Positions 1 to 64,000 of a DNA stretch of 64,000 nt are shown here, in pieces. The position numbers and the translations under genes were made by a program. Positions within the stretch are counted from its first letter, which is position 1, and each line of letters starts with the position of its first letter. Under the pieces are notes generated by a model. It searched no databases. It worked only from the letters and a program-made list of their open reading frames with translations, and had not been told where the DNA came from. Source of the DNA: an uncultured Granulosicoccaceae bacterium (GTDB lineage Bacteria > Pseudomonadota > Gammaproteobacteria > Granulosicoccales > Granulosicoccaceae); contig CALKXD010000144.1 in the NCBI GenBank assembly GCA_938003855.1, forward strand, positions 18,560 to 82,559, written 5' to 3'.

Positions 1-903
1 CGATTGCTGCATCAGCTGGCCGAAGGTGGTCAGGTCGTTGCTGTTGAGTGCGCTGACGGCACGGTTGACCCGGTCGGTCTCGGCGACAACATGACTGGCG
101 CGGTTGCGGATGACAGGATCGGTGAGCAGGTTCAGGTTGTCGGCCAGTTGCTGCGGGGTGACATTAGCAAGCTGGGTGGCACCGGTGGCGGGCTGCAGGG
201 CCGCATGTGCGGCATTGCAGTCTCGAACTCTGTCGTTGTAGGCGCTTTCGCTTAGTTCGCGGCGCTGGTTGGTGTTACTGATGATGATCCGGTAGTCACC
301 GAGTTGCAGGGGCACGTGCTGGTAGTCAAGGGTGTCGCAGTGCAGGGCGAGGGCGTGATTTTCTTTGGCCATAGCGACGGCGAATTGATCCATAATACCG
401 CACTGCACGCCGACAAAATTATTCTCGGCACGGCGCGACAGTACGGCGAGCTCGGTGTTGCTCATGGCGCCGTTGAATAATTGATTCAGGGCAAACGCGG
501 TCAGCACTTCTATAGAGGCCGATGAAGACAGCCCGGCGCCATTGGGGACATTGCCGGAGTAGTACAGTTGCAGACCTTCAATGCGATGGTCCAGATCGAT
601 GAACTCTTTAATAACTCCCAGGGGATAGTTGACCCAGGAGTCATCGCCTTGGCGGGTGCTAAGCCCGGATCCGCGCAAACTGGCGCGCTCGGGGAAATTT
701 TCGGAATAAAACTCTATAGCCTGGTCGTCGGTGCGGCGTACATACAGTGTGTTGCCGCGATTAATCGCGCAGGGGAACACCGGTCCACCGTTGAAGTCGG
801 TATATTCACCAATGAGATTGACTCTGCCGGGTGCATGAAAGCCTAGAACAGAATGTTCTGTGCCGCCAAACACACGGATGAATTTTTCCACAGCACTTGT
901 CAT
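1..903 (-). CDS. galK: Galactokinase (GHMP kinase), 3' end beyond window
   Basis: Minus-strand translation from ATG at 903: MTSAVEKFIRVFGGTEHSVLGFHAPGRVNLIGEYTDFNGG...NVPNGAGLSSSASIEV; galactokinase signature GRVNLIGEYTDFNGG and GHMP motif. ATGA overlap with the stop of the upstream alpha-galactosidase. Confidence 0.93.
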   Translation of the reverse strand, partial: MTSAVEKFIRVFGGTEHSVLGFHAPGRVNLIGEYTDFNGGPVFPCAINRGNTLYVRRTDDQAIEFYSENFPERASLRGSGLSTRQGDDSWVNYPLGVIKEFIDLDHRIEGLQLYYSGNVPNGAGLSSSASIEVLTAFALNQLFNGAMSNTELAVLSRRAENNFVGVQCGIMDQFAVAMAKENHALALHCDTLDYQHVPLQLGDYRIIISNTNQRRELSESAYNDRVRDCNAAHAALQPATGATQLANVTPQQLADNLNLLTDPVIRNRASHVVAETDRVNRAVSALNSNDLTTFGQLMQQS

Positions 904-3032
904 ATTGCGGTAATTTCCAACAGTAGTGAGGATTGCGCCGGCAGTACCGGCAATGTCAGGCCAACCGTCATCAGCAAGCTGCCAGAGAGCGTGACAGTCT
1001 GGCGCAGCCATCCGGGAGTGTGCTTTGCAAAGTGCTCCAGTTCAGCCAGGTTGAGGCTGGCCGGTGTTACGGTATATTGCATATTTTCGTTCAGCCCGCA
1101 CGGGCACAGAATACCGCTGGTGGTGTTTTTCAAGCTGCTTTCGGCGACGACAAACCACAGGGAATTCTGTTTGTCTTCAGAGACCAGGCCGCTGCACACC
1201 AGATTTGGCACCGGGCTGTCGAGTCGCCAGCTGGTTGATTCGCTGATCCATTCACGGTGTTTTTTATACAGGCTGACGTAGTAGTTCAGTGTGTCTGTTT
1301 CTTCCCGGTCGAGGTGGCGGGCGTCTACCTCGTAGCCGAACTGACCTTGCAGCGCGACAATCGCGCGGGTGTGAATGTTAATCTCGCGGCCGGTCAGATG
1401 TGCTTTGGCGTGACCGATGTGTGCGCCCATAATTTCGGGCGGGGTAAACAAACTATAGCCGCGTTGTATCTGTACCCGGTCAATGGCGTCTATCGAGTCG
1501 GAGGTCCAGACCCGTCCGGTGTGCTGCAGGACGCCCCAGTCAGCACGGGCACCACCGGAGGCGCAGCTTTCTATTTCCAGCTGCGGGAATGTTTCGTTGA
1601 GCTTGTCCATCAGCTGGTAGCAGGCGGGAGTCTGTTTCAGCATTTGACTGCAGCGACCGTCGCCACCCATCACGACGTCGCGGTTGTAATCCCACTTGAT
1701 GTAGTCGATGTCGTGTTCCTCAACCAGCGCGCTGATGTGCTCGAATAAATAGTCAAATACTTCCGGCAGGGCCAGGTTGAGCACCAACTGGTTGCGCGCC
1801 AGCGGTGTCTGATAGGGCGTCAGATGCAGTGCCCATTCAGGGTGCGCTCTATATAGATCGCTATCCGGGTTGACCATTTCGGGTTCGAACCACAGGCCAA
1901 ACTGCATGCCGGCGTTACGGACATAGCTGACCAGCGGGCCCAGGCCGTCGGGGTAGACGGTTTTGTCGACGGTCCAGTCACCGAGTCCGGCGTTGTCTGA
2001 TCGCCGTGCCTGAAACCAGCCGTCGTCTAGAATAAAACGCTCGGCGCCTATATTTTTTGCGGCATCGATCAGCGCATAGAGTTTGTTGATGTCGTGGTCG
2101 AAGTACAGCGCTTCCCAGCTGTTGGCGTGTACCGGTCTGGGGCTTCGAGTCCACTCGGGCAGCAGCTGCTGGCGTGCGTAGCGGTGCATGGCCTGACTGG
2201 CGGCATTCATGCCGGAGCTTCGTACCAGATACACCGCCGGTGTGGTGACTGCCTGGCCGGCGTCGAGTGTCAGTTCGGCGGTATCCAGTGCAATGCCGCA
2301 TTGCAGATAGCATCTGCCGTCACTGAGTTGCTCAATGAGGGTTCGGTGGCTGCCGCTCCAGGCCAGTTGTGTCAGTAGGACATCGCCATTCTGCTCGCTG
2401 AAGCCGTGTTCACCTGTCACGCAACCCGGGTAGCTTTCGTGGCTGGTGCGTCCGCGATGGTTTTCCAGCTGCAGGGCCACCGGACCGATAGCGTTGCGTT
2501 GGGTTTGAAACTCCAGGCCCCAGCGGCCGTAGAGGGTCTGGCATTCGCGATGATTGTGTGGCAACGGCAGGGTGGCGCTGGCCAGATGATCAACGTGAAA
2601 AGGGCTGTCACCGGTGTTGCGCAGTTGTGTGTTGATAGAGAGCACGTCGCTTTCATGATGCAGTTCCAGTTGCACCGATACGGCGATCCCGGCGGCTTCG
2701 TCGTGCAGATCGATGTTGATGGAAAACTCGTCGGTACTGACAGACTGGCGTTGCAGGCAGTGCGCAAACGCGGCACCGTTGCGATGTCCGCGCAGGGCCG
2801 GCCTGCAATCGATGCCGCTGGATGCCTGCGGGAATAAAGACAGCGGCACGGCGGCGTCGAGTTTTGCCTGAGGCAGCGGCAGATCGGTGATCTGCGCCAG
2901 TGCAGCATCGTTGACACCATCCGGCAGCGCGCGACCAAACCAGGCGATGGCGGGTATATCGTGCTCGCCCTGTGCCAGCAGTAGCAGGGTCGTTGTGCCA
3001 GTGTCGAGTCGCCAGACGTGGGCTGTGTTCAT
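900..3032 (-). CDS. Alpha-galactosidase, GH36
   Basis: ORF 900..3269; likely start MNTAHVWRLDTG at 3032. GH36 motifs RFILDDGWFQARR, LWFEPEMVNPDSDLY, DYIKWDYNRDV, SCASGGARADWG. Confidence 0.92.
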   Translation of the reverse strand: MNTAHVWRLDTGTTTLLLLAQGEHDIPAIAWFGRALPDGVNDAALAQITDLPLPQAKLDAAVPLSLFPQASSGIDCRPALRGHRNGAAFAHCLQRQSVSTDEFSINIDLHDEAAGIAVSVQLELHHESDVLSINTQLRNTGDSPFHVDHLASATLPLPHNHRECQTLYGRWGLEFQTQRNAIGPVALQLENHRGRTSHESYPGCVTGEHGFSEQNGDVLLTQLAWSGSHRTLIEQLSDGRCYLQCGIALDTAELTLDAGQAVTTPAVYLVRSSGMNAASQAMHRYARQQLLPEWTRSPRPVHANSWEALYFDHDINKLYALIDAAKNIGAERFILDDGWFQARRSDNAGLGDWTVDKTVYPDGLGPLVSYVRNAGMQFGLWFEPEMVNPDSDLYRAHPEWALHLTPYQTPLARNQLVLNLALPEVFDYLFEHISALVEEHDIDYIKWDYNRDVVMGGDGRCSQMLKQTPACYQLMDKLNETFPQLEIESCASGGARADWGVLQHTGRVWTSDSIDAIDRVQIQRGYSLFTPPEIMGAHIGHAKAHLTGREINIHTRAIVALQGQFGYEVDARHLDREETDTLNYYVSLYKKHREWISESTSWRLDSPVPNLVCSGLVSEDKQNSLWFVVAESSLKNTTSGILCPCGLNENMQYTVTPASLNLAELEHFAKHTPGWLRQTVTLSGSLLMTVGLTLPVLPAQSSLLLEITAI

Positions 3033-3376
3033 ACTGCTTCCTGCGGCCGATGCCACGGTGGGTTGTGGAGGCCGGTACTGGATCTGACGGCAGCTGGCAC
3101 GCTGCCCGTCACCCACTGCGGTGTTGTCACCGAACGGCACGCTGATGCGAAGCAGGGGTCTGTGCGTTTTTTGATAATTGTGTTCAAGATCGTCCAGTGA
3201 AACAATGGCGGTGCGAAGCGATGGCTCCGGGAGGCTTCGCGGCACGCGATTTTGCCATACCTTTAGCAAGCCGTGGCGAATTTACAAGCGGGATTCCGGT
3301 TAGGGGCAATCGCTGGATTGCCTGATGCCTCTACAGTATGCCCGGTCAAATCTGCAACCTTGGGGAGTAATATTCA

Positions 3377-4462
3377 TTGTCGAGTGTTGAACTGGTAAAT
3401 GCCGTAAAACGTTTTGGCGACACCGAGGTCATTCACGGGATTTCGCTCGCCATTGAACAGGGCGACTTCGTCGTGTTTGTCGGTCCTTCCGGCTGTGGTA
3501 AGTCTACTCTGCTGCGCATGATCGCCGGTCTGGAAGATCTATCCGAAGGCGAGGTGCATATCGGCGAGCGCGACGTAACCGATATGGCCGCGGTTGATCG
3601 GGGTATCGCCATGGTGTTTCAATCCTACGCACTGTATCCGCACATGACCGTGGCTGAGAATATGGGCTTTGGTCTGAAAATGAACGGTGTCGCCAAAGAG
3701 GTGGTGGCGGAGAAAGTCGGTGCCGCTGCGGAAATTCTGCAGTTGCAGGCCTTACTCGACCGCAAACCGAAGAATCTTTCCGGCGGGCAGCGTCAGCGCG
3801 TGGCGATTGGTCGGGCTATTGTTCGCAACCCGGAGGTTTTTCTGTTTGACGAGCCCCTGTCAAACCTTGACGCCGAACTACGCGTGGAAATGCGTTTGCA
3901 GATAGCGCGGCTGCACAAAAGCCTCGATGCCACAATGATCTACGTGACGCACGATCAAGTCGAAGCGATGACGATGGCCGATAAAATAGTCGTGCTCAGA
4001 GGTGGCTACCTTGAGCAGATGGGCTCTCCACTGGAGCTCTACCAGCGGCCGCAGAATATATTTGTTGCCGGGTTTATCGGGTCGCCGAAAATGAATTTCC
4101 TCAAGGGCACACTGGACGACGCCAGTGCCACACAGGTTGCCGTGGTCCTTGACAATGCACAGCGTATTTCACTGCCGGTTAACGGTTCGTCGCTGACCGT
4201 CGGCGACGCGGTAACTATCGGTATCCGGCCGGAAGACATGCTCGATGATGGTGGCGATATCGCGGTCGATTTAAGCGTCGATGTTGTCGAGCGACTGGGT
4301 GGTAGCACTTTCCTGTATGGCACTTGCTGCAACACCCCGAATTTTGTCACGCAGCGTGCCGGTGCCGACATGACTCAGGTCGGTGATCAGGTCTCGCTGA
4401 ACGTCAGCGCGGAGCGCGTCTATCTGTTTGACAGTCAGGGACTTGCTGTCGACCTGTCATGA
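3377..4462 (+). CDS. Carbohydrate ABC transporter ATP-binding protein (MsmK/UgpC/MalK type)
   Basis: Walker A GPSGCGKST, signature LSGGQRQRVAIGRAIVR, Walker B FLFDEPLSNLDA, C-terminal TOBE-like regulatory region; TTG start. Confidence 0.9.
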   Translation: MSSVELVNAVKRFGDTEVIHGISLAIEQGDFVVFVGPSGCGKSTLLRMIAGLEDLSEGEVHIGERDVTDMAAVDRGIAMVFQSYALYPHMTVAENMGFGLKMNGVAKEVVAEKVGAAAEILQLQALLDRKPKNLSGGQRQRVAIGRAIVRNPEVFLFDEPLSNLDAELRVEMRLQIARLHKSLDATMIYVTHDQVEAMTMADKIVVLRGGYLEQMGSPLELYQRPQNIFVAGFIGSPKMNFLKGTLDDASATQVAVVLDNAQRISLPVNGSSLTVGDAVTIGIRPEDMLDDGGDIAVDLSVDVVERLGGSTFLYGTCCNTPNFVTQRAGADMTQVGDQVSLNVSAERVYLFDSQGLAVDLS

Positions 4463-4688
4463 CGACGACGGCTGTTGGCGGGGTACATACCGCTAGCCCG
4501 CGGACGGAGTACGGTCTCTTTATCAAAGTGTCTGCCGCCGGGGTAGGGTCGGCTCAGGTTGTTTCAGCTGACTCAATATAAAAACCAAAATCAGCTAAGC
4601 AATGACAGGCGCTCGCCGTAATGATAGATACAACGAGCGCAATACTCTGAGGCCACTTTGGGCCTTGAGTGCGGTTTAGCCTTCCCCA

Positions 4689-5912
4689 GTGGGACCACGT
4701 GGTATGACGCAGTTTTTTATCGGGCGCCAGCCAATCCTGAATTCCGTCGGCGAAACGATCGCCTACGAGTTGTTGTTTCGCTCGAGTGAAAGCAACGCCT
4801 TTGATCCGTCGGTCGATGGAGATGCTGCGACCTCTCAGGTCCTGATAAATGCGGTTGCTGAACTGGGGTTAAACAAGATAGTCGGCGACAAGCTTGCGTT
4901 TGTGAATTTGACCAACCGGTTTCTTGAGCACCCGGAGTTGCTTGAGTTTCTGCCGCGAGAGCGCGTCGTGCTGGAGATTCTGGAGACGATCGAACTCAAT
5001 GAGGCGGTGCTCAGAGGGGTTGAGAGATTGTCCCGCTCTCATTACACCCTGGCGCTTGATGACTATTGCCGCAGCGATGATCTGGCGGCGCTGCTCCCGC
5101 ATGTACAGGTCGTCAAGTACGACATCACGCAATACAGTGAAGAAGAACTGTGCGGCATTGCCAGCCGGCGCAAAGGCAGTTTTCCGAAGCTGCTCGCCGA
5201 GCGCGTCGAAACGATTGAACAGTACACCTTCCTGCGTCAGGCGGGATGGGATTATTTTCAGGGCTATTTTTTCTCCAAGCCCGAAATCATGACCGGGCGA
5301 AAGATCCCTGCCAACAAAGGCACATTACTGCATCTGCTGGCGCAACTGAACAATGATGCGGTGACTATTGAAGAGATCGCCAACATCATGAGTCGAGAGG
5401 TCTCACTCGGTATACGGGCGCTGAGATATGTTAATTCACCACTGACCGGTCTGGTGCAGGAGGTGACATCAATCAAGCAGGCTGCTGTTTTATTAGGGCG
5501 GGAGACTATTCGGCACTGGGTGATTATGCTGCTGGTGGCAGATCTGAACGACAAGCCCATGGAGTTGGTGAACATGGCATTGATACGCGGGCGTTTTTGT
5601 CAGCTTGCGGCTCGTTCGGAGCGACTTGACGATGAATACACCTGCTTTACGGCGGGACTGCTGTCACTGGTTGATGTGATGATGAGTGCGAAAATGGAGG
5701 ACGTGCTGGAAAATATCTCGGCAACACAAGAGCTGCGCAATATACTGATCGACGATCAGGGGCGTGCCAGCGAGCTGATACAAGCGGTGAAATTTATCGA
5801 GTGCAATCATGGGGTCGCTGAGTGCAGTGTGCCGATCAGTGACGCTTTGAATGACGCCTACATTGATGCCATTCAGTGGGCCAGCCTGACAACAAAAATA
5901 ATCAACGCTTAG
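4689..5912 (+). CDS. EAL-HDOD domain signalling protein (YuxH-like)
   Basis: N-terminal FIGRQPILNSVGETIAYELLFRSS, LALDDYCRSDD, ERVET..., QGYFFSKPE (degenerate EAL), followed by an HDOD-type helical region. Confidence 0.85.
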   Translation: MGPRGMTQFFIGRQPILNSVGETIAYELLFRSSESNAFDPSVDGDAATSQVLINAVAELGLNKIVGDKLAFVNLTNRFLEHPELLEFLPRERVVLEILETIELNEAVLRGVERLSRSHYTLALDDYCRSDDLAALLPHVQVVKYDITQYSEEELCGIASRRKGSFPKLLAERVETIEQYTFLRQAGWDYFQGYFFSKPEIMTGRKIPANKGTLLHLLAQLNNDAVTIEEIANIMSREVSLGIRALRYVNSPLTGLVQEVTSIKQAAVLLGRETIRHWVIMLLVADLNDKPMELVNMALIRGRFCQLAARSERLDDEYTCFTAGLLSLVDVMMSAKMEDVLENISATQELRNILIDDQGRASELIQAVKFIECNHGVAECSVPISDALNDAYIDAIQWASLTTKIINA

Positions 5913-5921
5913 TCGCCGCTG

Positions 5922-6464
5922 CTACGGACCGAGCAGGTCTTCGAAGAACCAGGCGGCGAGTTCGTGGCGGCCTTTTAATGCTGATTTGCGGTAAACACTG
6001 GTCGCTTGCTGTCGCACTGTTTTCTCGTGCGTGCTGCGCAACACGGCTATCTCTTTAAAGCTCAGACCCTTTAGCAGGCCGATAGTAATTTCCTGTTCGC
6101 TGGCCGTGAGTTTCCATGCATCGAATTGCTTTTGCATAACATCGCGGTATTGGCGGCCGATCTCGTCGCTTCGATCATCGAGCTTTTGCAGCTGGCCTCT
6201 GGCAAGAGCCAGTTGTGCCTGTAGCGAGTTGATTGCTTTTGTTGCCTGCAGGTATTCCTGCAGCAGCATCGCGGCGATCAGTAGCGCCAGACATAACAGC
6301 GCCAGATCATCGAGCATCTGCAGCAGGGATTCTCCGTCATTGAATTCTGCCGCGATCTGCACTGCTGAGGCGGCCAGTACGATTAGCGTAAAGCCGCCGA
6401 ACAGCATGCGCCTGAAACGACCGGGTTGTGTGTAGTCGCCGTCAGCCTGGTTGAATATATTCAT
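5922..6464 (-). CDS. Membrane-anchored LuxR-type HTH regulator
   Basis: Two hydrophobic helices, coiled-coil, then LTASEQEITIGLLKGLSFKEIAVLRSTHEKTVRQQATSVYRKSALKGRHEL (LuxR HTH). Confidence 0.8.
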   Translation of the reverse strand: MNIFNQADGDYTQPGRFRRMLFGGFTLIVLAASAVQIAAEFNDGESLLQMLDDLALLCLALLIAAMLLQEYLQATKAINSLQAQLALARGQLQKLDDRSDEIGRQYRDVMQKQFDAWKLTASEQEITIGLLKGLSFKEIAVLRSTHEKTVRQQATSVYRKSALKGRHELAAWFFEDLLGP

Positions 6465-6697
6465 AAATAAAACAATACATTGCCGGTGTATAGGACGTAT
6501 GCCGGATGCCCGTGTCTGGCGTATGTCGGAGAGTTAACATCGCTGTTTGATACATAAGTCTGATGGTCGTTCAGTCCCCTGACGACGATGGTACAGAGGT
6601 GGCGTGATTTAACACCAGTACCTGCATTTTGCAGTCGGTATGTGACCGCAAAAGCCCGACCACGCCACAGGTTATCCAACCAGAGTTTATCTAACCT

Positions 6698-7978
6698 ATG
6701 GGGACACAGTCTATGCGCATCGAGTATTCAACAGCGGCAATCTGCCAGGTTGCTTTGTATTGTATTTCAAAGTCGGGCATCGCTCTGCGTGAGCGGAGCC
6801 GCGCGCCCCGGTTACGGGCATGGGCGGCCAGCGTGTTGTTACTGCCGTTGCTACCGGCCTGTGAAAACTTTACGCCGCAACCGGTAAATTTCGGGCAGGA
6901 AGACATCATCACCGTCGGTGATCTGCACACGATAGAAATTGACGGCCGTGTTGTTTCATCGCTGCCGGCTAACGCGCAGCCGGTGGATTCTGCGACGGTT
7001 GCGCTCGGCAAGGTGCTGTTCTGGGATCCGATACTATCCGGTGACAGAGATGTCGCCTGCGCCACCTGCCACTTACCCGACAAGGCTTACACCGACGGTC
7101 TGGTGCAGAGTATTGGTGTTGGTGGCGTCGGGGTTGGTGTGGATCGAGTGGCCGGAGCGATTGGAACCGTCAAGCGCAATAGCCAGGGCCTGATCAATAC
7201 GCGCTGGAACGGTATTAACGAACTGGGTGTGTTTGATGATCTGGAAGCGCCGATGTTCTGGGACAACCGCCTGCAGAGTCTGGAGTTGCAGGCGCTGGAA
7301 CCGATTCGGGATCACAAGGAAATGCGTGGTGACCGATTTGCCAGGGATGAGATAGGTGCTGAGGTGATACGACGGTTGCGCGCAATTGATGATTACAGAA
7401 TTCTGTTTGAGCAGGCATTTGGCACCACAGAGATTACGCTGTCAAAGCTCGGCCAGGCGATTGCGGCATTCGAAAAAACCCTGATCGCTAACAACAGCGC
7501 CTTCGATCGCTGGATGCGCGGTGACCAGGCGGCGATGACCGAAACGCAGCTGTCGGCCTTGCGGGAGTTTGTTGTGTCGGGCTGTGCCGACTGCCACAGC
7601 GGGCCGATGTTTTCAGATTTCCAGCTGCATGTGCTCGGTGTGGCTGATGCGCCCGGTTTGCCGGAGCCCGATAGTGGCGATGGTGCGTTTGCGTTTCGCA
7701 CACCGACACTGCGGCAATTACAGTTTACCGCACCGTATTTCCACAATGGTCGTTTTACCCGATTGATTGATGCGGTGGAGTTTTACGATGACCGGACCCG
7801 TTCAGAGAATCCGCAGGTAGCAGACAGTGCGCTCGACCCGGAGCTCCGGGATCTGGCCGAGATGGATGATGGCCGTGCCGAATTTATTGTGCGTTTTCTG
7901 GAGACCTTAAACGATGAGGGCTTTGATCAGGTGATTCCGCTGTCGGTACCCAGCGGGTTGCCCCCGGGCGGACTCTGA
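6698..7978 (+). CDS. Cytochrome c peroxidase / MauG-like di-haem protein
   Basis: Two CxxCH motifs (CATCHLPD, CADCHSGPMFSD) and FRTPTLRQLQFTAPYFHNGRF. Confidence 0.9.
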   Translation: MGTQSMRIEYSTAAICQVALYCISKSGIALRERSRAPRLRAWAASVLLLPLLPACENFTPQPVNFGQEDIITVGDLHTIEIDGRVVSSLPANAQPVDSATVALGKVLFWDPILSGDRDVACATCHLPDKAYTDGLVQSIGVGGVGVGVDRVAGAIGTVKRNSQGLINTRWNGINELGVFDDLEAPMFWDNRLQSLELQALEPIRDHKEMRGDRFARDEIGAEVIRRLRAIDDYRILFEQAFGTTEITLSKLGQAIAAFEKTLIANNSAFDRWMRGDQAAMTETQLSALREFVVSGCADCHSGPMFSDFQLHVLGVADAPGLPEPDSGDGAFAFRTPTLRQLQFTAPYFHNGRFTRLIDAVEFYDDRTRSENPQVADSALDPELRDLAEMDDGRAEFIVRFLETLNDEGFDQVIPLSVPSGLPPGGL

Positions 7979-8028
7979 TTGCCGTAATGCCTATTGACAG
8001 TGCTGGCTGAATCCTCATAAATAACACC

Positions 8029-8928
8029 GTGTCAGTCAGGGTGAGGATGATGGGGATAACAATAACGCCGGTAGATCAGGCCAGTGCGGGGTTTGCCGCG
8101 CAGGTGGCCGGTATTGATATTGCGGCCGGGGTGTCACTGTCACAAGCGGCCGTGATCGAGGAGGCGATGGACCGCTATGGCGTGCTTATTTTTCGTGATC
8201 AGGTAATTGATGATCAACAGCAGTTTGCGTTCTCACAGTTGTTTGGCCCTATGGAGCAGGCCACCGGGGATATTGCGCAGAGCAGTGAACGGCGTTTGTC
8301 GATGAACATCAATGATATTTCAAACCTTGATAAATCCGGCAAAGTGCTGGCGCGGGATGATCGCAAGCGATTGTTCGGGCTGGGCAATATGTTATGGCAC
8401 TCTGATAGTTCCTTTAAATCGATTCCGGCAAAGTATTCATTATTGTCAGGGCGGGTTGTACCGGAGCGTGGTGGCAATACCGAATTTGCCGATATGCGTG
8501 CCGCGTGGGAAGCGCTTGATCCTGAACTGCAAGACGAGTGTCGTGACCTGGTCTGCGAGCACAGTCAGTTGTATTCGCGCGCCAGTCTCGGGTTTGATAA
8601 CTTTACCGATGAAGAAGTGAAAAAGTGGCAGCCGGTGTGGCAGCAACTGGTTAGAACGCACCCGGGCAGTGGTCGGCAATCGCTGTTTTTATCGTCGCAT
8701 ATCGGCGGTATTCGGGGTTGGCCGGTGCCTGAAGCCAGGATGTTCCTGCGTGACCTCACCGAGCATGCCACGCAGCCGCAGTTTGTCTATATTCATCGCT
8801 GGCGTCAGTGGGATCTGTTGATGTGGGACAACAGGGCGCTTATGCATCGCGCCCGGCGATACGATCATACCGTTGCCAGAGACTTGCATCGCACCACCGT
8901 CTCCGTTGGCGAAGCCGCCAGCGGCTGA
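8029..8928 (+). CDS. TauD/TfdA family alpha-ketoglutarate-dependent dioxygenase
   Basis: LWHSDSSF (HxD) and LLMWDNRALMHRARRYD...RDLHRTTV motifs; start could be GTG 8029 or a nearby ATG (8047/8050). Confidence 0.88.
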   Translation: MSVRVRMMGITITPVDQASAGFAAQVAGIDIAAGVSLSQAAVIEEAMDRYGVLIFRDQVIDDQQQFAFSQLFGPMEQATGDIAQSSERRLSMNINDISNLDKSGKVLARDDRKRLFGLGNMLWHSDSSFKSIPAKYSLLSGRVVPERGGNTEFADMRAAWEALDPELQDECRDLVCEHSQLYSRASLGFDNFTDEEVKKWQPVWQQLVRTHPGSGRQSLFLSSHIGGIRGWPVPEARMFLRDLTEHATQPQFVYIHRWRQWDLLMWDNRALMHRARRYDHTVARDLHRTTVSVGEAASG

Positions 8929-9011
8929 GTCGCTTGCTGTGGTGTTTAAGTGAAGTTCTCAGTCACTGGCGGTGGTCGCCGTTAGCAGCTGTTACTTGCC
9001 GTATTGATCGG

Positions 9012-12000
9012 TCACGGTTGCAATTCACGCCAGGTGAGCCGGCCGTCGGCAAAGCTTGTGGTCATCGATAACGAGCTTGCTGCCGGGTTGGATTCGTTCT
9101 GCGAAAGGATCACGTCCATACTGCCGCCGGAGACTATCGTCGGTGATGCAAAAGGGTTAACGGTATTGCGAATGCCACCAAGGCTCGGGTCGTTTTGTCT
9201 GCCGTCACCGTTGAGGTCGAGTATGCCCGGGTCAAGCATTGATCCGTTAGCAGCATCCAGTATCATCAGCCAGCCTTGCTGATCAGGGACACACTCATTG
9301 CCAACCGGGATATGTGTACTGAAAATTACTTTGCCATCACGAAGAAGCGGTGAGGCCAGTACTTGTTCCCCGGTACTCAAATTATAACTGAGGTCCATAT
9401 ACCAGCCCTGATGTCTGCTCCAGTCTATTTGATGTTTGCTTGTGGTGCGAATTTCCGTCCAGCTGTCGTCAACGCCATCGTTGTCGGTGTCGTAGCCGTA
9501 GCTCTGTTCCAGAGTGATTGCCTGCTGCAGCATATTGCCCTGCGAAATTTTGCTCAGCTGGCTGGTGTCGGTGCCAGGGCCTTTGTCCCATATTGCATAG
9601 AAGCGATGGGCTGTATCGGCGGGTATTTGATCCGACGGCTCCAGATATTTACCGGTGCCAAAATACAACATAACGCCGTTCCCGGTCGGATGCGTGCCAA
9701 CGCTCACGGCCGAGGTTATTGGCGCGGCATCGCCATTGCTGTCTACCGCGCGGTGCTTTACTTCGCCACGCGGCCACTGAGCGGCATCGGTAGCTGAGAC
9801 ATCAAAGTGATTAACACAGCCGTACAGATCACCGGCGTAAATTGAATCGACGATGTTATCACCGTCTATATCGATTGCGGTGGGCTCTGTCATGCTATTG
9901 GGCGTAGAAGAATGGCCCGTGCAATCGAGGGATGCGGAAAACAGTTTGCGGATCAGGCTACCGGTTTCTATATCTATAACTATCACTGATGCCCAGCCGC
10001 CACCACGCCGATAGCCAACATTGCGCGTACTGTTGTTGTAGCCATTGGCAATTATCGCGGCCCAGCGTCCGTTGTGCATGCGGGCGATAACGGGGTTTGA
10101 GTAGATGTAACCGATACCCCGGTCTTCGCGGTCGGTAAATTCCCACAATACTGTTGTGTCTGCGGTAGTTTCGTCGTTGGCAGCAGGTGTGGTCACATCC
10201 AGAGCGTAGAGTCCCTGACCACCGCGACCCATTGCACCGATCAGCACGGTTTTCCACGCCCCGTTGATAAATACATCTCCGGCCGTAGGGCTGGCATCAA
10301 CATAGTATTTGTGCGAATAGTTAGGGTCTGAAAGCTCTGGTAGTTCGGCAAAGACCGGAGACGGAACATAGGCGAACAGCTCCCGACCGGTGCCGGCTGT
10401 CCAGTAGGTGTTGTTCCAAGTGCCGGCGTCGAAAGCATGCAGCATGCCGTCATTAGCGCCAACGTAGACCACGCGCTGGCGATCACGATGGAGCTTGCTG
10501 AAGGTGGAGTAGGGGGCGGCATTCTCGGCAGCCCCGGTACCCCAGTTGTCGGGATAGTGGCTGCCGGGCGGACCGACCAGAAGCGGGTTTGAATGGACGA
10601 TATCACCGAGGGCGGCGGAACGTTTTCTAAAGCCGTCTATAGTGCCACCGCGCAGGTAGTTCAGCCGGTCAGAGCCACGGTTATCCTGCAGATCGGTAAT
10701 CGGGTTTCGATTTAACGCCTGTACCTGTGCCGCGCTAAGCTCTGTGCTGTCCGGACTTGCTTCGTTGGCGGGCCATTGAAATGGTACGCCAGTCCTGGAC
10801 TCCGGGTTATAGCTGATGATCTGCCGGGTGCCCGCTGTGATTTGCGCGCTCAGTGCTGCGCTGGCACTCCAGTCTTCAGAGCTGCTGATAACCCCGCTTT
10901 CACTGATAGCCTGTGAGACCAGATCTCCGGTCCATTTGCCGCTGGCAAAATCTGCGCGATAAATGCGGCTGTCTGTTTGCAGTGATCCTGAGCTGGTCGA
11001 CACCGCGGTGGCAGCGCCTGCTTCTTCACTGATGCGATTAAATACCGAGCGCATGGTCTGCGCCATCCGGGAAGGGTCAGTCACCGGAAAATAGTTGTCG
11101 GGGGTACCATCACCGTTGGCATCCCATTCTGCTGTTTGCGGAATGCCATCGTTATTCTCATCGTTAAAGCCGCCCCACTTGGCTGCGTACCAGAGCGGTG
11201 ATGGCAGTTGCTCCGCTGCCGGTGTTGAGCTTGGTGTAAACGTGAGCGTTGTTGCCAATGGCAAGGCAATGCCATCGTTCCATCCAGAGCCGGGAGTGGC
11301 TCCGGGGGGGACGTCGAGTTCAAAATCAACATCCTTGTTTTCATCGGTATCACTATCGCGCAATATTAAGTGCACGCCGTCGTTGGTGGATCCCGATACC
11401 GTAAAGCCCATGTGTTGAATGGCACAACCGGAGGCCGTCAAGCTCTCTGCATTGACTGTCACCGTGTTGCCGGACACACTGAAGCGGTACCTGGCCACGG
11501 CATCCATATCGTTGTCGGCACCCTGTTCCATATCCTCGAAAGACACACGGTAGCTGCCTGATGTGGCGTTTTTCTCTTCGACGGTAAACCCGACAATGGC
11601 GTTGGTGGGTTTATAGGTGGTGTTTCTTCCGCAGAAATTAACTGTTTTGGCAAATGGTGCGAAGCTGATTTTGCGATTGCCGACATCGACATCAATCGAC
11701 GGTAACGGGCTGCCCAGCGCCAGGGTGAAATTTCCGACGGTTTGCTTACCCGGTGCATTTGGATGGATATCATTCTGATGACCGTAGTAGGCAACGCTGG
11801 GTGCATAGTAGCTTCCCTGGCGGTGTGGTGCTTCCGGCGACTGGCCTCTGATGTTGCGAAAGGTGGTCACATACTTAGGCGACGGAGAGCCGTCGGCAAC
11901 ACCGGCCACTTCACCGATAAACTTCAAGCCGGGAAGTGCGGGTTCGTGACCGGCGATAAAATCAGCCAGCACGCCGACATGTAGTCCGGGCAGTGCTGTA

Positions 12001-13376
12001 CCGTTGAAGCTGGCAAAATCACTGCCTGGCAACTGGTCTCCATCGAACGATGGACTGGGGTCACTGATCACCAGTTGATAAGCGCCTGAACACTGTGCAT
12101 AGGGTTTGTCGGTAGAGTAGGGGTCGTCCCATGTGGCAGCACTTAAGCCGATTTGCTGATCCATGCCGCCATCGGTGAAAAAATCCGGTGTCGGCGTCTG
12201 GATTCCGGAGATATAGCGCATGCCCTCGTACATCATTTCGGCGACCGGGTTGCCCCAGGCGCGACACTCTCCGTTGACAAACGGCCGGTTGGTTATCCAC
12301 CCGCAATCCTGTTGCACGGTGTTACTGCGGTAGTCGTTCGGTATTCGCAGTGCGTCAAGCGCGGTCACGATACCGGGGTTGCGCGTAAACACGCCGGTAG
12401 CGGGGTCGACTTCGTTCTGACCGAAAGACACCATCGGCTGGCGCAGCACACCGCCCTGCAGGTTATTTTCATACGAGCCGGTCAGCAGACTGAAATACAT
12501 GGAGTCGTTTTCGCCGTACTCATGCAGCAGGCCAACCGGCTTGTAGCCACCCTCCGGATATTGCTGACAGGAGGCCTCTAGAAAACCGCTCTTGCAGACT
12601 TCGACATCAAGGATAATCTCGCGGCTGGCCCAGCCATCTCCCTGTGATCGCTCTTTGTCTACCCATTCCCATATATTGGCTGTGGTGTTTTCCCGGACTC
12701 GTAAGTACGGAACATCGTTTTTCCACACATTGCTGGTGGACAACAGATGTCTGGTTCCGGCGGTAGGTTGCGCCAGCGGTGAATAGTCCGATATCTGAAA
12801 GCCGTCGACGGCAACCGAGTTGTATTCTATCCCCCAGGTGTGATTCTCCCACGGCACAAAAGCCCGCCGCAATAGTGTTTGGCCGGGCGTGTCGACCAGA
12901 CGTTTACCACCATATAGAGCCCTTAACATGACGTCCATGCGTGTCATTGACAGAAAATTCAGAAAGTCGCCGCTCCAGGCATCGTGTGTGCATTTTTTGT
13001 TGTTGGCGTTACTGGTCGCCTCCAGGTGCCGGCCATTCAGGCTTTGATAGCAGAATCCTGAATCAAAATAACCGAAGTAGTCTATTTCGTCCGGTTTATA
13101 GCGAATATCCAGAACGCCATCAGAGTTAATGTCCTCGTAGGAAGGGTAGGCTTCGAAGAATAGCTTGTTGTCGCGCTCCATTATCAATTGCACGAGTGCT
13201 GTTTTACTGCCACTTATAAACAGCGGAGTTTCAGCCAGGTTGAGTTCTGCGCTCAGTAGAGTTTGCGGGCCTGAGGCGATACCGAGCAGCAAGGCAACCG
13301 CCACCGTGGTGTTGATTCGCCCACAGCGATTGTTCACTGGTGATCGACGTGATCGCGTCGAAAAGATGGCTTTCAC
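9012..13376 (-). CDS. pilY1: PilY1-like type IV pilus tip/assembly protein (1454 aa)
   Basis: C-terminal beta-propeller (RVVYVGANDGMLHAFDAGTW, ALDVTTP), Ca-binding-like DTDNDGVDDSW loop, adjacent to the minor pilin operon. Confidence 0.88.
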   Translation of the reverse strand: MKAIFSTRSRRSPVNNRCGRINTTVAVALLLGIASGPQTLLSAELNLAETPLFISGSKTALVQLIMERDNKLFFEAYPSYEDINSDGVLDIRYKPDEIDYFGYFDSGFCYQSLNGRHLEATSNANNKKCTHDAWSGDFLNFLSMTRMDVMLRALYGGKRLVDTPGQTLLRRAFVPWENHTWGIEYNSVAVDGFQISDYSPLAQPTAGTRHLLSTSNVWKNDVPYLRVRENTTANIWEWVDKERSQGDGWASREIILDVEVCKSGFLEASCQQYPEGGYKPVGLLHEYGENDSMYFSLLTGSYENNLQGGVLRQPMVSFGQNEVDPATGVFTRNPGIVTALDALRIPNDYRSNTVQQDCGWITNRPFVNGECRAWGNPVAEMMYEGMRYISGIQTPTPDFFTDGGMDQQIGLSAATWDDPYSTDKPYAQCSGAYQLVISDPSPSFDGDQLPGSDFASFNGTALPGLHVGVLADFIAGHEPALPGLKFIGEVAGVADGSPSPKYVTTFRNIRGQSPEAPHRQGSYYAPSVAYYGHQNDIHPNAPGKQTVGNFTLALGSPLPSIDVDVGNRKISFAPFAKTVNFCGRNTTYKPTNAIVGFTVEEKNATSGSYRVSFEDMEQGADNDMDAVARYRFSVSGNTVTVNAESLTASGCAIQHMGFTVSGSTNDGVHLILRDSDTDENKDVDFELDVPPGATPGSGWNDGIALPLATTLTFTPSSTPAAEQLPSPLWYAAKWGGFNDENNDGIPQTAEWDANGDGTPDNYFPVTDPSRMAQTMRSVFNRISEEAGAATAVSTSSGSLQTDSRIYRADFASGKWTGDLVSQAISESGVISSSEDWSASAALSAQITAGTRQIISYNPESRTGVPFQWPANEASPDSTELSAAQVQALNRNPITDLQDNRGSDRLNYLRGGTIDGFRKRSAALGDIVHSNPLLVGPPGSHYPDNWGTGAAENAAPYSTFSKLHRDRQRVVYVGANDGMLHAFDAGTWNNTYWTAGTGRELFAYVPSPVFAELPELSDPNYSHKYYVDASPTAGDVFINGAWKTVLIGAMGRGGQGLYALDVTTPAANDETTADTTVLWEFTDREDRGIGYIYSNPVIARMHNGRWAAIIANGYNNSTRNVGYRRGGGWASVIVIDIETGSLIRKLFSASLDCTGHSSTPNSMTEPTAIDIDGDNIVDSIYAGDLYGCVNHFDVSATDAAQWPRGEVKHRAVDSNGDAAPITSAVSVGTHPTGNGVMLYFGTGKYLEPSDQIPADTAHRFYAIWDKGPGTDTSQLSKISQGNMLQQAITLEQSYGYDTDNDGVDDSWTEIRTTSKHQIDWSRHQGWYMDLSYNLSTGEQVLASPLLRDGKVIFSTHIPVGNECVPDQQGWLMILDAANGSMLDPGILDLNGDGRQNDPSLGGIRNTVNPFASPTIVSGGSMDVILSQNESNPAASSLSMTTSFADGRLTWRELQP

Positions 13377-13629
13377 TAAACTATAGGCGTCAATAATATT
13401 TCTACTGCCCCTGGCTTTGGTGATCCAGGTAACAACCTTTTGGTTACTGCGTCAATGGTTTTACGAACGATCCATGTAGTCCTTCAGATATGGTTTGCTC
13501 CGCCGTATGCTGTGGACAAGGATGTCGACTTAAGTTGCGGTTGTACACAGCACATGACAAGCCAGTGCAACCTATAGTTTCGCGATAGGCATCACGGAAC
13601 TGAAACCGAGCTAGTTTACGGGGAAATTC

Positions 13630-14145
13630 ATGAAGTACCTGCCTCTGCCTTTGGAAGCACAGTTGAAAGGTTATAGTCTGCTGGAGCTGATGGTTGTTCT
13701 GGCAATTGTGTCGATTTTAGTTCTGATTGCAGGGCAGACTTTTCCTGTCTGGATGGGTAATGCACAAACCCGCGATGCGTCTGATAGTTTTCGTTCTTCG
13801 CTATCCTTTGCACGCAGTGAGTCGATTACTCATGGCGGAAATGTCCGGCTGTGCGGCAGTCGTGATGGTGTCAATTGTGCGGACTCATTAGACGATGGCT
13901 GGCTTGTCTACCATGACGCCGACGGAGATCTGTTGTTGTCTGCTTCTGATCGGGTGTTGCTGTGGCAGGAGCAGGATCATCGCGGTGTGGCTGTTGCTGC
14001 TGTCGATGCAGGTGGGACCACGGCTTCGGGCGTTGGATTCAATTATCGTGGCTATCCGACTGCGGGTTTAACGGTTAGTTTGGTACGCGGTGTAGTTAGT
14101 CGGCGATTCGTTTTACATGGCACTGGCCGAGTTGAACGATTGTGA
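13630..14145 (+). CDS. fimT: Type IV minor pilin, FimT/FimU/GspH family
   Basis: Prepilin motif KG|YSLLELMVVLAIVSILVLIA; GspH-like C-terminus. Confidence 0.82.
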   Translation: MKYLPLPLEAQLKGYSLLELMVVLAIVSILVLIAGQTFPVWMGNAQTRDASDSFRSSLSFARSESITHGGNVRLCGSRDGVNCADSLDDGWLVYHDADGDLLLSASDRVLLWQEQDHRGVAVAAVDAGGTTASGVGFNYRGYPTAGLTVSLVRGVVSRRFVLHGTGRVERL

Positions 14146-14612
14146 ATAAATATTGCTCTCTGCAACAACACCGACGGCCAATCAGGCCCGGCTGCCAGGC
14201 GGGGGTAGGCTTGATAGAAGTTATGATTGCGCTGTTTGTACTTGCCTTTGGTGCATTGGCTATCGCCAATCTGCAAACCAGTGCATTGGTCGCAACGCAC
14301 CATTCATCGTCGCACTTTGCGCTTAATTCCATTGGCAGTGAAATACTGGAGCATTTGAAGGCAGATGCAGCTGAAGCTGCTGCGGGTTCGTATAACACGG
14401 ACTATGCGCAATTGGCGGTCGATGCGTCAGCGCCACGGGCGGCGGAGATTAATCGATGGAAAAGCCGTGTCGCGTCTGCTTTGGGGGCTGGTGCCACCCG
14501 GATCAACTGTTCGGCGACAAATTGTGCGGTTTCTCTACGCTGGGACGAGCAAATAGGCAGTGGTTCGGGGCAGCAGTTCTATAACGTGAATGTCCCCCTG
14601 GGCGGAACCTGA
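14142..14612 (+). CDS. pilV: Type IV minor pilin PilV
   Basis: GTG start overlapping the previous stop; prepilin motif AG|VGLIEVMIALFVLAFGALAIANLQ. Confidence 0.82.
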   Translation: MNKYCSLQQHRRPIRPGCQAGVGLIEVMIALFVLAFGALAIANLQTSALVATHHSSSHFALNSIGSEILEHLKADAAEAAAGSYNTDYAQLAVDASAPRAAEINRWKSRVASALGAGATRINCSATNCAVSLRWDEQIGSGSGQQFYNVNVPLGGT

Positions 14613-14613
14613 T

Positions 14614-15387
14614 ATGGCACTGATACGCTGTCGCGGATTTAGTTTGATCGAGGTGATGATCAGTATATTGATCGGCAGTCTGGTGATGGCGGCAGCGACG
14701 GGTATGATTCGAACCAGCGCACTGACGCGTGGCATTGTCAGCAGCAACGCTGAGCTGCAGCAGGAGGCTTTCTTTGCCACCCATGCACTGCGCCAGCAAC
14801 TGGCGCAGATCGGCTACCGCAGCATCGACCGGGCGGGAATCGCCGGACGAACCCTGCCGATTGCAAGCCCCGAAAGGACCTTTCCCGCAGTAAGCGGAGT
14901 GTGGGAGGAGGGACAAACGCTTCGCGCAGCCGGTAACTCGCTATGGTATCGATTCGACGGCGCATCAGCGGCCGACGGTTCTGCCGACGGTAGTATTTAT
15001 GATTGCCTTGGAAACGCGTTGCCGTTTGGTGTTGCCTATGAAGTACAGCTGTCGCTGCAGGCGAATCAACTGGTCTGCACCGTGGGTGCGGACTCTCTGG
15101 CACTGGTGGGGTCTGCCAATGGAACGCAAGTAGAGCAACTGGAGTTTTCACTTGGCGTTGATACCGATGGCGACAACGGTATTGATCTCAACGTCGCCGC
15201 CTCTGCAGCGACCGCCGCCGAGTTGCGCGATGCCCGGCATATTATGGTTCGTATGCTGCTTGCATCACCGGACAATGTACTAAGCCACAATCAGACTTAT
15301 CGCTATCAGGGCGTTGATGTCACAGCCACTGACCGGCGAGTCAGAAACGAGGTAGTCGTGTCTGTCGGACTGAGGAACCAACCATGA
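14614..15387 (+). CDS. pilW: Type IV minor pilin PilW
   Basis: ORF 14590..15387; likely start MALIRCRG|FSLIEVMISILIGSLVMAAATG. Confidence 0.82.
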   Translation: MALIRCRGFSLIEVMISILIGSLVMAAATGMIRTSALTRGIVSSNAELQQEAFFATHALRQQLAQIGYRSIDRAGIAGRTLPIASPERTFPAVSGVWEEGQTLRAAGNSLWYRFDGASAADGSADGSIYDCLGNALPFGVAYEVQLSLQANQLVCTVGADSLALVGSANGTQVEQLEFSLGVDTDGDNGIDLNVAASAATAAELRDARHIMVRMLLASPDNVLSHNQTYRYQGVDVTATDRRVRNEVVVSVGLRNQP

Positions 15388-15950
15388 CTCAATTGAACAG
15401 CGCGGCAGGCATGAAGGCGCAGCGTGGCTACACACTGGTATCGGTGCTGGTGATCGTGTTGATCGTGGGGATAATGGCCACCGGTAGTATGGAGCTTGGG
15501 CACCTGTCCGAGAAAGTGGCTGGTGATGCGATCCAGCGTGATCGTGCATTTCAGGCGGCGGACGGCGGTGTGACTCTGGCGCAATTGGATATTCCGTTAA
15601 TGCTGCGCCGGCGCCTGGTGGCAGATAGCCGGGCCAGTGAAGGGGTGTTCAGCTTTAACTCACAGGGACAAAAGTGGTGGCGATCTGACACCTATACCGG
15701 TGAGCATTACGCGGACGGCAATGCGGTGCTGGGCGTGGTGATGCCACCTAGATATATCTATGAAGAACTGGGTCGCTACATCACCGACGGCGGTACCGGG
15801 GTTACCGGTCTGGATATCGGCAGTGCCGCCTACGGGCGTCGAAGCCGTGGTGGCCGTGATGTGGTGCTGTATCGGATCGAGTCACATGGCCGCGGTAGTT
15901 TTAACGAGGTCCAGAGTGTTGTCGAGGCCGTGGTGGCTTACTCCTACTAG
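15384..15950 (+). CDS. pilX: Type IV minor pilin PilX-like
   Basis: ATGA overlap with pilW; KAQRG|YTLVSVLVIVLIVGIMATGSMELGHLSEK; position in operon. Confidence 0.78.
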   Translation: MTQLNSAAGMKAQRGYTLVSVLVIVLIVGIMATGSMELGHLSEKVAGDAIQRDRAFQAADGGVTLAQLDIPLMLRRRLVADSRASEGVFSFNSQGQKWWRSDTYTGEHYADGNAVLGVVMPPRYIYEELGRYITDGGTGVTGLDIGSAAYGRRSRGGRDVVLYRIESHGRGSFNEVQSVVEAVVAYSY

Positions 15951-15978
15951 TGGGTATCAAAGCAGGTGATCGGTAGTT

Positions 15979-16392
15979 ATGGTTAGTCCCCGAGTTTCAC
16001 AACCACTACGCAGTAGCGGCTTTAGTCTGGTTGAGCTGATGATAGTAATAGCCATTGTCGGAATATTGAGCCAACTGGTGATACCGGGATATTTGCAGCA
16101 GTTGAGTAAGGTCCGCCGCGCCGATGCGCATCACCTGCTTCTGTCCAACGCGCAGATATTGCAGCGATGTCTGACGCTGGCGGGCACTTACAATGGTGGC
16201 TGTGGCGTGGTTACCGCATCGCGGGATGGCTATTACGCATTGACCACATCGCTGACCGAGCGAAGCTATACGCTGACCGCTACTCCGGTGGCGAACGAGG
16301 CGCAGGCCAGCGACGATGCGTGTAAATCTCTTACTCTGACTAACGTCGGTCACAAAGGGGCCACCGGGTCTGATCCCGATGCATGCTGGTAA
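15979..16392 (+). CDS. pilE: Type IV pilin, PilE-like minor pilin
   Basis: SSG|FSLVELMIVIAIVGILSQLVIPGYLQQ prepilin motif; PilE-like DACKSLTLTNVGHKG. Confidence 0.82.
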   Translation: MVSPRVSQPLRSSGFSLVELMIVIAIVGILSQLVIPGYLQQLSKVRRADAHHLLLSNAQILQRCLTLAGTYNGGCGVVTASRDGYYALTTSLTERSYTLTATPVANEAQASDDACKSLTLTNVGHKGATGSDPDACW

Positions 16393-16505
16393 CGTGGTGG
16401 ATAGCACTGGCGGGCATCGCCCGGGTAAAATAACCGCAAGTCATGGCGGGTTGTTCTGCACGCATTGCGCTTTGAGATTACACTTGCGGGTATTTGGATA
16501 CATGC

Positions 16506-17306
16506 ATGACCATAACGTTATTGGGTATTCCGCAGGACAATAACTCAAGTTACCTGGCCGGGCCGGCACTTGCCCCGGATCGCATTCGCGAGGCAATCTA
16601 CTGCGACAGTGCAAACCTGTTTACTGAGTCCGGTCACGATCTGGGAGACGCATCACTGTGGTCTGATGCCGCTAACGTTGCACTGGAGGGTTTAGCCGGG
16701 CAGGCCGCTTTTGATCAGATCAGGACAACGGTTTCAGGCCTGCTTGCTGCGGGCAACCGGGTTGTCAGTCTGGGGGGGGACCACTCAGTGACTTATCCGG
16801 TTGTATCGGCCTATGCGGAGCATTTTGGCGGCATCAGTCTCTTGCACATTGATGCACACCCCGATCTCTATGAATCAATGCAGGGTAATCCGTTTAGCCA
16901 TGCGTCGCCATTTGCGCGGCTGATGGAGACCGGCCGTATTACCCGCCTGGTACAGGTAGGTATTCGCACACTGAACCTACACCAGCGTGAGCAGGCGGCC
17001 CGCTATGGCGTAGAGATCCATGAAATGCGAGACCTCAGCGGCGTAGACGCTATTGCGTTTGACGGGCCGGTCTATTTGTCGTTTGATCTAGATGCGCTTG
17101 ATCCGGCGTTTGCTCCGGGGGTTTCTCATTTTGAGCCGGGCGGCTTAACCACCCGGCAGGCGATCAATCTGATCCAGTCATTCAAAGGTCAGTTGGTCGG
17201 CGCCGATCTGGTCGAGCTGAATCCGCTGCGTGACAGTAACGGCATGAGTGCTATGGTGGCGGCGAAACTGACAAAAGAGCTTATCGGGCGACTGCTTGAC
17301 AGCTGA
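16506..17306 (+). CDS. Agmatinase/arginase-family ureohydrolase
   Basis: GGDHSVTYPVV, HIDAHPDLY, YLSFDLDALDPAFAPGVSHFEPGG Mn-binding motifs. Confidence 0.88.
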   Translation: MTITLLGIPQDNNSSYLAGPALAPDRIREAIYCDSANLFTESGHDLGDASLWSDAANVALEGLAGQAAFDQIRTTVSGLLAAGNRVVSLGGDHSVTYPVVSAYAEHFGGISLLHIDAHPDLYESMQGNPFSHASPFARLMETGRITRLVQVGIRTLNLHQREQAARYGVEIHEMRDLSGVDAIAFDGPVYLSFDLDALDPAFAPGVSHFEPGGLTTRQAINLIQSFKGQLVGADLVELNPLRDSNGMSAMVAAKLTKELIGRLLDS

Positions 17307-17516
17307 TTGTGTGTTGTTTAAACACACGCGCTGGCATCTGCTGGCAGGGTTCAGGTAACACTGCATGTCGTATTCTATGCAGAATTGCTTCAACGAAGAC
17401 GGTCTGTGTGCAACGCCACCGTGTATTTTGCAAAGATTTGATCCTCTGCGCTTTCTTCAAAAACAACTAGTCTGTAGACTGCGCCTCCCTGTGCTCCCTT
17501 CCATCCGGACCCCTCT

Positions 17517-19109
17517 TTGATATCCACTGCAAACATCACCATGCAATTTGGCGCTGAGCCATTGTTTGAAAATATTTCCGCTAAGTTTGATAACGGCAAC
17601 CGCTACGGTTTGATCGGTGCGAATGGCTGTGGGAAGTCGACGCTGATGAAAATCATGAGCGGTGAGCTTGCGCCAAGCTCGGGTAATGTGTCGATTACAC
17701 CGGGCGAAAAGATGGGGACTCTGAGCCAGGATCAGTTCGCTTTCGAAGCGTATAGCGTTATTGATACGGTGATCATGGGCGATAAAGCGCTGTGGGCGGT
17801 CAAGTGCGAGCGCGAGCGTATCTACGGGTTGCCCGAGATGTCTGACGCCGATGGCATTAAGGTGGGAAACCTGGAGGCTGAGTTCGCCGAAATGGATGGC
17901 TATACGGCAGAGAGTCGTGCGGGGGATATCCTGCTGGACGCCGGTATTGAGGAGGCATTGCATTTTAGTCTGATGAGTGAGGTGGCCCCCGGGCGTAAGC
18001 TGCGGGTGTTGCTTGCGCAGGCGTTGTTCGCTAACCCCGATATTCTGTTGCTTGATGAGCCAACCAATAACCTTGATATTGACACCATTGGCTGGTTGCA
18101 CACCGAGCTCAACAAGCGAACCTGCACCATGGTGATCATTTCCCACGACCGGCACTTTTTAAATTCGGTCTGCACCCATATGGCTGATATTGATTACGGT
18201 GAGCTACGGATCTACCCCGGCAACTATGAGTTTTTTCTTGCTCAGTCAAGCCTGATACGCGAGCAGCTGCTATCGGGCAACAGCAAAAAGGCGGCGGAAA
18301 TCGAAGAGCTGCAGGACTTCGTCAACCGCTTCGGGGCAAATGCTTCTAAAGCAAAACAGGCCAGTTCACGCGCTAAAAAGATGGATAAAATCAAGCTCGA
18401 TGATGTTAAGTCGTCGAGCCGCAGGACACCCTCACTGCGTTTTACCCAGCACCGCAAATTACACCGCAATGCTCTGGTGCTGGAAGAACTATCCCATGGC
18501 TATAACGACGATACTCTGTTTACCAGTGATGATGTGATTCTCGAGGCGGGAACCCGTTGGGCGGTGCTCGGGGAAAACGGTGTCGGTAAAACCACTTTCC
18601 TTCGCTGCATTCTCGATCAGATCACTCCGAGCGCAGGGCAATTCAAGTGGTCGGAAAACGCTGTGGTTGGCTATTGCCCGCAAGACAACACACAGGACTT
18701 CGATACCGACCTTACGCTGTTTGACTGGCTGGGGCAGTGGCGCCCGCCCAAGTATGATGACCTGATGGTGCGTGGGTTGCTCGGGCGGTTGTTATTTACC
18801 GAAGACGATTTCCTGAAAAAAGCCAGAGTTTGTTCGGGGGGTGAGAAAAACCGCCTGTTGTTTGGCAAGCTGATGATGCAGGATTCCAATGTATTGATTC
18901 TGGATGAGCCGACCAATCACATGGATATGGAAGCCATTCAGGCGCTGAACAATGCGCTGTTAGAGTACGAAGGTACACTGATTTTTGTCAGCCACGATCG
19001 TGAGTTTGTCTCGACGCTGGCCAACCGTATACTGGAAATAAAAGACAACCGGATGACAGCTTTCGAAGGGACTTACGACGAATTCCGACAGAGCAAGGGG
19101 CTGGTATGA
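17517..19109 (+). CDS. ybiT: ABC-F family ATPase (YbiT-like)
   Basis: Two ATP-binding cassettes ([54 protein letters not shown]), linker, no TM segments. Confidence 0.87.
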
Positions 19110-19687
19110 GCAAAGAAAGTATTCACAGGAACAACCCGCTGCAGGGGGTTGGCTTGAAACAGGTGCTGGAGGAACTAGTCACTTATTATGGCTTCGATAT
19201 TCTCTATGCGTACTTGAACATGAACTGCTTTAAGTCTAACCCGAGTATTGCCGCCTGCACAAAATTTCTAAAAAAAACCGAATGGGCGCGTGAAAAAGTC
19301 GAAATATTTTATTTGTATCAGTATAAAAATCTGCCCAAAGTATCCTCGGAGCAGTTTACCGTAGCGCCACGGGAGCGCATTGTACCTGCACACCACAAGC
19401 CGGGAGAGCCTGCCATATTGAGTATCGAAGACGGTGAACAGTTGCGACACAAGCGGGAGAAAAACGTCGCCAGTCGCAATAGCCACGCAGGCAAAAATCA
19501 TCAATCGAGCCGGCAGTACAACCATCGACGCAGTACGGGCACGTCCCGCTTCGCTGACAATCATCGTGGCGACGAGTCCAGCGATACCGATGAGAGTGAT
19601 TCGCACAGTGGCGGTGGCGCATCGGTTGAAGACAGTAAGTCTGCCCCGGCAATTGACCCGTGGGGTTTTTATAAAGAGAAGCAGTAA
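19106..19687 (+). CDS. VF530-domain (DUF2132) protein with long low-complexity C-terminal tail
   Basis: N-term [63 protein letters not shown] typical of VF530; ATGA overlap with upstream ABC-F gene. Confidence 0.82.
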
Positions 19688-19961
19688 GCGACAGCCTAAT
19701 CGACTACACCGCGCTATGGTGTGAGCGGCTGCAACGATAGGCTCTACTGCCAGCCACTCAATGGTGCTATCACCTGATAAGGGCCGGGACAGGCAGGCTG
19801 ACACCCCGCCAACCGCACGTTAACAGACCGTCCGGCGTTGAAACAGCGGCCGCTGCGCAGTATAACTGTGAGTACCAGCGAAGACCGCTGATCGATTGCT
19901 TTCACGGTGTAACGCGAACACCGCCGACCGGCAGTATTTCCACTAAAACAGGGCTTCATTC

Positions 19962-20417
19962 ATGAGATACCTTCACACTATGCTGCGAGTCAGCAATCTG
20001 GAATCAGCGTTGACCTTCTGGCGCGACCAACTCGGCATGGTCGAGACCAATCGCATCGAAAACGAAGGCGGTCGCTTTACCTTGGTGTTTCTGGCGGCGA
20101 AAGAAGACGAAGTACGCGGCAAAGAAGAAAAAGCACCGCTGCTGGAGCTGACCTATAACTGGCCTGAAGAAGGATCAGAGGCGGAAGTCTATACCGACGG
20201 TCGCTCTTTCGGGCACCTTGCTTTTGTGGTTGATGATATCTATGAGACCTGTCAGCGTCTTGCCGATGCCGGAGTAGTGATAAACAGGCCACCACGCGAC
20301 GGGCACATGGCTTTTGTGCGATCACCGGATAACCAGTCAATTGAACTGTTACAAAAAGGCGGGTCTCTGGCGCCCAAGGCGCCCTGGGACAGCATGCCGA
20401 ATGTGGGTCACTGGTAA
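19962..20417 (+). CDS. gloA: Lactoylglutathione lyase (glyoxalase I)
   Basis: MRYLHTMLRVSNLESALTFWRDQLGM...LLELTYNWPEEG...FGHLAFVVDDIYETC...SPDNQSIELLQKG. Confidence 0.92.
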   Translation: MRYLHTMLRVSNLESALTFWRDQLGMVETNRIENEGGRFTLVFLAAKEDEVRGKEEKAPLLELTYNWPEEGSEAEVYTDGRSFGHLAFVVDDIYETCQRLADAGVVINRPPRDGHMAFVRSPDNQSIELLQKGGSLAPKAPWDSMPNVGHW

Positions 20418-20552
20418 GTCTTTCAGTCTGTTGTGGTACTTATTGCCCGGTGTTGACAGGGGCCAGACAGTAACGCTGTAAAGCCGTGGCCGGCACTGAT
20501 GCCAGAGACCAGCCCCGACGACAGGGCGGCTAGTAAAACCCGGGCGGGCGGT

Positions 20553-21593
20553 CTATTGCTGCAGTGCCTTTGCCGGATAAGCAATGGTCTGCAGGTTACT
20601 TGTGGGTATTTGCTCAATAGCACCGACGACTGCACGTGCCAGTTCGCGGCCTGCCAGATTGATATCCTCGTGTATGGTGATAATCTGCGGTCGTATTATC
20701 GGCAGAATGTTCACGCTCTGCTTCGAGATAATATCAACGTCTTTACCGATGATAAGTCCGGCTGCTTCGATACCGGAGCACAGGGCAATAGTCGACCCGC
20801 CACTGAACGATATGACGCTGTCCGGCCTGTCCTGTCTGGAGAAAATCTCGCGGGTTCGTGTTTCTATGGTATCCAGAGAGTCGTCGATAGTGATGTCGAA
20901 ACCGGTCCGCGGTTCCAGCTGGTGACTTAGCAGAGTGTCTCTATAGCCGGCCATTGTGTGGTGGTAAAAGGTCAGTGTGTCGGGTGGGCCCAGCAGTGCT
21001 ATGCGTGTGCGTCGCTTGGCGACCAGGCGGTTCACTGCATCTTCGGTGAATTTTTCATTGTCAAAATCATGGTAGGGGTGACTGTCCTCAAGCAGCGTTC
21101 TGCCATGTGTGGCAAAGGGTACGCGCCGCTTCTGCAAATACCGCACGCGCTCGTCGTGCGGTTCGGTGCGGGATAATATAATGCCGTCTGCCTCGCGGTG
21201 CTCGTAGATATAGCGCACGACATCAAGCGGACTGGTGTTTAGTGAGTACGGCGTAATGGTGAGATGATAGGGCGTCGCGCTCAGTCCTTCGGACAGGCCG
21301 CGTACCATGTGCGATGTCAGCCCCATCACTTCTTCGTTCATGTTGAGGACCAGGCTGATGACATTGGTTTTGCCGGTGCGCAGACCGACGCCGGCACGGT
21401 TGGGAATGTAGCCGATTCTCTCTGCCACTTCACGCACGCGCTGCTTGGTTTTTTCACCGATGTCGGGGGCGTCTTTCAGTGCGCGCGAAACCGTCGTGGT
21501 GCCAAGTTCAGTGATCGAAGCGATGGTTTTAAGGGTAGGGCGCGCGCTGCCGCTGGCTGCCGGTTTGCTGTGACGAGCGATTTTTCTGTCCAT
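20553..21593 (-). CDS. LacI family transcriptional regulator
   Basis: HTH PTLKTIASITELGTTTVSRALKDAPDIGEKTKQRVREVAERIGYIPN; divergent from the sugar ABC operon; likely start MDRKIARH at 21593. Confidence 0.9.
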   Translation of the reverse strand: MDRKIARHSKPAASGSARPTLKTIASITELGTTTVSRALKDAPDIGEKTKQRVREVAERIGYIPNRAGVGLRTGKTNVISLVLNMNEEVMGLTSHMVRGLSEGLSATPYHLTITPYSLNTSPLDVVRYIYEHREADGIILSRTEPHDERVRYLQKRRVPFATHGRTLLEDSHPYHDFDNEKFTEDAVNRLVAKRRTRIALLGPPDTLTFYHHTMAGYRDTLLSHQLEPRTGFDITIDDSLDTIETRTREIFSRQDRPDSVISFSGGSTIALCSGIEAAGLIIGKDVDIISKQSVNILPIIRPQIITIHEDINLAGRELARAVVGAIEQIPTSNLQTIAYPAKALQQ

Positions 21594-21680
21594 GTTTTTT
21601 TGTCCAACCGCTGTCTGACGGTGCCGGGAACAAGTATTTAGCGCTTGTGCCGGCAAGGTTGGAGTGGTTAAATGCGAGCT

Positions 21681-21696
21681 ACTGTAACGTTACAGT
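21681..21696. promoter_or_regulatory. Perfect 16-bp palindrome, candidate LacI-family operator
   Basis: actgtaacgttacagt reads identically on both strands, CpG centre, in the LacI/ABC divergent intergenic region. Confidence 0.75.
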
Positions 21697-21718
21697 TTTC
21701 TGGAGGAGACAACAACCG

Positions 21719-22963
21719 ATGACGCTTAAAAATAAACTGACCGCATTGACCGTGGCGCTGACCGCCGCACTTGCGGGTTCTGTGCACGCTACCGATCTCG
21801 AAGTGACACACTGGTGGACATCCGGTGGCGAGGCGGCCGCCGTGAAAGTATTTGCCGATCAATTCAATAAGGGCGGTGATAACTGGGTTGACGGCGCTAT
21901 CGCCGGCTCAGGCGGTGTTGCACGGCCGATTATTATCAGTCGAATTCTAGGCGGCAAACCAATGGGGGCGACTCAGCTTAATCACGGCCGGCAGGCCGAA
22001 GAGCTGGTTGAAGAAGGCCTGATGCTTGATCTGACCGAGCTGGCAGAAAAAGAAGGCTGGAAAGATCTTGTCCGTCCATCCTCACTTATTGAAAGCTGTA
22101 CCCTTGATGGAAAAATCTATTGTGTACCGGTGAACATCCACAGCTTTCAGTGGATGTGGACCAGCCTCGACGCCTATAAAAAAGCCGGCATCGACGCCCC
22201 GGAGACCTGGCACGACTTCGTCGCCAGCGCGCCAAAACTCAGAGAAGCGGGAATCACCCCTCTGGCCGTGGGCAACCAGCCCTGGCAGACAAACGGAATG
22301 TTTGGTGTGATCCAGATGGGGCTCGGTGGTATCGATCTCTATCGCTCAGCGATGGTTGAGCGCAACAGCGACGCACTGCGTGGCGAAAAAATGGCCGAAA
22401 TCTGGAGCGCTTTCTCCGATGCACGTGAGCTGGATGACCCGCAAAACAGCGTACAGAACTGGAACGATGCTACCAACCAGGTGATCACCGCAAAAGCCGG
22501 TGCGCAGATCATGGGCGACTGGGCGCAGGGTGAATTCCAGGTTGCCGGTCAAACAGCCGGTGTGGAATACGACTGCCTGCCGGGCCTGGGTATTGTCCCG
22601 GCGCTGGATACCGGTGGTGATGCCTTCTATTTTCCTAAACAGGACGATGAAGAAGTCACTGCCGCGCAGATGCGTATGGCATCGATGATGATGAGCAAAG
22701 AAGCGCAGGTCGGGTTTAACCTGGCTAAAGGGTCTTTGCCGGTACGTGCCGATGTCGATCTGGCAGCCGCCAACGGTTGCATGAAAAAAGGTCTGGCTAT
22801 TCTCGAAGATCCCAACAACATCGTGCCTGCCGGAGTCCAGTTGTGGTCAGCGGACACCGATGGCCAGCTCAACGATCTGCTGGTTGAGTTCTGGAATGAC
22901 TCAAGCATGTCAGCTGCTGATGCACACGATGCATGGGCAACAATCATTGAAGAAGCCGATTAA
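21719..22963 (+). CDS. Sugar ABC transporter substrate-binding protein (GtsA-like)
   Basis: Signal peptide MTLKNKLTALTVALTAALAGSVHA then TDLEVTHWWTSGGEAAAVKVFADQFN; family 1 SBP. Confidence 0.9.
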   Translation: MTLKNKLTALTVALTAALAGSVHATDLEVTHWWTSGGEAAAVKVFADQFNKGGDNWVDGAIAGSGGVARPIIISRILGGKPMGATQLNHGRQAEELVEEGLMLDLTELAEKEGWKDLVRPSSLIESCTLDGKIYCVPVNIHSFQWMWTSLDAYKKAGIDAPETWHDFVASAPKLREAGITPLAVGNQPWQTNGMFGVIQMGLGGIDLYRSAMVERNSDALRGEKMAEIWSAFSDARELDDPQNSVQNWNDATNQVITAKAGAQIMGDWAQGEFQVAGQTAGVEYDCLPGLGIVPALDTGGDAFYFPKQDDEEVTAAQMRMASMMMSKEAQVGFNLAKGSLPVRADVDLAAANGCMKKGLAILEDPNNIVPAGVQLWSADTDGQLNDLLVEFWNDSSMSAADAHDAWATIIEEAD

Positions 22964-22990
22964 GGCTAAGCGTGTGTGGTGATGTACTGC

Positions 22991-23016
22991 GAGGTGACAC
23001 CGCCCGGTGTCACCTC
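22991..23016. other. Perfect 12-bp inverted repeat (stem-loop) between SBP and permease genes
   Basis: gaggtgacaccg-cc-cggtgtcacctc; 28 nt after the SBP stop, before the permease gene. Confidence 0.75.
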
Positions 23017-23069
23017 ACTGAGTTGTCTGCGGTTGATGCAGGCAGCTACCACACAACCTGCCGGTATAA

Positions 23070-23996
23070 GTGTGTCCATTGAACTCCGCTAACAGCGCGC
23101 CGCCGAAGCGACGCCACCCTCTGCTGCGTAACCTGACAGCCAAGCTTGCTGCGACCCCGATGATAGCCACAGCGCTGTTTATTTTTGTCGGGTGCTCGCT
23201 GTGGTCGGTGCTGTATTCGTTCACGTCTTCCAAGTCGCTGCCACGCGAACGCTTTGTCGGTCTTAAGCAATATGATCGCTTGTTTGATTCATCGCGCTGG
23301 ATGGAATCTATGGAGAACATCGCCATCTATGGCCTGTGTGCCCTGGTATTTTCACTGGGCGTGGGTTTTCTGCTGGCGGTGGCCATGGATCAGAAAATTC
23401 GATTCGAAAATACTTTTCGCACTATTTTTCTCTACCCGTTTGCGCTGAGCTTTATTGTTACCGGACTGGTTTGGCAGTGGGTGCTGAACGCCGATTTCGG
23501 TATTCAGCAGGTTATTCGGGATATTGGCTTTACCACCTTTGAATTTAATCTGCTGGCCAGTCGCGAGTATTCGATCTACGCGCTGGTTATTGCCGGGCTG
23601 TGGCAAGGTACCGGTTTTGTGATGGCATTAATGCTGGCGGGTTTGCGCAGTATCGATCAGGAGATCTGGAAAGCGTCCAGAGTTGATGGCATTCCTGCCT
23701 GGCGTACCTATCTATTTATTGTTATCCCGATGATGCGGCCGGTGTTTATCACAACGCTTGTGATTATCGCCTCCGGTATTGTCAAGGTTTATGATCTGGT
23801 CGTCGCGCTGACCGGCGGTGGACCGGGAATTTCATCGGAAATGCCGGCTAAATATGTATACGACTATATGTTTGGTCGCGCTAACCTGGGCCAGGCACTG
23901 GCGGCCTCCACCGTGATGTTATCGACAGTACTTATTATATTAATTCCGTGGGCCTACCTGGAATTCAGTGAAAAAAAGGGCGACTCTCATGCTTGA
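23070..23996 (+). CDS. Sugar ABC transporter permease (GtsB-like)
   Basis: Multi-TM protein with EAA-type loop IDQEIWKASRVDGIPAWRTYLFIVIPMMRP. Confidence 0.88.
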   Translation: MCPLNSANSAPPKRRHPLLRNLTAKLAATPMIATALFIFVGCSLWSVLYSFTSSKSLPRERFVGLKQYDRLFDSSRWMESMENIAIYGLCALVFSLGVGFLLAVAMDQKIRFENTFRTIFLYPFALSFIVTGLVWQWVLNADFGIQQVIRDIGFTTFEFNLLASREYSIYALVIAGLWQGTGFVMALMLAGLRSIDQEIWKASRVDGIPAWRTYLFIVIPMMRPVFITTLVIIASGIVKVYDLVVALTGGGPGISSEMPAKYVYDYMFGRANLGQALAASTVMLSTVLIILIPWAYLEFSEKKGDSHA

Positions 23997-24876
23997 AGCC
24001 GGCCCGCACGGAACCAAACCCCGACGCATCGTCTCGCCGCACAACATAATGTTGTACGGTTTTTTGATTGTCGCGGCGTTGTACTGGTTGCTGCCGTTGT
24101 ACGTGATGGTGGTTACTTCACTAAAGGGCATGCCGGAGATACGGCTGGGCAATATCTTTGCACCACCGGTTGAAGTCACATTTGCGCCCTGGGCCAAGGC
24201 CTGGGACTCTGCCTGTACCGGCTTGTACTGCGAGGGCTTGAAGGTCGGCTTCTGGAACAGCATTCGAATTCTGGTACCGAGCGTGGTGATATCAATTGTC
24301 ATTGCATCGGTAAATGGCTATGCCTTGTCGTTCTGGCGGTTCAAAGGGTCGGAGGTGTTTTTTACTATTTTGATCTTCGGTGCGTTTATACCGTATCAGG
24401 TGCTGATTTATCCGCTGGTGATTATTCTGCGTGAACTCGGTTTGTTTTCAACGCTCGGTGGCGTGATTCTGGTGCACACTATCTTTGGTATGCCTATTCT
24501 GACGCTACTGTTTAGAAACTATTTTGCCAGTGTGCCGGTAGAGCTGTTTAAGGCCGCACGTGTCGATGGTGCCGGGTTCTGGCGGATTTTTTTTCAGATC
24601 ATGCTGCCGATGTCATTGCCGATTTTTGTGGTCGCTATCATTCTGCAGGTCACCGGTATCTGGAACGACTTTCTCTTCGGGGTAATCTATGCCGGAACGC
24701 GTAATTTCCCAATGACCGTGCAGCTGAACAATATCGTTAACTCGACGCAGGGGGTGAAAGAATACAACGTCAATATGGCGGCCACTCTGCTCACAGGGGC
24801 GTTACCTTTGATCGTTTATTTTATATCAGGCAAGCTGTTTGTTCGTGGCATTGCCGCCGGGGCGGTGAAGGGATGA
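23989..24876 (+). CDS. Sugar ABC transporter permease (GtsC-like)
   Basis: Multi-TM with EAA loop VELFKAARVDGAGFWRIFFQIMLPMSLP; ends FVRGIAAGAVKG; overlaps previous CDS. Confidence 0.88.
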   Translation: MLEAGPHGTKPRRIVSPHNIMLYGFLIVAALYWLLPLYVMVVTSLKGMPEIRLGNIFAPPVEVTFAPWAKAWDSACTGLYCEGLKVGFWNSIRILVPSVVISIVIASVNGYALSFWRFKGSEVFFTILIFGAFIPYQVLIYPLVIILRELGLFSTLGGVILVHTIFGMPILTLLFRNYFASVPVELFKAARVDGAGFWRIFFQIMLPMSLPIFVVAIILQVTGIWNDFLFGVIYAGTRNFPMTVQLNNIVNSTQGVKEYNVNMAATLLTGALPLIVYFISGKLFVRGIAAGAVKG

Positions 24877-25961
24877 GCAGTGTTGTTATAAATGAGTTGT
24901 CGTTGAACTTCGGCAATGTAGAAGTCTTGAAATCGCTCAACCTTGATGTCGCCGAAGGTGAGTTTCTGGTGCTGCTGGGTCCGTCCGGCTGCGGCAAGTC
25001 GACGCTGCTAAACTGCATTGCAGGTCTGCTCGATGTCTCGGCAGGGCAGGTGATTATCAATGGGATCAACGTCACCTGGGAGGAACCCAAAGACCGTGGC
25101 ATTGGCATGGTCTTTCAGTCATATGCACTCTATCCGCAGATGACGGTGGAAAAAAATCTGTCGTTTGGTTTGCGCGTTGCCGGCCTGCCTCGAAAAGAGA
25201 TTCGCGACCGGGTGGATCGTGCAGCAGAGATTCTGCAGATTGGTGCATTGCTTAAACGCAAGCCGGGGGCATTGTCCGGTGGGCAGCGCCAGCGCGTCGC
25301 TATCGGCCGCGCATTGGTCCGCGATGTTGATGTGTTTCTGTTTGACGAGCCACTGTCGAACCTTGACGCCAAACTGCGCACCGACCTGCGCGTTGAATTA
25401 AAACGCCTGCACCAGCGCCTCGGCAATACCATGATCTATGTCACCCACGACCAGATAGAAGCGCTGACACTGGCGGATCGAATCGCCATTATGAAAGACG
25501 GCTTGATCCAGCAGCTCGACACACCGCTGGGTATTTACAATAGACCGGAAAATCGCTTTGTGGCAGGCTTTATCGGGTCACCGGGTATGAACTTCATGCA
25601 GGGCCTGCTGGAGTGCAGCGACGACCAATGGCAATTCAGTACAGAGGGCCTGACGATGTCTTTGCAGGACTACCAGTTTACCCGTGAGCCTGTGCAGGGC
25701 ACGCCGGTCGAATTCGGTATTCGTCCCGAACATATACTGATTGGCGATAATGCCGCCTCGCAGCCCATCCAGAGCGTCATAGACATAGAACTGATCGAGC
25801 CGATGGGGGCGGATACGGTTGTCTGGAGTAAGCTCGGTGGCAGCAGTTTTACCTTAAGGGTTGACTCAGAGGCGGTACTGAGCAAGGACCAGAGTTTACC
25901 GGTTGGCTTTAGCGCGGCGCGTGCTTCTATTTTTTCGAGCGCTGATGGATTGCGCGTGTAG
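24873..25961 (+). CDS. Sugar ABC transporter ATP-binding protein (UgpC/MsmK type)
   Basis: GPSGCGKST, LSGGQRQRVAIGRALVR, FLFDEPLSNLDAKLR; overlaps permease stop. Confidence 0.9.
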   Translation: MSSVVINELSLNFGNVEVLKSLNLDVAEGEFLVLLGPSGCGKSTLLNCIAGLLDVSAGQVIINGINVTWEEPKDRGIGMVFQSYALYPQMTVEKNLSFGLRVAGLPRKEIRDRVDRAAEILQIGALLKRKPGALSGGQRQRVAIGRALVRDVDVFLFDEPLSNLDAKLRTDLRVELKRLHQRLGNTMIYVTHDQIEALTLADRIAIMKDGLIQQLDTPLGIYNRPENRFVAGFIGSPGMNFMQGLLECSDDQWQFSTEGLTMSLQDYQFTREPVQGTPVEFGIRPEHILIGDNAASQPIQSVIDIELIEPMGADTVVWSKLGGSSFTLRVDSEAVLSKDQSLPVGFSAARASIFSSADGLRV

Positions 25962-26009
25962 TCGTCCCGGCCTGGTGCATCCGATTATTTAATTTAAAGA
26001 TTACGACCC

Positions 26010-26756
26010 ATGAAAAATCTATCGTTTCAGCTATTCAGTGCCCGCAATACTCCTCTGGCAGAGGCGCTTGAAATTGTCGCGAGCGCCGGTTACACCTCTG
26101 TCGAAGCCTACCGCGATAACCTGACTGATCCCGATGAGTTTAAAAAACTGCTCGCAGCCAACAAACTGCATTGTGCTTCGGTGCACGTGGGGCGCGATGA
26201 ACTGAAAAATAACATGCCACAGACACTCGACATGGCCGCGCAGTTTGGCGTCAGGCAGATTGTCTGCCCCTACCTGCTACCGGAAGCCAGACCCACCGAT
26301 AGCAATGGCTGGCAACTGCTGGCAGAGGAGATGGCAGGGTACTGCCAGCAGATAAATGCGGCAGGTCTGCCGTTTGCCTGGCATAACCATGACTTTGAAT
26401 TCGTCAGAACCGCTGACGGCGTTCTGCCGATACGCCTGTTGCTTGATGCCGCCGTTGATCTGCAATGGGAGATCGATCTAGGCTGGATACAAAGAGCCGG
26501 GGAAGATCCGGCCTCCTGGCTTCGAACCTACGCTGATCGAATCAGTTCTGTTCACCTGAAAGACCTGGCCGCCGTCGGTGACTGCCTTGATGAAGATGGC
26601 TGGGCCGATGTCGGGCACGGGGTACTGGACTGGAGTGCCATACAGTCGGAGCTAAAATCTGTTAACACTGATCTGTACGTGGTAGAGCACGACAACCCTT
26701 CAGATCTGCAGCGCTTTGCACAAAGGACTATCGCCACTATCAGTGGTTGGGAGTAG
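26010..26756 (+). CDS. Sugar phosphate isomerase/epimerase (AP_endonuc_2/xylose isomerase-like TIM barrel)
   Basis: SFQLFSARNTPLAEALEIVASAGYTSVEAY..., FAWHNHDFEF, WEIDLGWIQRAG, SVHLKDL, YVVEHDNP motifs. Confidence 0.87.
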   Translation: MKNLSFQLFSARNTPLAEALEIVASAGYTSVEAYRDNLTDPDEFKKLLAANKLHCASVHVGRDELKNNMPQTLDMAAQFGVRQIVCPYLLPEARPTDSNGWQLLAEEMAGYCQQINAAGLPFAWHNHDFEFVRTADGVLPIRLLLDAAVDLQWEIDLGWIQRAGEDPASWLRTYADRISSVHLKDLAAVGDCLDEDGWADVGHGVLDWSAIQSELKSVNTDLYVVEHDNPSDLQRFAQRTIATISGWE

Positions 26757-26760
26757 GCGG

Positions 26761-27879
26761 ATGAACGTTGGTATTATTGGATGTGGGAATATATCGACCG
26801 CCTATCTTAAGCTGGCGCCGATGTTTGCGGGGTTCAAAATCACCGCCTGTGCCGATCTTAATCCCGAGGCGGCCGCCGCACAGGCCGCAGAGTTTGGTTG
26901 TGACGCACTGTCTATAGACGACCTGCTGGCCGACTCTTCAATCGGGTTGATTATCAATCTGACGGTGCCGGATGCACATTTTGAAGTGTCTGCCAGTGCG
27001 CTGCGAGCGGGCAAGCATGTCTATAGTGAAAAGCCATTTGTATTGTCCGTCGACGAGGGCCGGGAGCTGTTAAAAATAGCCAGTGACCTTGGTCTGCGGG
27101 TTGGCTCGGCACCCGATACTTTTCTGGGGGGATCGCATCAGGCGGCGAGGCAATGCATTGATGCCGGAACCATCGGTGATATTGTTGGCGGCAGTTGCTG
27201 TTTCCAATCCCACGGGATGGAAAACTGGCATCCGGACCCGACCTTTTTCTTTCAGCCCGGCGGTGGACCGGTGCTTGATATGGGGGCTTATTATGTCAGC
27301 AACCTGGTGCAGTTTCTGGGGCCTGTCAAGCGGGTGGTTGCGATGTCCGGGCGTCCGTTTGCCACCCGTACCGTCACCAGCGAGCCAAATCCCGGTGCGG
27401 TTATAGAAGTCAATGTTGATACCTCGGTGCGGGCCATACTCGAGTTTCATCAGGGGGCGCAGGTGTCGTTCTCCGTCAGCTGGGACGTCTGGTCACACGA
27501 GCACAACCACATGGAATTGTACGGCACCGGGAGCACAATCTATGTGCCGGACCCGAACCGCTTCGGTGAACCGGTCCGGCTCAACAACGGCGAGGACGAA
27601 ACACAGATAGAACCATTGCAAGTGGTTGGTGCTGCCAACTTTGAGGACTTGAGCGGCGAGATAATAGCCAATTACCGTGGTGTCGGGCTGGCGGATATGG
27701 TCGCCGCTATTCAGCAGGACCGGCCGCATCGATGCAATGGTGAACTGGCATTGCATGTGATCGATGTGCTGACGTCCATGATGCAGTCGGCCGGGACCGG
27801 TGAGTTTGTCACATTAAGCACCCGCTGTGAGCGTCCGGCGATGCTCGATGACACCGCTGCGGCGGCACTAATGGCGTAA
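26761..27879 (+). CDS. Gfo/Idh/MocA family oxidoreductase
   Basis: MNVGIIGCGNISTAYLKLAPMF (Rossmann GxGxxS), GKHVYSEKPFVLSVDEG (EKP motif). Confidence 0.9.
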   Translation: MNVGIIGCGNISTAYLKLAPMFAGFKITACADLNPEAAAAQAAEFGCDALSIDDLLADSSIGLIINLTVPDAHFEVSASALRAGKHVYSEKPFVLSVDEGRELLKIASDLGLRVGSAPDTFLGGSHQAARQCIDAGTIGDIVGGSCCFQSHGMENWHPDPTFFFQPGGGPVLDMGAYYVSNLVQFLGPVKRVVAMSGRPFATRTVTSEPNPGAVIEVNVDTSVRAILEFHQGAQVSFSVSWDVWSHEHNHMELYGTGSTIYVPDPNRFGEPVRLNNGEDETQIEPLQVVGAANFEDLSGEIIANYRGVGLADMVAAIQQDRPHRCNGELALHVIDVLTSMMQSAGTGEFVTLSTRCERPAMLDDTAAAALMA

Positions 27880-27941
27880 CAGTATCGCATTTGCTTTTGT
27901 ATAGAGGTGCCGGCAGGGCAACCGGAAGACAGGATAATTCG

Positions 27942-29573
27942 ATGATCAAAAACCCGATACTTACCGGGTTCAACCCTGACCCGTCTATTTGCCGTGTGGG
28001 CGAAGACTACTTTATTGCCACTTCCACCTTTGAGTGGTATCCCGGAGTGCAGATCTATCACTCGCGAAACCTGGCGGACTGGCGTCTGGTCGCCAGACCT
28101 CTGAGCCGTGCGTCACAGCTTGATATGCGCGGTAATCCGGATTCCTGTGGTGTATGGGCGCCGTGTCTGAGTTTTGCGGATGACACCTTCTGGCTGATCT
28201 ACACCGACGTTAAGCGCTTTGACGGAAACTTCAAGGATGCGCACAATTATCTGGTAACGGCTGATAGCATCACGGGTCAATGGTCAGACCCGGTGTACAT
28301 GAATTCCAGCGGTTTTGACCCCAGTTTGTTTCACGACGACGATGGTCGCAAATGGTTTTATAACCTGGTGTGGAATCATCGCGCCACATCGCTTGGTCAG
28401 TCGCCGCTGCACAGTCCGTTTGGTGGTATTGCGCTGCAGGAGTATTCGCCTGCGCAGCAGCAACTGCTGGGTGAACCGCAACTGGTTTTCAGTGGCACAG
28501 AAAAAGGCCTGGCCGAGGCACCGCACGTTTTCAAGCGTGGTGACTATTACTACTTGATTGTTGCAGAAGGGGGCACTGGCTACGAGCACGCGGTCACACA
28601 TGCCCGCAGTCGTTCTGTGGCGGGACCGTTTGAACTGCATCCGGATAAATATCTACTCACTGCGTCGGAGAGCCATCGAGGAAAATTACAGCGCACCGGT
28701 CATGGCATGTATGTAGAGACAGCGCAGGGCGAGGCTTACCATACGTTTTTGTGTTCCCGCCCGCTGGATGGTCTGCGCCGCTCGCCACTGGGTCGGGAGA
28801 CGGGTATCGCCCGGTGTCAGTGGCACGATGACGGCTGGTTGCGAACCGCTAACGGTTCGCAGCAGGCCGAAACCCACGTGGAGTCCCCGCAGGATTTACC
28901 GGCACAGAAAATACCCATGGCGGATGACCTTACGCTGCAGCACTATGGCTTCAGTGGTGAGTCATTGCCGATCGACTTTCAATGGCTGCGCACACCTATC
29001 CCGCAGCGTTTGTTCTCGTTAAGCGAGCGTCAGGGATTTCTGCGCTTGTATGGTCGTGAGTCAATAGGCAGCTGGTTTGAGCAATCACTGGTGGCACGCC
29101 GACAACAACATCATCGCTATACTGCCAGTACCACTGTTGAGTTTGATCCGGTATCGTTCCAGCAAAGTGCCGGTATAACCGCCTACTATAACCGCCATAA
29201 ATTTCATTATCTGCAAATTAGCCACGATGAAACACTCGGTCGGGTGATCAGTATCATGAGCTGCAATGGCGACTACCCGGACGGGGCGTTAAGCTATCCG
29301 GCTGGTCCGGTGCCGATTCCCGCGGCCGGCGAGGTATCACTGCAGTGTACGGTGATTGATTCAGTACTGACTTTTGCCTGGAGAGCCACCGGAGACTGGC
29401 AGCCGATAGGTCCGGCGCTGGATGCTTCAGTGTTGTCAGACGAAGGCGGGCGCGGCGAGCACGCGTCGTTCACCGGTGCCTTTGTCGGCATGATGGCGTT
29501 TGACACCTCCGGCCGTGCCCGTCATGCTGATTTTTCGTACTTTTCGTATCAACCGCACAGCCAGCCGGCCTGA
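27942..29573 (+). CDS. Glycoside hydrolase family 43 (beta-xylosidase/arabinofuranosidase-like)
   Basis: MIKNPILTGFNPDPSICRVGEDYFIATSTFEWYPGVQIYHSRNLADWRLV; GLAEAPHVFKRGDYYYLIVAEGGT; C-terminal beta-sandwich-like region. Confidence 0.92.
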   Translation: MIKNPILTGFNPDPSICRVGEDYFIATSTFEWYPGVQIYHSRNLADWRLVARPLSRASQLDMRGNPDSCGVWAPCLSFADDTFWLIYTDVKRFDGNFKDAHNYLVTADSITGQWSDPVYMNSSGFDPSLFHDDDGRKWFYNLVWNHRATSLGQSPLHSPFGGIALQEYSPAQQQLLGEPQLVFSGTEKGLAEAPHVFKRGDYYYLIVAEGGTGYEHAVTHARSRSVAGPFELHPDKYLLTASESHRGKLQRTGHGMYVETAQGEAYHTFLCSRPLDGLRRSPLGRETGIARCQWHDDGWLRTANGSQQAETHVESPQDLPAQKIPMADDLTLQHYGFSGESLPIDFQWLRTPIPQRLFSLSERQGFLRLYGRESIGSWFEQSLVARRQQHHRYTASTTVEFDPVSFQQSAGITAYYNRHKFHYLQISHDETLGRVISIMSCNGDYPDGALSYPAGPVPIPAAGEVSLQCTVIDSVLTFAWRATGDWQPIGPALDASVLSDEGGRGEHASFTGAFVGMMAFDTSGRARHADFSYFSYQPHSQPA

Positions 29574-29703
29574 CGAATTCAGGTCCGGTATCCGTGTAAA
29601 GGTATTATCAGACAAAGTACCGTAGTGACAGTGTGTCGCTGCAAGCGACAGCGCCTGATGATTAACGCCGCATTAGTACCAAGCAACGTCGACTGGTGAT
29701 TCT

Positions 29704-32139
29704 ATGACTCGAAAACTCAATGATGGCTGGACTCTGCGGCAGTCTGACGGCGACAAGCCGGTGCCGTTCACTGTGCCCGGCGATGTGCACTCGGCCCTGC
29801 TTAGCGCCGGGGTAATTGAAGATCCTTATTACCGCGATAATGAGCTCGCCGTCGATTGGGTAAACCAGCGCGAGTGGGAAATACAGCGCGAATTTGAAGT
29901 CGCCGACTATTCGCTGGCGCACCACAGTGTGCTGGTGCTGGATCAGGTCGACTGCATTGCCGATGTCTACATCAATGATGAGTTGCTCGGTTCTATGCAG
30001 AGCCAGTTTATTCGCTATGTGTTTGACGTCACCGGTCATCTGACGGCGGGTCGCAACACCTTGCGAATCCATTTTTATTCGGCGGTGCGTGTCGCTGCTG
30101 AAAAAGCCGCCGCCTTTCCATTTGAGCTTCCGCACAGTGCAAACTGCCGTCTGCCGCATTCTAATTTATTGCGCAAAACCCCTTGCCATGCGGGGTGGGA
30201 CTGGAATATCTGCCTGATGCCGACCGGGGTCTATGGCGAGATAAGTCTTGTGCACTACCGAAGCCACTGTATCGACGACATAAAGTGCGAACAGCTGTTC
30301 AGCGGCGAAAGCGTTACTGTCAAGGTCACCGCAAGTGTCCGGGTTGCCGCCGCCGCCACTATCGATTGTGGGTTAACGCTGGGGGCGCAGCAAGTGTCTA
30401 TAGAGCATCAACTGGTGACCGGCATCGACACCATAACGCTGAGCGTTACCGTCGACGATGCGGCATTGTGGTGGCCGGCTGGCCGTGGTCCGCAAACACG
30501 CCACTTGCTGGTGCTGGATATCGGTGGGCAGAAGTACGAGCAGCTCATCGGCTTGCGCAAGGCGCGCATTGTTGAGACCCCCGATGATGCCGGTGCGGGG
30601 TTCCGTATCGATATAAACGACAAGCCGGTATTTATGCGTGGCGCTAACTGGATTCCCGCCGATGCGTTGCCGCAGCGGGCAACACCTGCGGCGACCCGCG
30701 AGCTGTTACAGTCGGCGGTTGACGCAAACATGAACATGCTGCGCGTCTGGGGGGGCGGACAATACGAAGCCAGCTGGTTTTACGAACTCTGCGATGAGCT
30801 GGGTATCATGATCTGGCAGGACTTTATGTTTTCATGTAATCACTATCCGGCGGCCGACCCCGAGTGGCTGAAGCTGGTTAGAATCGAAGCCACGCAGCAG
30901 GTGCGGCGATTGTCAGTCTATGCCAGCGTGGTGCTGTGGTGCGGCGATAACGAAATCGTCGGGGCGTTGAACTGGTGGCAGGTTACCCGCGACAATCGTG
31001 ATCGCTACCTGGCCAACTATGTTCGCATGAATCACGCGATTGAAGAAGTCATTGAAAGAGAGCTGGTCGATACCGACTTCTGGCCAAGCTCGCCGTCGGT
31101 CGGTAAGCTCGACTATGGCGATGGCTGGAAGAACGATGCCGCCGGCGATATGCACTTCTGGGATGTCTGGCACGAAGCCAAGCCCTTCTCGGCCTATCAG
31201 CAGATACACCCGCGATTTTGCTCCGAGTTTGGTTTTCAGTCTTTCCCGTCACAGCCGGTGGTGGAGACCTTTACCCGTAAAGAAGACCGCAATGTCTCGT
31301 CACCGGTGATGGAGGTGCATCAGCGCAATGCGGGGGGTAATGCCCGCATCGTCGAGACGCTTGTGCGTTACTTCGAGTTCCCTGACAGCTTTGAGCGGAT
31401 GTTGTTTTTATCGCAGTGTCAGCAGGCCATGGCGATACGTACGGCGGTTGAATATTGGCGGATGCTGCAACCGCACTGTATGGGCACTTTGTACTGGCAG
31501 CTGAATGATACCTGGCCGGTTGCCTCCTGGGCTTCACTGGAATACGGCGGCGGCTGGAAACTTCTGCACTATGCCGCGAAGCGGTTTTATTCTCCGCTGT
31601 TAGTCGCTATGGTTCCCGGGCACAAGCGCTTTAATACTGATGGGCAGTTATTGTTGAAGGTTGTTAACGACAATGCCCGGTCGCAGGATCTCTCCATTGA
31701 AATGCGTGCCCTGACGGTTGACGGTGAAGAACAATGCCATTGGGATTTTACCGTGATGGCAGCGGGTAATGCGGTTTGCAATATTGCTGTGCTATCGCCA
31801 TCGGAGATCCCGCCCGGTTGCTTTCTGCATTTTGAATGGTGCGATGATGAGGGTACTGTGCTGGGAGAAAATGAATACTGGCCGGCCCCGTACAAAAAGT
31901 ATCAGTTACCGCGCGCCAGCGTGCAAGTGACCCCGGTGCAGGACGGTAAGCATAGCACCCTTGAACTATCGACCGATAAGCCGGCGTTTTTTGTTACCGT
32001 GAATCTGGGCGGGCGTGCTATATATTCAGACAATGGTGTGACGTTGTTGCCGGGGGAATCGCGACGGATTTCTGTTGTCAGAGAGTTGCACTCGGCGCAG
32101 GCACCGGTGCTTGACGGGCTGGTGATTGAGCACCTATAG
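29704..32139 (+). CDS. Beta-mannosidase, GH2
   Basis: [72 protein letters not shown] motifs. Confidence 0.93.
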
Positions 32140-32302
32140 GTGATGATGTTGTCCCGTTGAGCACCCGGCTGAACGGTCAGCGGCTCAGCTGAGCGGCCTG
32201 CTTTACAGCCTCGCTACTTTGCCACGCTTTTCGAGGGTATGATGTGCAGTCTTTCGGGCCGGTCTGTCGCTGACGCTTGATCGGCAATTTTCATCAGGAG
32301 TT

Positions 32303-33019
32303 ATGTTTGTGTTCACGGGTATTGTTCAGGGTGTTGCCACTATTGGCAGCATCACCGATGCAAAAGGCATCCGAACCATTGACATCGAGTTCCCGGAGGG
32401 TTTTTGTCAGGATCTTGAGATCGGGGCGAGTATTGCCATTGACGGAGTGTGCCTGACTGTCACAGATTGCCCGACGGATACCCGCGTTTCTTTTGACGTA
32501 ATGCTGCAAAGTCTGAATGTTACCACCCTGGGTGACTACGCTCCGGGTGCTGCGGTTAATGCAGAGCGGGCAGCCAAAGATGGCGCAGAGATTGGCGGGC
32601 ATCCACTGTCGGGCCATGTCGATTTCACCGCAACCATCGGTGAGATTGACCGCCGGGAAGATAACTTTCGCCTGCAGATTAATGTGGACCCCCGCTGGAT
32701 GCGCTACCTGTTCCCGAAAGGATATATTGCGGTAAACGGTGCAAGCCTGACAATGGCGGCAGTCGATAAAAAACAGGGGTGGTTTGACGTATGGCTGATC
32801 CCCGAGACTCTGCGAATGACATCGATAGGCAAAAAGAGCGTCGGTGACAAACTGAACATCGAGATCGAGCGCCAAACGCAGGTGGTAGTGGATACCATCA
32901 GAGACACCATCGAAGACAATCTGGGGGCGCTGACACCGTTGTTCGAGCGTGTACTGCAGGAGCAGGGGGTTGATATCAACGCACTGGGCGTCAGCACCAC
33001 GGACAAGCGCAATAACTAA
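32303..33019 (+). CDS. Riboflavin synthase alpha chain
   Basis: MFVFTGIVQGVATI, DGVCLTV, GGHPLSGHVD, NGASLTMA duplicated lumazine-binding barrels. Confidence 0.88.
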   Translation: MFVFTGIVQGVATIGSITDAKGIRTIDIEFPEGFCQDLEIGASIAIDGVCLTVTDCPTDTRVSFDVMLQSLNVTTLGDYAPGAAVNAERAAKDGAEIGGHPLSGHVDFTATIGEIDRREDNFRLQINVDPRWMRYLFPKGYIAVNGASLTMAAVDKKQGWFDVWLIPETLRMTSIGKKSVGDKLNIEIERQTQVVVDTIRDTIEDNLGALTPLFERVLQEQGVDINALGVSTTDKRNN

Positions 33020-33056
33020 CACTTGACGGGTACTTTGCTTAGCCGGGTCATTCACA

Positions 33057-33470
33057 ATGCAACTTGAAATAACCGACACACCCGATACCGCTGACGATGA
33101 CTACGTCCGCGCCAAAACCCGCGAGTACAACAGCCGCTTTATGGAGAGCGGTTATGAGCTGCTGTCGTGTTACTTCCGGGATACCGACGATACTATAATT
33201 GCCGGACTGACCTCGAAGCTATTCTGGAGCTGGATACACATCGACTACCTGTGGGTGGCTGAGTCCGAGCGTGGCCGCAGCCTTGGCAGTCAGTTGCTGG
33301 CGGCGGCCGAAAAAGAGGCACTGCAGCGCGGCTGTGTGGGATCGCAACTCGACACCTTCAGCTTCCAGGCGCCTGAGTTCTACCGCAAGCAGGGCTATAC
33401 GGTAATGGGTAGTTTATCCGGATATACCGGCAATCAAGACCGCATCTACCTGTATAAGCATTTGCTCTAG
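33057..33470 (+). CDS. GNAT family N-acetyltransferase
   Basis: IDYLWVAESERGRSLGSQLLAAAEKEALQRGC acetyl-CoA binding motif; APEFYRKQGYTVMG. Confidence 0.88.
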   Translation: MQLEITDTPDTADDDYVRAKTREYNSRFMESGYELLSCYFRDTDDTIIAGLTSKLFWSWIHIDYLWVAESERGRSLGSQLLAAAEKEALQRGCVGSQLDTFSFQAPEFYRKQGYTVMGSLSGYTGNQDRIYLYKHLL

Positions 33471-33485
33471 AGCAATAGCGCAGAG

Positions 33486-34307
33486 GTGGTTGCAGTGCCG
33501 ACAGCAGGTGTCCAACACTCGATGACAATAGAGATTCCGCTGACAGGCGGTAATACCACCAGCGGTGTTGTGCGTGTTGGCAACACGGTGCGGCGGCCGC
33601 TGAAGCCAGCCAGTGACTCGGTGCACCGGCTGTTGCAGCACCTTGAGCGCAAGGGGTTTGACAAGGCTCCGCGCTTTTTGGGTATCGATGAGAAAAATCG
33701 TGAGATCCAGAGTTTTATTGACGGAGATACGAATCACTTTGACTTTATCTGGTCAGACTCCCGGGCGCTGACAGCCATTGCCCGTCTGCTTAAAGAGTAC
33801 CATCTGGCTGTGGCTGATTTTGACTTCCGTCAACTGCAGTGGTTGTACAGCTACCCGGATAGCGCGCGGCATGAAGTGATCTGCCACAATGACTTTGCGC
33901 CTTATAATATGATTTTTCAGGGTAACAGCCCCTGTGGAATTATAGACTTTGATTTAGCCGGCCCAGGTCCCGTATTACGCGATGTTGCCTATGCGGCTTA
34001 CTGGTCAGTGCCATTGTCGTTTCATTCCACTGATATGTCGGAGTTTGGCTTTGCGGATATAGCCGCGGGTTGCCAGCGGCTGCATAGTTTTTGTGCAGAG
34101 TATGGTGTGGTTGCTGATCGGGCACTGCTGCAGCAGGTGGCAGGCGTGCTGCACCACATGGGAGACAAATCCACCGTCGTTAAAATGCTTGGGCTGCCTG
34201 TGGCTGAGCAGTTGGAACGAGAGGGTCATTTGCGGCACTGGCAGCAGGAGCACCGTGCTTTTTCAGCCGTGATGGATAAAATCGCCGCTAACCTTAACAA
34301 TAGCTAG
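33486..34307 (+). CDS. Phosphotransferase family (APH/choline kinase fold) protein
   Basis: VICHNDFAPYNMIFQGNSPCGIIDFDLAGPGPVLRDVAYAAYWSVPL (HxDxxxxN and IDFD catalytic motifs). Confidence 0.87.
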   Translation: MVAVPTAGVQHSMTIEIPLTGGNTTSGVVRVGNTVRRPLKPASDSVHRLLQHLERKGFDKAPRFLGIDEKNREIQSFIDGDTNHFDFIWSDSRALTAIARLLKEYHLAVADFDFRQLQWLYSYPDSARHEVICHNDFAPYNMIFQGNSPCGIIDFDLAGPGPVLRDVAYAAYWSVPLSFHSTDMSEFGFADIAAGCQRLHSFCAEYGVVADRALLQQVAGVLHHMGDKSTVVKMLGLPVAEQLEREGHLRHWQQEHRAFSAVMDKIAANLNNS

Positions 34308-34355
34308 TGCCTATCCAGAAACAGGGTGTCGCGAGGATCATTCAGGTGTGTGAGA

Positions 34356-34415
34356 TTTTGCCTGCCACAGGTAGGCGCTTAGTTGTTCTTAAGTAAGTAC
34401 CTGTGGTCGGCAAAA
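34356..34415. repeat. Large imperfect inverted repeat (18-bp arms, 24-nt spacer)
   Basis: ttttgcctgccacaggta (34356-34373) versus tacctgtggtcggcaaaa (34398-34415); 16 of 18 positions complementary. Confidence 0.8.
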
Positions 34416-34491
34416 GATGGCGTGCCTGAGTGGTACGCAGTAGCACTTGTCAGCCAAATCAGCCGGTGAAACAGTTTGCAGGCAGTTGACC

Positions 34492-34782
34492 TTAGGCTAT
34501 TACTTTGGCGACTTTGACTGGCCGGTCGGTGTTTTCGGTCAGTGGAATTTGCAGCTCACTGCAGGGGATACAGCCGGTTTTAGGGTCGCTGGAATCACCG
34601 TTGTCACTGTCGTAGCAAGTCTTGGCGAGCTCTGCTGCTGACATGCGATCGCAGTCATCAGCGCGGGTTTTTGATGCCGCGATAGCTGCTCCCCCGGCCA
34701 GCAGGAATGCACTGCCGTTTCGAATAAAGCGCCGCCTGCTAAGGCTGTCCTGTATCAGTACGCTGTCGCTGTTTTTGCTCAC
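34492..34782 (-). CDS. Small Tat-signal-containing Cys-rich hypothetical protein (96 aa)
   Basis: SRRRFIRNGSAFLLAGGAAIAASKTRA Tat-type signal, then mature domain with Cys residues DDCDRM, KTCYDS, GCIPCSEL. Confidence 0.65.
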   Translation of the reverse strand: MSKNSDSVLIQDSLSRRRFIRNGSAFLLAGGAAIAASKTRADDCDRMSAAELAKTCYDSDNGDSSDPKTGCIPCSELQIPLTENTDRPVKVAKVIA

Positions 34783-35062
34783 GGTATTGACCCCGGTGAT
34801 AAATCCGGTTTCACGCTATCAAGTGATGATATGGGTGTCAAGTCGGTATGGTTGTGTGGCCCCGGTCTTTATTGCAGCTGGCAGCATGGCCTGTCGTCAG
34901 TTCAGTTGCCGCGATTTCCGCTACTGCACTTCGGGGCTGGACGCTGCGTGTATCAGCATTCGAACCCGGCAGGCGGCAATGCAGTGCTTGCGTTACCTGA
35001 TAAACCGTCGCACACCCGATCGGCTGATTAGCGTGCTGATGGCCGGATGCGTGGCGGTGCGG

Positions 35063-36259
35063 TTAGTCAGGGGCGGTTACCGTCAACAGATTTTCCTGTA
35101 ACAGATGTGTGATGAGCGCGAATTTCTGCTCATCGTCGAGTCCGGGCAATTGCTCAATAGTCGTCTGCGTTTGACCGAGCAGCCATTGTGTGGCACTGGT
35201 CATCGGTTCTTCCAGTTGTACGATGCTGCCATATAGTCGCAACAGCAGCGTGCTTTCACGGCGCTCTACACTGAGTATTCTGTGGTTGAGTACGGCAATG
35301 GATGACTGCAGGGACAGGTCGTCTGCCTGCGGCGGTACGCTCAGCAGTCCGGTGCTATCCGGCACGGTTTCCAGCGCGATGCCATCGCGCAGTCTGGCCA
35401 GTGCAGTGTGCCTATAGTCGGGGTCGACAGCACCCGCCAGCAGCGCGCTTGCCGTGTCGGTGAAATTACAGTCCCCGCTCGTGTGCCGCCACAGTGCTGG
35501 CGGCAGTGACTGTCGGTACGCTAATTGTTTTTCGGCGGCCACCTGAAGGGTTTCCTGCAGTAACTGCAGCACCGTGATGTTGTAGACGCCAAGTGTTATG
35601 TGCAGTGATGTGTCATCGTGAGCGACGGCATCGTGGAGCACCCCGCGTGGAATGTAGAGCGTATCGCCGGCTTGCAGGTGGGTGCTTTCTGTTAATTCCC
35701 CGGCGCTGGTTTTTTCACTGTCAAACTGATGATTACTCAGCGGCAGATCAATACCGCCGCTATAGAAATTAAACGTTTTGCTGCCACTGACCTGCAGGAT
35801 AAACACGTCGTGCGAATCGTAATGAGGATTAAAACCTTGTTTGCCGGGAGGAGATAAATACACATTGGTCTGGCAGAGCAGTTGGAAGTCGCCTTGCATC
35901 CGGCGGGTAAACCCGGCCAGTTCGGACAAGTGCTTGTCGGCCTGGGAGATAACAATAGTGGCACCTGCATGGTGACGCTGGATTAATCGGCGGATGTTGA
36001 TTTTATCGTTGCTTTGCGCGTACTCCAGTGGCGAGACCGGCTGGCTTGACTGGGTAAGCTGGATGCCTGGAAAGTAGTGTTCGCCGCTGCTCAGCAGCTG
36101 ATCAATTTTTTCTATCGATAGCAGACCGGCAAAATGTGTATTGTCAGATCGGCTGATGTGCAGCGGTGTTTTTTCGTGGTGGTGGCTAAAAAAGTCGTCA
36201 CCGGTGAGCGGCGAAAGCAACTCTGCAAAGGGTATTCTGGCGGGAGTCTCTAGTGTCAC
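35063..36259 (-). CDS. JmjC/cupin-4 domain oxygenase (ROX/YcfD-like)
   Basis: YLSPPGKQGFNPHYDSHDVFILQVSGSKTFNFY (HxD) and AGDTLYIPRGVLHDAVAHDDTSLHITLGV. Confidence 0.87.
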   Translation of the reverse strand: MTLETPARIPFAELLSPLTGDDFFSHHHEKTPLHISRSDNTHFAGLLSIEKIDQLLSSGEHYFPGIQLTQSSQPVSPLEYAQSNDKINIRRLIQRHHAGATIVISQADKHLSELAGFTRRMQGDFQLLCQTNVYLSPPGKQGFNPHYDSHDVFILQVSGSKTFNFYSGGIDLPLSNHQFDSEKTSAGELTESTHLQAGDTLYIPRGVLHDAVAHDDTSLHITLGVYNITVLQLLQETLQVAAEKQLAYRQSLPPALWRHTSGDCNFTDTASALLAGAVDPDYRHTALARLRDGIALETVPDSTGLLSVPPQADDLSLQSSIAVLNHRILSVERRESTLLLRLYGSIVQLEEPMTSATQWLLGQTQTTIEQLPGLDDEQKFALITHLLQENLLTVTAPD

Positions 36260-36319
36260 GGCGAGTGTCCTGTTTTGCGGGTTAAGCGTCTGCCGGTAAT
36301 GGATAGGATGTGCGCCATG

Positions 36320-37492
36320 CTAGCGTGTCAGTGCATAGCTTAGCGGCAGGGTGACAGCCGTCAGGCCGACCAGCGTCCACACAGTGGACTGCAGACCATA
36401 GAGGTCAGCGATGATACCCAGAGCCAGCGGCCCGACCACCGAGGCTGCACTGGCGAGTGTATAGATGACGGCATAGGCTCTTGAGGTTTTTTGTTCTTCT
36501 ACCTGATCGGAAACTGCCCCGTAGCAAACCGTCGAGGAACCCTGTACAAACACACCGATCAATGGCAGCGCGATAAACATCCATTGCAGTGGGAGATACA
36601 ACAGCGCGCTGATGCCGGTAATGGTCGCTATCTGCACCACGATAAAAGTAAACCGGTCGCCAATTCGAGCCGCTAGAAAACCACCGGCAAGTTTGCCGGC
36701 TGTGCCGCCGAGCAGAGTCAGTACCACACCGCCGGCGGCGTGGCTGGCGCTGGCGCCTTGTTCGATCAGGACAAACGCTATGAAAGTGAGAAACCCGGCC
36801 TGCACGATGCTGTCGAGAAACACCATCGAGCCCAGTGCACCGAAGCGGCGGGGGTGGCGGATTCCCCATCCGCGGGTGACTTCGTCAGAGGTGCCGGCCG
36901 GGCTGTCGGCCGCTAAGTCAGCAGGCAACAGTCGCCAGATAAACAAGGCAAAAAGTATAGAGGTAATTGCCAGCAGCATGACGACGCTGTTCCACGCCAG
37001 GCCGGCGCCCATCAGCAGGCTGAAAGATCCGGCATAGAGGAGTTTGCCGACATCGCCGAACGCATTATAGGTGCCCAGGGATTTTCGTCGCAGTCCGTCT
37101 TGAAAGTGCTTAACGATCAGCGCTGACGACAACGAGTGCTGGAATGCTCCGCCGCAACCGGTCACCAGAAAAAACAGACAAACGGTGGAAAATAATACCG
37201 ACTGACTCACCCCGACGAAGCCGATACCGGCGCACAGCAGGCCGAAGATCAGTAGTTTTTTTTCACCGAACCTTTCAGCCAGAAAGCCCGAGGGTATTTC
37301 CAGCAGCGAAGTGGCTGTGTTGTTGGCGGCCTTCAATAAACCGACCTGGCTGTAGCTTAGCCCCAGGCTTTGCGCCAGTACCGGCAACAGCACAAACTGT
37401 ACGGCAACCAGCCCGTCTTGAATGGCGTGAGCGCCGCAGGTGGCGACTAATGTTTGTAGTCGCGGCTTTGCCGTGTTGGCTGAGGTCTGCAT
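36320..37492 (-). CDS. MFS transporter
   Basis: About 12 hydrophobic segments; LLEIPSGFLAERFGEKKLLIFG MFS loop motif. Confidence 0.85.
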   Translation of the reverse strand: MQTSANTAKPRLQTLVATCGAHAIQDGLVAVQFVLLPVLAQSLGLSYSQVGLLKAANNTATSLLEIPSGFLAERFGEKKLLIFGLLCAGIGFVGVSQSVLFSTVCLFFLVTGCGGAFQHSLSSALIVKHFQDGLRRKSLGTYNAFGDVGKLLYAGSFSLLMGAGLAWNSVVMLLAITSILFALFIWRLLPADLAADSPAGTSDEVTRGWGIRHPRRFGALGSMVFLDSIVQAGFLTFIAFVLIEQGASASHAAGGVVLTLLGGTAGKLAGGFLAARIGDRFTFIVVQIATITGISALLYLPLQWMFIALPLIGVFVQGSSTVCYGAVSDQVEEQKTSRAYAVIYTLASAASVVGPLALGIIADLYGLQSTVWTLVGLTAVTLPLSYALTR

Positions 37493-38671
37493 TCAGCAGG
37501 TGTGCTTAACAGATGAGTTGAAAACCGCTTCTCCGTTCTGCCAGATCTGCTGAATAGTCAGTGAGTCATCAAGGTGAATGACATTGGCGTAGGCACCACT
37601 GTGCAACACGCCCAGCGTGTCTGACGCGTTCAGGCAGCGGGCCGGATAGCATGATGCCATGCGCAGTACTTCGTGCGGGTCTATGCCGGCGTCGTTAATC
37701 AGGTAGCGAATCGCGGTGATCATGTCGAGGTCGGCACCTGCCAGTGTGCCATCGTCTAAAGTGAGCTTGCCGTGGTTGCGGGTTATGGTTCTTCCGTTCA
37801 GGGTAAATGACTTGAGATCGGTGCCGATGGTCGACATAGCGTCGGTGACTAAAAATATTCTGCCGTGGCCCTGCTTGGCGGCAATGGCGATTTTCATGGC
37901 GGTTTTATCGACATGGAAGCCATCGGCGATCAAACCCGCGAAGGTGTTGTCGCTGGCAAGCGCTGCACCCACCACCCCCGGTTGCCGGTGGCTGAGCGGG
38001 CTCATGGCGTTAAACAGGTGGGTGACGCAAGTAGCGCCCGCATCCAGCGCCGCGAGTGCCTGGTCGCAGGTGGCATCGGTGTGGCCCAGGCTGACGACGA
38101 TACCGGCGTTGGCGAGTGCGGAAATCTGCCCGGTGGTTACGGACCCGCTGGCAACCGTGACCATCAGATGCGGTAGCTGCTGTGCGGCAGACACCAGCAA
38201 GTCAAGATCGGAGGCGGTCATCGGTCTGATCAATGCCGGGTCGTGTGCGCCTTTTCTGGCGACATCAAGATGCGGTCCTTCCAGATGCAATCCGGCAAAA
38301 CCCGGCACGCCGGTTCGGTGTGCTTCAATACCGGCGTCGATGGCGGCTCGAGTGATCTCAGGGGTATCGGTAATGAGCGTGGCGAGCATGGCCGTGGTGC
38401 CGAACGGCAGATGGGCTGCGCACATGCGGGCAATGCCTGCCACGGTTGGCTGATCATTAAACAGCACGCCACCGCCGCCATTGACCTGTAGGTCGACAAA
38501 ACCCGGCACCAGCAGGCCGCCGTTCAGCGTAATGGTTTCGGCGTCGGGTAGCGCAGTTGGTGTTGCGGTGATATCAATCACCCGGCTGCCACGCACGATC
38601 AGGTCAGCGTGCGCATGATAAGTGTTGCCATCAAAGACCGGGCAGCCGGTGAAGCGTTTTGTATTAGTCAT
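37493..38671 (-). CDS. nagA: N-acetylglucosamine-6-phosphate deacetylase
   Basis: LVPGFVDLQVNGGGGVLFND, GLHLEGPHLDVARKGAHDPALI, SLGHTDATCDQ, THLFNAMSPLSHRQPGVVG, LVTDAMSTIG. Confidence 0.93.
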   Translation of the reverse strand: MTNTKRFTGCPVFDGNTYHAHADLIVRGSRVIDITATPTALPDAETITLNGGLLVPGFVDLQVNGGGGVLFNDQPTVAGIARMCAAHLPFGTTAMLATLITDTPEITRAAIDAGIEAHRTGVPGFAGLHLEGPHLDVARKGAHDPALIRPMTASDLDLLVSAAQQLPHLMVTVASGSVTTGQISALANAGIVVSLGHTDATCDQALAALDAGATCVTHLFNAMSPLSHRQPGVVGAALASDNTFAGLIADGFHVDKTAMKIAIAAKQGHGRIFLVTDAMSTIGTDLKSFTLNGRTITRNHGKLTLDDGTLAGADLDMITAIRYLINDAGIDPHEVLRMASCYPARCLNASDTLGVLHSGAYANVIHLDDSLTIQQIWQNGEAVFNSSVKHTC

Positions 38672-38682
38672 TGGTGTGGTTT

Positions 38683-39549
38683 TCAGGCTGATGTATCGGC
38701 ATAGCGCTCTATGGCTAGTTCGACCGCGCCGGTGACAGCCCCGGCGCGTGCTGGTATCAGGTGCCGGGTGAGGTCAGAGGCCAGCCAGGGAATATAGTGT
38801 TGCGCCAGACCCCCCAGCAGACTCAGGGGTTGGCGTGAGGCGGCGGGGACGGCGTGCAGGTATTGCTCAAGCTGTGTGACCGCAGACGTAACCATTGACA
38901 CGGCGACCGGGTCCTGTCTGGCGGCAAACTCAAACACCAGCGGGGCGTAGCGGGCAAACCGGTCGGGCGTGGCGCTGTGCGCAAATTCCACCATGGCTTG
39001 CGGTGATCGATTAAATTGCATGAGCAGGTGTTCGGTCAGTGGCGAGTCCGGTTGCACGTTATCGTAGCTTAACAGGGAAAGCTCCAGTAACTGACGCCCG
39101 AGTTGTGCGCCACTGCCATGGTCGCTGATTTTTGCGCCCCAGCCACCGATGGTGTGAATGGAGCCGGTCTGACGATAAATAATCACCGACCCGGTGCCGA
39201 GGATCGCCACGGTTCCGTCACTGTTGCCGAGCGCCCCTTGCAAAGCGATGTTTGCATCAGTGGTCACGTGGCAATGGCGATAGGGCAGAGCGCTTTGCAT
39301 GCGCGTTGCGTGGTCGTTGATGTTGGCCCCTGCCAGACCCAGCACGATCCCCTGTACCTGGCTGTGGTCGAGTCCGGCCGCGGTCAGTGCGTGGTTCACA
39401 GCAGTGACAATTGAATCCCGGGCATTGTTGAAGTCGGAGACTATATTTGCCGGACCTGCCGTGCTGTGGCCGAGTGCATTACCCAGACTGTCGCAGACAA
39501 GAGCCCGGCAGCCGGTGCCGCCGCCGTCAACCCCGACAAAGACAGTCAT
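38683..39549 (-). CDS. BadF/BadG/BcrA/BcrD-type ATPase, amino-sugar kinase (GlcNAc/MurNAc kinase-like)
   Basis: MTVFVGVDGGGTGCRALVCDSLGN, TDANIALQGAL, VAILGTGSVIIYR, GGWGAKISDHGSGAQLGRQLL. Confidence 0.88.
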   Translation of the reverse strand: MTVFVGVDGGGTGCRALVCDSLGNALGHSTAGPANIVSDFNNARDSIVTAVNHALTAAGLDHSQVQGIVLGLAGANINDHATRMQSALPYRHCHVTTDANIALQGALGNSDGTVAILGTGSVIIYRQTGSIHTIGGWGAKISDHGSGAQLGRQLLELSLLSYDNVQPDSPLTEHLLMQFNRSPQAMVEFAHSATPDRFARYAPLVFEFAARQDPVAVSMVTSAVTQLEQYLHAVPAASRQPLSLLGGLAQHYIPWLASDLTRHLIPARAGAVTGAVELAIERYADTSA

Positions 39550-39686
39550 TTAAACGGCTCATGAAAATTACTCCTGATTGCAATCGTGACTATCGCATGC
39601 CTGCACCCGTGGCGAAAGCACAGAAAGTGTTTGCCGGGCTGCGGTAACTGTTATTTAATGGGGACCGCCTGCGGTGAGCGCACCCG

Positions 39687-40577
39687 ATGGAAACTGAGTC
39701 TCGAAACCGGCTGTCTGAAGGAATAGACACCTTTGAAACCGAAGACGTGTTGCGCGTACTGCATGGTTGCCAGGTAGCAGCGGCGAACAGCGTCGGCGAT
39801 GCGGTGGGCAGCATAGCGGCTGCGGTCGATTTACTGGTGAACACGGTCGAGGCCGATGGTAGACTGGTGTATATCGGTGCGGGAAGTTCGGCCACTATGG
39901 CATTGTCTGATGCGCTTGAGCTCCCCGGCACTTTTGGTTTCGATACCCGCAAAATTGTCATACTTATTGCCGGCGGCACCGAAACTCTGACGGCAATGAC
40001 CGGCAATCCGGACGACAATATAAGCCAGGCGCAACAGCATGTGAGCGATGCTCGAATCACCCCCGATGACTGCATTGTGAGTTTGTCCGCCAGCGGCAAC
40101 ACTGTCTATACCGTAGCCGCGACTGCGGCGGCAAAAGCGGCTGGCGCCAGTGTCATCGGCATTGCCAATAACAAAAACGCGCAACTATTCCAGCACGCTG
40201 ATGTAGCGATCCACCTTGCCACTGCGCCTGAAGCTGTCGCGGGTTCTACCCGTATGGGGGCGGCGACCGCACAGAAAATCACGCTTAATATGCTGTCTAC
40301 GGCAATGGCCGTGCGACTGGGTCATGTGCACGACGGCTACATGGTGAATCTGGTCGCCGATAATCGCAAACTGAAAGACCGGGCTCGACGGATTGTGGTG
40401 GCCATTGCCGGTGGTGACGAAAAATCGGCTGATGTCTCTCTGCGGCAGGCGCAGGGCGTTCTGCCAATTGCCGTATTGTTGTCGAGCGGGTGTAATAATG
40501 TGGCTGATGCAAGGGATATTCTTGCACGGAACAATGGAAAATTGAGACCATCACTAGAGGCGCTGCGGCGACGCTAG
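39687..40577 (+). CDS. murQ: N-acetylmuramic acid 6-phosphate etherase
   Basis: LVYIGAGSSATMALSDALELPGTFG (SIS domain), ETLTAMTGNPDDN, SLSASGNTVYTVAATAAAKAAGASVIGIANN, GSTRMGAATAQKITLNMLSTA. Confidence 0.92.
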   Translation: METESRNRLSEGIDTFETEDVLRVLHGCQVAAANSVGDAVGSIAAAVDLLVNTVEADGRLVYIGAGSSATMALSDALELPGTFGFDTRKIVILIAGGTETLTAMTGNPDDNISQAQQHVSDARITPDDCIVSLSASGNTVYTVAATAAAKAAGASVIGIANNKNAQLFQHADVAIHLATAPEAVAGSTRMGAATAQKITLNMLSTAMAVRLGHVHDGYMVNLVADNRKLKDRARRIVVAIAGGDEKSADVSLRQAQGVLPIAVLLSSGCNNVADARDILARNNGKLRPSLEALRRR

Positions 40578-40628
40578 TGTATTGAGCACAACCGGTCACT
40601 GAGTGGCCTGACTTTATCTGGAGAGGAA

Positions 40629-41885
40629 ATGAAACACGTATTTACAAAATCACTGTTACTGACGTCAATGGTTGCGGCGGCCGGTCTGGTGCAGGCTGAA
40701 GACGTCACACTGACCATCGAAAGCTGGCGCAACGACGATCTGACCATCTGGCAGGACACTATCATTCCAGCGTTCGAGGCAGAGAACCCCGGTATCAAGG
40801 TTGAGTTTACGCCTTCGGCACCGGCAGAATACAACGCCGCGTTGAATTCGAAGCTTGAAGCGGGCTCAGCCGGTGACCTGATTACCTGCCGTCCGTTCGA
40901 TGCGTCACTGAGCCTTTACGATGACGGCCATCTGGCGCCGGTGCAGGATCTCGACGGTATGAAGAACTTTTCCAGTGTGGCTAAGTCCGGCTGGAGTACC
41001 GACGATGCCTCGGTCACGTTCTGCGTGCCGATGGCCTCGGTTATTCACGGGTTTATCTATAACGCTGATGCCTTTGAAGAAGTCGGCGTCGCTGTACCGA
41101 CGACCGAAGCCGAGTTTTTTGCCGCGCTGGACAAAATTAAAGCAGATGGCAATTACCTGCCTATGGCAATGGGCACCAATGATCAGTGGGAAGCGGCCAC
41201 CATGGGCTACAACAACATTGGTCCTAACTACTGGAAAGGCGAAGAAGGTCGGCTGGCGTTAATTAAGGGTGAGCAGAAACTAACGGATGAAGGCTGGGTT
41301 GCCCCCTACCGACAACTGGCAAAATGGAAAGACTATCTGGGTGACGGCTTTGAAGCGCAGACCTACCCTGACAGCCAGAATCTGTTTACGCTTGGGCGTG
41401 CCGCCATCTATCCTGCCGGTTCCTGGGAGATATCTGGTTTTAATGCACAGGCCGAATTTAAAATGGGTGCTTTTAACCCGCCAGTGATGAATGCCGGTGA
41501 CGAATGCTATATCTCCGATCACACAGATATCGCGCTTGGTATGAACACCAAATCGGAAAACCCGGAAGCCGCTAAAACCTTCCTGAACTGGGTGGGTTCT
41601 GCTGCGTTCGCTGATCTCTACGCAAACGCCTTACCGGGCTTTTTCTCACTCTCTGACCACGATGTGAAAATGGCTGACCCGCTGGCACAGGAATTTGTCT
41701 CATGGCGTAGCAAGTGTAAATCATCAATCCGCTCCACCTATCAGATCCTGTCGCGCGGCGAGCCGAACCTGGAAAACGATACCTGGAATGCTTCGGTTGC
41801 CGCGATAAAAGGCACTGAAACAGCAGAAGAAGTCAGTGCCCGTCTGCAAAAAGGCCTGGCCTCCTGGTACAAGCCGCAGATGTAA
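40629..41885 (+). CDS. Carbohydrate ABC transporter substrate-binding protein
   Basis: Signal peptide MKHVFTKSLLLTSMVAAAGLVQA; family 1 SBP (LTIESWRNDDLTIWQDTIIPAFEAENPGIKVEFT). Confidence 0.9.
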   Translation: MKHVFTKSLLLTSMVAAAGLVQAEDVTLTIESWRNDDLTIWQDTIIPAFEAENPGIKVEFTPSAPAEYNAALNSKLEAGSAGDLITCRPFDASLSLYDDGHLAPVQDLDGMKNFSSVAKSGWSTDDASVTFCVPMASVIHGFIYNADAFEEVGVAVPTTEAEFFAALDKIKADGNYLPMAMGTNDQWEAATMGYNNIGPNYWKGEEGRLALIKGEQKLTDEGWVAPYRQLAKWKDYLGDGFEAQTYPDSQNLFTLGRAAIYPAGSWEISGFNAQAEFKMGAFNPPVMNAGDECYISDHTDIALGMNTKSENPEAAKTFLNWVGSAAFADLYANALPGFFSLSDHDVKMADPLAQEFVSWRSKCKSSIRSTYQILSRGEPNLENDTWNASVAAIKGTETAEEVSARLQKGLASWYKPQM

Positions 41886-41980
41886 CGGCCGCGGCTCCGG
41901 GTGACCGGCGCCACTGGTAAAGGGTGGGTGGTGATGTGCTGCCCATCTTTATTTTCTACACGCTAAACCCGGGGTTGTGA

Positions 41981-42907
41981 GTGGCGCAAGTCGACGAAAA
42001 AAAACCACGCCGCTGGCACATTGCGGTGTTTCTGGCGCCGGCCGTGCTGGTCTATACGGCGATCATGATCCTGCCGTTGTTCGGGACCTTGCAGTTATCG
42101 TTGTTTAAGGAGATAGACAACAACCAGGTGTTTGTGGGGCTGCAGAATTTCCGGACCCTGTTTGGCGATGAGCGCTGGGCGGCAAGCTTCTGGAACGCAC
42201 TGCAGAACAACACGGTGTTTTTTATCATCCATATGCTGGTGCAAAACCCGATTGGTATTCTGCTGGCCGCCTTGCTCAGCAGTCCTAAACTGCGGCTCCG
42301 GTCATTTTATCGCACCGCTATATTTATCCCGACAATTTTATCTTTTGTTATTGTCGGCTTTGCCTGGAAGCTGATTTTAAGCCCGATCTGGGGTATCGCC
42401 CCCGACCTGTTGCAGATGGTCGGGCTCAAGAGTCTGTTTGCACCGTGGCTTGGCAAGGAGCAATACGCACTGGTGACACTGAGCCTGATCTCGGTCTGGC
42501 AGTTTGTCGGAATTCCAATGATGCTGATCTATGCCGCTCTGCTGTCTATTCCTGACGAAGTCATCGAAGCCGCAGAGTGCGATGGTATCACTGGCTTTTC
42601 ACAGTTCTGGAAAATTCAGTTGCCGCTGATTCTACCGTCTATCGGAATTATTTCGGTGTTGACCTTTGTCGGAAACTTCAACGCCTTTGATCTGATCTAT
42701 ACCGCTCAGGGAGCGCTGGCCGGACCAAACTACAGTACCGATGTGCTGGGCACGTTGCTGTATCGGACCTTTTTTGGTTTTCAGCTGCAACTGGGTGACC
42801 CCAACATGGGCTCGGCAATTGCCACCGCCATGTTTCTGGTGATCCTGATCGGGGTATGCATTTATCTGTTTGGCATTCAAACGCGCCTGCGGCGCTATCA
42901 GTTTTAA
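41981..42907 (+). CDS. Carbohydrate ABC transporter permease
   Basis: Multi-TM; EAA loop IPDEVIEAAECDGITGFSQFWKIQLPLILPSIG. Confidence 0.88.
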   Translation: MAQVDEKKPRRWHIAVFLAPAVLVYTAIMILPLFGTLQLSLFKEIDNNQVFVGLQNFRTLFGDERWAASFWNALQNNTVFFIIHMLVQNPIGILLAALLSSPKLRLRSFYRTAIFIPTILSFVIVGFAWKLILSPIWGIAPDLLQMVGLKSLFAPWLGKEQYALVTLSLISVWQFVGIPMMLIYAALLSIPDEVIEAAECDGITGFSQFWKIQLPLILPSIGIISVLTFVGNFNAFDLIYTAQGALAGPNYSTDVLGTLLYRTFFGFQLQLGDPNMGSAIATAMFLVILIGVCIYLFGIQTRLRRYQF

Positions 42908-42910
42908 ACG

Positions 42911-43750
42911 ATGAATCACTCATCTGCATCATTCGGCCGATCAGTGGCGGCGCACAGTATCCTGTTGCTATACACCGTGATTGCCTTGTTCCCGGTGTTT
43001 GTTATCGTGATCAATTCTTTCAAGTCGCGCAAAGCGATATTTCGCTCGCCGTTGTCATTGCCCGATGAACAGACTTTCAGTTTGATTGGCTACCAGACCG
43101 TGTTAAAGCAGGGCGACTTCTTCCTTTATTTCCAGAACAGTCTGACGGTTACCGTGATGTCGTTGTTTCTGGTGCTGCTGTTTGGTGCAATGGCAGCGTT
43201 TGCTTTGTCTGAGTATCGATTTAAAGGCAACTCGCTAATGGGTCTGTATCTGGCGCTTGGCATCATGATACCTATCCGTCTGGGTACCGTGGCAATACTG
43301 AAGCTGATGGTGGCCAGTGGTCTGGTCAATACCCTGACGGCTTTAATTCTGGTGTACACCGCTCAGGGGCTGCCGCTTGCAGTGTTTATATTGTCCGAGT
43401 TCATGCGCAATGTGTCCGATGATTTAAAAAATGCCGGTCGTATAGACGGGCTGAGTGAGTACCGTATATTTTTTCGTCTGGTATTGCCGCTGGTGCGCCC
43501 GGCTATGGCGACGGTGGCGGTTTTTACCATGATCCCGATCTGGAATGACCTGTGGTTCCCGCTGATACTCGCGCCGGCGGAAGAAACCAAAACGGTCACG
43601 CTGGGTGCACAGGTGTTTATCGGGCAGTTTGTCACCAACTGGAACGCGGTACTTGCGGCGTTATCATTGGCGATTGTTCCTGTTCTTGTTTTATATCTGA
43701 TATTTTCACGTCAACTGATCAGAGGTATCACTGCAGGAGCTGTCAAGTGA
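42911..43750 (+). CDS. Carbohydrate ABC transporter permease
   Basis: Multi-TM; EAA loop VSDDLKNAGRIDGLSEYRIFFRLVLPLVRPAM; ends LIRGITAGAVK. Confidence 0.88.
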   Translation: MNHSSASFGRSVAAHSILLLYTVIALFPVFVIVINSFKSRKAIFRSPLSLPDEQTFSLIGYQTVLKQGDFFLYFQNSLTVTVMSLFLVLLFGAMAAFALSEYRFKGNSLMGLYLALGIMIPIRLGTVAILKLMVASGLVNTLTALILVYTAQGLPLAVFILSEFMRNVSDDLKNAGRIDGLSEYRIFFRLVLPLVRPAMATVAVFTMIPIWNDLWFPLILAPAEETKTVTLGAQVFIGQFVTNWNAVLAALSLAIVPVLVLYLIFSRQLIRGITAGAVK

Positions 43751-44823
43751 GCGATAAAGCAATACGTGTACTGGTCGCCGGACTCGGTAACATGGGCTTA
43801 AGTCATGCAAAGGCCTATCACAATAATCCCGCCTATGAGATTGTCGGGCTGGTTAATCGCTCCCCGGTCGACTTACCGCAGGAACTCAAGTCTTATCCGT
43901 TTCACGATGATTTTTTAACAGCACTGGCAGAAATCGGACCTGACCTGGCGTCTATAAATACCTATTCCGATACCCACGCTGACTATGCTATTGCCGCCAT
44001 GCAGGCAGGTGCGCATGTGTTTCTGGAGAAACCCATTGCCACCACTGTAGAAGACGCCGAGCGGGTGGTCGCCTGCGCGCTGCAGCATAAACGCAAGCTC
44101 GTTGTTGGTTATATACTGCGGCATCATCCATCGTGGATAGCCTTCATTGAGCAGGCGCGTGCGCTGGGTGGTCCCTATGTGTTCCGGCTTAATCTGAATC
44201 AGCAGTCGTCAGGGCCGGAGTGGCTGACACACAAGAGCCTGCTCGACAGCACGTCCCCGATTGTTGATTGTGGCGTGCACTACGTTGATGTGATGTGTCA
44301 GATCACTGATGCCAAACCGTTGAAAGTACATGGCATGGGTGTGCGGCTTAGTTATGAAATTGCCGATGATATGTACAACTATGGGCATTTTCAGGTGTTG
44401 TTTGATGATGGCTCGGTGGGTTGGTACGAAGCCGGATGGGGGCCGATGATGTCGGAGACGGCTTTTTTTGTGAAAGATATTGTCTCTCCCAATGGCAGCG
44501 TATCTATAGTGATGGAGGACGGTGCTAAATCAGCCGATATAGAATCACACACCAAAACCTCTACCATCCGTGTGCATCGCAGTGCCACAGATGCGTCTGG
44601 CAACTTTTGTGATGATGATATTGACCATACGATGGATGAAGAGCCGGATCATCAGCGTCTGTGTGATCGTGAGCAACAGTATGTCGCTATTGCTATTCGC
44701 GACAATCTCGATCTAACCCGGCATATGCACGATGCTGTCGCCTCGCTGCGCATTTGTCTGGCGGCCGATGAAAGCGTGCGTAGCGGCTCCGAAGTCTGGC
44801 TCAGTCAACAGGATATCGCCTAG
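43747..44823 (+). CDS. Gfo/Idh/MocA family oxidoreductase
   Basis: ORF 43552..44823; GTG start at 43747 overlapping permease stop gives VSDKAIRVLVAGLGNMGLSHAKAYHNNPAYEIVG; GAHVFLEKPIATTVEDAERV. Confidence 0.88.
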   Translation: MSDKAIRVLVAGLGNMGLSHAKAYHNNPAYEIVGLVNRSPVDLPQELKSYPFHDDFLTALAEIGPDLASINTYSDTHADYAIAAMQAGAHVFLEKPIATTVEDAERVVACALQHKRKLVVGYILRHHPSWIAFIEQARALGGPYVFRLNLNQQSSGPEWLTHKSLLDSTSPIVDCGVHYVDVMCQITDAKPLKVHGMGVRLSYEIADDMYNYGHFQVLFDDGSVGWYEAGWGPMMSETAFFVKDIVSPNGSVSIVMEDGAKSADIESHTKTSTIRVHRSATDASGNFCDDDIDHTMDEEPDHQRLCDREQQYVAIAIRDNLDLTRHMHDAVASLRICLAADESVRSGSEVWLSQQDIA

Positions 44824-45821
44824 TGGCCTCTCTGCAACTCCGTGGTATTGGTAAATCGTTTGGTCCGGTAGAGGTATTGAAAGATATCAATTTATCGGTT
44901 GATGACGGCGAGTTTGTGGTGTTTGTGGGGCCGTCCGGGTGCGGGAAGTCCACGTTACTCCGAATCATCGCCGGTCTGGAAGACGCCAGTGCCGGTTCCG
45001 TGTTAATTGACGGGGACACCGTCAATGCGCGCACACCGACCGAGCGCGGTATCGCTATGGTGTTCCAGACCTATGCTTTGTATCCGCATCTGACGGTTCG
45101 CAACAACATGAGTCTGGGATTAAAGCAGGCCGGCACGCCAAAGCCTGAGATCACTGAGCGTGTGGCGAAAGCCAGTGCCATGCTGTCACTGGATGAATAC
45201 CTCGACCGACGCCCGGCGGAGCTCTCGGGTGGTCAGCGTCAGCGCGTTGCTATCGGGCGTGCGATTGTGCGTGAGCCAACGTTGTTTCTGTTTGATGAGC
45301 CACTGTCTAATCTGGATGCTGCGTTGCGTGTAAACACGCGGCTGGAAATAGCTATCCTGCGGCGCAAGCTCAGCGCCACTATGGTGTATGTCACCCACGA
45401 TCAAACCGAAGCGATGACGCTGGCGGACCGCATTGTGGTATTGAATCAAGGCCGTATAGAGCAGATTGGATCACCGATGGAGTTATACCGCAATCCGGCC
45501 AATAAATTTGTCGCCGGCTTTATCGGGTCGCCACGGATGAATTTTATTGACGCAAGCTTGCTTGGTGGTACGGAAGGGGACACCTGTGGTATCCGTCCTG
45601 AGCATATAACCGTTGGCGCCGGGACCGGCGATTTGCAAGGTGTGGTATCGCATCTGGAGCAACTTGGTGGCGATACCAATCTCTATCTCGATTGCGGTGA
45701 TGCCGGACTGCTGACATGCCGTTTGTTTGGTGAGCATACCTTTGCCATCAACAGCCGGCAGAACGTGCGCTTTGATCCAAGCCGGGTAGTCCGGTTTGAT
45801 CGCGACGGTCGGGCTGTCTGA
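44823..45821 (+). CDS. Carbohydrate ABC transporter ATP-binding protein (UgpC/MsmK type)
   Basis: GPSGCGKSTLLRI, LSGGQRQRVAIGRAIVREPTLFLFDEPLSNLDAALR. Confidence 0.9.
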   Translation: MASLQLRGIGKSFGPVEVLKDINLSVDDGEFVVFVGPSGCGKSTLLRIIAGLEDASAGSVLIDGDTVNARTPTERGIAMVFQTYALYPHLTVRNNMSLGLKQAGTPKPEITERVAKASAMLSLDEYLDRRPAELSGGQRQRVAIGRAIVREPTLFLFDEPLSNLDAALRVNTRLEIAILRRKLSATMVYVTHDQTEAMTLADRIVVLNQGRIEQIGSPMELYRNPANKFVAGFIGSPRMNFIDASLLGGTEGDTCGIRPEHITVGAGTGDLQGVVSHLEQLGGDTNLYLDCGDAGLLTCRLFGEHTFAINSRQNVRFDPSRVVRFDRDGRAV

Positions 45822-45970
45822 CGCGCCTTCGCTCTGCTGCGGTGCAGTGTTACCGGGTGGGCTTTGAATCGCTATTATTGTCATTGCATTTCATCTGCCG
45901 CCGGATCTATGCCGGATTGTCGGTATTTAACGCCGCATTCCTGCCGGGACAGCAGACACCCGAACCGGGC

Positions 45971-45990
45971 CGGTAAAATTACCGTTTTTT
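45971..45990 (+). terminator. Candidate Rho-independent terminator downstream of the murQ/ABC operon
   Basis: cggtaaaattaccg hairpin followed directly by tttttt. Confidence 0.6.
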
Positions 45991-46213
45991 GGTTGTGGCA
46001 GTTAGTCCTAAAGAGTGATGTTTTGCAAATCTCCCCTGGATATAGTGGCGATGGAGTGGCACAAAGCAGCCAACAGACTGCGCACGGGATCGATAGAAGA
46101 TTCTGTTGAAAATGCTGCCCGTGAATAACTGAATCGGAATCAGCTTGTTCTATTTGTTCTCAGTGACTGTGGTCGCTATGCGGTGACACAACAGATTTGC
46201 TGGAAGAAATGCG

Positions 46214-46531
46214 ATGCAGCAGGTCGTAACGAAGGGATATAGAAAAATGGAATTAACAAGTCGCATGATCGACAATGCCGGATTGTATGACTTAGTCGGA
46301 CTGGCCGGTGTTCTGCTGTATGTCGGAAGCTATGGTGCTTTGCAGCTGGGGCGTCTGGATGGAAATTCAATCAGTTATTGCGTACTTAACGGGTTTGCCG
46401 CCGCACTGGTTTTGATCAGTCTTTATAAAAACTTTAATCTTGCCTCCGCACTGATACAAGTAGTGTGGATTACGGTAAGTGTTGTTGGCGTTTATCGCCA
46501 CCGGATCGCAAAGCGACGTACGTTTGCGTAA
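46214..46531 (+). CDS. Small membrane protein (CBU_0592-like)
   Basis: YDLVGLAGVLLYVGSYGALQLGRLDGNSISYCVLNGFAAALVLISLYKNFNLASALIQVVWITVSVVGVYRH; three hydrophobic helices. Confidence 0.75.
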   Translation: MQQVVTKGYRKMELTSRMIDNAGLYDLVGLAGVLLYVGSYGALQLGRLDGNSISYCVLNGFAAALVLISLYKNFNLASALIQVVWITVSVVGVYRHRIAKRRTFA

Positions 46532-46782
46532 ATGGCAGGATCTCTTATGCGGGTGTGCTGTATGGATTTTTCATGGGGTTTATCTATTTCTAGACCCTGC
46601 AATGAGATCCGCTGTGGAGTTTCACCCCGTAAAAGATCACCGCCGATGACCAGTCACCATCACTGAGTGACGTTCTGATTCAGGCTATGCTGCGCTGATA
46701 GACTGGTGTTTTGATCTAGAAAGTTGCCTGCTGTCTGAGTATCAGGCGACGCTATCAAAAGCGCACTTACGCATTAAAGCAA

Positions 46783-47832
46783 CTAGTCGGATGGAACCAC
46801 TCCGAGGTCACTGATTCCTGTCAGTGGCATACCGGCGATCAGCTCTACAATTTCACCCTGACGGAAAACTTTGATGCCATAGGTCTCCTCTGCGTCGAGT
46901 GCCAGTGTTGAGGCTCTGACTAACTCAAAATCGTGGGGTGTATTGCACACCAGGCCATTTATCTCGAGTATCAGATCTCCACCAAGCATCAGGGATCTGC
47001 CGGCGATCTCGGCCGGTACTGAACCGGCAAGCAGGCCGGCGCGCCCGACCACCGAGTCGTTGTGCACACGCTGGACAAGTAATCCGGCTTTGGGGTAGTT
47101 GAGTACGCTGGCGATTTCATCGGTAAGTAATATTCCTTCGAAACCCGCCATCACACCAGAGCTTGTCAGCAGGGCCTGTTTGGCCGAATTGATTGCTGTG
47201 GCAAACCCGATACCATCAAATCCTCCACTCTTTGTAAGAATGAAGCTGACTATACCGATGACTTCACCCTGGGTGTTAAACATAGGTCCTCCGGAATTAC
47301 CGGTATTAATGGCGGTGTCGGTCTGCAGAAATTCTATCGGTGCACCTCCTGCCATCAGACCACGGTTCATACGGCCGGATAAATGACCGACGCTGAGGGT
47401 TTGCGAGATGCCGAACGGCGAGCCAATAATGAATACCTGGCTGCCGATGCGGGTCTCATCGGAATTGGCAAGGGTTGCGATCTTTGGTGAGGGATGCGGT
47501 CTCTGCAGTTGTAGTAGTGCGACATCGCTGCCTTTCAGTGACGAGACAACGGTCGCTTCGATTTGCTGGCCATCATTAAATTGCACCTCAATCACCTGAG
47601 CGCCGTCAACGACGTGGGCTGCCGTCATGATCTGATCGGCTTTGATCAGCACACCGGAACCGAGGCCTTGCTCGGTCCGACGGGATTGCCCTTCTATGCG
47701 AATGCTGACCGTGTTTATAGTAACCACCGAGTCGGCGTGTGCTTCATAGAGCTCGGCAAAGTCAGCTGGCTGGCTGGCCTGGCTGGTAATGCTAAAACTG
47801 ATAAACAGCACTACGGTTATGAGTTTGTACAT
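46783..47832 (-). CDS. Secreted S1C (HtrA/DegP-like) serine protease with PDZ-like domain
   Basis: Start MYKLITVVLFISFSITSQASQ at 47832; triad motifs TAAHVVDG, GSDVALLQL, NTGNSGGPMFN. Confidence 0.88.
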   Translation of the reverse strand: MYKLITVVLFISFSITSQASQPADFAELYEAHADSVVTINTVSIRIEGQSRRTEQGLGSGVLIKADQIMTAAHVVDGAQVIEVQFNDGQQIEATVVSSLKGSDVALLQLQRPHPSPKIATLANSDETRIGSQVFIIGSPFGISQTLSVGHLSGRMNRGLMAGGAPIEFLQTDTAINTGNSGGPMFNTQGEVIGIVSFILTKSGGFDGIGFATAINSAKQALLTSSGVMAGFEGILLTDEIASVLNYPKAGLLVQRVHNDSVVGRAGLLAGSVPAEIAGRSLMLGGDLILEINGLVCNTPHDFELVRASTLALDAEETYGIKVFRQGEIVELIAGMPLTGISDLGVVPSD

Positions 47833-47955
47833 GGTGAATTGCCCTCTAGGGTATGTGTTGTTCGACCGGTTGACTGCACCGGAGTTCCGCTTCGGGGCAG
47901 GCGCTGTCCGGTGAGCCCACGGACCAGCGCTGCCGCAGGCGCTGTTCCGCACGCC

Positions 47956-48006
47956 ATAAAACAGCCGGGGTGGGCACCCGTGGCGGAGTCACCACCCCCG
48001 GCTGTT
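47956..48006 (-). terminator. Candidate Rho-independent terminator (minus strand, after the aminotransferase gene)
   Basis: Arms 47960-47973 and 47992-48006 (aacagccggggtgg / ccacccccggctgtt, one bulge); minus-strand transcript continues ...ggctgttttat. Confidence 0.65.
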
Positions 48007-48061
48007 GGTATCCCGCGCTGTGTGTCACCAGAGTGGCTGCGTGCCGGACCAAGGTTGTTGT

Positions 48062-49255
48062 TCAGCAGGTTTCTGTGCCGCTGAACAACTGGCTAAACAG
48101 TTTATCCAGCAACGAGGTGGCGTTGTTGATTTCGTCCTTTGTCACATTTAGAGCTGGCATTAGCCTGATGGTCGACGGGCGTGGAGCATTGATAATCAAG
48201 CCCTGTTCAAAGGCTATCGATTGCAGTTCTGCTGCGCGCGGAGCCGGCAGGTCGAATGCCTGCAATAAACCGCACCCACGTACATTTTTTAGATGATATC
48301 GCTTCGCTGCTTTTTTAAGGCAGGTCTCCAGGTAGTTGCCGTGCATTGTGATTTTATCCAGAAACTCAGTGCTGGCAATGGACTCTACGACGGTTTGCCC
48401 GACAGCTGCCATCAGTGGGTTGCCGTTATAGGTTCCGCCCTGATCGCCGTACTCAAAACAGCAGGCGTGCCTTGCGGCAATAGTGGCAGATAACGGCACG
48501 CCACCACCCAGACCCTTGCCCAGGGTGACGATGTCGGGTGTGATGTTGCTTTGCTCAAAGTTGAAAAAAGTCCCTGTGCGGCCGGTGCCGGTTTGCACTT
48601 CATCCAGAATCAGCAACAGCTTGTGATGGTCTGCAAGGGCTCTAAGTGAGTGAAGGTAATCGGCAGGCGGCACGATAACGCCGGCTTCGCCCTGTATCGG
48701 TTCCACCATGATAGCGACGGTCTCTTCCGTGATGGCATTGCTGATAGCGTTGGTGTCACCGAAGGGCACTTTTTTAAACCCGGATAGTGTCGGCGGGAAG
48801 ATTTCGTCCCACCCGGGTTTGCCACTGGCGCACATGGCGGCGAGTGTGCGTCCATGGAAGCCGTTGATGGTGGTGATAATCTCGAAAGCGCCGTTTTTAT
48901 TCAGCTGGCCCCATTTTCGGGCAAGCTTGATTGCAACTTCATTGGCCTCTGATCCTGAGTTTGAAAAATGAACCTGGTGCAGGCCGCTCAGTTCAACCAA
49001 TTGATCGGCCAGGGCCAGCTGTGGGTCATTGTGCAACGCCGGACTCGGGGTAATCAGGAGCTTGCTCTGCGTGCACAGTGCGTTGCTGATTTGTGCCGGG
49101 CAATGTCCGAGTGAATTGACCGCCCAGCCCTGGATGAAGTCAAGGTAGCGTTTGCCGTTGTTGTCCCAGAGCCACGAGCCTTGTCCGCGCACCATGGTGA
49201 CTGGTGGTCGAGCCGTGATTGGCATGAGTGATTCTGTGCTGTGGGTTGTTTGCAT
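48062..49255 (-). CDS. argD: Acetylornithine aminotransferase-family class III aminotransferase
   Basis: LDFIQGWAVNSLGHCP, HFSNSGSEANEVAIKLARKW, GFHGRTLAAMCASGKP, LLILDEVQTGTGRTGTFF, PDIVTLGKGLGGGVPLSA (PLP lysine). Confidence 0.85.
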   Translation of the reverse strand: MQTTHSTESLMPITARPPVTMVRGQGSWLWDNNGKRYLDFIQGWAVNSLGHCPAQISNALCTQSKLLITPSPALHNDPQLALADQLVELSGLHQVHFSNSGSEANEVAIKLARKWGQLNKNGAFEIITTINGFHGRTLAAMCASGKPGWDEIFPPTLSGFKKVPFGDTNAISNAITEETVAIMVEPIQGEAGVIVPPADYLHSLRALADHHKLLLILDEVQTGTGRTGTFFNFEQSNITPDIVTLGKGLGGGVPLSATIAARHACCFEYGDQGGTYNGNPLMAAVGQTVVESIASTEFLDKITMHGNYLETCLKKAAKRYHLKNVRGCGLLQAFDLPAPRAAELQSIAFEQGLIINAPRPSTIRLMPALNVTKDEINNATSLLDKLFSQLFSGTETC

Positions 49256-49460
49256 CGATGGTCTCCTGAAAAGGCGACCCGGTGTAGAGTTAAAGCCGCC
49301 TGGTTAGTGGGCGGCTGGTGTCGAGATTAGCAATTGGACGACAGCACCACCTGTTTGCAGGTGCTGCGGCGGCGCTGTGAGCTGATCTGTATCGTCGACA
49401 TGGTCTGAGTGTCGCTAACAAATCAGGCTGCGTCAAGCGCGGCTTAAGTCTACGGTTGCT

Positions 49461-51140
49461 CTAGGAGTGTATTTCCTGTTTGCTCATCTCGGAACTGATC
49501 AGCCGGTTGCGACCGTCTTTTTTGGCTTTATAGAGGTTTTGATCGGCGGCGGCGAACAGGTCGTCAAAACTCTGCGGCGCGGTTGCCGCCACCACACCGA
49601 TGCTCACCGTCACGGCAACGTCGGGGTGCAGGGCATGCCAGTTGAAGTCGTCGAGTGCTTTTTGCAAGCGCTGCAATCCGATCAGTCCCGCTTTGAGTGT
49701 TGTGTTGGGCATAAGAATCACAAACTCCTCACCGCCATAGCGGCTACAGATGTCGCCGCCACGCACTGACTGGTTGATCAGAGTGGCGAAGGCTTTTAAT
49801 ACTTCATCACCGATCTGATGACCGAAGTTGTCATTGACGACCTTGAAGTGATCAATGTCCAGCACCGCAAGCACGACACTAGCCTGGAACCGGTCGGCGG
49901 CATCAACGATATTCTGCGCGATAGTCTGCAGCAGGCGTCGATTGGGCAAACCGGTTAGTGCGTCTGTCTCGCTGAGCTTTTTTACGTGTTGGTGGAGCTC
50001 CTGCATGCGGGCAACATTATCCTGTAATTCAAGGTTGCGTGAGCGCAGCCAGTTGCGATCGTGCTCGAGAGTCTCGATGCGTGTGGCTATTTTTTCCGCG
50101 TGAGTTTTTTCGTTTTGCTTTATTGAAAATACCTCGTCTTTGAGGTGATGGTACTTTTTGTGGTACTCGAGAGCGGTTTTATAGTCTTGTTCAAGCTCAT
50201 GCAGGATATATTTTAATTTGTAGAGTTTTGTTGCGTCGAGCTTATTATCGTCCAGACCCATAGTGGACTCGACCTCATCGAGTAGCGGTCGCGCGCGATC
50301 ACCTTGTTGCAATTGCAGGTAGAAGTCGCTCAGTTTAATCTGCACCTGAAATGGCGGCAGCTTTACTGATTCTACATAGTCAATTGTGTCGAGCAGAAGA
50401 CGCTCGGCGCCGGCCAGGTCGTTTTGCTGCACGGCTAGATCTGACAGTACCGGCCGTGCGTACTGCACCACCCGGTGTGTTTTGTGGCGCAAGCCGATTT
50501 GCAATGCATTCTCTGCGTGCGATTGTGCTGTTTCGTAGTCCCTGCGCTGAATAAGACATTGGGCGTGGTTTACCAGCAGATAGCCAAACAAATAGCTGTC
50601 CGGGCTTATGAGCCGGTAACACGCCAGGTAGTTTTCATGAGCCAGGTTATTGTCATCGATATTCAGAAAGTGCCGGCCGAGGTTGTGGTGTCCGATAAAG
50701 CGCTCCTCCAGATGCAGAGGATGGTTGTCGGGCCCGGCCAGAGAGATTTGCAGATGCAGGTGTCGTCTTGCGGCAGACAGATCACCGAGCGCTTCAAAGG
50801 CGATGCCAAGCCGGCCATGCAGTCTGGACAGCCATAAAGTTTCGTCGCTGCCGCTTAAAATTTCCAGTGCCGTGAGGCCGGTATCGAGCAACTGTTTGAA
50901 ATTGTACTCAAGCGAGTGCTCGAAGGTTTTTATTACCCGGACTTTGGCTTGCTGAAGAGACGTGTCGAGCGATTGAGATTCAAAATCCACCAGCATAGCC
51001 CGGGTGCGCTGCGGCTCAATATCCCTGAGACTCCATGCCAAATCCAGTTGGTCATCGATGTTCATACCCTGCATGTGTCCGGATGTTGTGGTGGCCTGAA
51101 GCCCGGTCAGAAAGTAAAGTGCAAGCGTTGCTGAAATCAA
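49461..51140 (-). CDS. TPR-repeat GGDEF diguanylate cyclase
   Basis: C-terminal SETDALTGLPNRRLLQTIAQ...LAVLDIDHFKVVNDNFGHQIGDEVLKAFA...CSRYGGEEFVILMP (GGEEF); N-terminal TPR-like helices. Confidence 0.9.
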   Translation of the reverse strand: MISATLALYFLTGLQATTTSGHMQGMNIDDQLDLAWSLRDIEPQRTRAMLVDFESQSLDTSLQQAKVRVIKTFEHSLEYNFKQLLDTGLTALEILSGSDETLWLSRLHGRLGIAFEALGDLSAARRHLHLQISLAGPDNHPLHLEERFIGHHNLGRHFLNIDDNNLAHENYLACYRLISPDSYLFGYLLVNHAQCLIQRRDYETAQSHAENALQIGLRHKTHRVVQYARPVLSDLAVQQNDLAGAERLLLDTIDYVESVKLPPFQVQIKLSDFYLQLQQGDRARPLLDEVESTMGLDDNKLDATKLYKLKYILHELEQDYKTALEYHKKYHHLKDEVFSIKQNEKTHAEKIATRIETLEHDRNWLRSRNLELQDNVARMQELHQHVKKLSETDALTGLPNRRLLQTIAQNIVDAADRFQASVVLAVLDIDHFKVVNDNFGHQIGDEVLKAFATLINQSVRGGDICSRYGGEEFVILMPNTTLKAGLIGLQRLQKALDDFNWHALHPDVAVTVSIGVVAATAPQSFDDLFAAADQNLYKAKKDGRNRLISSEMSKQEIHS

Positions 51141-51504
51141 CTGCTGGAAATCAATTCAAGCAGGCGCAATGCCTTATTGTAATTACATCATCCCTCGGAT
51201 AATTATTCCAGTGTGTTGTAGGGGCCGATGCGCCAGGTGGATTATTGGATACTAACGTGTCAATACAAATGCGTTGATCGGTTGGGTAAAGGACTCAAGC
51301 GACAGACACGGTACCCATCTATGATGATGGTTGCCATCCGGATGGCAGGGATACACTTGCAGGGGTGCTTAAGCCAGCACCCGGGTGAGTGCGGCTAAAA
51401 AGCTCGCCGTCAGGGTTAGTGGCTGCAGGCCTTGCGCATAAATAGTTATGCGGCCCGGGGTAGCCACCCGGTGATCAGGGTATCAGGGGTAACTCGATCA
51501 TAGA

Positions 51505-52113
51505 TCACGCCGGCCGTTCGACGTAGATCAGTTCCCCGGCACCAAAGTACTCGCCGCCGCCCAGTCTGCCTATCGGGTCTGCATCGACAGCGGATACATT
51601 CAGCCGTCCCTTGGCGTCTTTGCCGGTGATTGCATCATCGAGATACAGATGCTTAAGGTGTGCGAAGACGATAGCCTGGTCTTTGATCATGTGCAGAGAG
51701 TCGTACTCGCAGGCATAGGCAATCCGGCAGTCCGCCAGTCTGGGCAGTTTGCTGCCGGGCATATCGGTGAGCGCAAGGCCAAGCATGTCGATCTCTGACT
51801 TGTTGCGCGGCAGAGTGGCAGATGACCTGGTCATTGCCTCAGCCATTTCGCGGTGTGCAATATGGATGACAAAATGTTTGCGGGCTTCGATGTTTACACG
51901 GGTGTCTTTGATCGAACCGTCCGGTGCCAGTCCAATCGATAGCATAATCATCGGCGGGTCACTGGCAAGCCCATTGAAGTATGAGAATGGTGCCAGATTG
52001 TGTGTGCCGTTATCGTTCTCGGACAGAACCCAGGCCACCGGTCGCGGGATAACCGTTTGGGTCATCAGCGCATAGGCCTGAATGGGGGAGAGAGTAGACA
52101 TGTCGATGTGCAT
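51505..52113 (-). CDS. Flavin reductase family protein
   Basis: YALMTQTVIPRPVAWVLSENDNGTHNLAPFSYFNGLASDPPMIMLSIG; ORF extends to 52242 but the start is likely near MHIDMS (52113). Confidence 0.85.
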   Translation of the reverse strand: MHIDMSTLSPIQAYALMTQTVIPRPVAWVLSENDNGTHNLAPFSYFNGLASDPPMIMLSIGLAPDGSIKDTRVNIEARKHFVIHIAHREMAEAMTRSSATLPRNKSEIDMLGLALTDMPGSKLPRLADCRIAYACEYDSLHMIKDQAIVFAHLKHLYLDDAITGKDAKGRLNVSAVDADPIGRLGGGEYFGAGELIYVERPA

Positions 52114-52307
52114 AGCGCTATCCGGAAGCAGGATTTTTGTGTCAAACAAAAACGTGGGTGAGTCGACTGATGACAGAGGCCTTGAGTTTACCATGAGTTG
52201 GTAGCGGCTCTGTGTCGGCAGGCCTGCCAGGCGGCGATGCAATGAACCGCTACCGCGGGTGTTTTTGGTTTAGTGCGCCGAAAAATACCAAGAGGAGACT
52301 GTGGTAT

Positions 52308-52352
52308 AAAACAGGACAGCAGCCGCACACCGGGTGGTGTGTGCTGCTGTCC
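52308..52352 (-). terminator. Candidate Rho-independent terminator of the cox operon
   Basis: Hairpin 52314-52352 ggacagcagc-cg-cacacc-gggt-ggtgtg-t-gctgctgtcc; minus-strand reading is followed by tgttttat. Confidence 0.7.
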
Positions 52353-52378
52353 GATCCAGCGATGTGCGGGCAGCGCGG

Positions 52379-52828
52379 TTAGGCATGCCTGTTCAGCAGT
52401 GCCTGTTCAAAATTGGTAAAGAACTTTTTTGCCAGACGCTTTGAGGTGCCTTCGACCAGACGGCTGCCAATCTGCGCAAGCTTGCCGCCAATGTCGATGT
52501 TGACTTCGTAGTTGAGCAGGGTGCCGCCTTCCTGCTCGGTCAGGTCGACTTTAGCGCCGCCTTTGGCAAAACCGGCAACCCCTGCATCACCGCTGCCACT
52601 GAGGCTGAACTGCGCAGGGCCGGCGCTGGGGTCGAGCTCTACGTTGCTGCCGAAACTGGCTTTGACCGGTCCAAATTTAACCACGACGGTAGCTTCCATT
52701 TCGGTGTCACTGTGCTTGATCAGTTCTTCGCAACCGGGAATGCTCTGCTTGAGAATTTCCGGGTCATTGAGAGCGGCGAATACGGTGTCTCGGTCGAGTG
52801 GGACCAGCACTTCGTCTTGTAAAATCAT
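52379..52828 (-). CDS. coxG: CoxG-like SRPBCC protein (CO dehydrogenase subunit G family)
   Basis: VPLDRDTVFAALNDPEILKQSIPGCEELIKHSD...GGKLAQIGSRLVEGTSKRLAKKFFTNFE. Confidence 0.9.
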   Translation of the reverse strand: MILQDEVLVPLDRDTVFAALNDPEILKQSIPGCEELIKHSDTEMEATVVVKFGPVKASFGSNVELDPSAGPAQFSLSGSGDAGVAGFAKGGAKVDLTEQEGGTLLNYEVNIDIGGKLAQIGSRLVEGTSKRLAKKFFTNFEQALLNRHA

Positions 52829-52993
52829 GGTTTAGTTTTGTCCGGGTTGATAGAGAGAATTGACGCATTGTATCGCAGTGGTGAGCGTCTGCGCGGTAGA
52901 AATCCTCGTCACTGAATGCGCGGTACACGGCGCCGAGGTGCGTCTGCCCTCAGTGCTTGTTTGCGGTAGCGGAGTATTTTTACGCACAGAGTT

Positions 52994-53833
52994 CTAGGCC
53001 TCCTGAGCCGGCTTGCGTCGGCGCAATTGAATTATTTCGGCCAGTATCGACAGAGCGATTTCCTGTGGAGTAACGCTGCCGATATCAAGACCCGCCGGCC
53101 CCTTTATTTGCGGCAGTAAGGAATCAGTCTGCCCTGTGGTTTTTAATTTTTCTTTCAGGAAATGCAGTTTTTTGGAGCTGCCAACAAAGCCGATGTATTT
53201 TGACTGCAGTTGCAGTGAAGTGACCAGCGCGTCGACGTCGCCGCTGCCCTGTGTGGCGATAACAATATAGCGATGCGGGTGGTTGGCTGTTATGTCAGTG
53301 TGTTGCGCATAGTGAGTGTTAATGTGTGCGGGTTGCTCGTCAGTGAGCTCATCGCTGACAACCGCAACGCTAAAGCCGAAAGAACCGCCCAGTCGTACCA
53401 GCATGGTTGCCACCGGGCTTGCACCTAGAACCAGTAGTTGCGGGCTCGACAAAACCGGCTCGACGAATATTTCCATCGATCCCTTGCTGGGGCACATATT
53501 GCTGGCGATCATCACGCCGTTGCTTTCCTCACCGGGATTGAGTCCTTGCTCGGCAAGCAGTTCCTCGGGTTGTATGGTGACAAAACGTGGCTCGCCGTCG
53601 GCAATGGATTTGATTGCCGCTTTAATCACTGCATGTCGTGCGCAACCTCCGCCGATCCATCCTTCTACAATAGCGCCATCTTTATTGATGATCGCTTTTG
53701 CACCCGGCTTGGCCGCAGTGACTGATACGGTACGCACCACGGTCGCCACGGCAAACTCATCGCCCCCGGCTTTCATCGTTTGCACGATGTCTGTCATATC
53801 TGCGTGTGCGTCGTTGCTGGTGGCCGATGTCAT
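52994..53833 (-). CDS. coxF: XdhC/CoxF-like molybdenum hydroxylase maturation factor
   Basis: FAVATVVRT, GWIGGGCARHAVIKAAIKSI, YIGFVGSSKKL, GPAGLDIGSVTPQEIALSILAEIIQLRR. Confidence 0.88.
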   Translation of the reverse strand: MTSATSNDAHADMTDIVQTMKAGGDEFAVATVVRTVSVTAAKPGAKAIINKDGAIVEGWIGGGCARHAVIKAAIKSIADGEPRFVTIQPEELLAEQGLNPGEESNGVMIASNMCPSKGSMEIFVEPVLSSPQLLVLGASPVATMLVRLGGSFGFSVAVVSDELTDEQPAHINTHYAQHTDITANHPHRYIVIATQGSGDVDALVTSLQLQSKYIGFVGSSKKLHFLKEKLKTTGQTDSLLPQIKGPAGLDIGSVTPQEIALSILAEIIQLRRRKPAQEA

Positions 53834-53839
53834 GATAAG

Positions 53840-55033
53840 TTACAGGCGCTCAAGGTGAGGTTCGAGTGCGGCCAGAGAGTCCAGTGTATTGGCCGCGGCG
53901 AACAGATCCAGCCAGGGCAGGGCGGCGGCCATGCCGCGTGCCACCGGTTCGTAGTCTTTCCAGCCTTTTAACGGGTTGAGCCAGAGTATTCGACAGCCAC
54001 GCTTTTTCAGCCGTTGCAATGCGCTGGCAAGGATCTCGGGCGGGTCGGTGTCGTAGCCGTCAGAGAATATAATAACCACGCTTCTGCCGTTAACCGTGTG
54101 GGCGGCGTACTGCTGATTGAATCGCTGTAGATTGCTGCCTATTTTAGTGCCGCCGCCGAAACCCTGAGCCATCAGTGACAGGCGGTTTACCGCTCTGAGT
54201 GTATCGTGGTCTCGCAGCGTATCACTGACCCGGACCAAAGACGTATGAAACAGATAGGCATCGGTGCGTCGGTCGTTACTGACCAGGCCTTTAAGAAAGG
54301 ACAAAAACACCCGGGCGTAGACGGTCATAGAGCCTGATACGTCGAGCAGCGCGACGATGTTTACCGGTCGATCCGGTTTATGGCGTTTGAAGAGTTCCAG
54401 CGGCTCACCGCCGTGGCTGACGCTGGCGCGCATCACGCGGCGCAGGTCCAGTAGTGCGCCGCGTTTTGCGGCACGCCGTCGCCGTGAGCGTCTGTCTCGC
54501 ATAGCGGCCGCAAGCTTTGCGGCCAGTTGCTCTGCGCGCTGCAATGATTCAGGTGTCATGAGTTCCCGCAGGTCAATCTTTTCCAGATTGGTGCTGGTAG
54601 ATGCGACCAGCTTGCCGTCACCGCTGTGTGCGGAGTCATTGTCGCCGTCGGGATTGTCGTCGGCTTCATCTGAGTCGCCGCTGGCGGACAACTGCTGCGT
54701 ACTGTCGACCCCGGGTTGAAAAGTGCTTTGTGATGTTTTTTTTGTGGCCGTGTTTGTCTCGCGCAAGGCCTGCCGCTCGCGGCCGCGATTAAACCAGTAC
54801 GCTTTGAATAGCTGGTCAAATTGCTGATAGTCATCGGCGTGGTTGACGCACACCGCTTTGCACGCCAGTCTGACGTCGTCACGGTCGTTGATGTCAATTA
54901 ACGACAGGGCGTTGAGCACGCTGGCCGACTCTGATACGCCAACCGCCAGGCCGTTGGATCTCAGGTGCGCCATAAATCCTGAGAAGCGTTCGCTGACACC
55001 GCTGGCTGTGGCAGGAAACCGCGTGGCCTTCAC
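53840..55033 (-). CDS. coxE: CoxE-like VWA domain protein
   Basis: VNIVALLDVSGSMTVYARVFLSFLKGL (MIDAS DVSGS), VVIIFSDGYDTDPPEIL. Confidence 0.9.
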   Translation of the reverse strand: MKATRFPATASGVSERFSGFMAHLRSNGLAVGVSESASVLNALSLIDINDRDDVRLACKAVCVNHADDYQQFDQLFKAYWFNRGRERQALRETNTATKKTSQSTFQPGVDSTQQLSASGDSDEADDNPDGDNDSAHSGDGKLVASTSTNLEKIDLRELMTPESLQRAEQLAAKLAAAMRDRRSRRRRAAKRGALLDLRRVMRASVSHGGEPLELFKRHKPDRPVNIVALLDVSGSMTVYARVFLSFLKGLVSNDRRTDAYLFHTSLVRVSDTLRDHDTLRAVNRLSLMAQGFGGGTKIGSNLQRFNQQYAAHTVNGRSVVIIFSDGYDTDPPEILASALQRLKKRGCRILWLNPLKGWKDYEPVARGMAAALPWLDLFAAANTLDSLAALEPHLERL

Positions 55034-55914
55034 GCCACCACCTTACCAACGAGTCGCTGTGTAATTTCTGTCGGGATGGCGGCCATATCGGATTGCGTTT
55101 TCAGCAGGCAAACCAGTGTTGCCTGGAGTTCGTGCGGGTTATCAGAGAGGTTGGCAACGCCGAGGCCTGCGACCGCTGCGGCCCAGTCGAGCATTTCCGC
55201 AACGCCCGGGTTTTTGTCGAGTTCTTCTTTGCGCAGCGCCTGCACAAAGCCGACGATCTGCTCTGCCAGCCGTGCGTCGATACCCGGCAGCCGTTTGCTC
55301 AGAATGGCCAACTCGGTGGTCGCGTTCGGGTATTCGACAAAGGTATAGAAACATCGCCGACGCAGCGCATCGGACAGATCCCGGCTGCCGTTAGAGGTAA
55401 GAATCACGTGCGGCCGGGTGACCGCTTCTATCGTGCCCAGCTCCGGTATCGATACCTGGAAGTCAGATAGAACTTCCAGCAGGTAGGCTTCAAATTCTTC
55501 ATCAGCACGGTCGATCTCATCGATCAGCAGCACCGGTGCCTGGGTTTGCGTAATGGCTTCCAGCAGCGGTCTTTTTAATAAAAACCGATCTGAGAAAATT
55601 TGCTCTTCGACTTGCTCGGCGGACAGATCTTTGTCGGCGGTGGCGCGTACACTGAGCAGCTGGCGCTGGTAGTTCCATTCATAGATGGCGGTACTTGCAT
55701 CGAGCCCTTCATAGCATTGCAAGCGGATCAGGCGGGTAGCTTTGAGCTGAGCCAGCATCTTTGCAACTTCGGTTTTACCAACCCCCGCTGCTCCTTCAAG
55801 AAGCAGCGGACGCTGGAGTTTCACTGACAGGTGCAGGGCCATCGCCAACTCATCGGTGGCGATGTATCCGGTCTCTGCCAGTTCGCATTGCAATGATTTC
55901 CAGCTCATAGACAA
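55030..55914 (-). CDS. coxD: CoxD-like MoxR family AAA+ ATPase
   Basis: RPLLLEGAAGVGKTEVAKML (Walker A), VLLIDEIDRADEEFEAYLLEVLSDFQ, VILTSNGSRDLSDALRRRCFY. Confidence 0.91.
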   Translation of the reverse strand: MSMSWKSLQCELAETGYIATDELAMALHLSVKLQRPLLLEGAAGVGKTEVAKMLAQLKATRLIRLQCYEGLDASTAIYEWNYQRQLLSVRATADKDLSAEQVEEQIFSDRFLLKRPLLEAITQTQAPVLLIDEIDRADEEFEAYLLEVLSDFQVSIPELGTIEAVTRPHVILTSNGSRDLSDALRRRCFYTFVEYPNATTELAILSKRLPGIDARLAEQIVGFVQALRKEELDKNPGVAEMLDWAAAVAGLGVANLSDNPHELQATLVCLLKTQSDMAAIPTEITQRLVGKVVA

Positions 55915-55947
55915 CAGGCTTCTCTGTGCTGAAAGACGGCGACTGAA

Positions 55948-58368
55948 TTAATCATGTAAACCGAGTTCATTGGCTGTTTTCCAGATACGCCAGTGATCAT
56001 GCGGCATCTGTGTATGCGTTAGACCAAAGGGTTTGAAGGCATCGTTAATGGCGTTGGAAAATGCCGGTACACCCCCGACGTTGGGGCTTTCACCGACGCC
56101 CTTGGCACCGATAGGGTGGTGCGGACTGGGGGTTTCGGTGAAGTCGGTCTGGTAGTTCGGTGTTTCCCAGCTGGTTGGAATAAAGAAGTCCATCAGGGAA
56201 CCGGTCTTGACGTTGCCGAGTTCGTCGTAGGCAATCTCCTGACCAAGTGCAATAGCCAGCGCTTCGGTGAGTCCGCCATGCACCTGCCCTTCAATGATCA
56301 TCGGGTTAATGCGGGTGCCACAGTCGTCTAGTGCGTAGAAACTGCGGATACCGGCGACGCCGGTATCGACGTCTATATCCATCACGCAGATATAGGCACC
56401 GAACGGGTAGGTCATGTTCGGCGGGTCGTAGTAGCTGACCGCTTCCAGGCCGGGTTCTACGCCGGGGATCGCTTGCGTATAGGATGCAAAGGCGATTTCC
56501 TTCATGGTCTTGAAGCGCTCCGGTGCACCTTTGACGATAAAGCGATCGACTTCCCATTCGACGTCGTTGTCGTGAACTTCAAGCAGATAGGCGGCGATCA
56601 TCTGTGCTTTGGCGCGTATCTTACGGCCGGCCATCGCGGTTGCCGCACCGGCCACCGGGGTTGAGCGTGAGCCATAGGTACCGAGGCCGTAGGGTGCGGT
56701 GTCGGTGTCGCCTTCTTCGATGGTGATGTCGTCAGCCGGGATACCGATTTCTGTCGCCAGTATCTGTGCAAAGGTGGTGGCGTGACCCTGCCCCTGAGAA
56801 ATAGTACCCAGTCTGGCTATCGCCGATCCGGTCGGGTGAATGCGTATTTCGCAGCTGTCGAACATACCCATGCCGAGGATGTCGCAATTTTTAACCGGGC
56901 CGGCACCGACGATCTCGGTGAAGTGACACAGGCCGATGCCCATCAGTGAGCGGGTTTCACCGGCCTTGAACTTTGCTACCTGTGCAGATTGCTCGGCACG
57001 CAGGCCTTTGTAGTCGACCGCCTCCAGTGCTTTGTTCCAGGCGGTATGGTAGTCGCCTGAATCGTATTCCCAGCCGAGTGCCGAGTGATACGGGAATTGA
57101 TCTTTGCCGATAAAATTAATTGACCGCAGCTCGGCTGCGTCCATGTTCAGTCTGATCGCCAGTACTTCAATCATGCGCTCTATAAAGTAGGCTGCTTCGG
57201 TGACACGAAATGAACAACGGTACGCCACGCCGCCCGGCGCTTTGTTGGTATAGATGCCGTCCACTGCCAGATAGGCGGTGGGGATATCGTATGAGCCGGT
57301 GCAGATGTTCATAAAGCCGGCCGGGTATTTGGTCGGATCGGCGCAGGCATCAAACGCACCGTGATCAGCGGTAGTGTGGCACCAGAGACCTAGAATTTTA
57401 CCTTCTGCGGTTGCCGCGATTTTACCCTGCATCCAGTAGTCACGGGCAAAGGCGGTCGAGGTCAGGTTTTCCATCCGGTCTTCGACCCATTTGACCGGTT
57501 GGCCCGTCACGATAGAAGCAACGATGGCACAGACATAGCCGGGGTAGACGCCGACCTTGTTGCCGAAGCCGCCGCCGATATCGGGGGAAACTACGCGTAT
57601 ATTGTGCTCTGCAATGCCCGACAGTAGTGAGGCGACTGTGCGTACCACGTGGGGTGCCTGAAAGGTGCCCCAGAGTGTCAGCTTGCCATTGACCTTGTCC
57701 ATCGAGGCAACCGCCCCGCAGGTCTCCAGTGGACAGGGATGCGTGCGGTGGTAGTAGACCATTTCCTCCGCCACAACCGGCGCGCTGCTGAGTATGGCTT
57801 CGGTGGATTCTTTTTCGCCTTGCTCCCAGGTAAAGATATGATTGGGGTGGCGACGTGGACCGTGTGCGCCTTCGGTGGCGTCGGCGATGTCTTCACGCAG
57901 GATGGGGGCGTCGTCGAGTTCGGCTTTGAATGGATCAACCAGAACCGGCAGTTCCTCGTATTTGACAACCACCAGATCGGTGGCGTCAGCGGCGATATAG
58001 CGATCTTCCGCAATCACAAACGCGACTTCCTGCCCCTGAAATAATACTTTTCCATCGGCCAGCACCATTTGCTTGTCACCGGCCAGCGTTGGCATCCAGT
58101 GCAGGCCTAACGGCTCTAGATCTTTGGCGGTGAGTACCGCAACGACACCCGGCAGTGCCAGCGCTGCGGAGGTATCGATTGACAGCACGCGTGCGTGGGC
58201 GTGCTGCGAGCGGACAAAATCACCAAACAACATGTCGGGCATTTTGATGTCGTCGACATAGTTGCCTTTGCCCTGTGTAAAGCGTGCGTCTTCTACCCGT
58301 TTGCGAGAGCTGCCCAGACCTTTCAGCGCGGCCTGGCGTTCTTCCATCGTTTTTGCTTCGACGCTCAT
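55948..58368 (-). CDS. coxL: Aerobic CO dehydrogenase (form I) large, molybdopterin-binding subunit
   Basis: Xanthine dehydrogenase-family Mo subunit; active-site loop AYRCSFR (encoded at 57205-57225) matches the form I CoxL signature [28 protein letters not shown]. Confidence 0.93.
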
Positions 58369-58868
58369 GCGGCTGTCTCCGGTTGATTAAGCTCCGCGGC
58401 GGCGGCCATGATTGATTTAACGATATTCTGGTAGCCGGTGCAGCGACACAGATTGCCGGCGATGCCCATACGCACTTCTTCCTCGGTGGGGTTTGGGTTT
58501 TCTTTCAGCAGGCGGTGTGCACGAGTGATCATTCCGGGGGTGCAGAAGCCGCATTGCAGGCCGTGGTGCTCTTTGAATTTTTCCTGCAGTACGTGCAGTT
58601 TGTCGGGGTTGCCGAGTCCTTCGATAGTGGTGATCTCAGCGCCTTGTGCCTGAATGGCGAACATCGTGCACGACTTCACCGAGCGACCGTCAATGTCTAC
58701 TGTGCAGGCACCGCAGTGCGATGTTTCGCAGCCGATGTGCGGGCCGGTAATTTCAAGTTGCTCGCGCAGTACGTGTATTAACAGCTCTCTGGGTTCCGCG
58801 CGGGTTTCGACGGTCTGTCCGTTAACCGTTAAGGTAATGGTTTCTTTTGTCATGGGTATTTCCTGCAT
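58365..58868 (-). CDS. coxS: CO dehydrogenase small (2Fe-2S) subunit
   Basis: [22 protein letters not shown] and [10 protein letters not shown]...[12 protein letters not shown] iron-sulfur motifs. Confidence 0.93.
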
Positions 58869-58888
58869 TTAGGGTCCGGCCGGCTTGA

Positions 58889-59746
58889 TCAGGCGCGCGA
58901 CCAGGCGGTTTCCAGAGATCGCTTGAGAATGATGGCCGCGGCGTGCTTTTTGAATTCTGCCGGTCCGCGGTTATCTTCGACGGGTTCAATATCACTGATG
59001 CATGACTGCACGGCGTGGGCGATGCTGTCTGCGGACACCCCGGATTGCATCAGGTGTGTTGATGCCGCGTCGCAGAAGACCGGTGTGTCTGCCAGATTGG
59101 TCAGCGCAATGGCGGCGTGTGAGCACGAGCCGTCGGCTGCCTTGGTCAGCAATACGGCAGCGGCAGCGGTAGCGTAGTCACCGATTTTTCGCTTTTGTTT
59201 TTCGTAGGCGTAGCCGCCGGTGCAGGTCGGGAAGGAAACCTCGGTGAGTATTTCCAGATCGTCGCGTGCGGTGAAGTATGCCGCCTCGTAGAAGTCGCGT
59301 GCCTTGACGTCACGCGCGCCGCCGGGGCCATGCAGGGTAAAGCTTGCATCCAAGGCCTGCATCAGCGCCGGCATGTCGTTGCCCGGATCACCGTTGGCGA
59401 CATTGCCGCCGATAGTGCCCTGGTAACGAATCTGTGGATCGGCGATTTGCAGCGATGTCTCTTTAACGATCGGGGCGGCCAGCTGCAGTTCGGCGCTGCC
59501 GATTAACTCGGCCTGGGTGGTCATCGCGCCGATGCGAACGACGCCGTCAGCGACATTGATGTGCTTGAGGGTGTCGATCGCTTTCAGATCAACCAGGTGT
59601 TCGGGCATTGCCAGTCGCAGCTTCATCATCGGGATTAAGCTGTGACCGCCGGCGATCACCCGCGCGTCCTCACCGAGCTCGCTGAGCAGACCGACTGCTG
59701 CGGCCAGAGAGTCGGGTTGGTGGTACTCAAAGCGTCCTGGAATCAT
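58889..59746 (-). CDS. coxM: CO dehydrogenase medium (FAD-binding) subunit
   Basis: VIAGGHSLIPMMKLRLAMPEHLVDL and YQGTIGGNVANGDPGNDMPALMQAL FAD-binding motifs. Confidence 0.93.
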   Translation of the reverse strand: MIPGRFEYHQPDSLAAAVGLLSELGEDARVIAGGHSLIPMMKLRLAMPEHLVDLKAIDTLKHINVADGVVRIGAMTTQAELIGSAELQLAAPIVKETSLQIADPQIRYQGTIGGNVANGDPGNDMPALMQALDASFTLHGPGGARDVKARDFYEAAYFTARDDLEILTEVSFPTCTGGYAYEKQKRKIGDYATAAAAVLLTKAADGSCSHAAIALTNLADTPVFCDAASTHLMQSGVSADSIAHAVQSCISDIEPVEDNRGPAEFKKHAAAIILKRSLETAWSRA

Positions 59747-60285
59747 TCATTTTCCCCCTGAATTGATAGTGTCGGAACAGACTCTGAGACGATACCAGAG
59801 GGCGGCCGTATTGGAAGCAAGGATGCACGAGTGAAGGAGTGGATTCACCAATGAGGCAATTTGCACGACCGTCGTTGGTGACAGAGGTCGTTATAGGTAA
59901 CTGAATAATATAGGGAATATGGAGTTTTTTATTTTCTGCTGAGCGATATCCGCGTTGCTGCAATTCATTCGTGATACTGTCGCGTCTGAGAGCATGGCCC
60001 GGGTGAAAGATCAGTCTGCCGTGTCGGTAATTAAGTGGATGTGACAAGTTGAGTTCTGCTACGGCACTTGTCCCGGTGACTCGTGCGCTGTTCCAGACTG
60101 ATCGGCATCAGGTCATTGCTGCTTGCCCGGAGTACGCACAGAATGCCGCAAATGGGGTGTCTCCGGTTTGCCGGGTCTGGCTTAGTGTTTCGCCGGTTTC
60201 GAGTGTCTTCGAGGTGCGCTGTCAGGAGGGCGGTCGATTGCTGTTGCGTTTCACAGCATTGGGCAGTTGAAGGGGCGTGCCGGCG

Positions 60286-61491
60286 TCAGCGGCTGTTGGT
60301 GTCGGACGTTTGCTTGGCAGCATTCAGTACTTCAATTAAACCGATCACGCGGTTGCGGCTGACCGGAACGCTTGTCAGCTTGGGAGTGTTCCGGAACAGA
60401 CATACCCCGGTTTCCTTACGTTTTTCGAAAGCGTCAATGGCGTCAATATTGACCAGATAGCTGCGGTGGGTGCGGTGGAAGTTGACCGTGCTCAGGCGTT
60501 GTTCGGCTTCTGTGATTGACCAGGGACAGAAGCGCACGCCGTCGCTGGTGTACAGGTGTGTGTAGTGTCCATCGGCACGGATGGCAGCCACATCGGCGCT
60601 GTCGGTGAAGGCAATTTTTTTGCCTTGTTCATACGGGATCTGTGCGTCTCCGGTCTCTGCGGGTCTGCCAGTTTTGCTTGATTCAGTGCTGTCGGCGACC
60701 GGTTCTGTGGTCGCGGCTTCCGGGTCGGACGATTCATGCGGTGTCGTGTCTGTGGGGACGAGGTCGCCGACAGCTGTGTTTTGCGTGCTGGTTAGAAACG
60801 ACGTTGTGGCCAGTAGAAATGACCCGCAAATCAGGAATGAGGCGACGGTGACGGCAATCGCCAATGTACTGTTGGCCAGTGATATCGTCACAGGCTGCCC
60901 GCTGCTGTCCGGCAGGAAATGGGTGCCGAACATGGCACTGTAGTGAACAGCCACGACGGCGAAACCAAACACTATTGAGCCCATCACAATATTTTGTCTG
61001 GATCGATGGCCGTAGGCTACCCGGATAGCAGCAACACCGGCAATGGCCGCGACCAGTAATGCGGTCACCACCGACGCCGTTGAGAACACTGGTATCACGC
61101 CACGTATGCCGAGCATGCCGATGTAGTGCATCACGATCACACCAGCGCCGAGAATTAAGCCGGCCAGTGTCAGCTGGAACGGGGTTCTCGGTGAGAAGTG
61201 CAGCATCAACAAGGCCACGCCGACGACCAGAATTGCGATCAGTGCAGAGCTGAGTGTCTGGAGTAAGTCGTAGTAGATCGGGATCGGGAATTTGTGCGCG
61301 AGCATGGCGACAAAATGCATCGACCAAATACCCCCACCGAGTATAAACGCTGACATCACGACCAGTGCTTTACGCCGGTAGTCGGGCTGAGCCGCAATAT
61401 TGTTGGTAAGAGCGAGGCCAGTGAAGGCGGCAACCAAAGAGACAGTGATAGAGGCAAGTACCAGGAAGGTATCATGCGTGTAGTTGATCAC
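60286..61491 (-). CDS. coxC: MHYT-LytTR membrane sensor/regulator (CoxC/CoxH-like)
   Basis: Multi-TM N-terminus with MHFVAM, MHYIGM and VHYSAM motifs; C-terminal LytTR region IRADGHYTHLYTSDGVRFCPWSITEAEQRLSTVNFHRTHRSYLVNIDAI. Confidence 0.88.
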   Translation of the reverse strand: MINYTHDTFLVLASITVSLVAAFTGLALTNNIAAQPDYRRKALVVMSAFILGGGIWSMHFVAMLAHKFPIPIYYDLLQTLSSALIAILVVGVALLMLHFSPRTPFQLTLAGLILGAGVIVMHYIGMLGIRGVIPVFSTASVVTALLVAAIAGVAAIRVAYGHRSRQNIVMGSIVFGFAVVAVHYSAMFGTHFLPDSSGQPVTISLANSTLAIAVTVASFLICGSFLLATTSFLTSTQNTAVGDLVPTDTTPHESSDPEAATTEPVADSTESSKTGRPAETGDAQIPYEQGKKIAFTDSADVAAIRADGHYTHLYTSDGVRFCPWSITEAEQRLSTVNFHRTHRSYLVNIDAIDAFEKRKETGVCLFRNTPKLTSVPVSRNRVIGLIEVLNAAKQTSDTNSR

Positions 61492-61620
61492 CCCGGGTTG
61501 ATCCCCCTGTTCGTTTGTTTTGCATCGGCTGATCAGATGCGGATTCGCTATTTTAAAGTCGAAACACGCTGATGTCGATGCGCTTGCGAGGGAGGTGTGG
61601 AAGTGCGGGAGCAGGCAACA

Positions 61621-61630
61621 GGGGGGGGGG
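61621..61630. repeat. G10 homopolymer tract
   Basis: Ten consecutive G in the intergenic region upstream of the MHYT-LytTR gene. Confidence 0.9.
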
Positions 61631-61739
61631 CCTGGATGAGCGTCGGTCTGGCAGTGACGCCGGGAGGAGTTATCCGGGAAGGTACCGCAGGGCCGGTGAA
61701 AACCCTGCGATCAGTCTAGTGGTTTTATCTGATTAAGTG

Positions 61740-62378
61740 TTAGGCAGTTTCACGCTCCTTTTCTACGAGTTCGTTGATGAGATCGATAATTTGCGCGTGG
61801 CCACCGGCCATGGAGACAGTCGACAGGTATTTGCCGTTGACGACGACTGTCGGTACCGCGTTGACACGTGATTCCTGTGCAGTCCGCATGGTTTTACGAA
61901 TTTCTGCATTGACCGCAAACGACTCCATGGTCTCTTCCATTTTGTCTGCATCGATACCCAGCTCTCCGGCGAACTTTGAAATGCTCTTGCGATCTCGCAG
62001 TGGGCGTCTTTCGCGGTGGATGGCATTGAACAGCGGCTCGAAAAATTTCTCGGTCACGCCCATCAGTTCAGCGGCGTAGTAGGCTTCAGAGTGGGGGGTC
62101 CAGCTGCGATTGAGCGGTGGTGCGTGACGAACAAAGTCGACGTCATCGGGCTTGCTGGCGGCCCACTCATTGATAGCCGGCTCGAAAGCAAAGCAGTGAG
62201 GGCAGCCAAACCAGAAGTACTCCAGAACTTCGATTTTGTCCGGGTTTGCGGTGGCCTGGGGTGGCTGCAGCACCAGGTAGCGCTCTGCCTGGGCCAATGC
62301 GGGTGCTGTGGCTGCCATAGGAAGTGACAGGGCGGTGGCAACTTTAAGGCCGGTCCCGAGGAATTGTCTTTTATTCAT
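61740..62378 (-). CDS. dsbA: DsbA-like thiol:disulfide interchange protein
   Basis: Signal MNKRQFLGTGLKVATALSLPMAATAPALA; thioredoxin-fold FWFGCPHCFAFEP (CPHC); cis-Pro NAVPTVVVNGKYL. Confidence 0.92.
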   Translation of the reverse strand: MNKRQFLGTGLKVATALSLPMAATAPALAQAERYLVLQPPQATANPDKIEVLEYFWFGCPHCFAFEPAINEWAASKPDDVDFVRHAPPLNRSWTPHSEAYYAAELMGVTEKFFEPLFNAIHRERRPLRDRKSISKFAGELGIDADKMEETMESFAVNAEIRKTMRTAQESRVNAVPTVVVNGKYLSTVSMAGGHAQIIDLINELVEKERETA

Positions 62379-62500
62379 AGGCTTCTCTAATTTATGTGGA
62401 AGACGTGGCTGTACTGAAATACTCAGCCGCCGCCGTGTGGCTTTTGCCGTACGAGTTGTTAACGAAGGAGGTAATTATTTGATTGCACCTGCCGGTGGCG

Positions 62501-63088
62501 TCAGGCAACCTGCTGTTCGACGAATTCGATCAGTTTAGTCCGGTCGACGTGAAAATTGTTGTACACCACAACACCGGCCGGGTCGATCAGTATCAGCCAC
62601 GGAGTGCCGCCGGTGCGGTAGCCCTGCATGGTCGCCGGCATGGTGTGATTTTCTTCATCACCTGGATCATGACCCATAACGATTGGCAGGTCATAACGCA
62701 GTTGCAGCTTGCGGACGTCATCCTGTGTGTTGCTTCGATACCCTTCGAAAACCGTCTGAATGGCAGCTATGGCTACTTTAGGGTGGTCGTGAAAGCGTTC
62801 GGAGAAAGCCTGCAGTGTTGGAAAACCACTGCTGTGACAGCCCGGGCACCAGTTTTGAAAACACTTTAAGAAGACCCATTTCCCGCGAGACTCAGTGACT
62901 GAAAAGTGACCGGGCTTGCCGTCTGCGTCAATCCAGTAGTCAAGTTCGATTTCCGGTGCCTCGTAGCCCTCGATGCCGCGTGTGTTCTGCGCCCGGGCGT
63001 TGCCGCTTAACGCTGTCGACAAAGCCAGGGTGCTGGAAAGAGCTCCGGCCTGTTTTAGGAATTTGCGGCGACTGTCGGGGTTGGCCAT
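62501..63088 (-). CDS. Tat-exported thioredoxin-like/redoxin protein
   Basis: SRRKFLKQAGALSSTLALSTALSGNARA Tat-like signal; FQNWCPGCHSSGFPTLQAFSERF (CPGC); GTPWLILIDPAG. Confidence 0.85.
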   Translation of the reverse strand: MANPDSRRKFLKQAGALSSTLALSTALSGNARAQNTRGIEGYEAPEIELDYWIDADGKPGHFSVTESRGKWVFLKCFQNWCPGCHSSGFPTLQAFSERFHDHPKVAIAAIQTVFEGYRSNTQDDVRKLQLRYDLPIVMGHDPGDEENHTMPATMQGYRTGGTPWLILIDPAGVVVYNNFHVDRTKLIEFVEQQVA

Positions 63089-63840
63089 AGATAGTTCCTT
63101 GCGGCACTGAGTGCGGTGGTTGTTCTTTATGGAGTCGGGTGGATGTTTGTGTGGTTAACGGGGTAACGAATAGCACTGCTGTTTGATTGCACAGGCTTTC
63201 GGCACTCTTGCGGAGTATGACTGCGTTGGTGGCATATGGTTCTGGAAATTGTTGTGACGAGGTCAGGCTTGCCGGTGACTGAGTCCAACGGGCAACCGTT
63301 GGAGGCCAGCGCTGCCTGGCATCAGAGGGGCGGGCAGTGACCGCTGGCAAACTTCGAGGTCTGCAGCGCAGGGCGGTTTTAGCAGTCAGGCGGTTTGTGC
63401 CTGGCTCAAATGCGCGGTGGTTGAAGACGACGTTGCGGGCTTTCCGGCTGCTTTGATACTGGCAACATGAGGCCGGCGTGGGAGACGTTGACCGGATCTC
63501 ACCGGTGAATCGGCCCGAACGTATAGCGCTGACGGGTATCCGCTATGGCGGCTGACCACGGCACGTCCGAAGCACCATTTTTCACAGTGAACGCTGGATC
63601 ACGGCGGAGTTACCGATGGCGCCGGGGTCCGATCTGACGATGCTACCTCGTCAGCTCGAGGCCGTGACATTAAAACATAAATAAATCCCCACGCTGCGGC
63701 TTTGCCCCGACTGCTGCAACGCCCCCTCCTGTCACACAAGGACGATTGCGTTGTTGAGAGTCCGAGTGTGTATTTTAGCTGAATGCGTTGTGTGGATTTG
63801 CAATTTCACGGCTGCAGGATTTTAACTTTGCAAAGGCGAT

Positions 63841-64000
63841 TCATAGAAAATTCTGTTTGAAGAGCCGCGGTGGCAAAGGCTTTGAAAACAAAAATCCCTG
63901 GCCAAAATCACAGCCCGCATCAATGAGTAAATCTCTCTGGTTTTCAGTTTCAATGCCCTCTGCTATTACCTTGATACCCAGGCTATGCGCCATAGACACT
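63841..64000 (-). CDS. EAL domain protein, C-terminal end only (partial)
   Basis: Minus-strand translation AHSLGIKVIAEGIETENQRDLLIDAGCDFGQGFLFSKPLPPRLFKQNFL*; EAL motif IAEGIET and QGFLFSKPLP. Confidence 0.88.
   Translation of the reverse strand, partial: VSMAHSLGIKVIAEGIETENQRDLLIDAGCDFGQGFLFSKPLPPRLFKQNFL

Follow-up and report, generated by a model that had tools for sequence, protein, structure and literature searches.

The MHYT-LytTR protein encoded at 60286-61491 (-) is likely to be the CoxC regulator of its bacterium's CO-oxidation operon, acting through a predicted three-repeat operator before coxM. The gene lies in a stretch of 64,000 nucleotides from an uncultured Granulosicoccaceae bacterium (the window, below), and, as the preliminary description of this DNA had placed it, is directly upstream of coxMSLDEFG, a form I CO dehydrogenase operon. 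The protein is an ordinary, well-placed CoxC homologue, whose architecture, ligand and mechanism are already known in a relative (Durante-Rodriguez et al. 2024, PMC11347149). New here are the predicted operator and promoter layout, which open both the register of the published operator and the sign of regulation to checking. The MHYT-LytTR CO switch has been tested so far in one organism and at one promoter, and is here extended to a gammaproteobacterial family. The operator model is found again in Rhodobacterales, Rhizobiales and Granulosicoccaceae, with many marine members among these, and two additional operators are predicted from it in the model strain OM5; the operator position makes repression versus activation a concrete question, and the operator sequences could be of use for CO biosensors.

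In the proposed reading, the seven-helix MHYT domain is embedded in the membrane, copper is most likely held by the conserved Met and His residues of its three motifs, and CO would bind at this copper site, by inference from OM5 CoxC. A flexible linker would join it to a cytoplasmic LytTR domain, predicted to bind three direct repeats (59825-59875, (-)) just upstream of the predicted coxM promoter. CO would alter the grip of CoxC on these repeats and so switch coxMSLDEFG, its predicted main target.

The coxC gene, its product and its relatives

The relevant genes and protein segments in the window are as follows.

52379-55914 (-), maturation genes coxD, coxE, coxF and coxG (AAA, VWA_CoxE, XdhC and COXG domains)
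55948-58368 (-), coxL, form I Mo-Cu CO dehydrogenase large subunit (TIGR02416, AYRCSFR)
58365-58868 (-), coxS, [2Fe-2S] subunit (PF01799, PF00111)
58889-59746 (-), coxM, CO dehydrogenase FAD subunit (PF00941, PF03450)
60286-61491 (-), coxC, MHYT-LytTR regulator, homologue of A. carboxidovorans CoxC (open frame, Pfam domains)
60775-61470 (-), membrane part, seven predicted helices (residues 8-239; AlphaFold model)
61303-61320 (-), MHYT motif 1, MHFVAM (residues 58-63), with M58, H59 and M63 invariant in 56 sequences
61114-61131 (-), MHYT motif 2, MHYIGM (residues 121-126), with M121 and H122 invariant and M126 present in 53/56
60931-60948 (-), MHYT motif 3, VHYSAM (residues 182-187), with H183 invariant and the leading Met replaced by Val
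60331-60618 (-), LytTR DNA-binding domain (residues 292-387; PF04397), its fold matching AgrA/ComE LytTR domains

The form I assignment of the operon is given by the CoxL translation, which scores 1394 bits against TIGR02416 (cut-off 991) and contains the form I motif AYRCSFR. The coxC-coxM gap of 539 bp is the largest of 71 measured (median 148), and coxB is not adjacent to coxC. Upstream of coxC (61740-63088) are genes for DsbA-like and thioredoxin-like proteins with export signals, a pair found near coxC in none of 80 related loci, some of which are short on that side.

The coxC frame starts with GTG and encodes 401 aa. The three MHYT motifs and the C-terminal LytTR domain, first read from the letters alone, are confirmed by Pfam matches well above cut-offs (PF03707, E 3e-29; PF04397, E 3e-16), by an AlphaFold model and by Foldseek; these are the only two domains that Pfam finds, with no PAS domain. 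The model, built on 52 sequences (mean pLDDT 88.6), consists of seven long helices, of which helices 2, 4 and 6 carry the motifs at their ends, then a low-confidence linker (about 240-280) and a mostly-beta C-terminal domain similar to the LytTR domains of AgrA, ComE and 3d6w. Foldseek returned no significant match outside LytTR, and no sequence relative of the MHYT domain was found in the PDB. This is the sole MHYT gene in the source genome, which also encodes a second LytTR protein.

Across 56 sequences M58, H59, M63, M121, H122 and H183 are invariant, with some variation at M126 and M187. Residue 182 (60946-60948) is Val in 51 of the 56; it is Val in the Rhodobacterales/Granulosicoccaceae subfamily and Met in OM5-type proteins, such that motif 3 is VHYSAM here versus MHYTAM in OM5 CoxC; the metal site of the Val182 subfamily may thus have one ligand fewer. 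We also note that Cys322 of the LytTR domain (FCPWSI, 60526-60528) is invariant in the 56 sequences, OM5 CoxC and a cox-free Sinorhizobium meliloti homologue among them, and a redox role for it is possible.

The closest characterised system is CoxC of A. carboxidovorans OM5 (Q9KX27), to which the window protein is 32.6% identical over 402 columns. Both have a seven-helix MHYT domain with three motifs, a linker and a LytTR domain, both are encoded next to coxMSLDEFG, and both have the same invariant ligand residues; the kinship with CoxC that had been proposed stands. The likeness had been drawn to CoxH of OM5 as well, and this holds for its MHYT-LytTR architecture within the cox cluster, but OM5 CoxH is the more distant of the two (34% and 25% identity in two pieces), and its gene follows coxG instead of preceding coxM. 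The annotation divides OM5 coxH into two overlapping frames (L133:23212-24412), which indicates a frameshift or sequencing error. The statement that ligand and mechanism were not experimentally settled is out of date, both having been largely settled for A. carboxidovorans CoxC in 2024 (PMC11347149). That protein represses PcoxB in E. coli, and 2% CO relieves the repression. The isolated LytTR part binds the promoter (apparent KD about 25 nM) but shows no response to CO, whereas in membranes with the full-length protein DNA binding is lost on CO and O2 reverses the effect; the CO effect disappears with EDTA and comes back with Cu2+ only, and sensing is through the MHYT domain (all PMC11347149). 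The idea that the window protein is a one-component CO switch is supported by homology to a CO- and copper-dependent repressor.

Two other known systems share parts of this design. RcoM-1 of Paraburkholderia xenovorans, like CoxC, is a one-component CO-responsive LytTR regulator of cox genes that uses three direct repeats (TTCNNGCA, about 20-21 bp period; cited in PMC11347149), but it is a soluble heme PAS sensor and an activator, whereas window CoxC lacks a PAS domain. NbdA and MucR of Pseudomonas aeruginosa (MHYT-GGDEF-EAL) have, as window CoxC does, an MHYT membrane sensor domain with proposed gas sensing, but they act through c-di-GMP turnover instead of DNA binding, and the gas to which they are linked is NO, not CO (cited in PMC11347149).

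The nearest named relatives of window CoxC are in Granulosicoccaceae genomes (57-67% identity), followed by those of Pelagibius, Hyphomicrobiales and many Rhodobacterales (42-51%). The gene is immediately before coxM in 70 of 80 loci, and its linkage to the CO dehydrogenase operon is close in two classes. Among 36 Granulosicoccaceae genomes, coxC is present in 19 of the 23 with form I coxL (some coxL partial) and in none of the 13 without it (Fisher P 1e-6, a value too small given shared ancestry and with several assemblies incomplete).

A predicted three-repeat operator before coxM

Direct repeats of the type TCGCATTTCGTGC were first seen by side-by-side reading of coxC-coxM gaps, and the operator tests are not fully blind in that the motif was first noticed in this gap of relatives. 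The region 59747-60285 had been proposed as the target of the LytTR domain, and it does hold a conserved predicted operator at 59825-59875 (-), identified by leave-window-out models and consisting of three direct repeats spaced 18 and 20 bp.

59863-59875 (-), predicted operator repeat R1, ACGACGGTCGTGC (leave-window-out model, best site in window)
59845-59857 (-), predicted operator repeat R2, GCCTCATTGGTGA (leave-window-out model)
59825-59837 (-), predicted operator repeat R3, CCTTCACTCGTGC (leave-window-out model)

A three-repeat model made from ten Granulosicoccaceae relatives, with the window left out, gives 23.1 bits at 59875 (-), the best score on both strands of the 64 kb (next 15.9), and a pooled model, likewise without the window, gives 24.9 bits (next 17.9). 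Allowing up to 3 mismatches, no second copy of the triple occurs in its genome. When the window was scanned by itself for direct repeats and promoters, nothing rose above chance, and a model from alphaproteobacteria only did not single out the site (38 of 200 shuffles as good), indicating that a Granulosicoccaceae-based model is needed. The published CoxC repeat consensus is TTNNNGC (PMC11347149). Applied strictly it fits none of the three window repeats, the cores of which are YTSGTGM-like, and strict TTNNNGC triplets at 17-24 bp are absent from the window and almost absent elsewhere, so this consensus appears too narrow for the group. An inverted half-site, CACCAACG (CACGAACG in relatives), directly preceding R1 (59872-59881 and 59845-59854) is retained by most Granulosicoccaceae.

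Similar sites are present in other genomes. Granulosicoccaceae gaps have three repeat copies of similar quality. In 57 of 58 alphaproteobacterial-type coxC-coxM gaps, a model iterated on these gaps finds two strong repeats at a distance of 20-21 bp, in most cases accompanied by a weaker third. A search of 17 whole genomes and one plasmid with a strict two-repeat pattern gave exactly one match in each of 11 genomes, and none with the reversed pattern used as control; all 11 matches are about 100 bp before coxM, including five genomes in which coxC is elsewhere. Two family members with form I cox but no coxC match have no such site before coxM, and in one of these CoxM is 86% identical to that of the window. 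No site was found upstream of coxC itself in 12 genomes, and autoregulation through these repeats is therefore unsupported.

The pooled model, from whose training OM5 was left out, was applied to 29 kb of pHCG3. Its three highest-scoring sites share the cox strand and lie after coxH and before coxI (27.5 bits), between coxC and coxM (25.4 bits) and before coxB (22.6 bits); the maximum over 40 Markov-shuffled copies, with a slightly narrower spacing range, is 21.2 bits. A three-repeat operator with a period of about 20 bp is common to OM5 CoxC and, as a prediction, the window, and is also predicted in the OM5 coxC-coxM gap. The best triple of the OM5 cox region (L133:24426-24480), just after coxH, is about 357 nt before the annotated coxI start, and a GTG with a good ribosome site is closer to it, so that the coxI start may be misannotated.

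At OM5 PcoxB, A. carboxidovorans CoxC binds three direct repeats overlapping the predicted -35 (PMC11347149); as deduced from the primers of that paper these are TTACCGCC, TTTGGGCA and TTTGCGGC. The pooled model places the repeat cores at TTCATGC, GTTGGTG and TTTGGGC, 21 and 20 bp apart (L133:12174-12227), such that the middle published repeat is the third in the new register. The first mutation in the paper, by its primers, also alters the conserved G of the second repeat in this register, and the published binding losses would hence fit either.

Promoter geometry, sign of regulation and alternatives

Two putative promoter elements of coxM are placed by comparison with relatives.

59811-59816 (-), predicted -35 of coxM, TTCCAA, a weak match (TT at +8 after R3 in relatives)
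59789-59794 (-), predicted -10 of coxM, TATCGT (TANNNT 30-32 nt after R3 in relatives)

The TANNNT sequence is 30-32 nt after R3 in 13/13 Granulosicoccaceae gaps (at most 5 in 2000 shuffles) and TT is at +8 in 11/13, although pairs of these gaps share only about 30% identity in the 16-nt spacer that separates the two. In alphaproteobacterial gaps TANNNT peaks at the same distance (17/57). OM5 PcoxB, in the pooled-model register, has TTGATG at +8 and TATCGT at +32 after the third repeat; before OM5 coxM there is TTGAAT at +8 with no TANNNT at 30-32, and before OM5 coxI neither element is at the expected spacing. R3 of the window ends 8 nt before the predicted -35, and if both predicted elements are right it would be centred near -48 with the -35 uncovered. 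The window operator thus has an activator-like position relative to the predicted elements. With its YTSGTGM core it precedes coxM and would end before the predicted -35, whereas the published OM5 operator overlaps the predicted -35 of PcoxB. In the literature searched, no paper on coxM transcription starts was found.

By homology, repression relieved by CO is on balance the expected action of window CoxC, with CO-dependent activation or a dual mode as a lesser possibility in view of the promoter geometry. The leading alternative, which we regard as rather unlikely, is that CoxC is a CO-dependent activator or a bidirectional regulator at PcoxM, aiding RNA polymerase beside a weak -35 as RcoM does. 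This would account for the position of R3 and the -10 at fixed distance in 13/13 relatives despite the divergent spacer, for the poor -35 hexamers and for the same spacing at OM5 PcoxB in the pooled-model register, and most LytTR regulators do bind upstream of the -35 and activate (PMC11347149). However, in E. coli PcoxB is less active when OM5 CoxC is present, and CO makes this protein lose its DNA binding (PMC11347149), and the -35 and -10 are themselves predictions. A broader form of the proposal, offered tentatively, is that CoxC proteins act mainly at coxM via a conserved, activator-placed three-repeat operator, activating or bidirectionally, and that OM5 would have three operators (coxB, coxM and coxI region) with the PcoxB repeats re-registered as above.

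The identification of the window protein as the CoxC regulator of the operon is supported by the domains, topology and invariant ligand residues shared with OM5 CoxC, by coxC-coxM adjacency, coxC/coxL co-occurrence, the operator-model ranking and the genome-unique triple, and by the single strict-pattern match before coxM in each of 11 genomes and the absence of such a site in two family members with cox but no coxC. Counted against it are the identity of only 32.6%, the lack of any strict TTNNNGC fit, the second LytTR protein, and the absence of an adjacent coxB, which is beside OM5 coxC and at whose promoter OM5 CoxC was tested. It is improbable that, in regulating cox, the protein responds not to CO but to NO, to O2 or to a redox or copper signal: other MHYT proteins are linked to NO, O2 reverses the CO effect on OM5 CoxC (PMC11347149), motif 3 lacks the leading Met of OM5 and Cys322 is invariant, but the linkage to CO dehydrogenase operons in two classes and the absence of coxC from family members without form I coxL argue for CO. 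Very improbable is that the repeats, a sequence prediction in a genome with a second LytTR protein, belong to another regulator and CoxC acts elsewhere, as in type and period they match the LytTR operators reported for CoxC and RcoM (PMC11347149), are found in genomes that carry coxC and are missing upstream of coxM in two coxC-free relatives.

Variant arrangements of coxC

Several genomes depart from the common arrangement. In Roseovarius sp. 217 (L090:7992-12414), and likewise in L070, L072, L073 and L097, the CoxC homologue is away from cox and directly precedes phage- or gene-transfer-agent-like portal, protease and capsid genes, and the operator remains with coxM on another stretch. Two family members (G380 and G390; L157 and L156) keep form I cox without coxC, and another way of cox regulation must therefore exist there. 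Finally, a genome of the same class (G001; L012:1471-2977, L155), in which no CoxC-type operator was found at the form I-like cox operon, encodes upstream of that operon a 245-aa MHYT protein without LytTR, adjoining a 240-aa protein that resembles a V4R-type sensor; the two could possibly constitute a split version of the CoxC switch.
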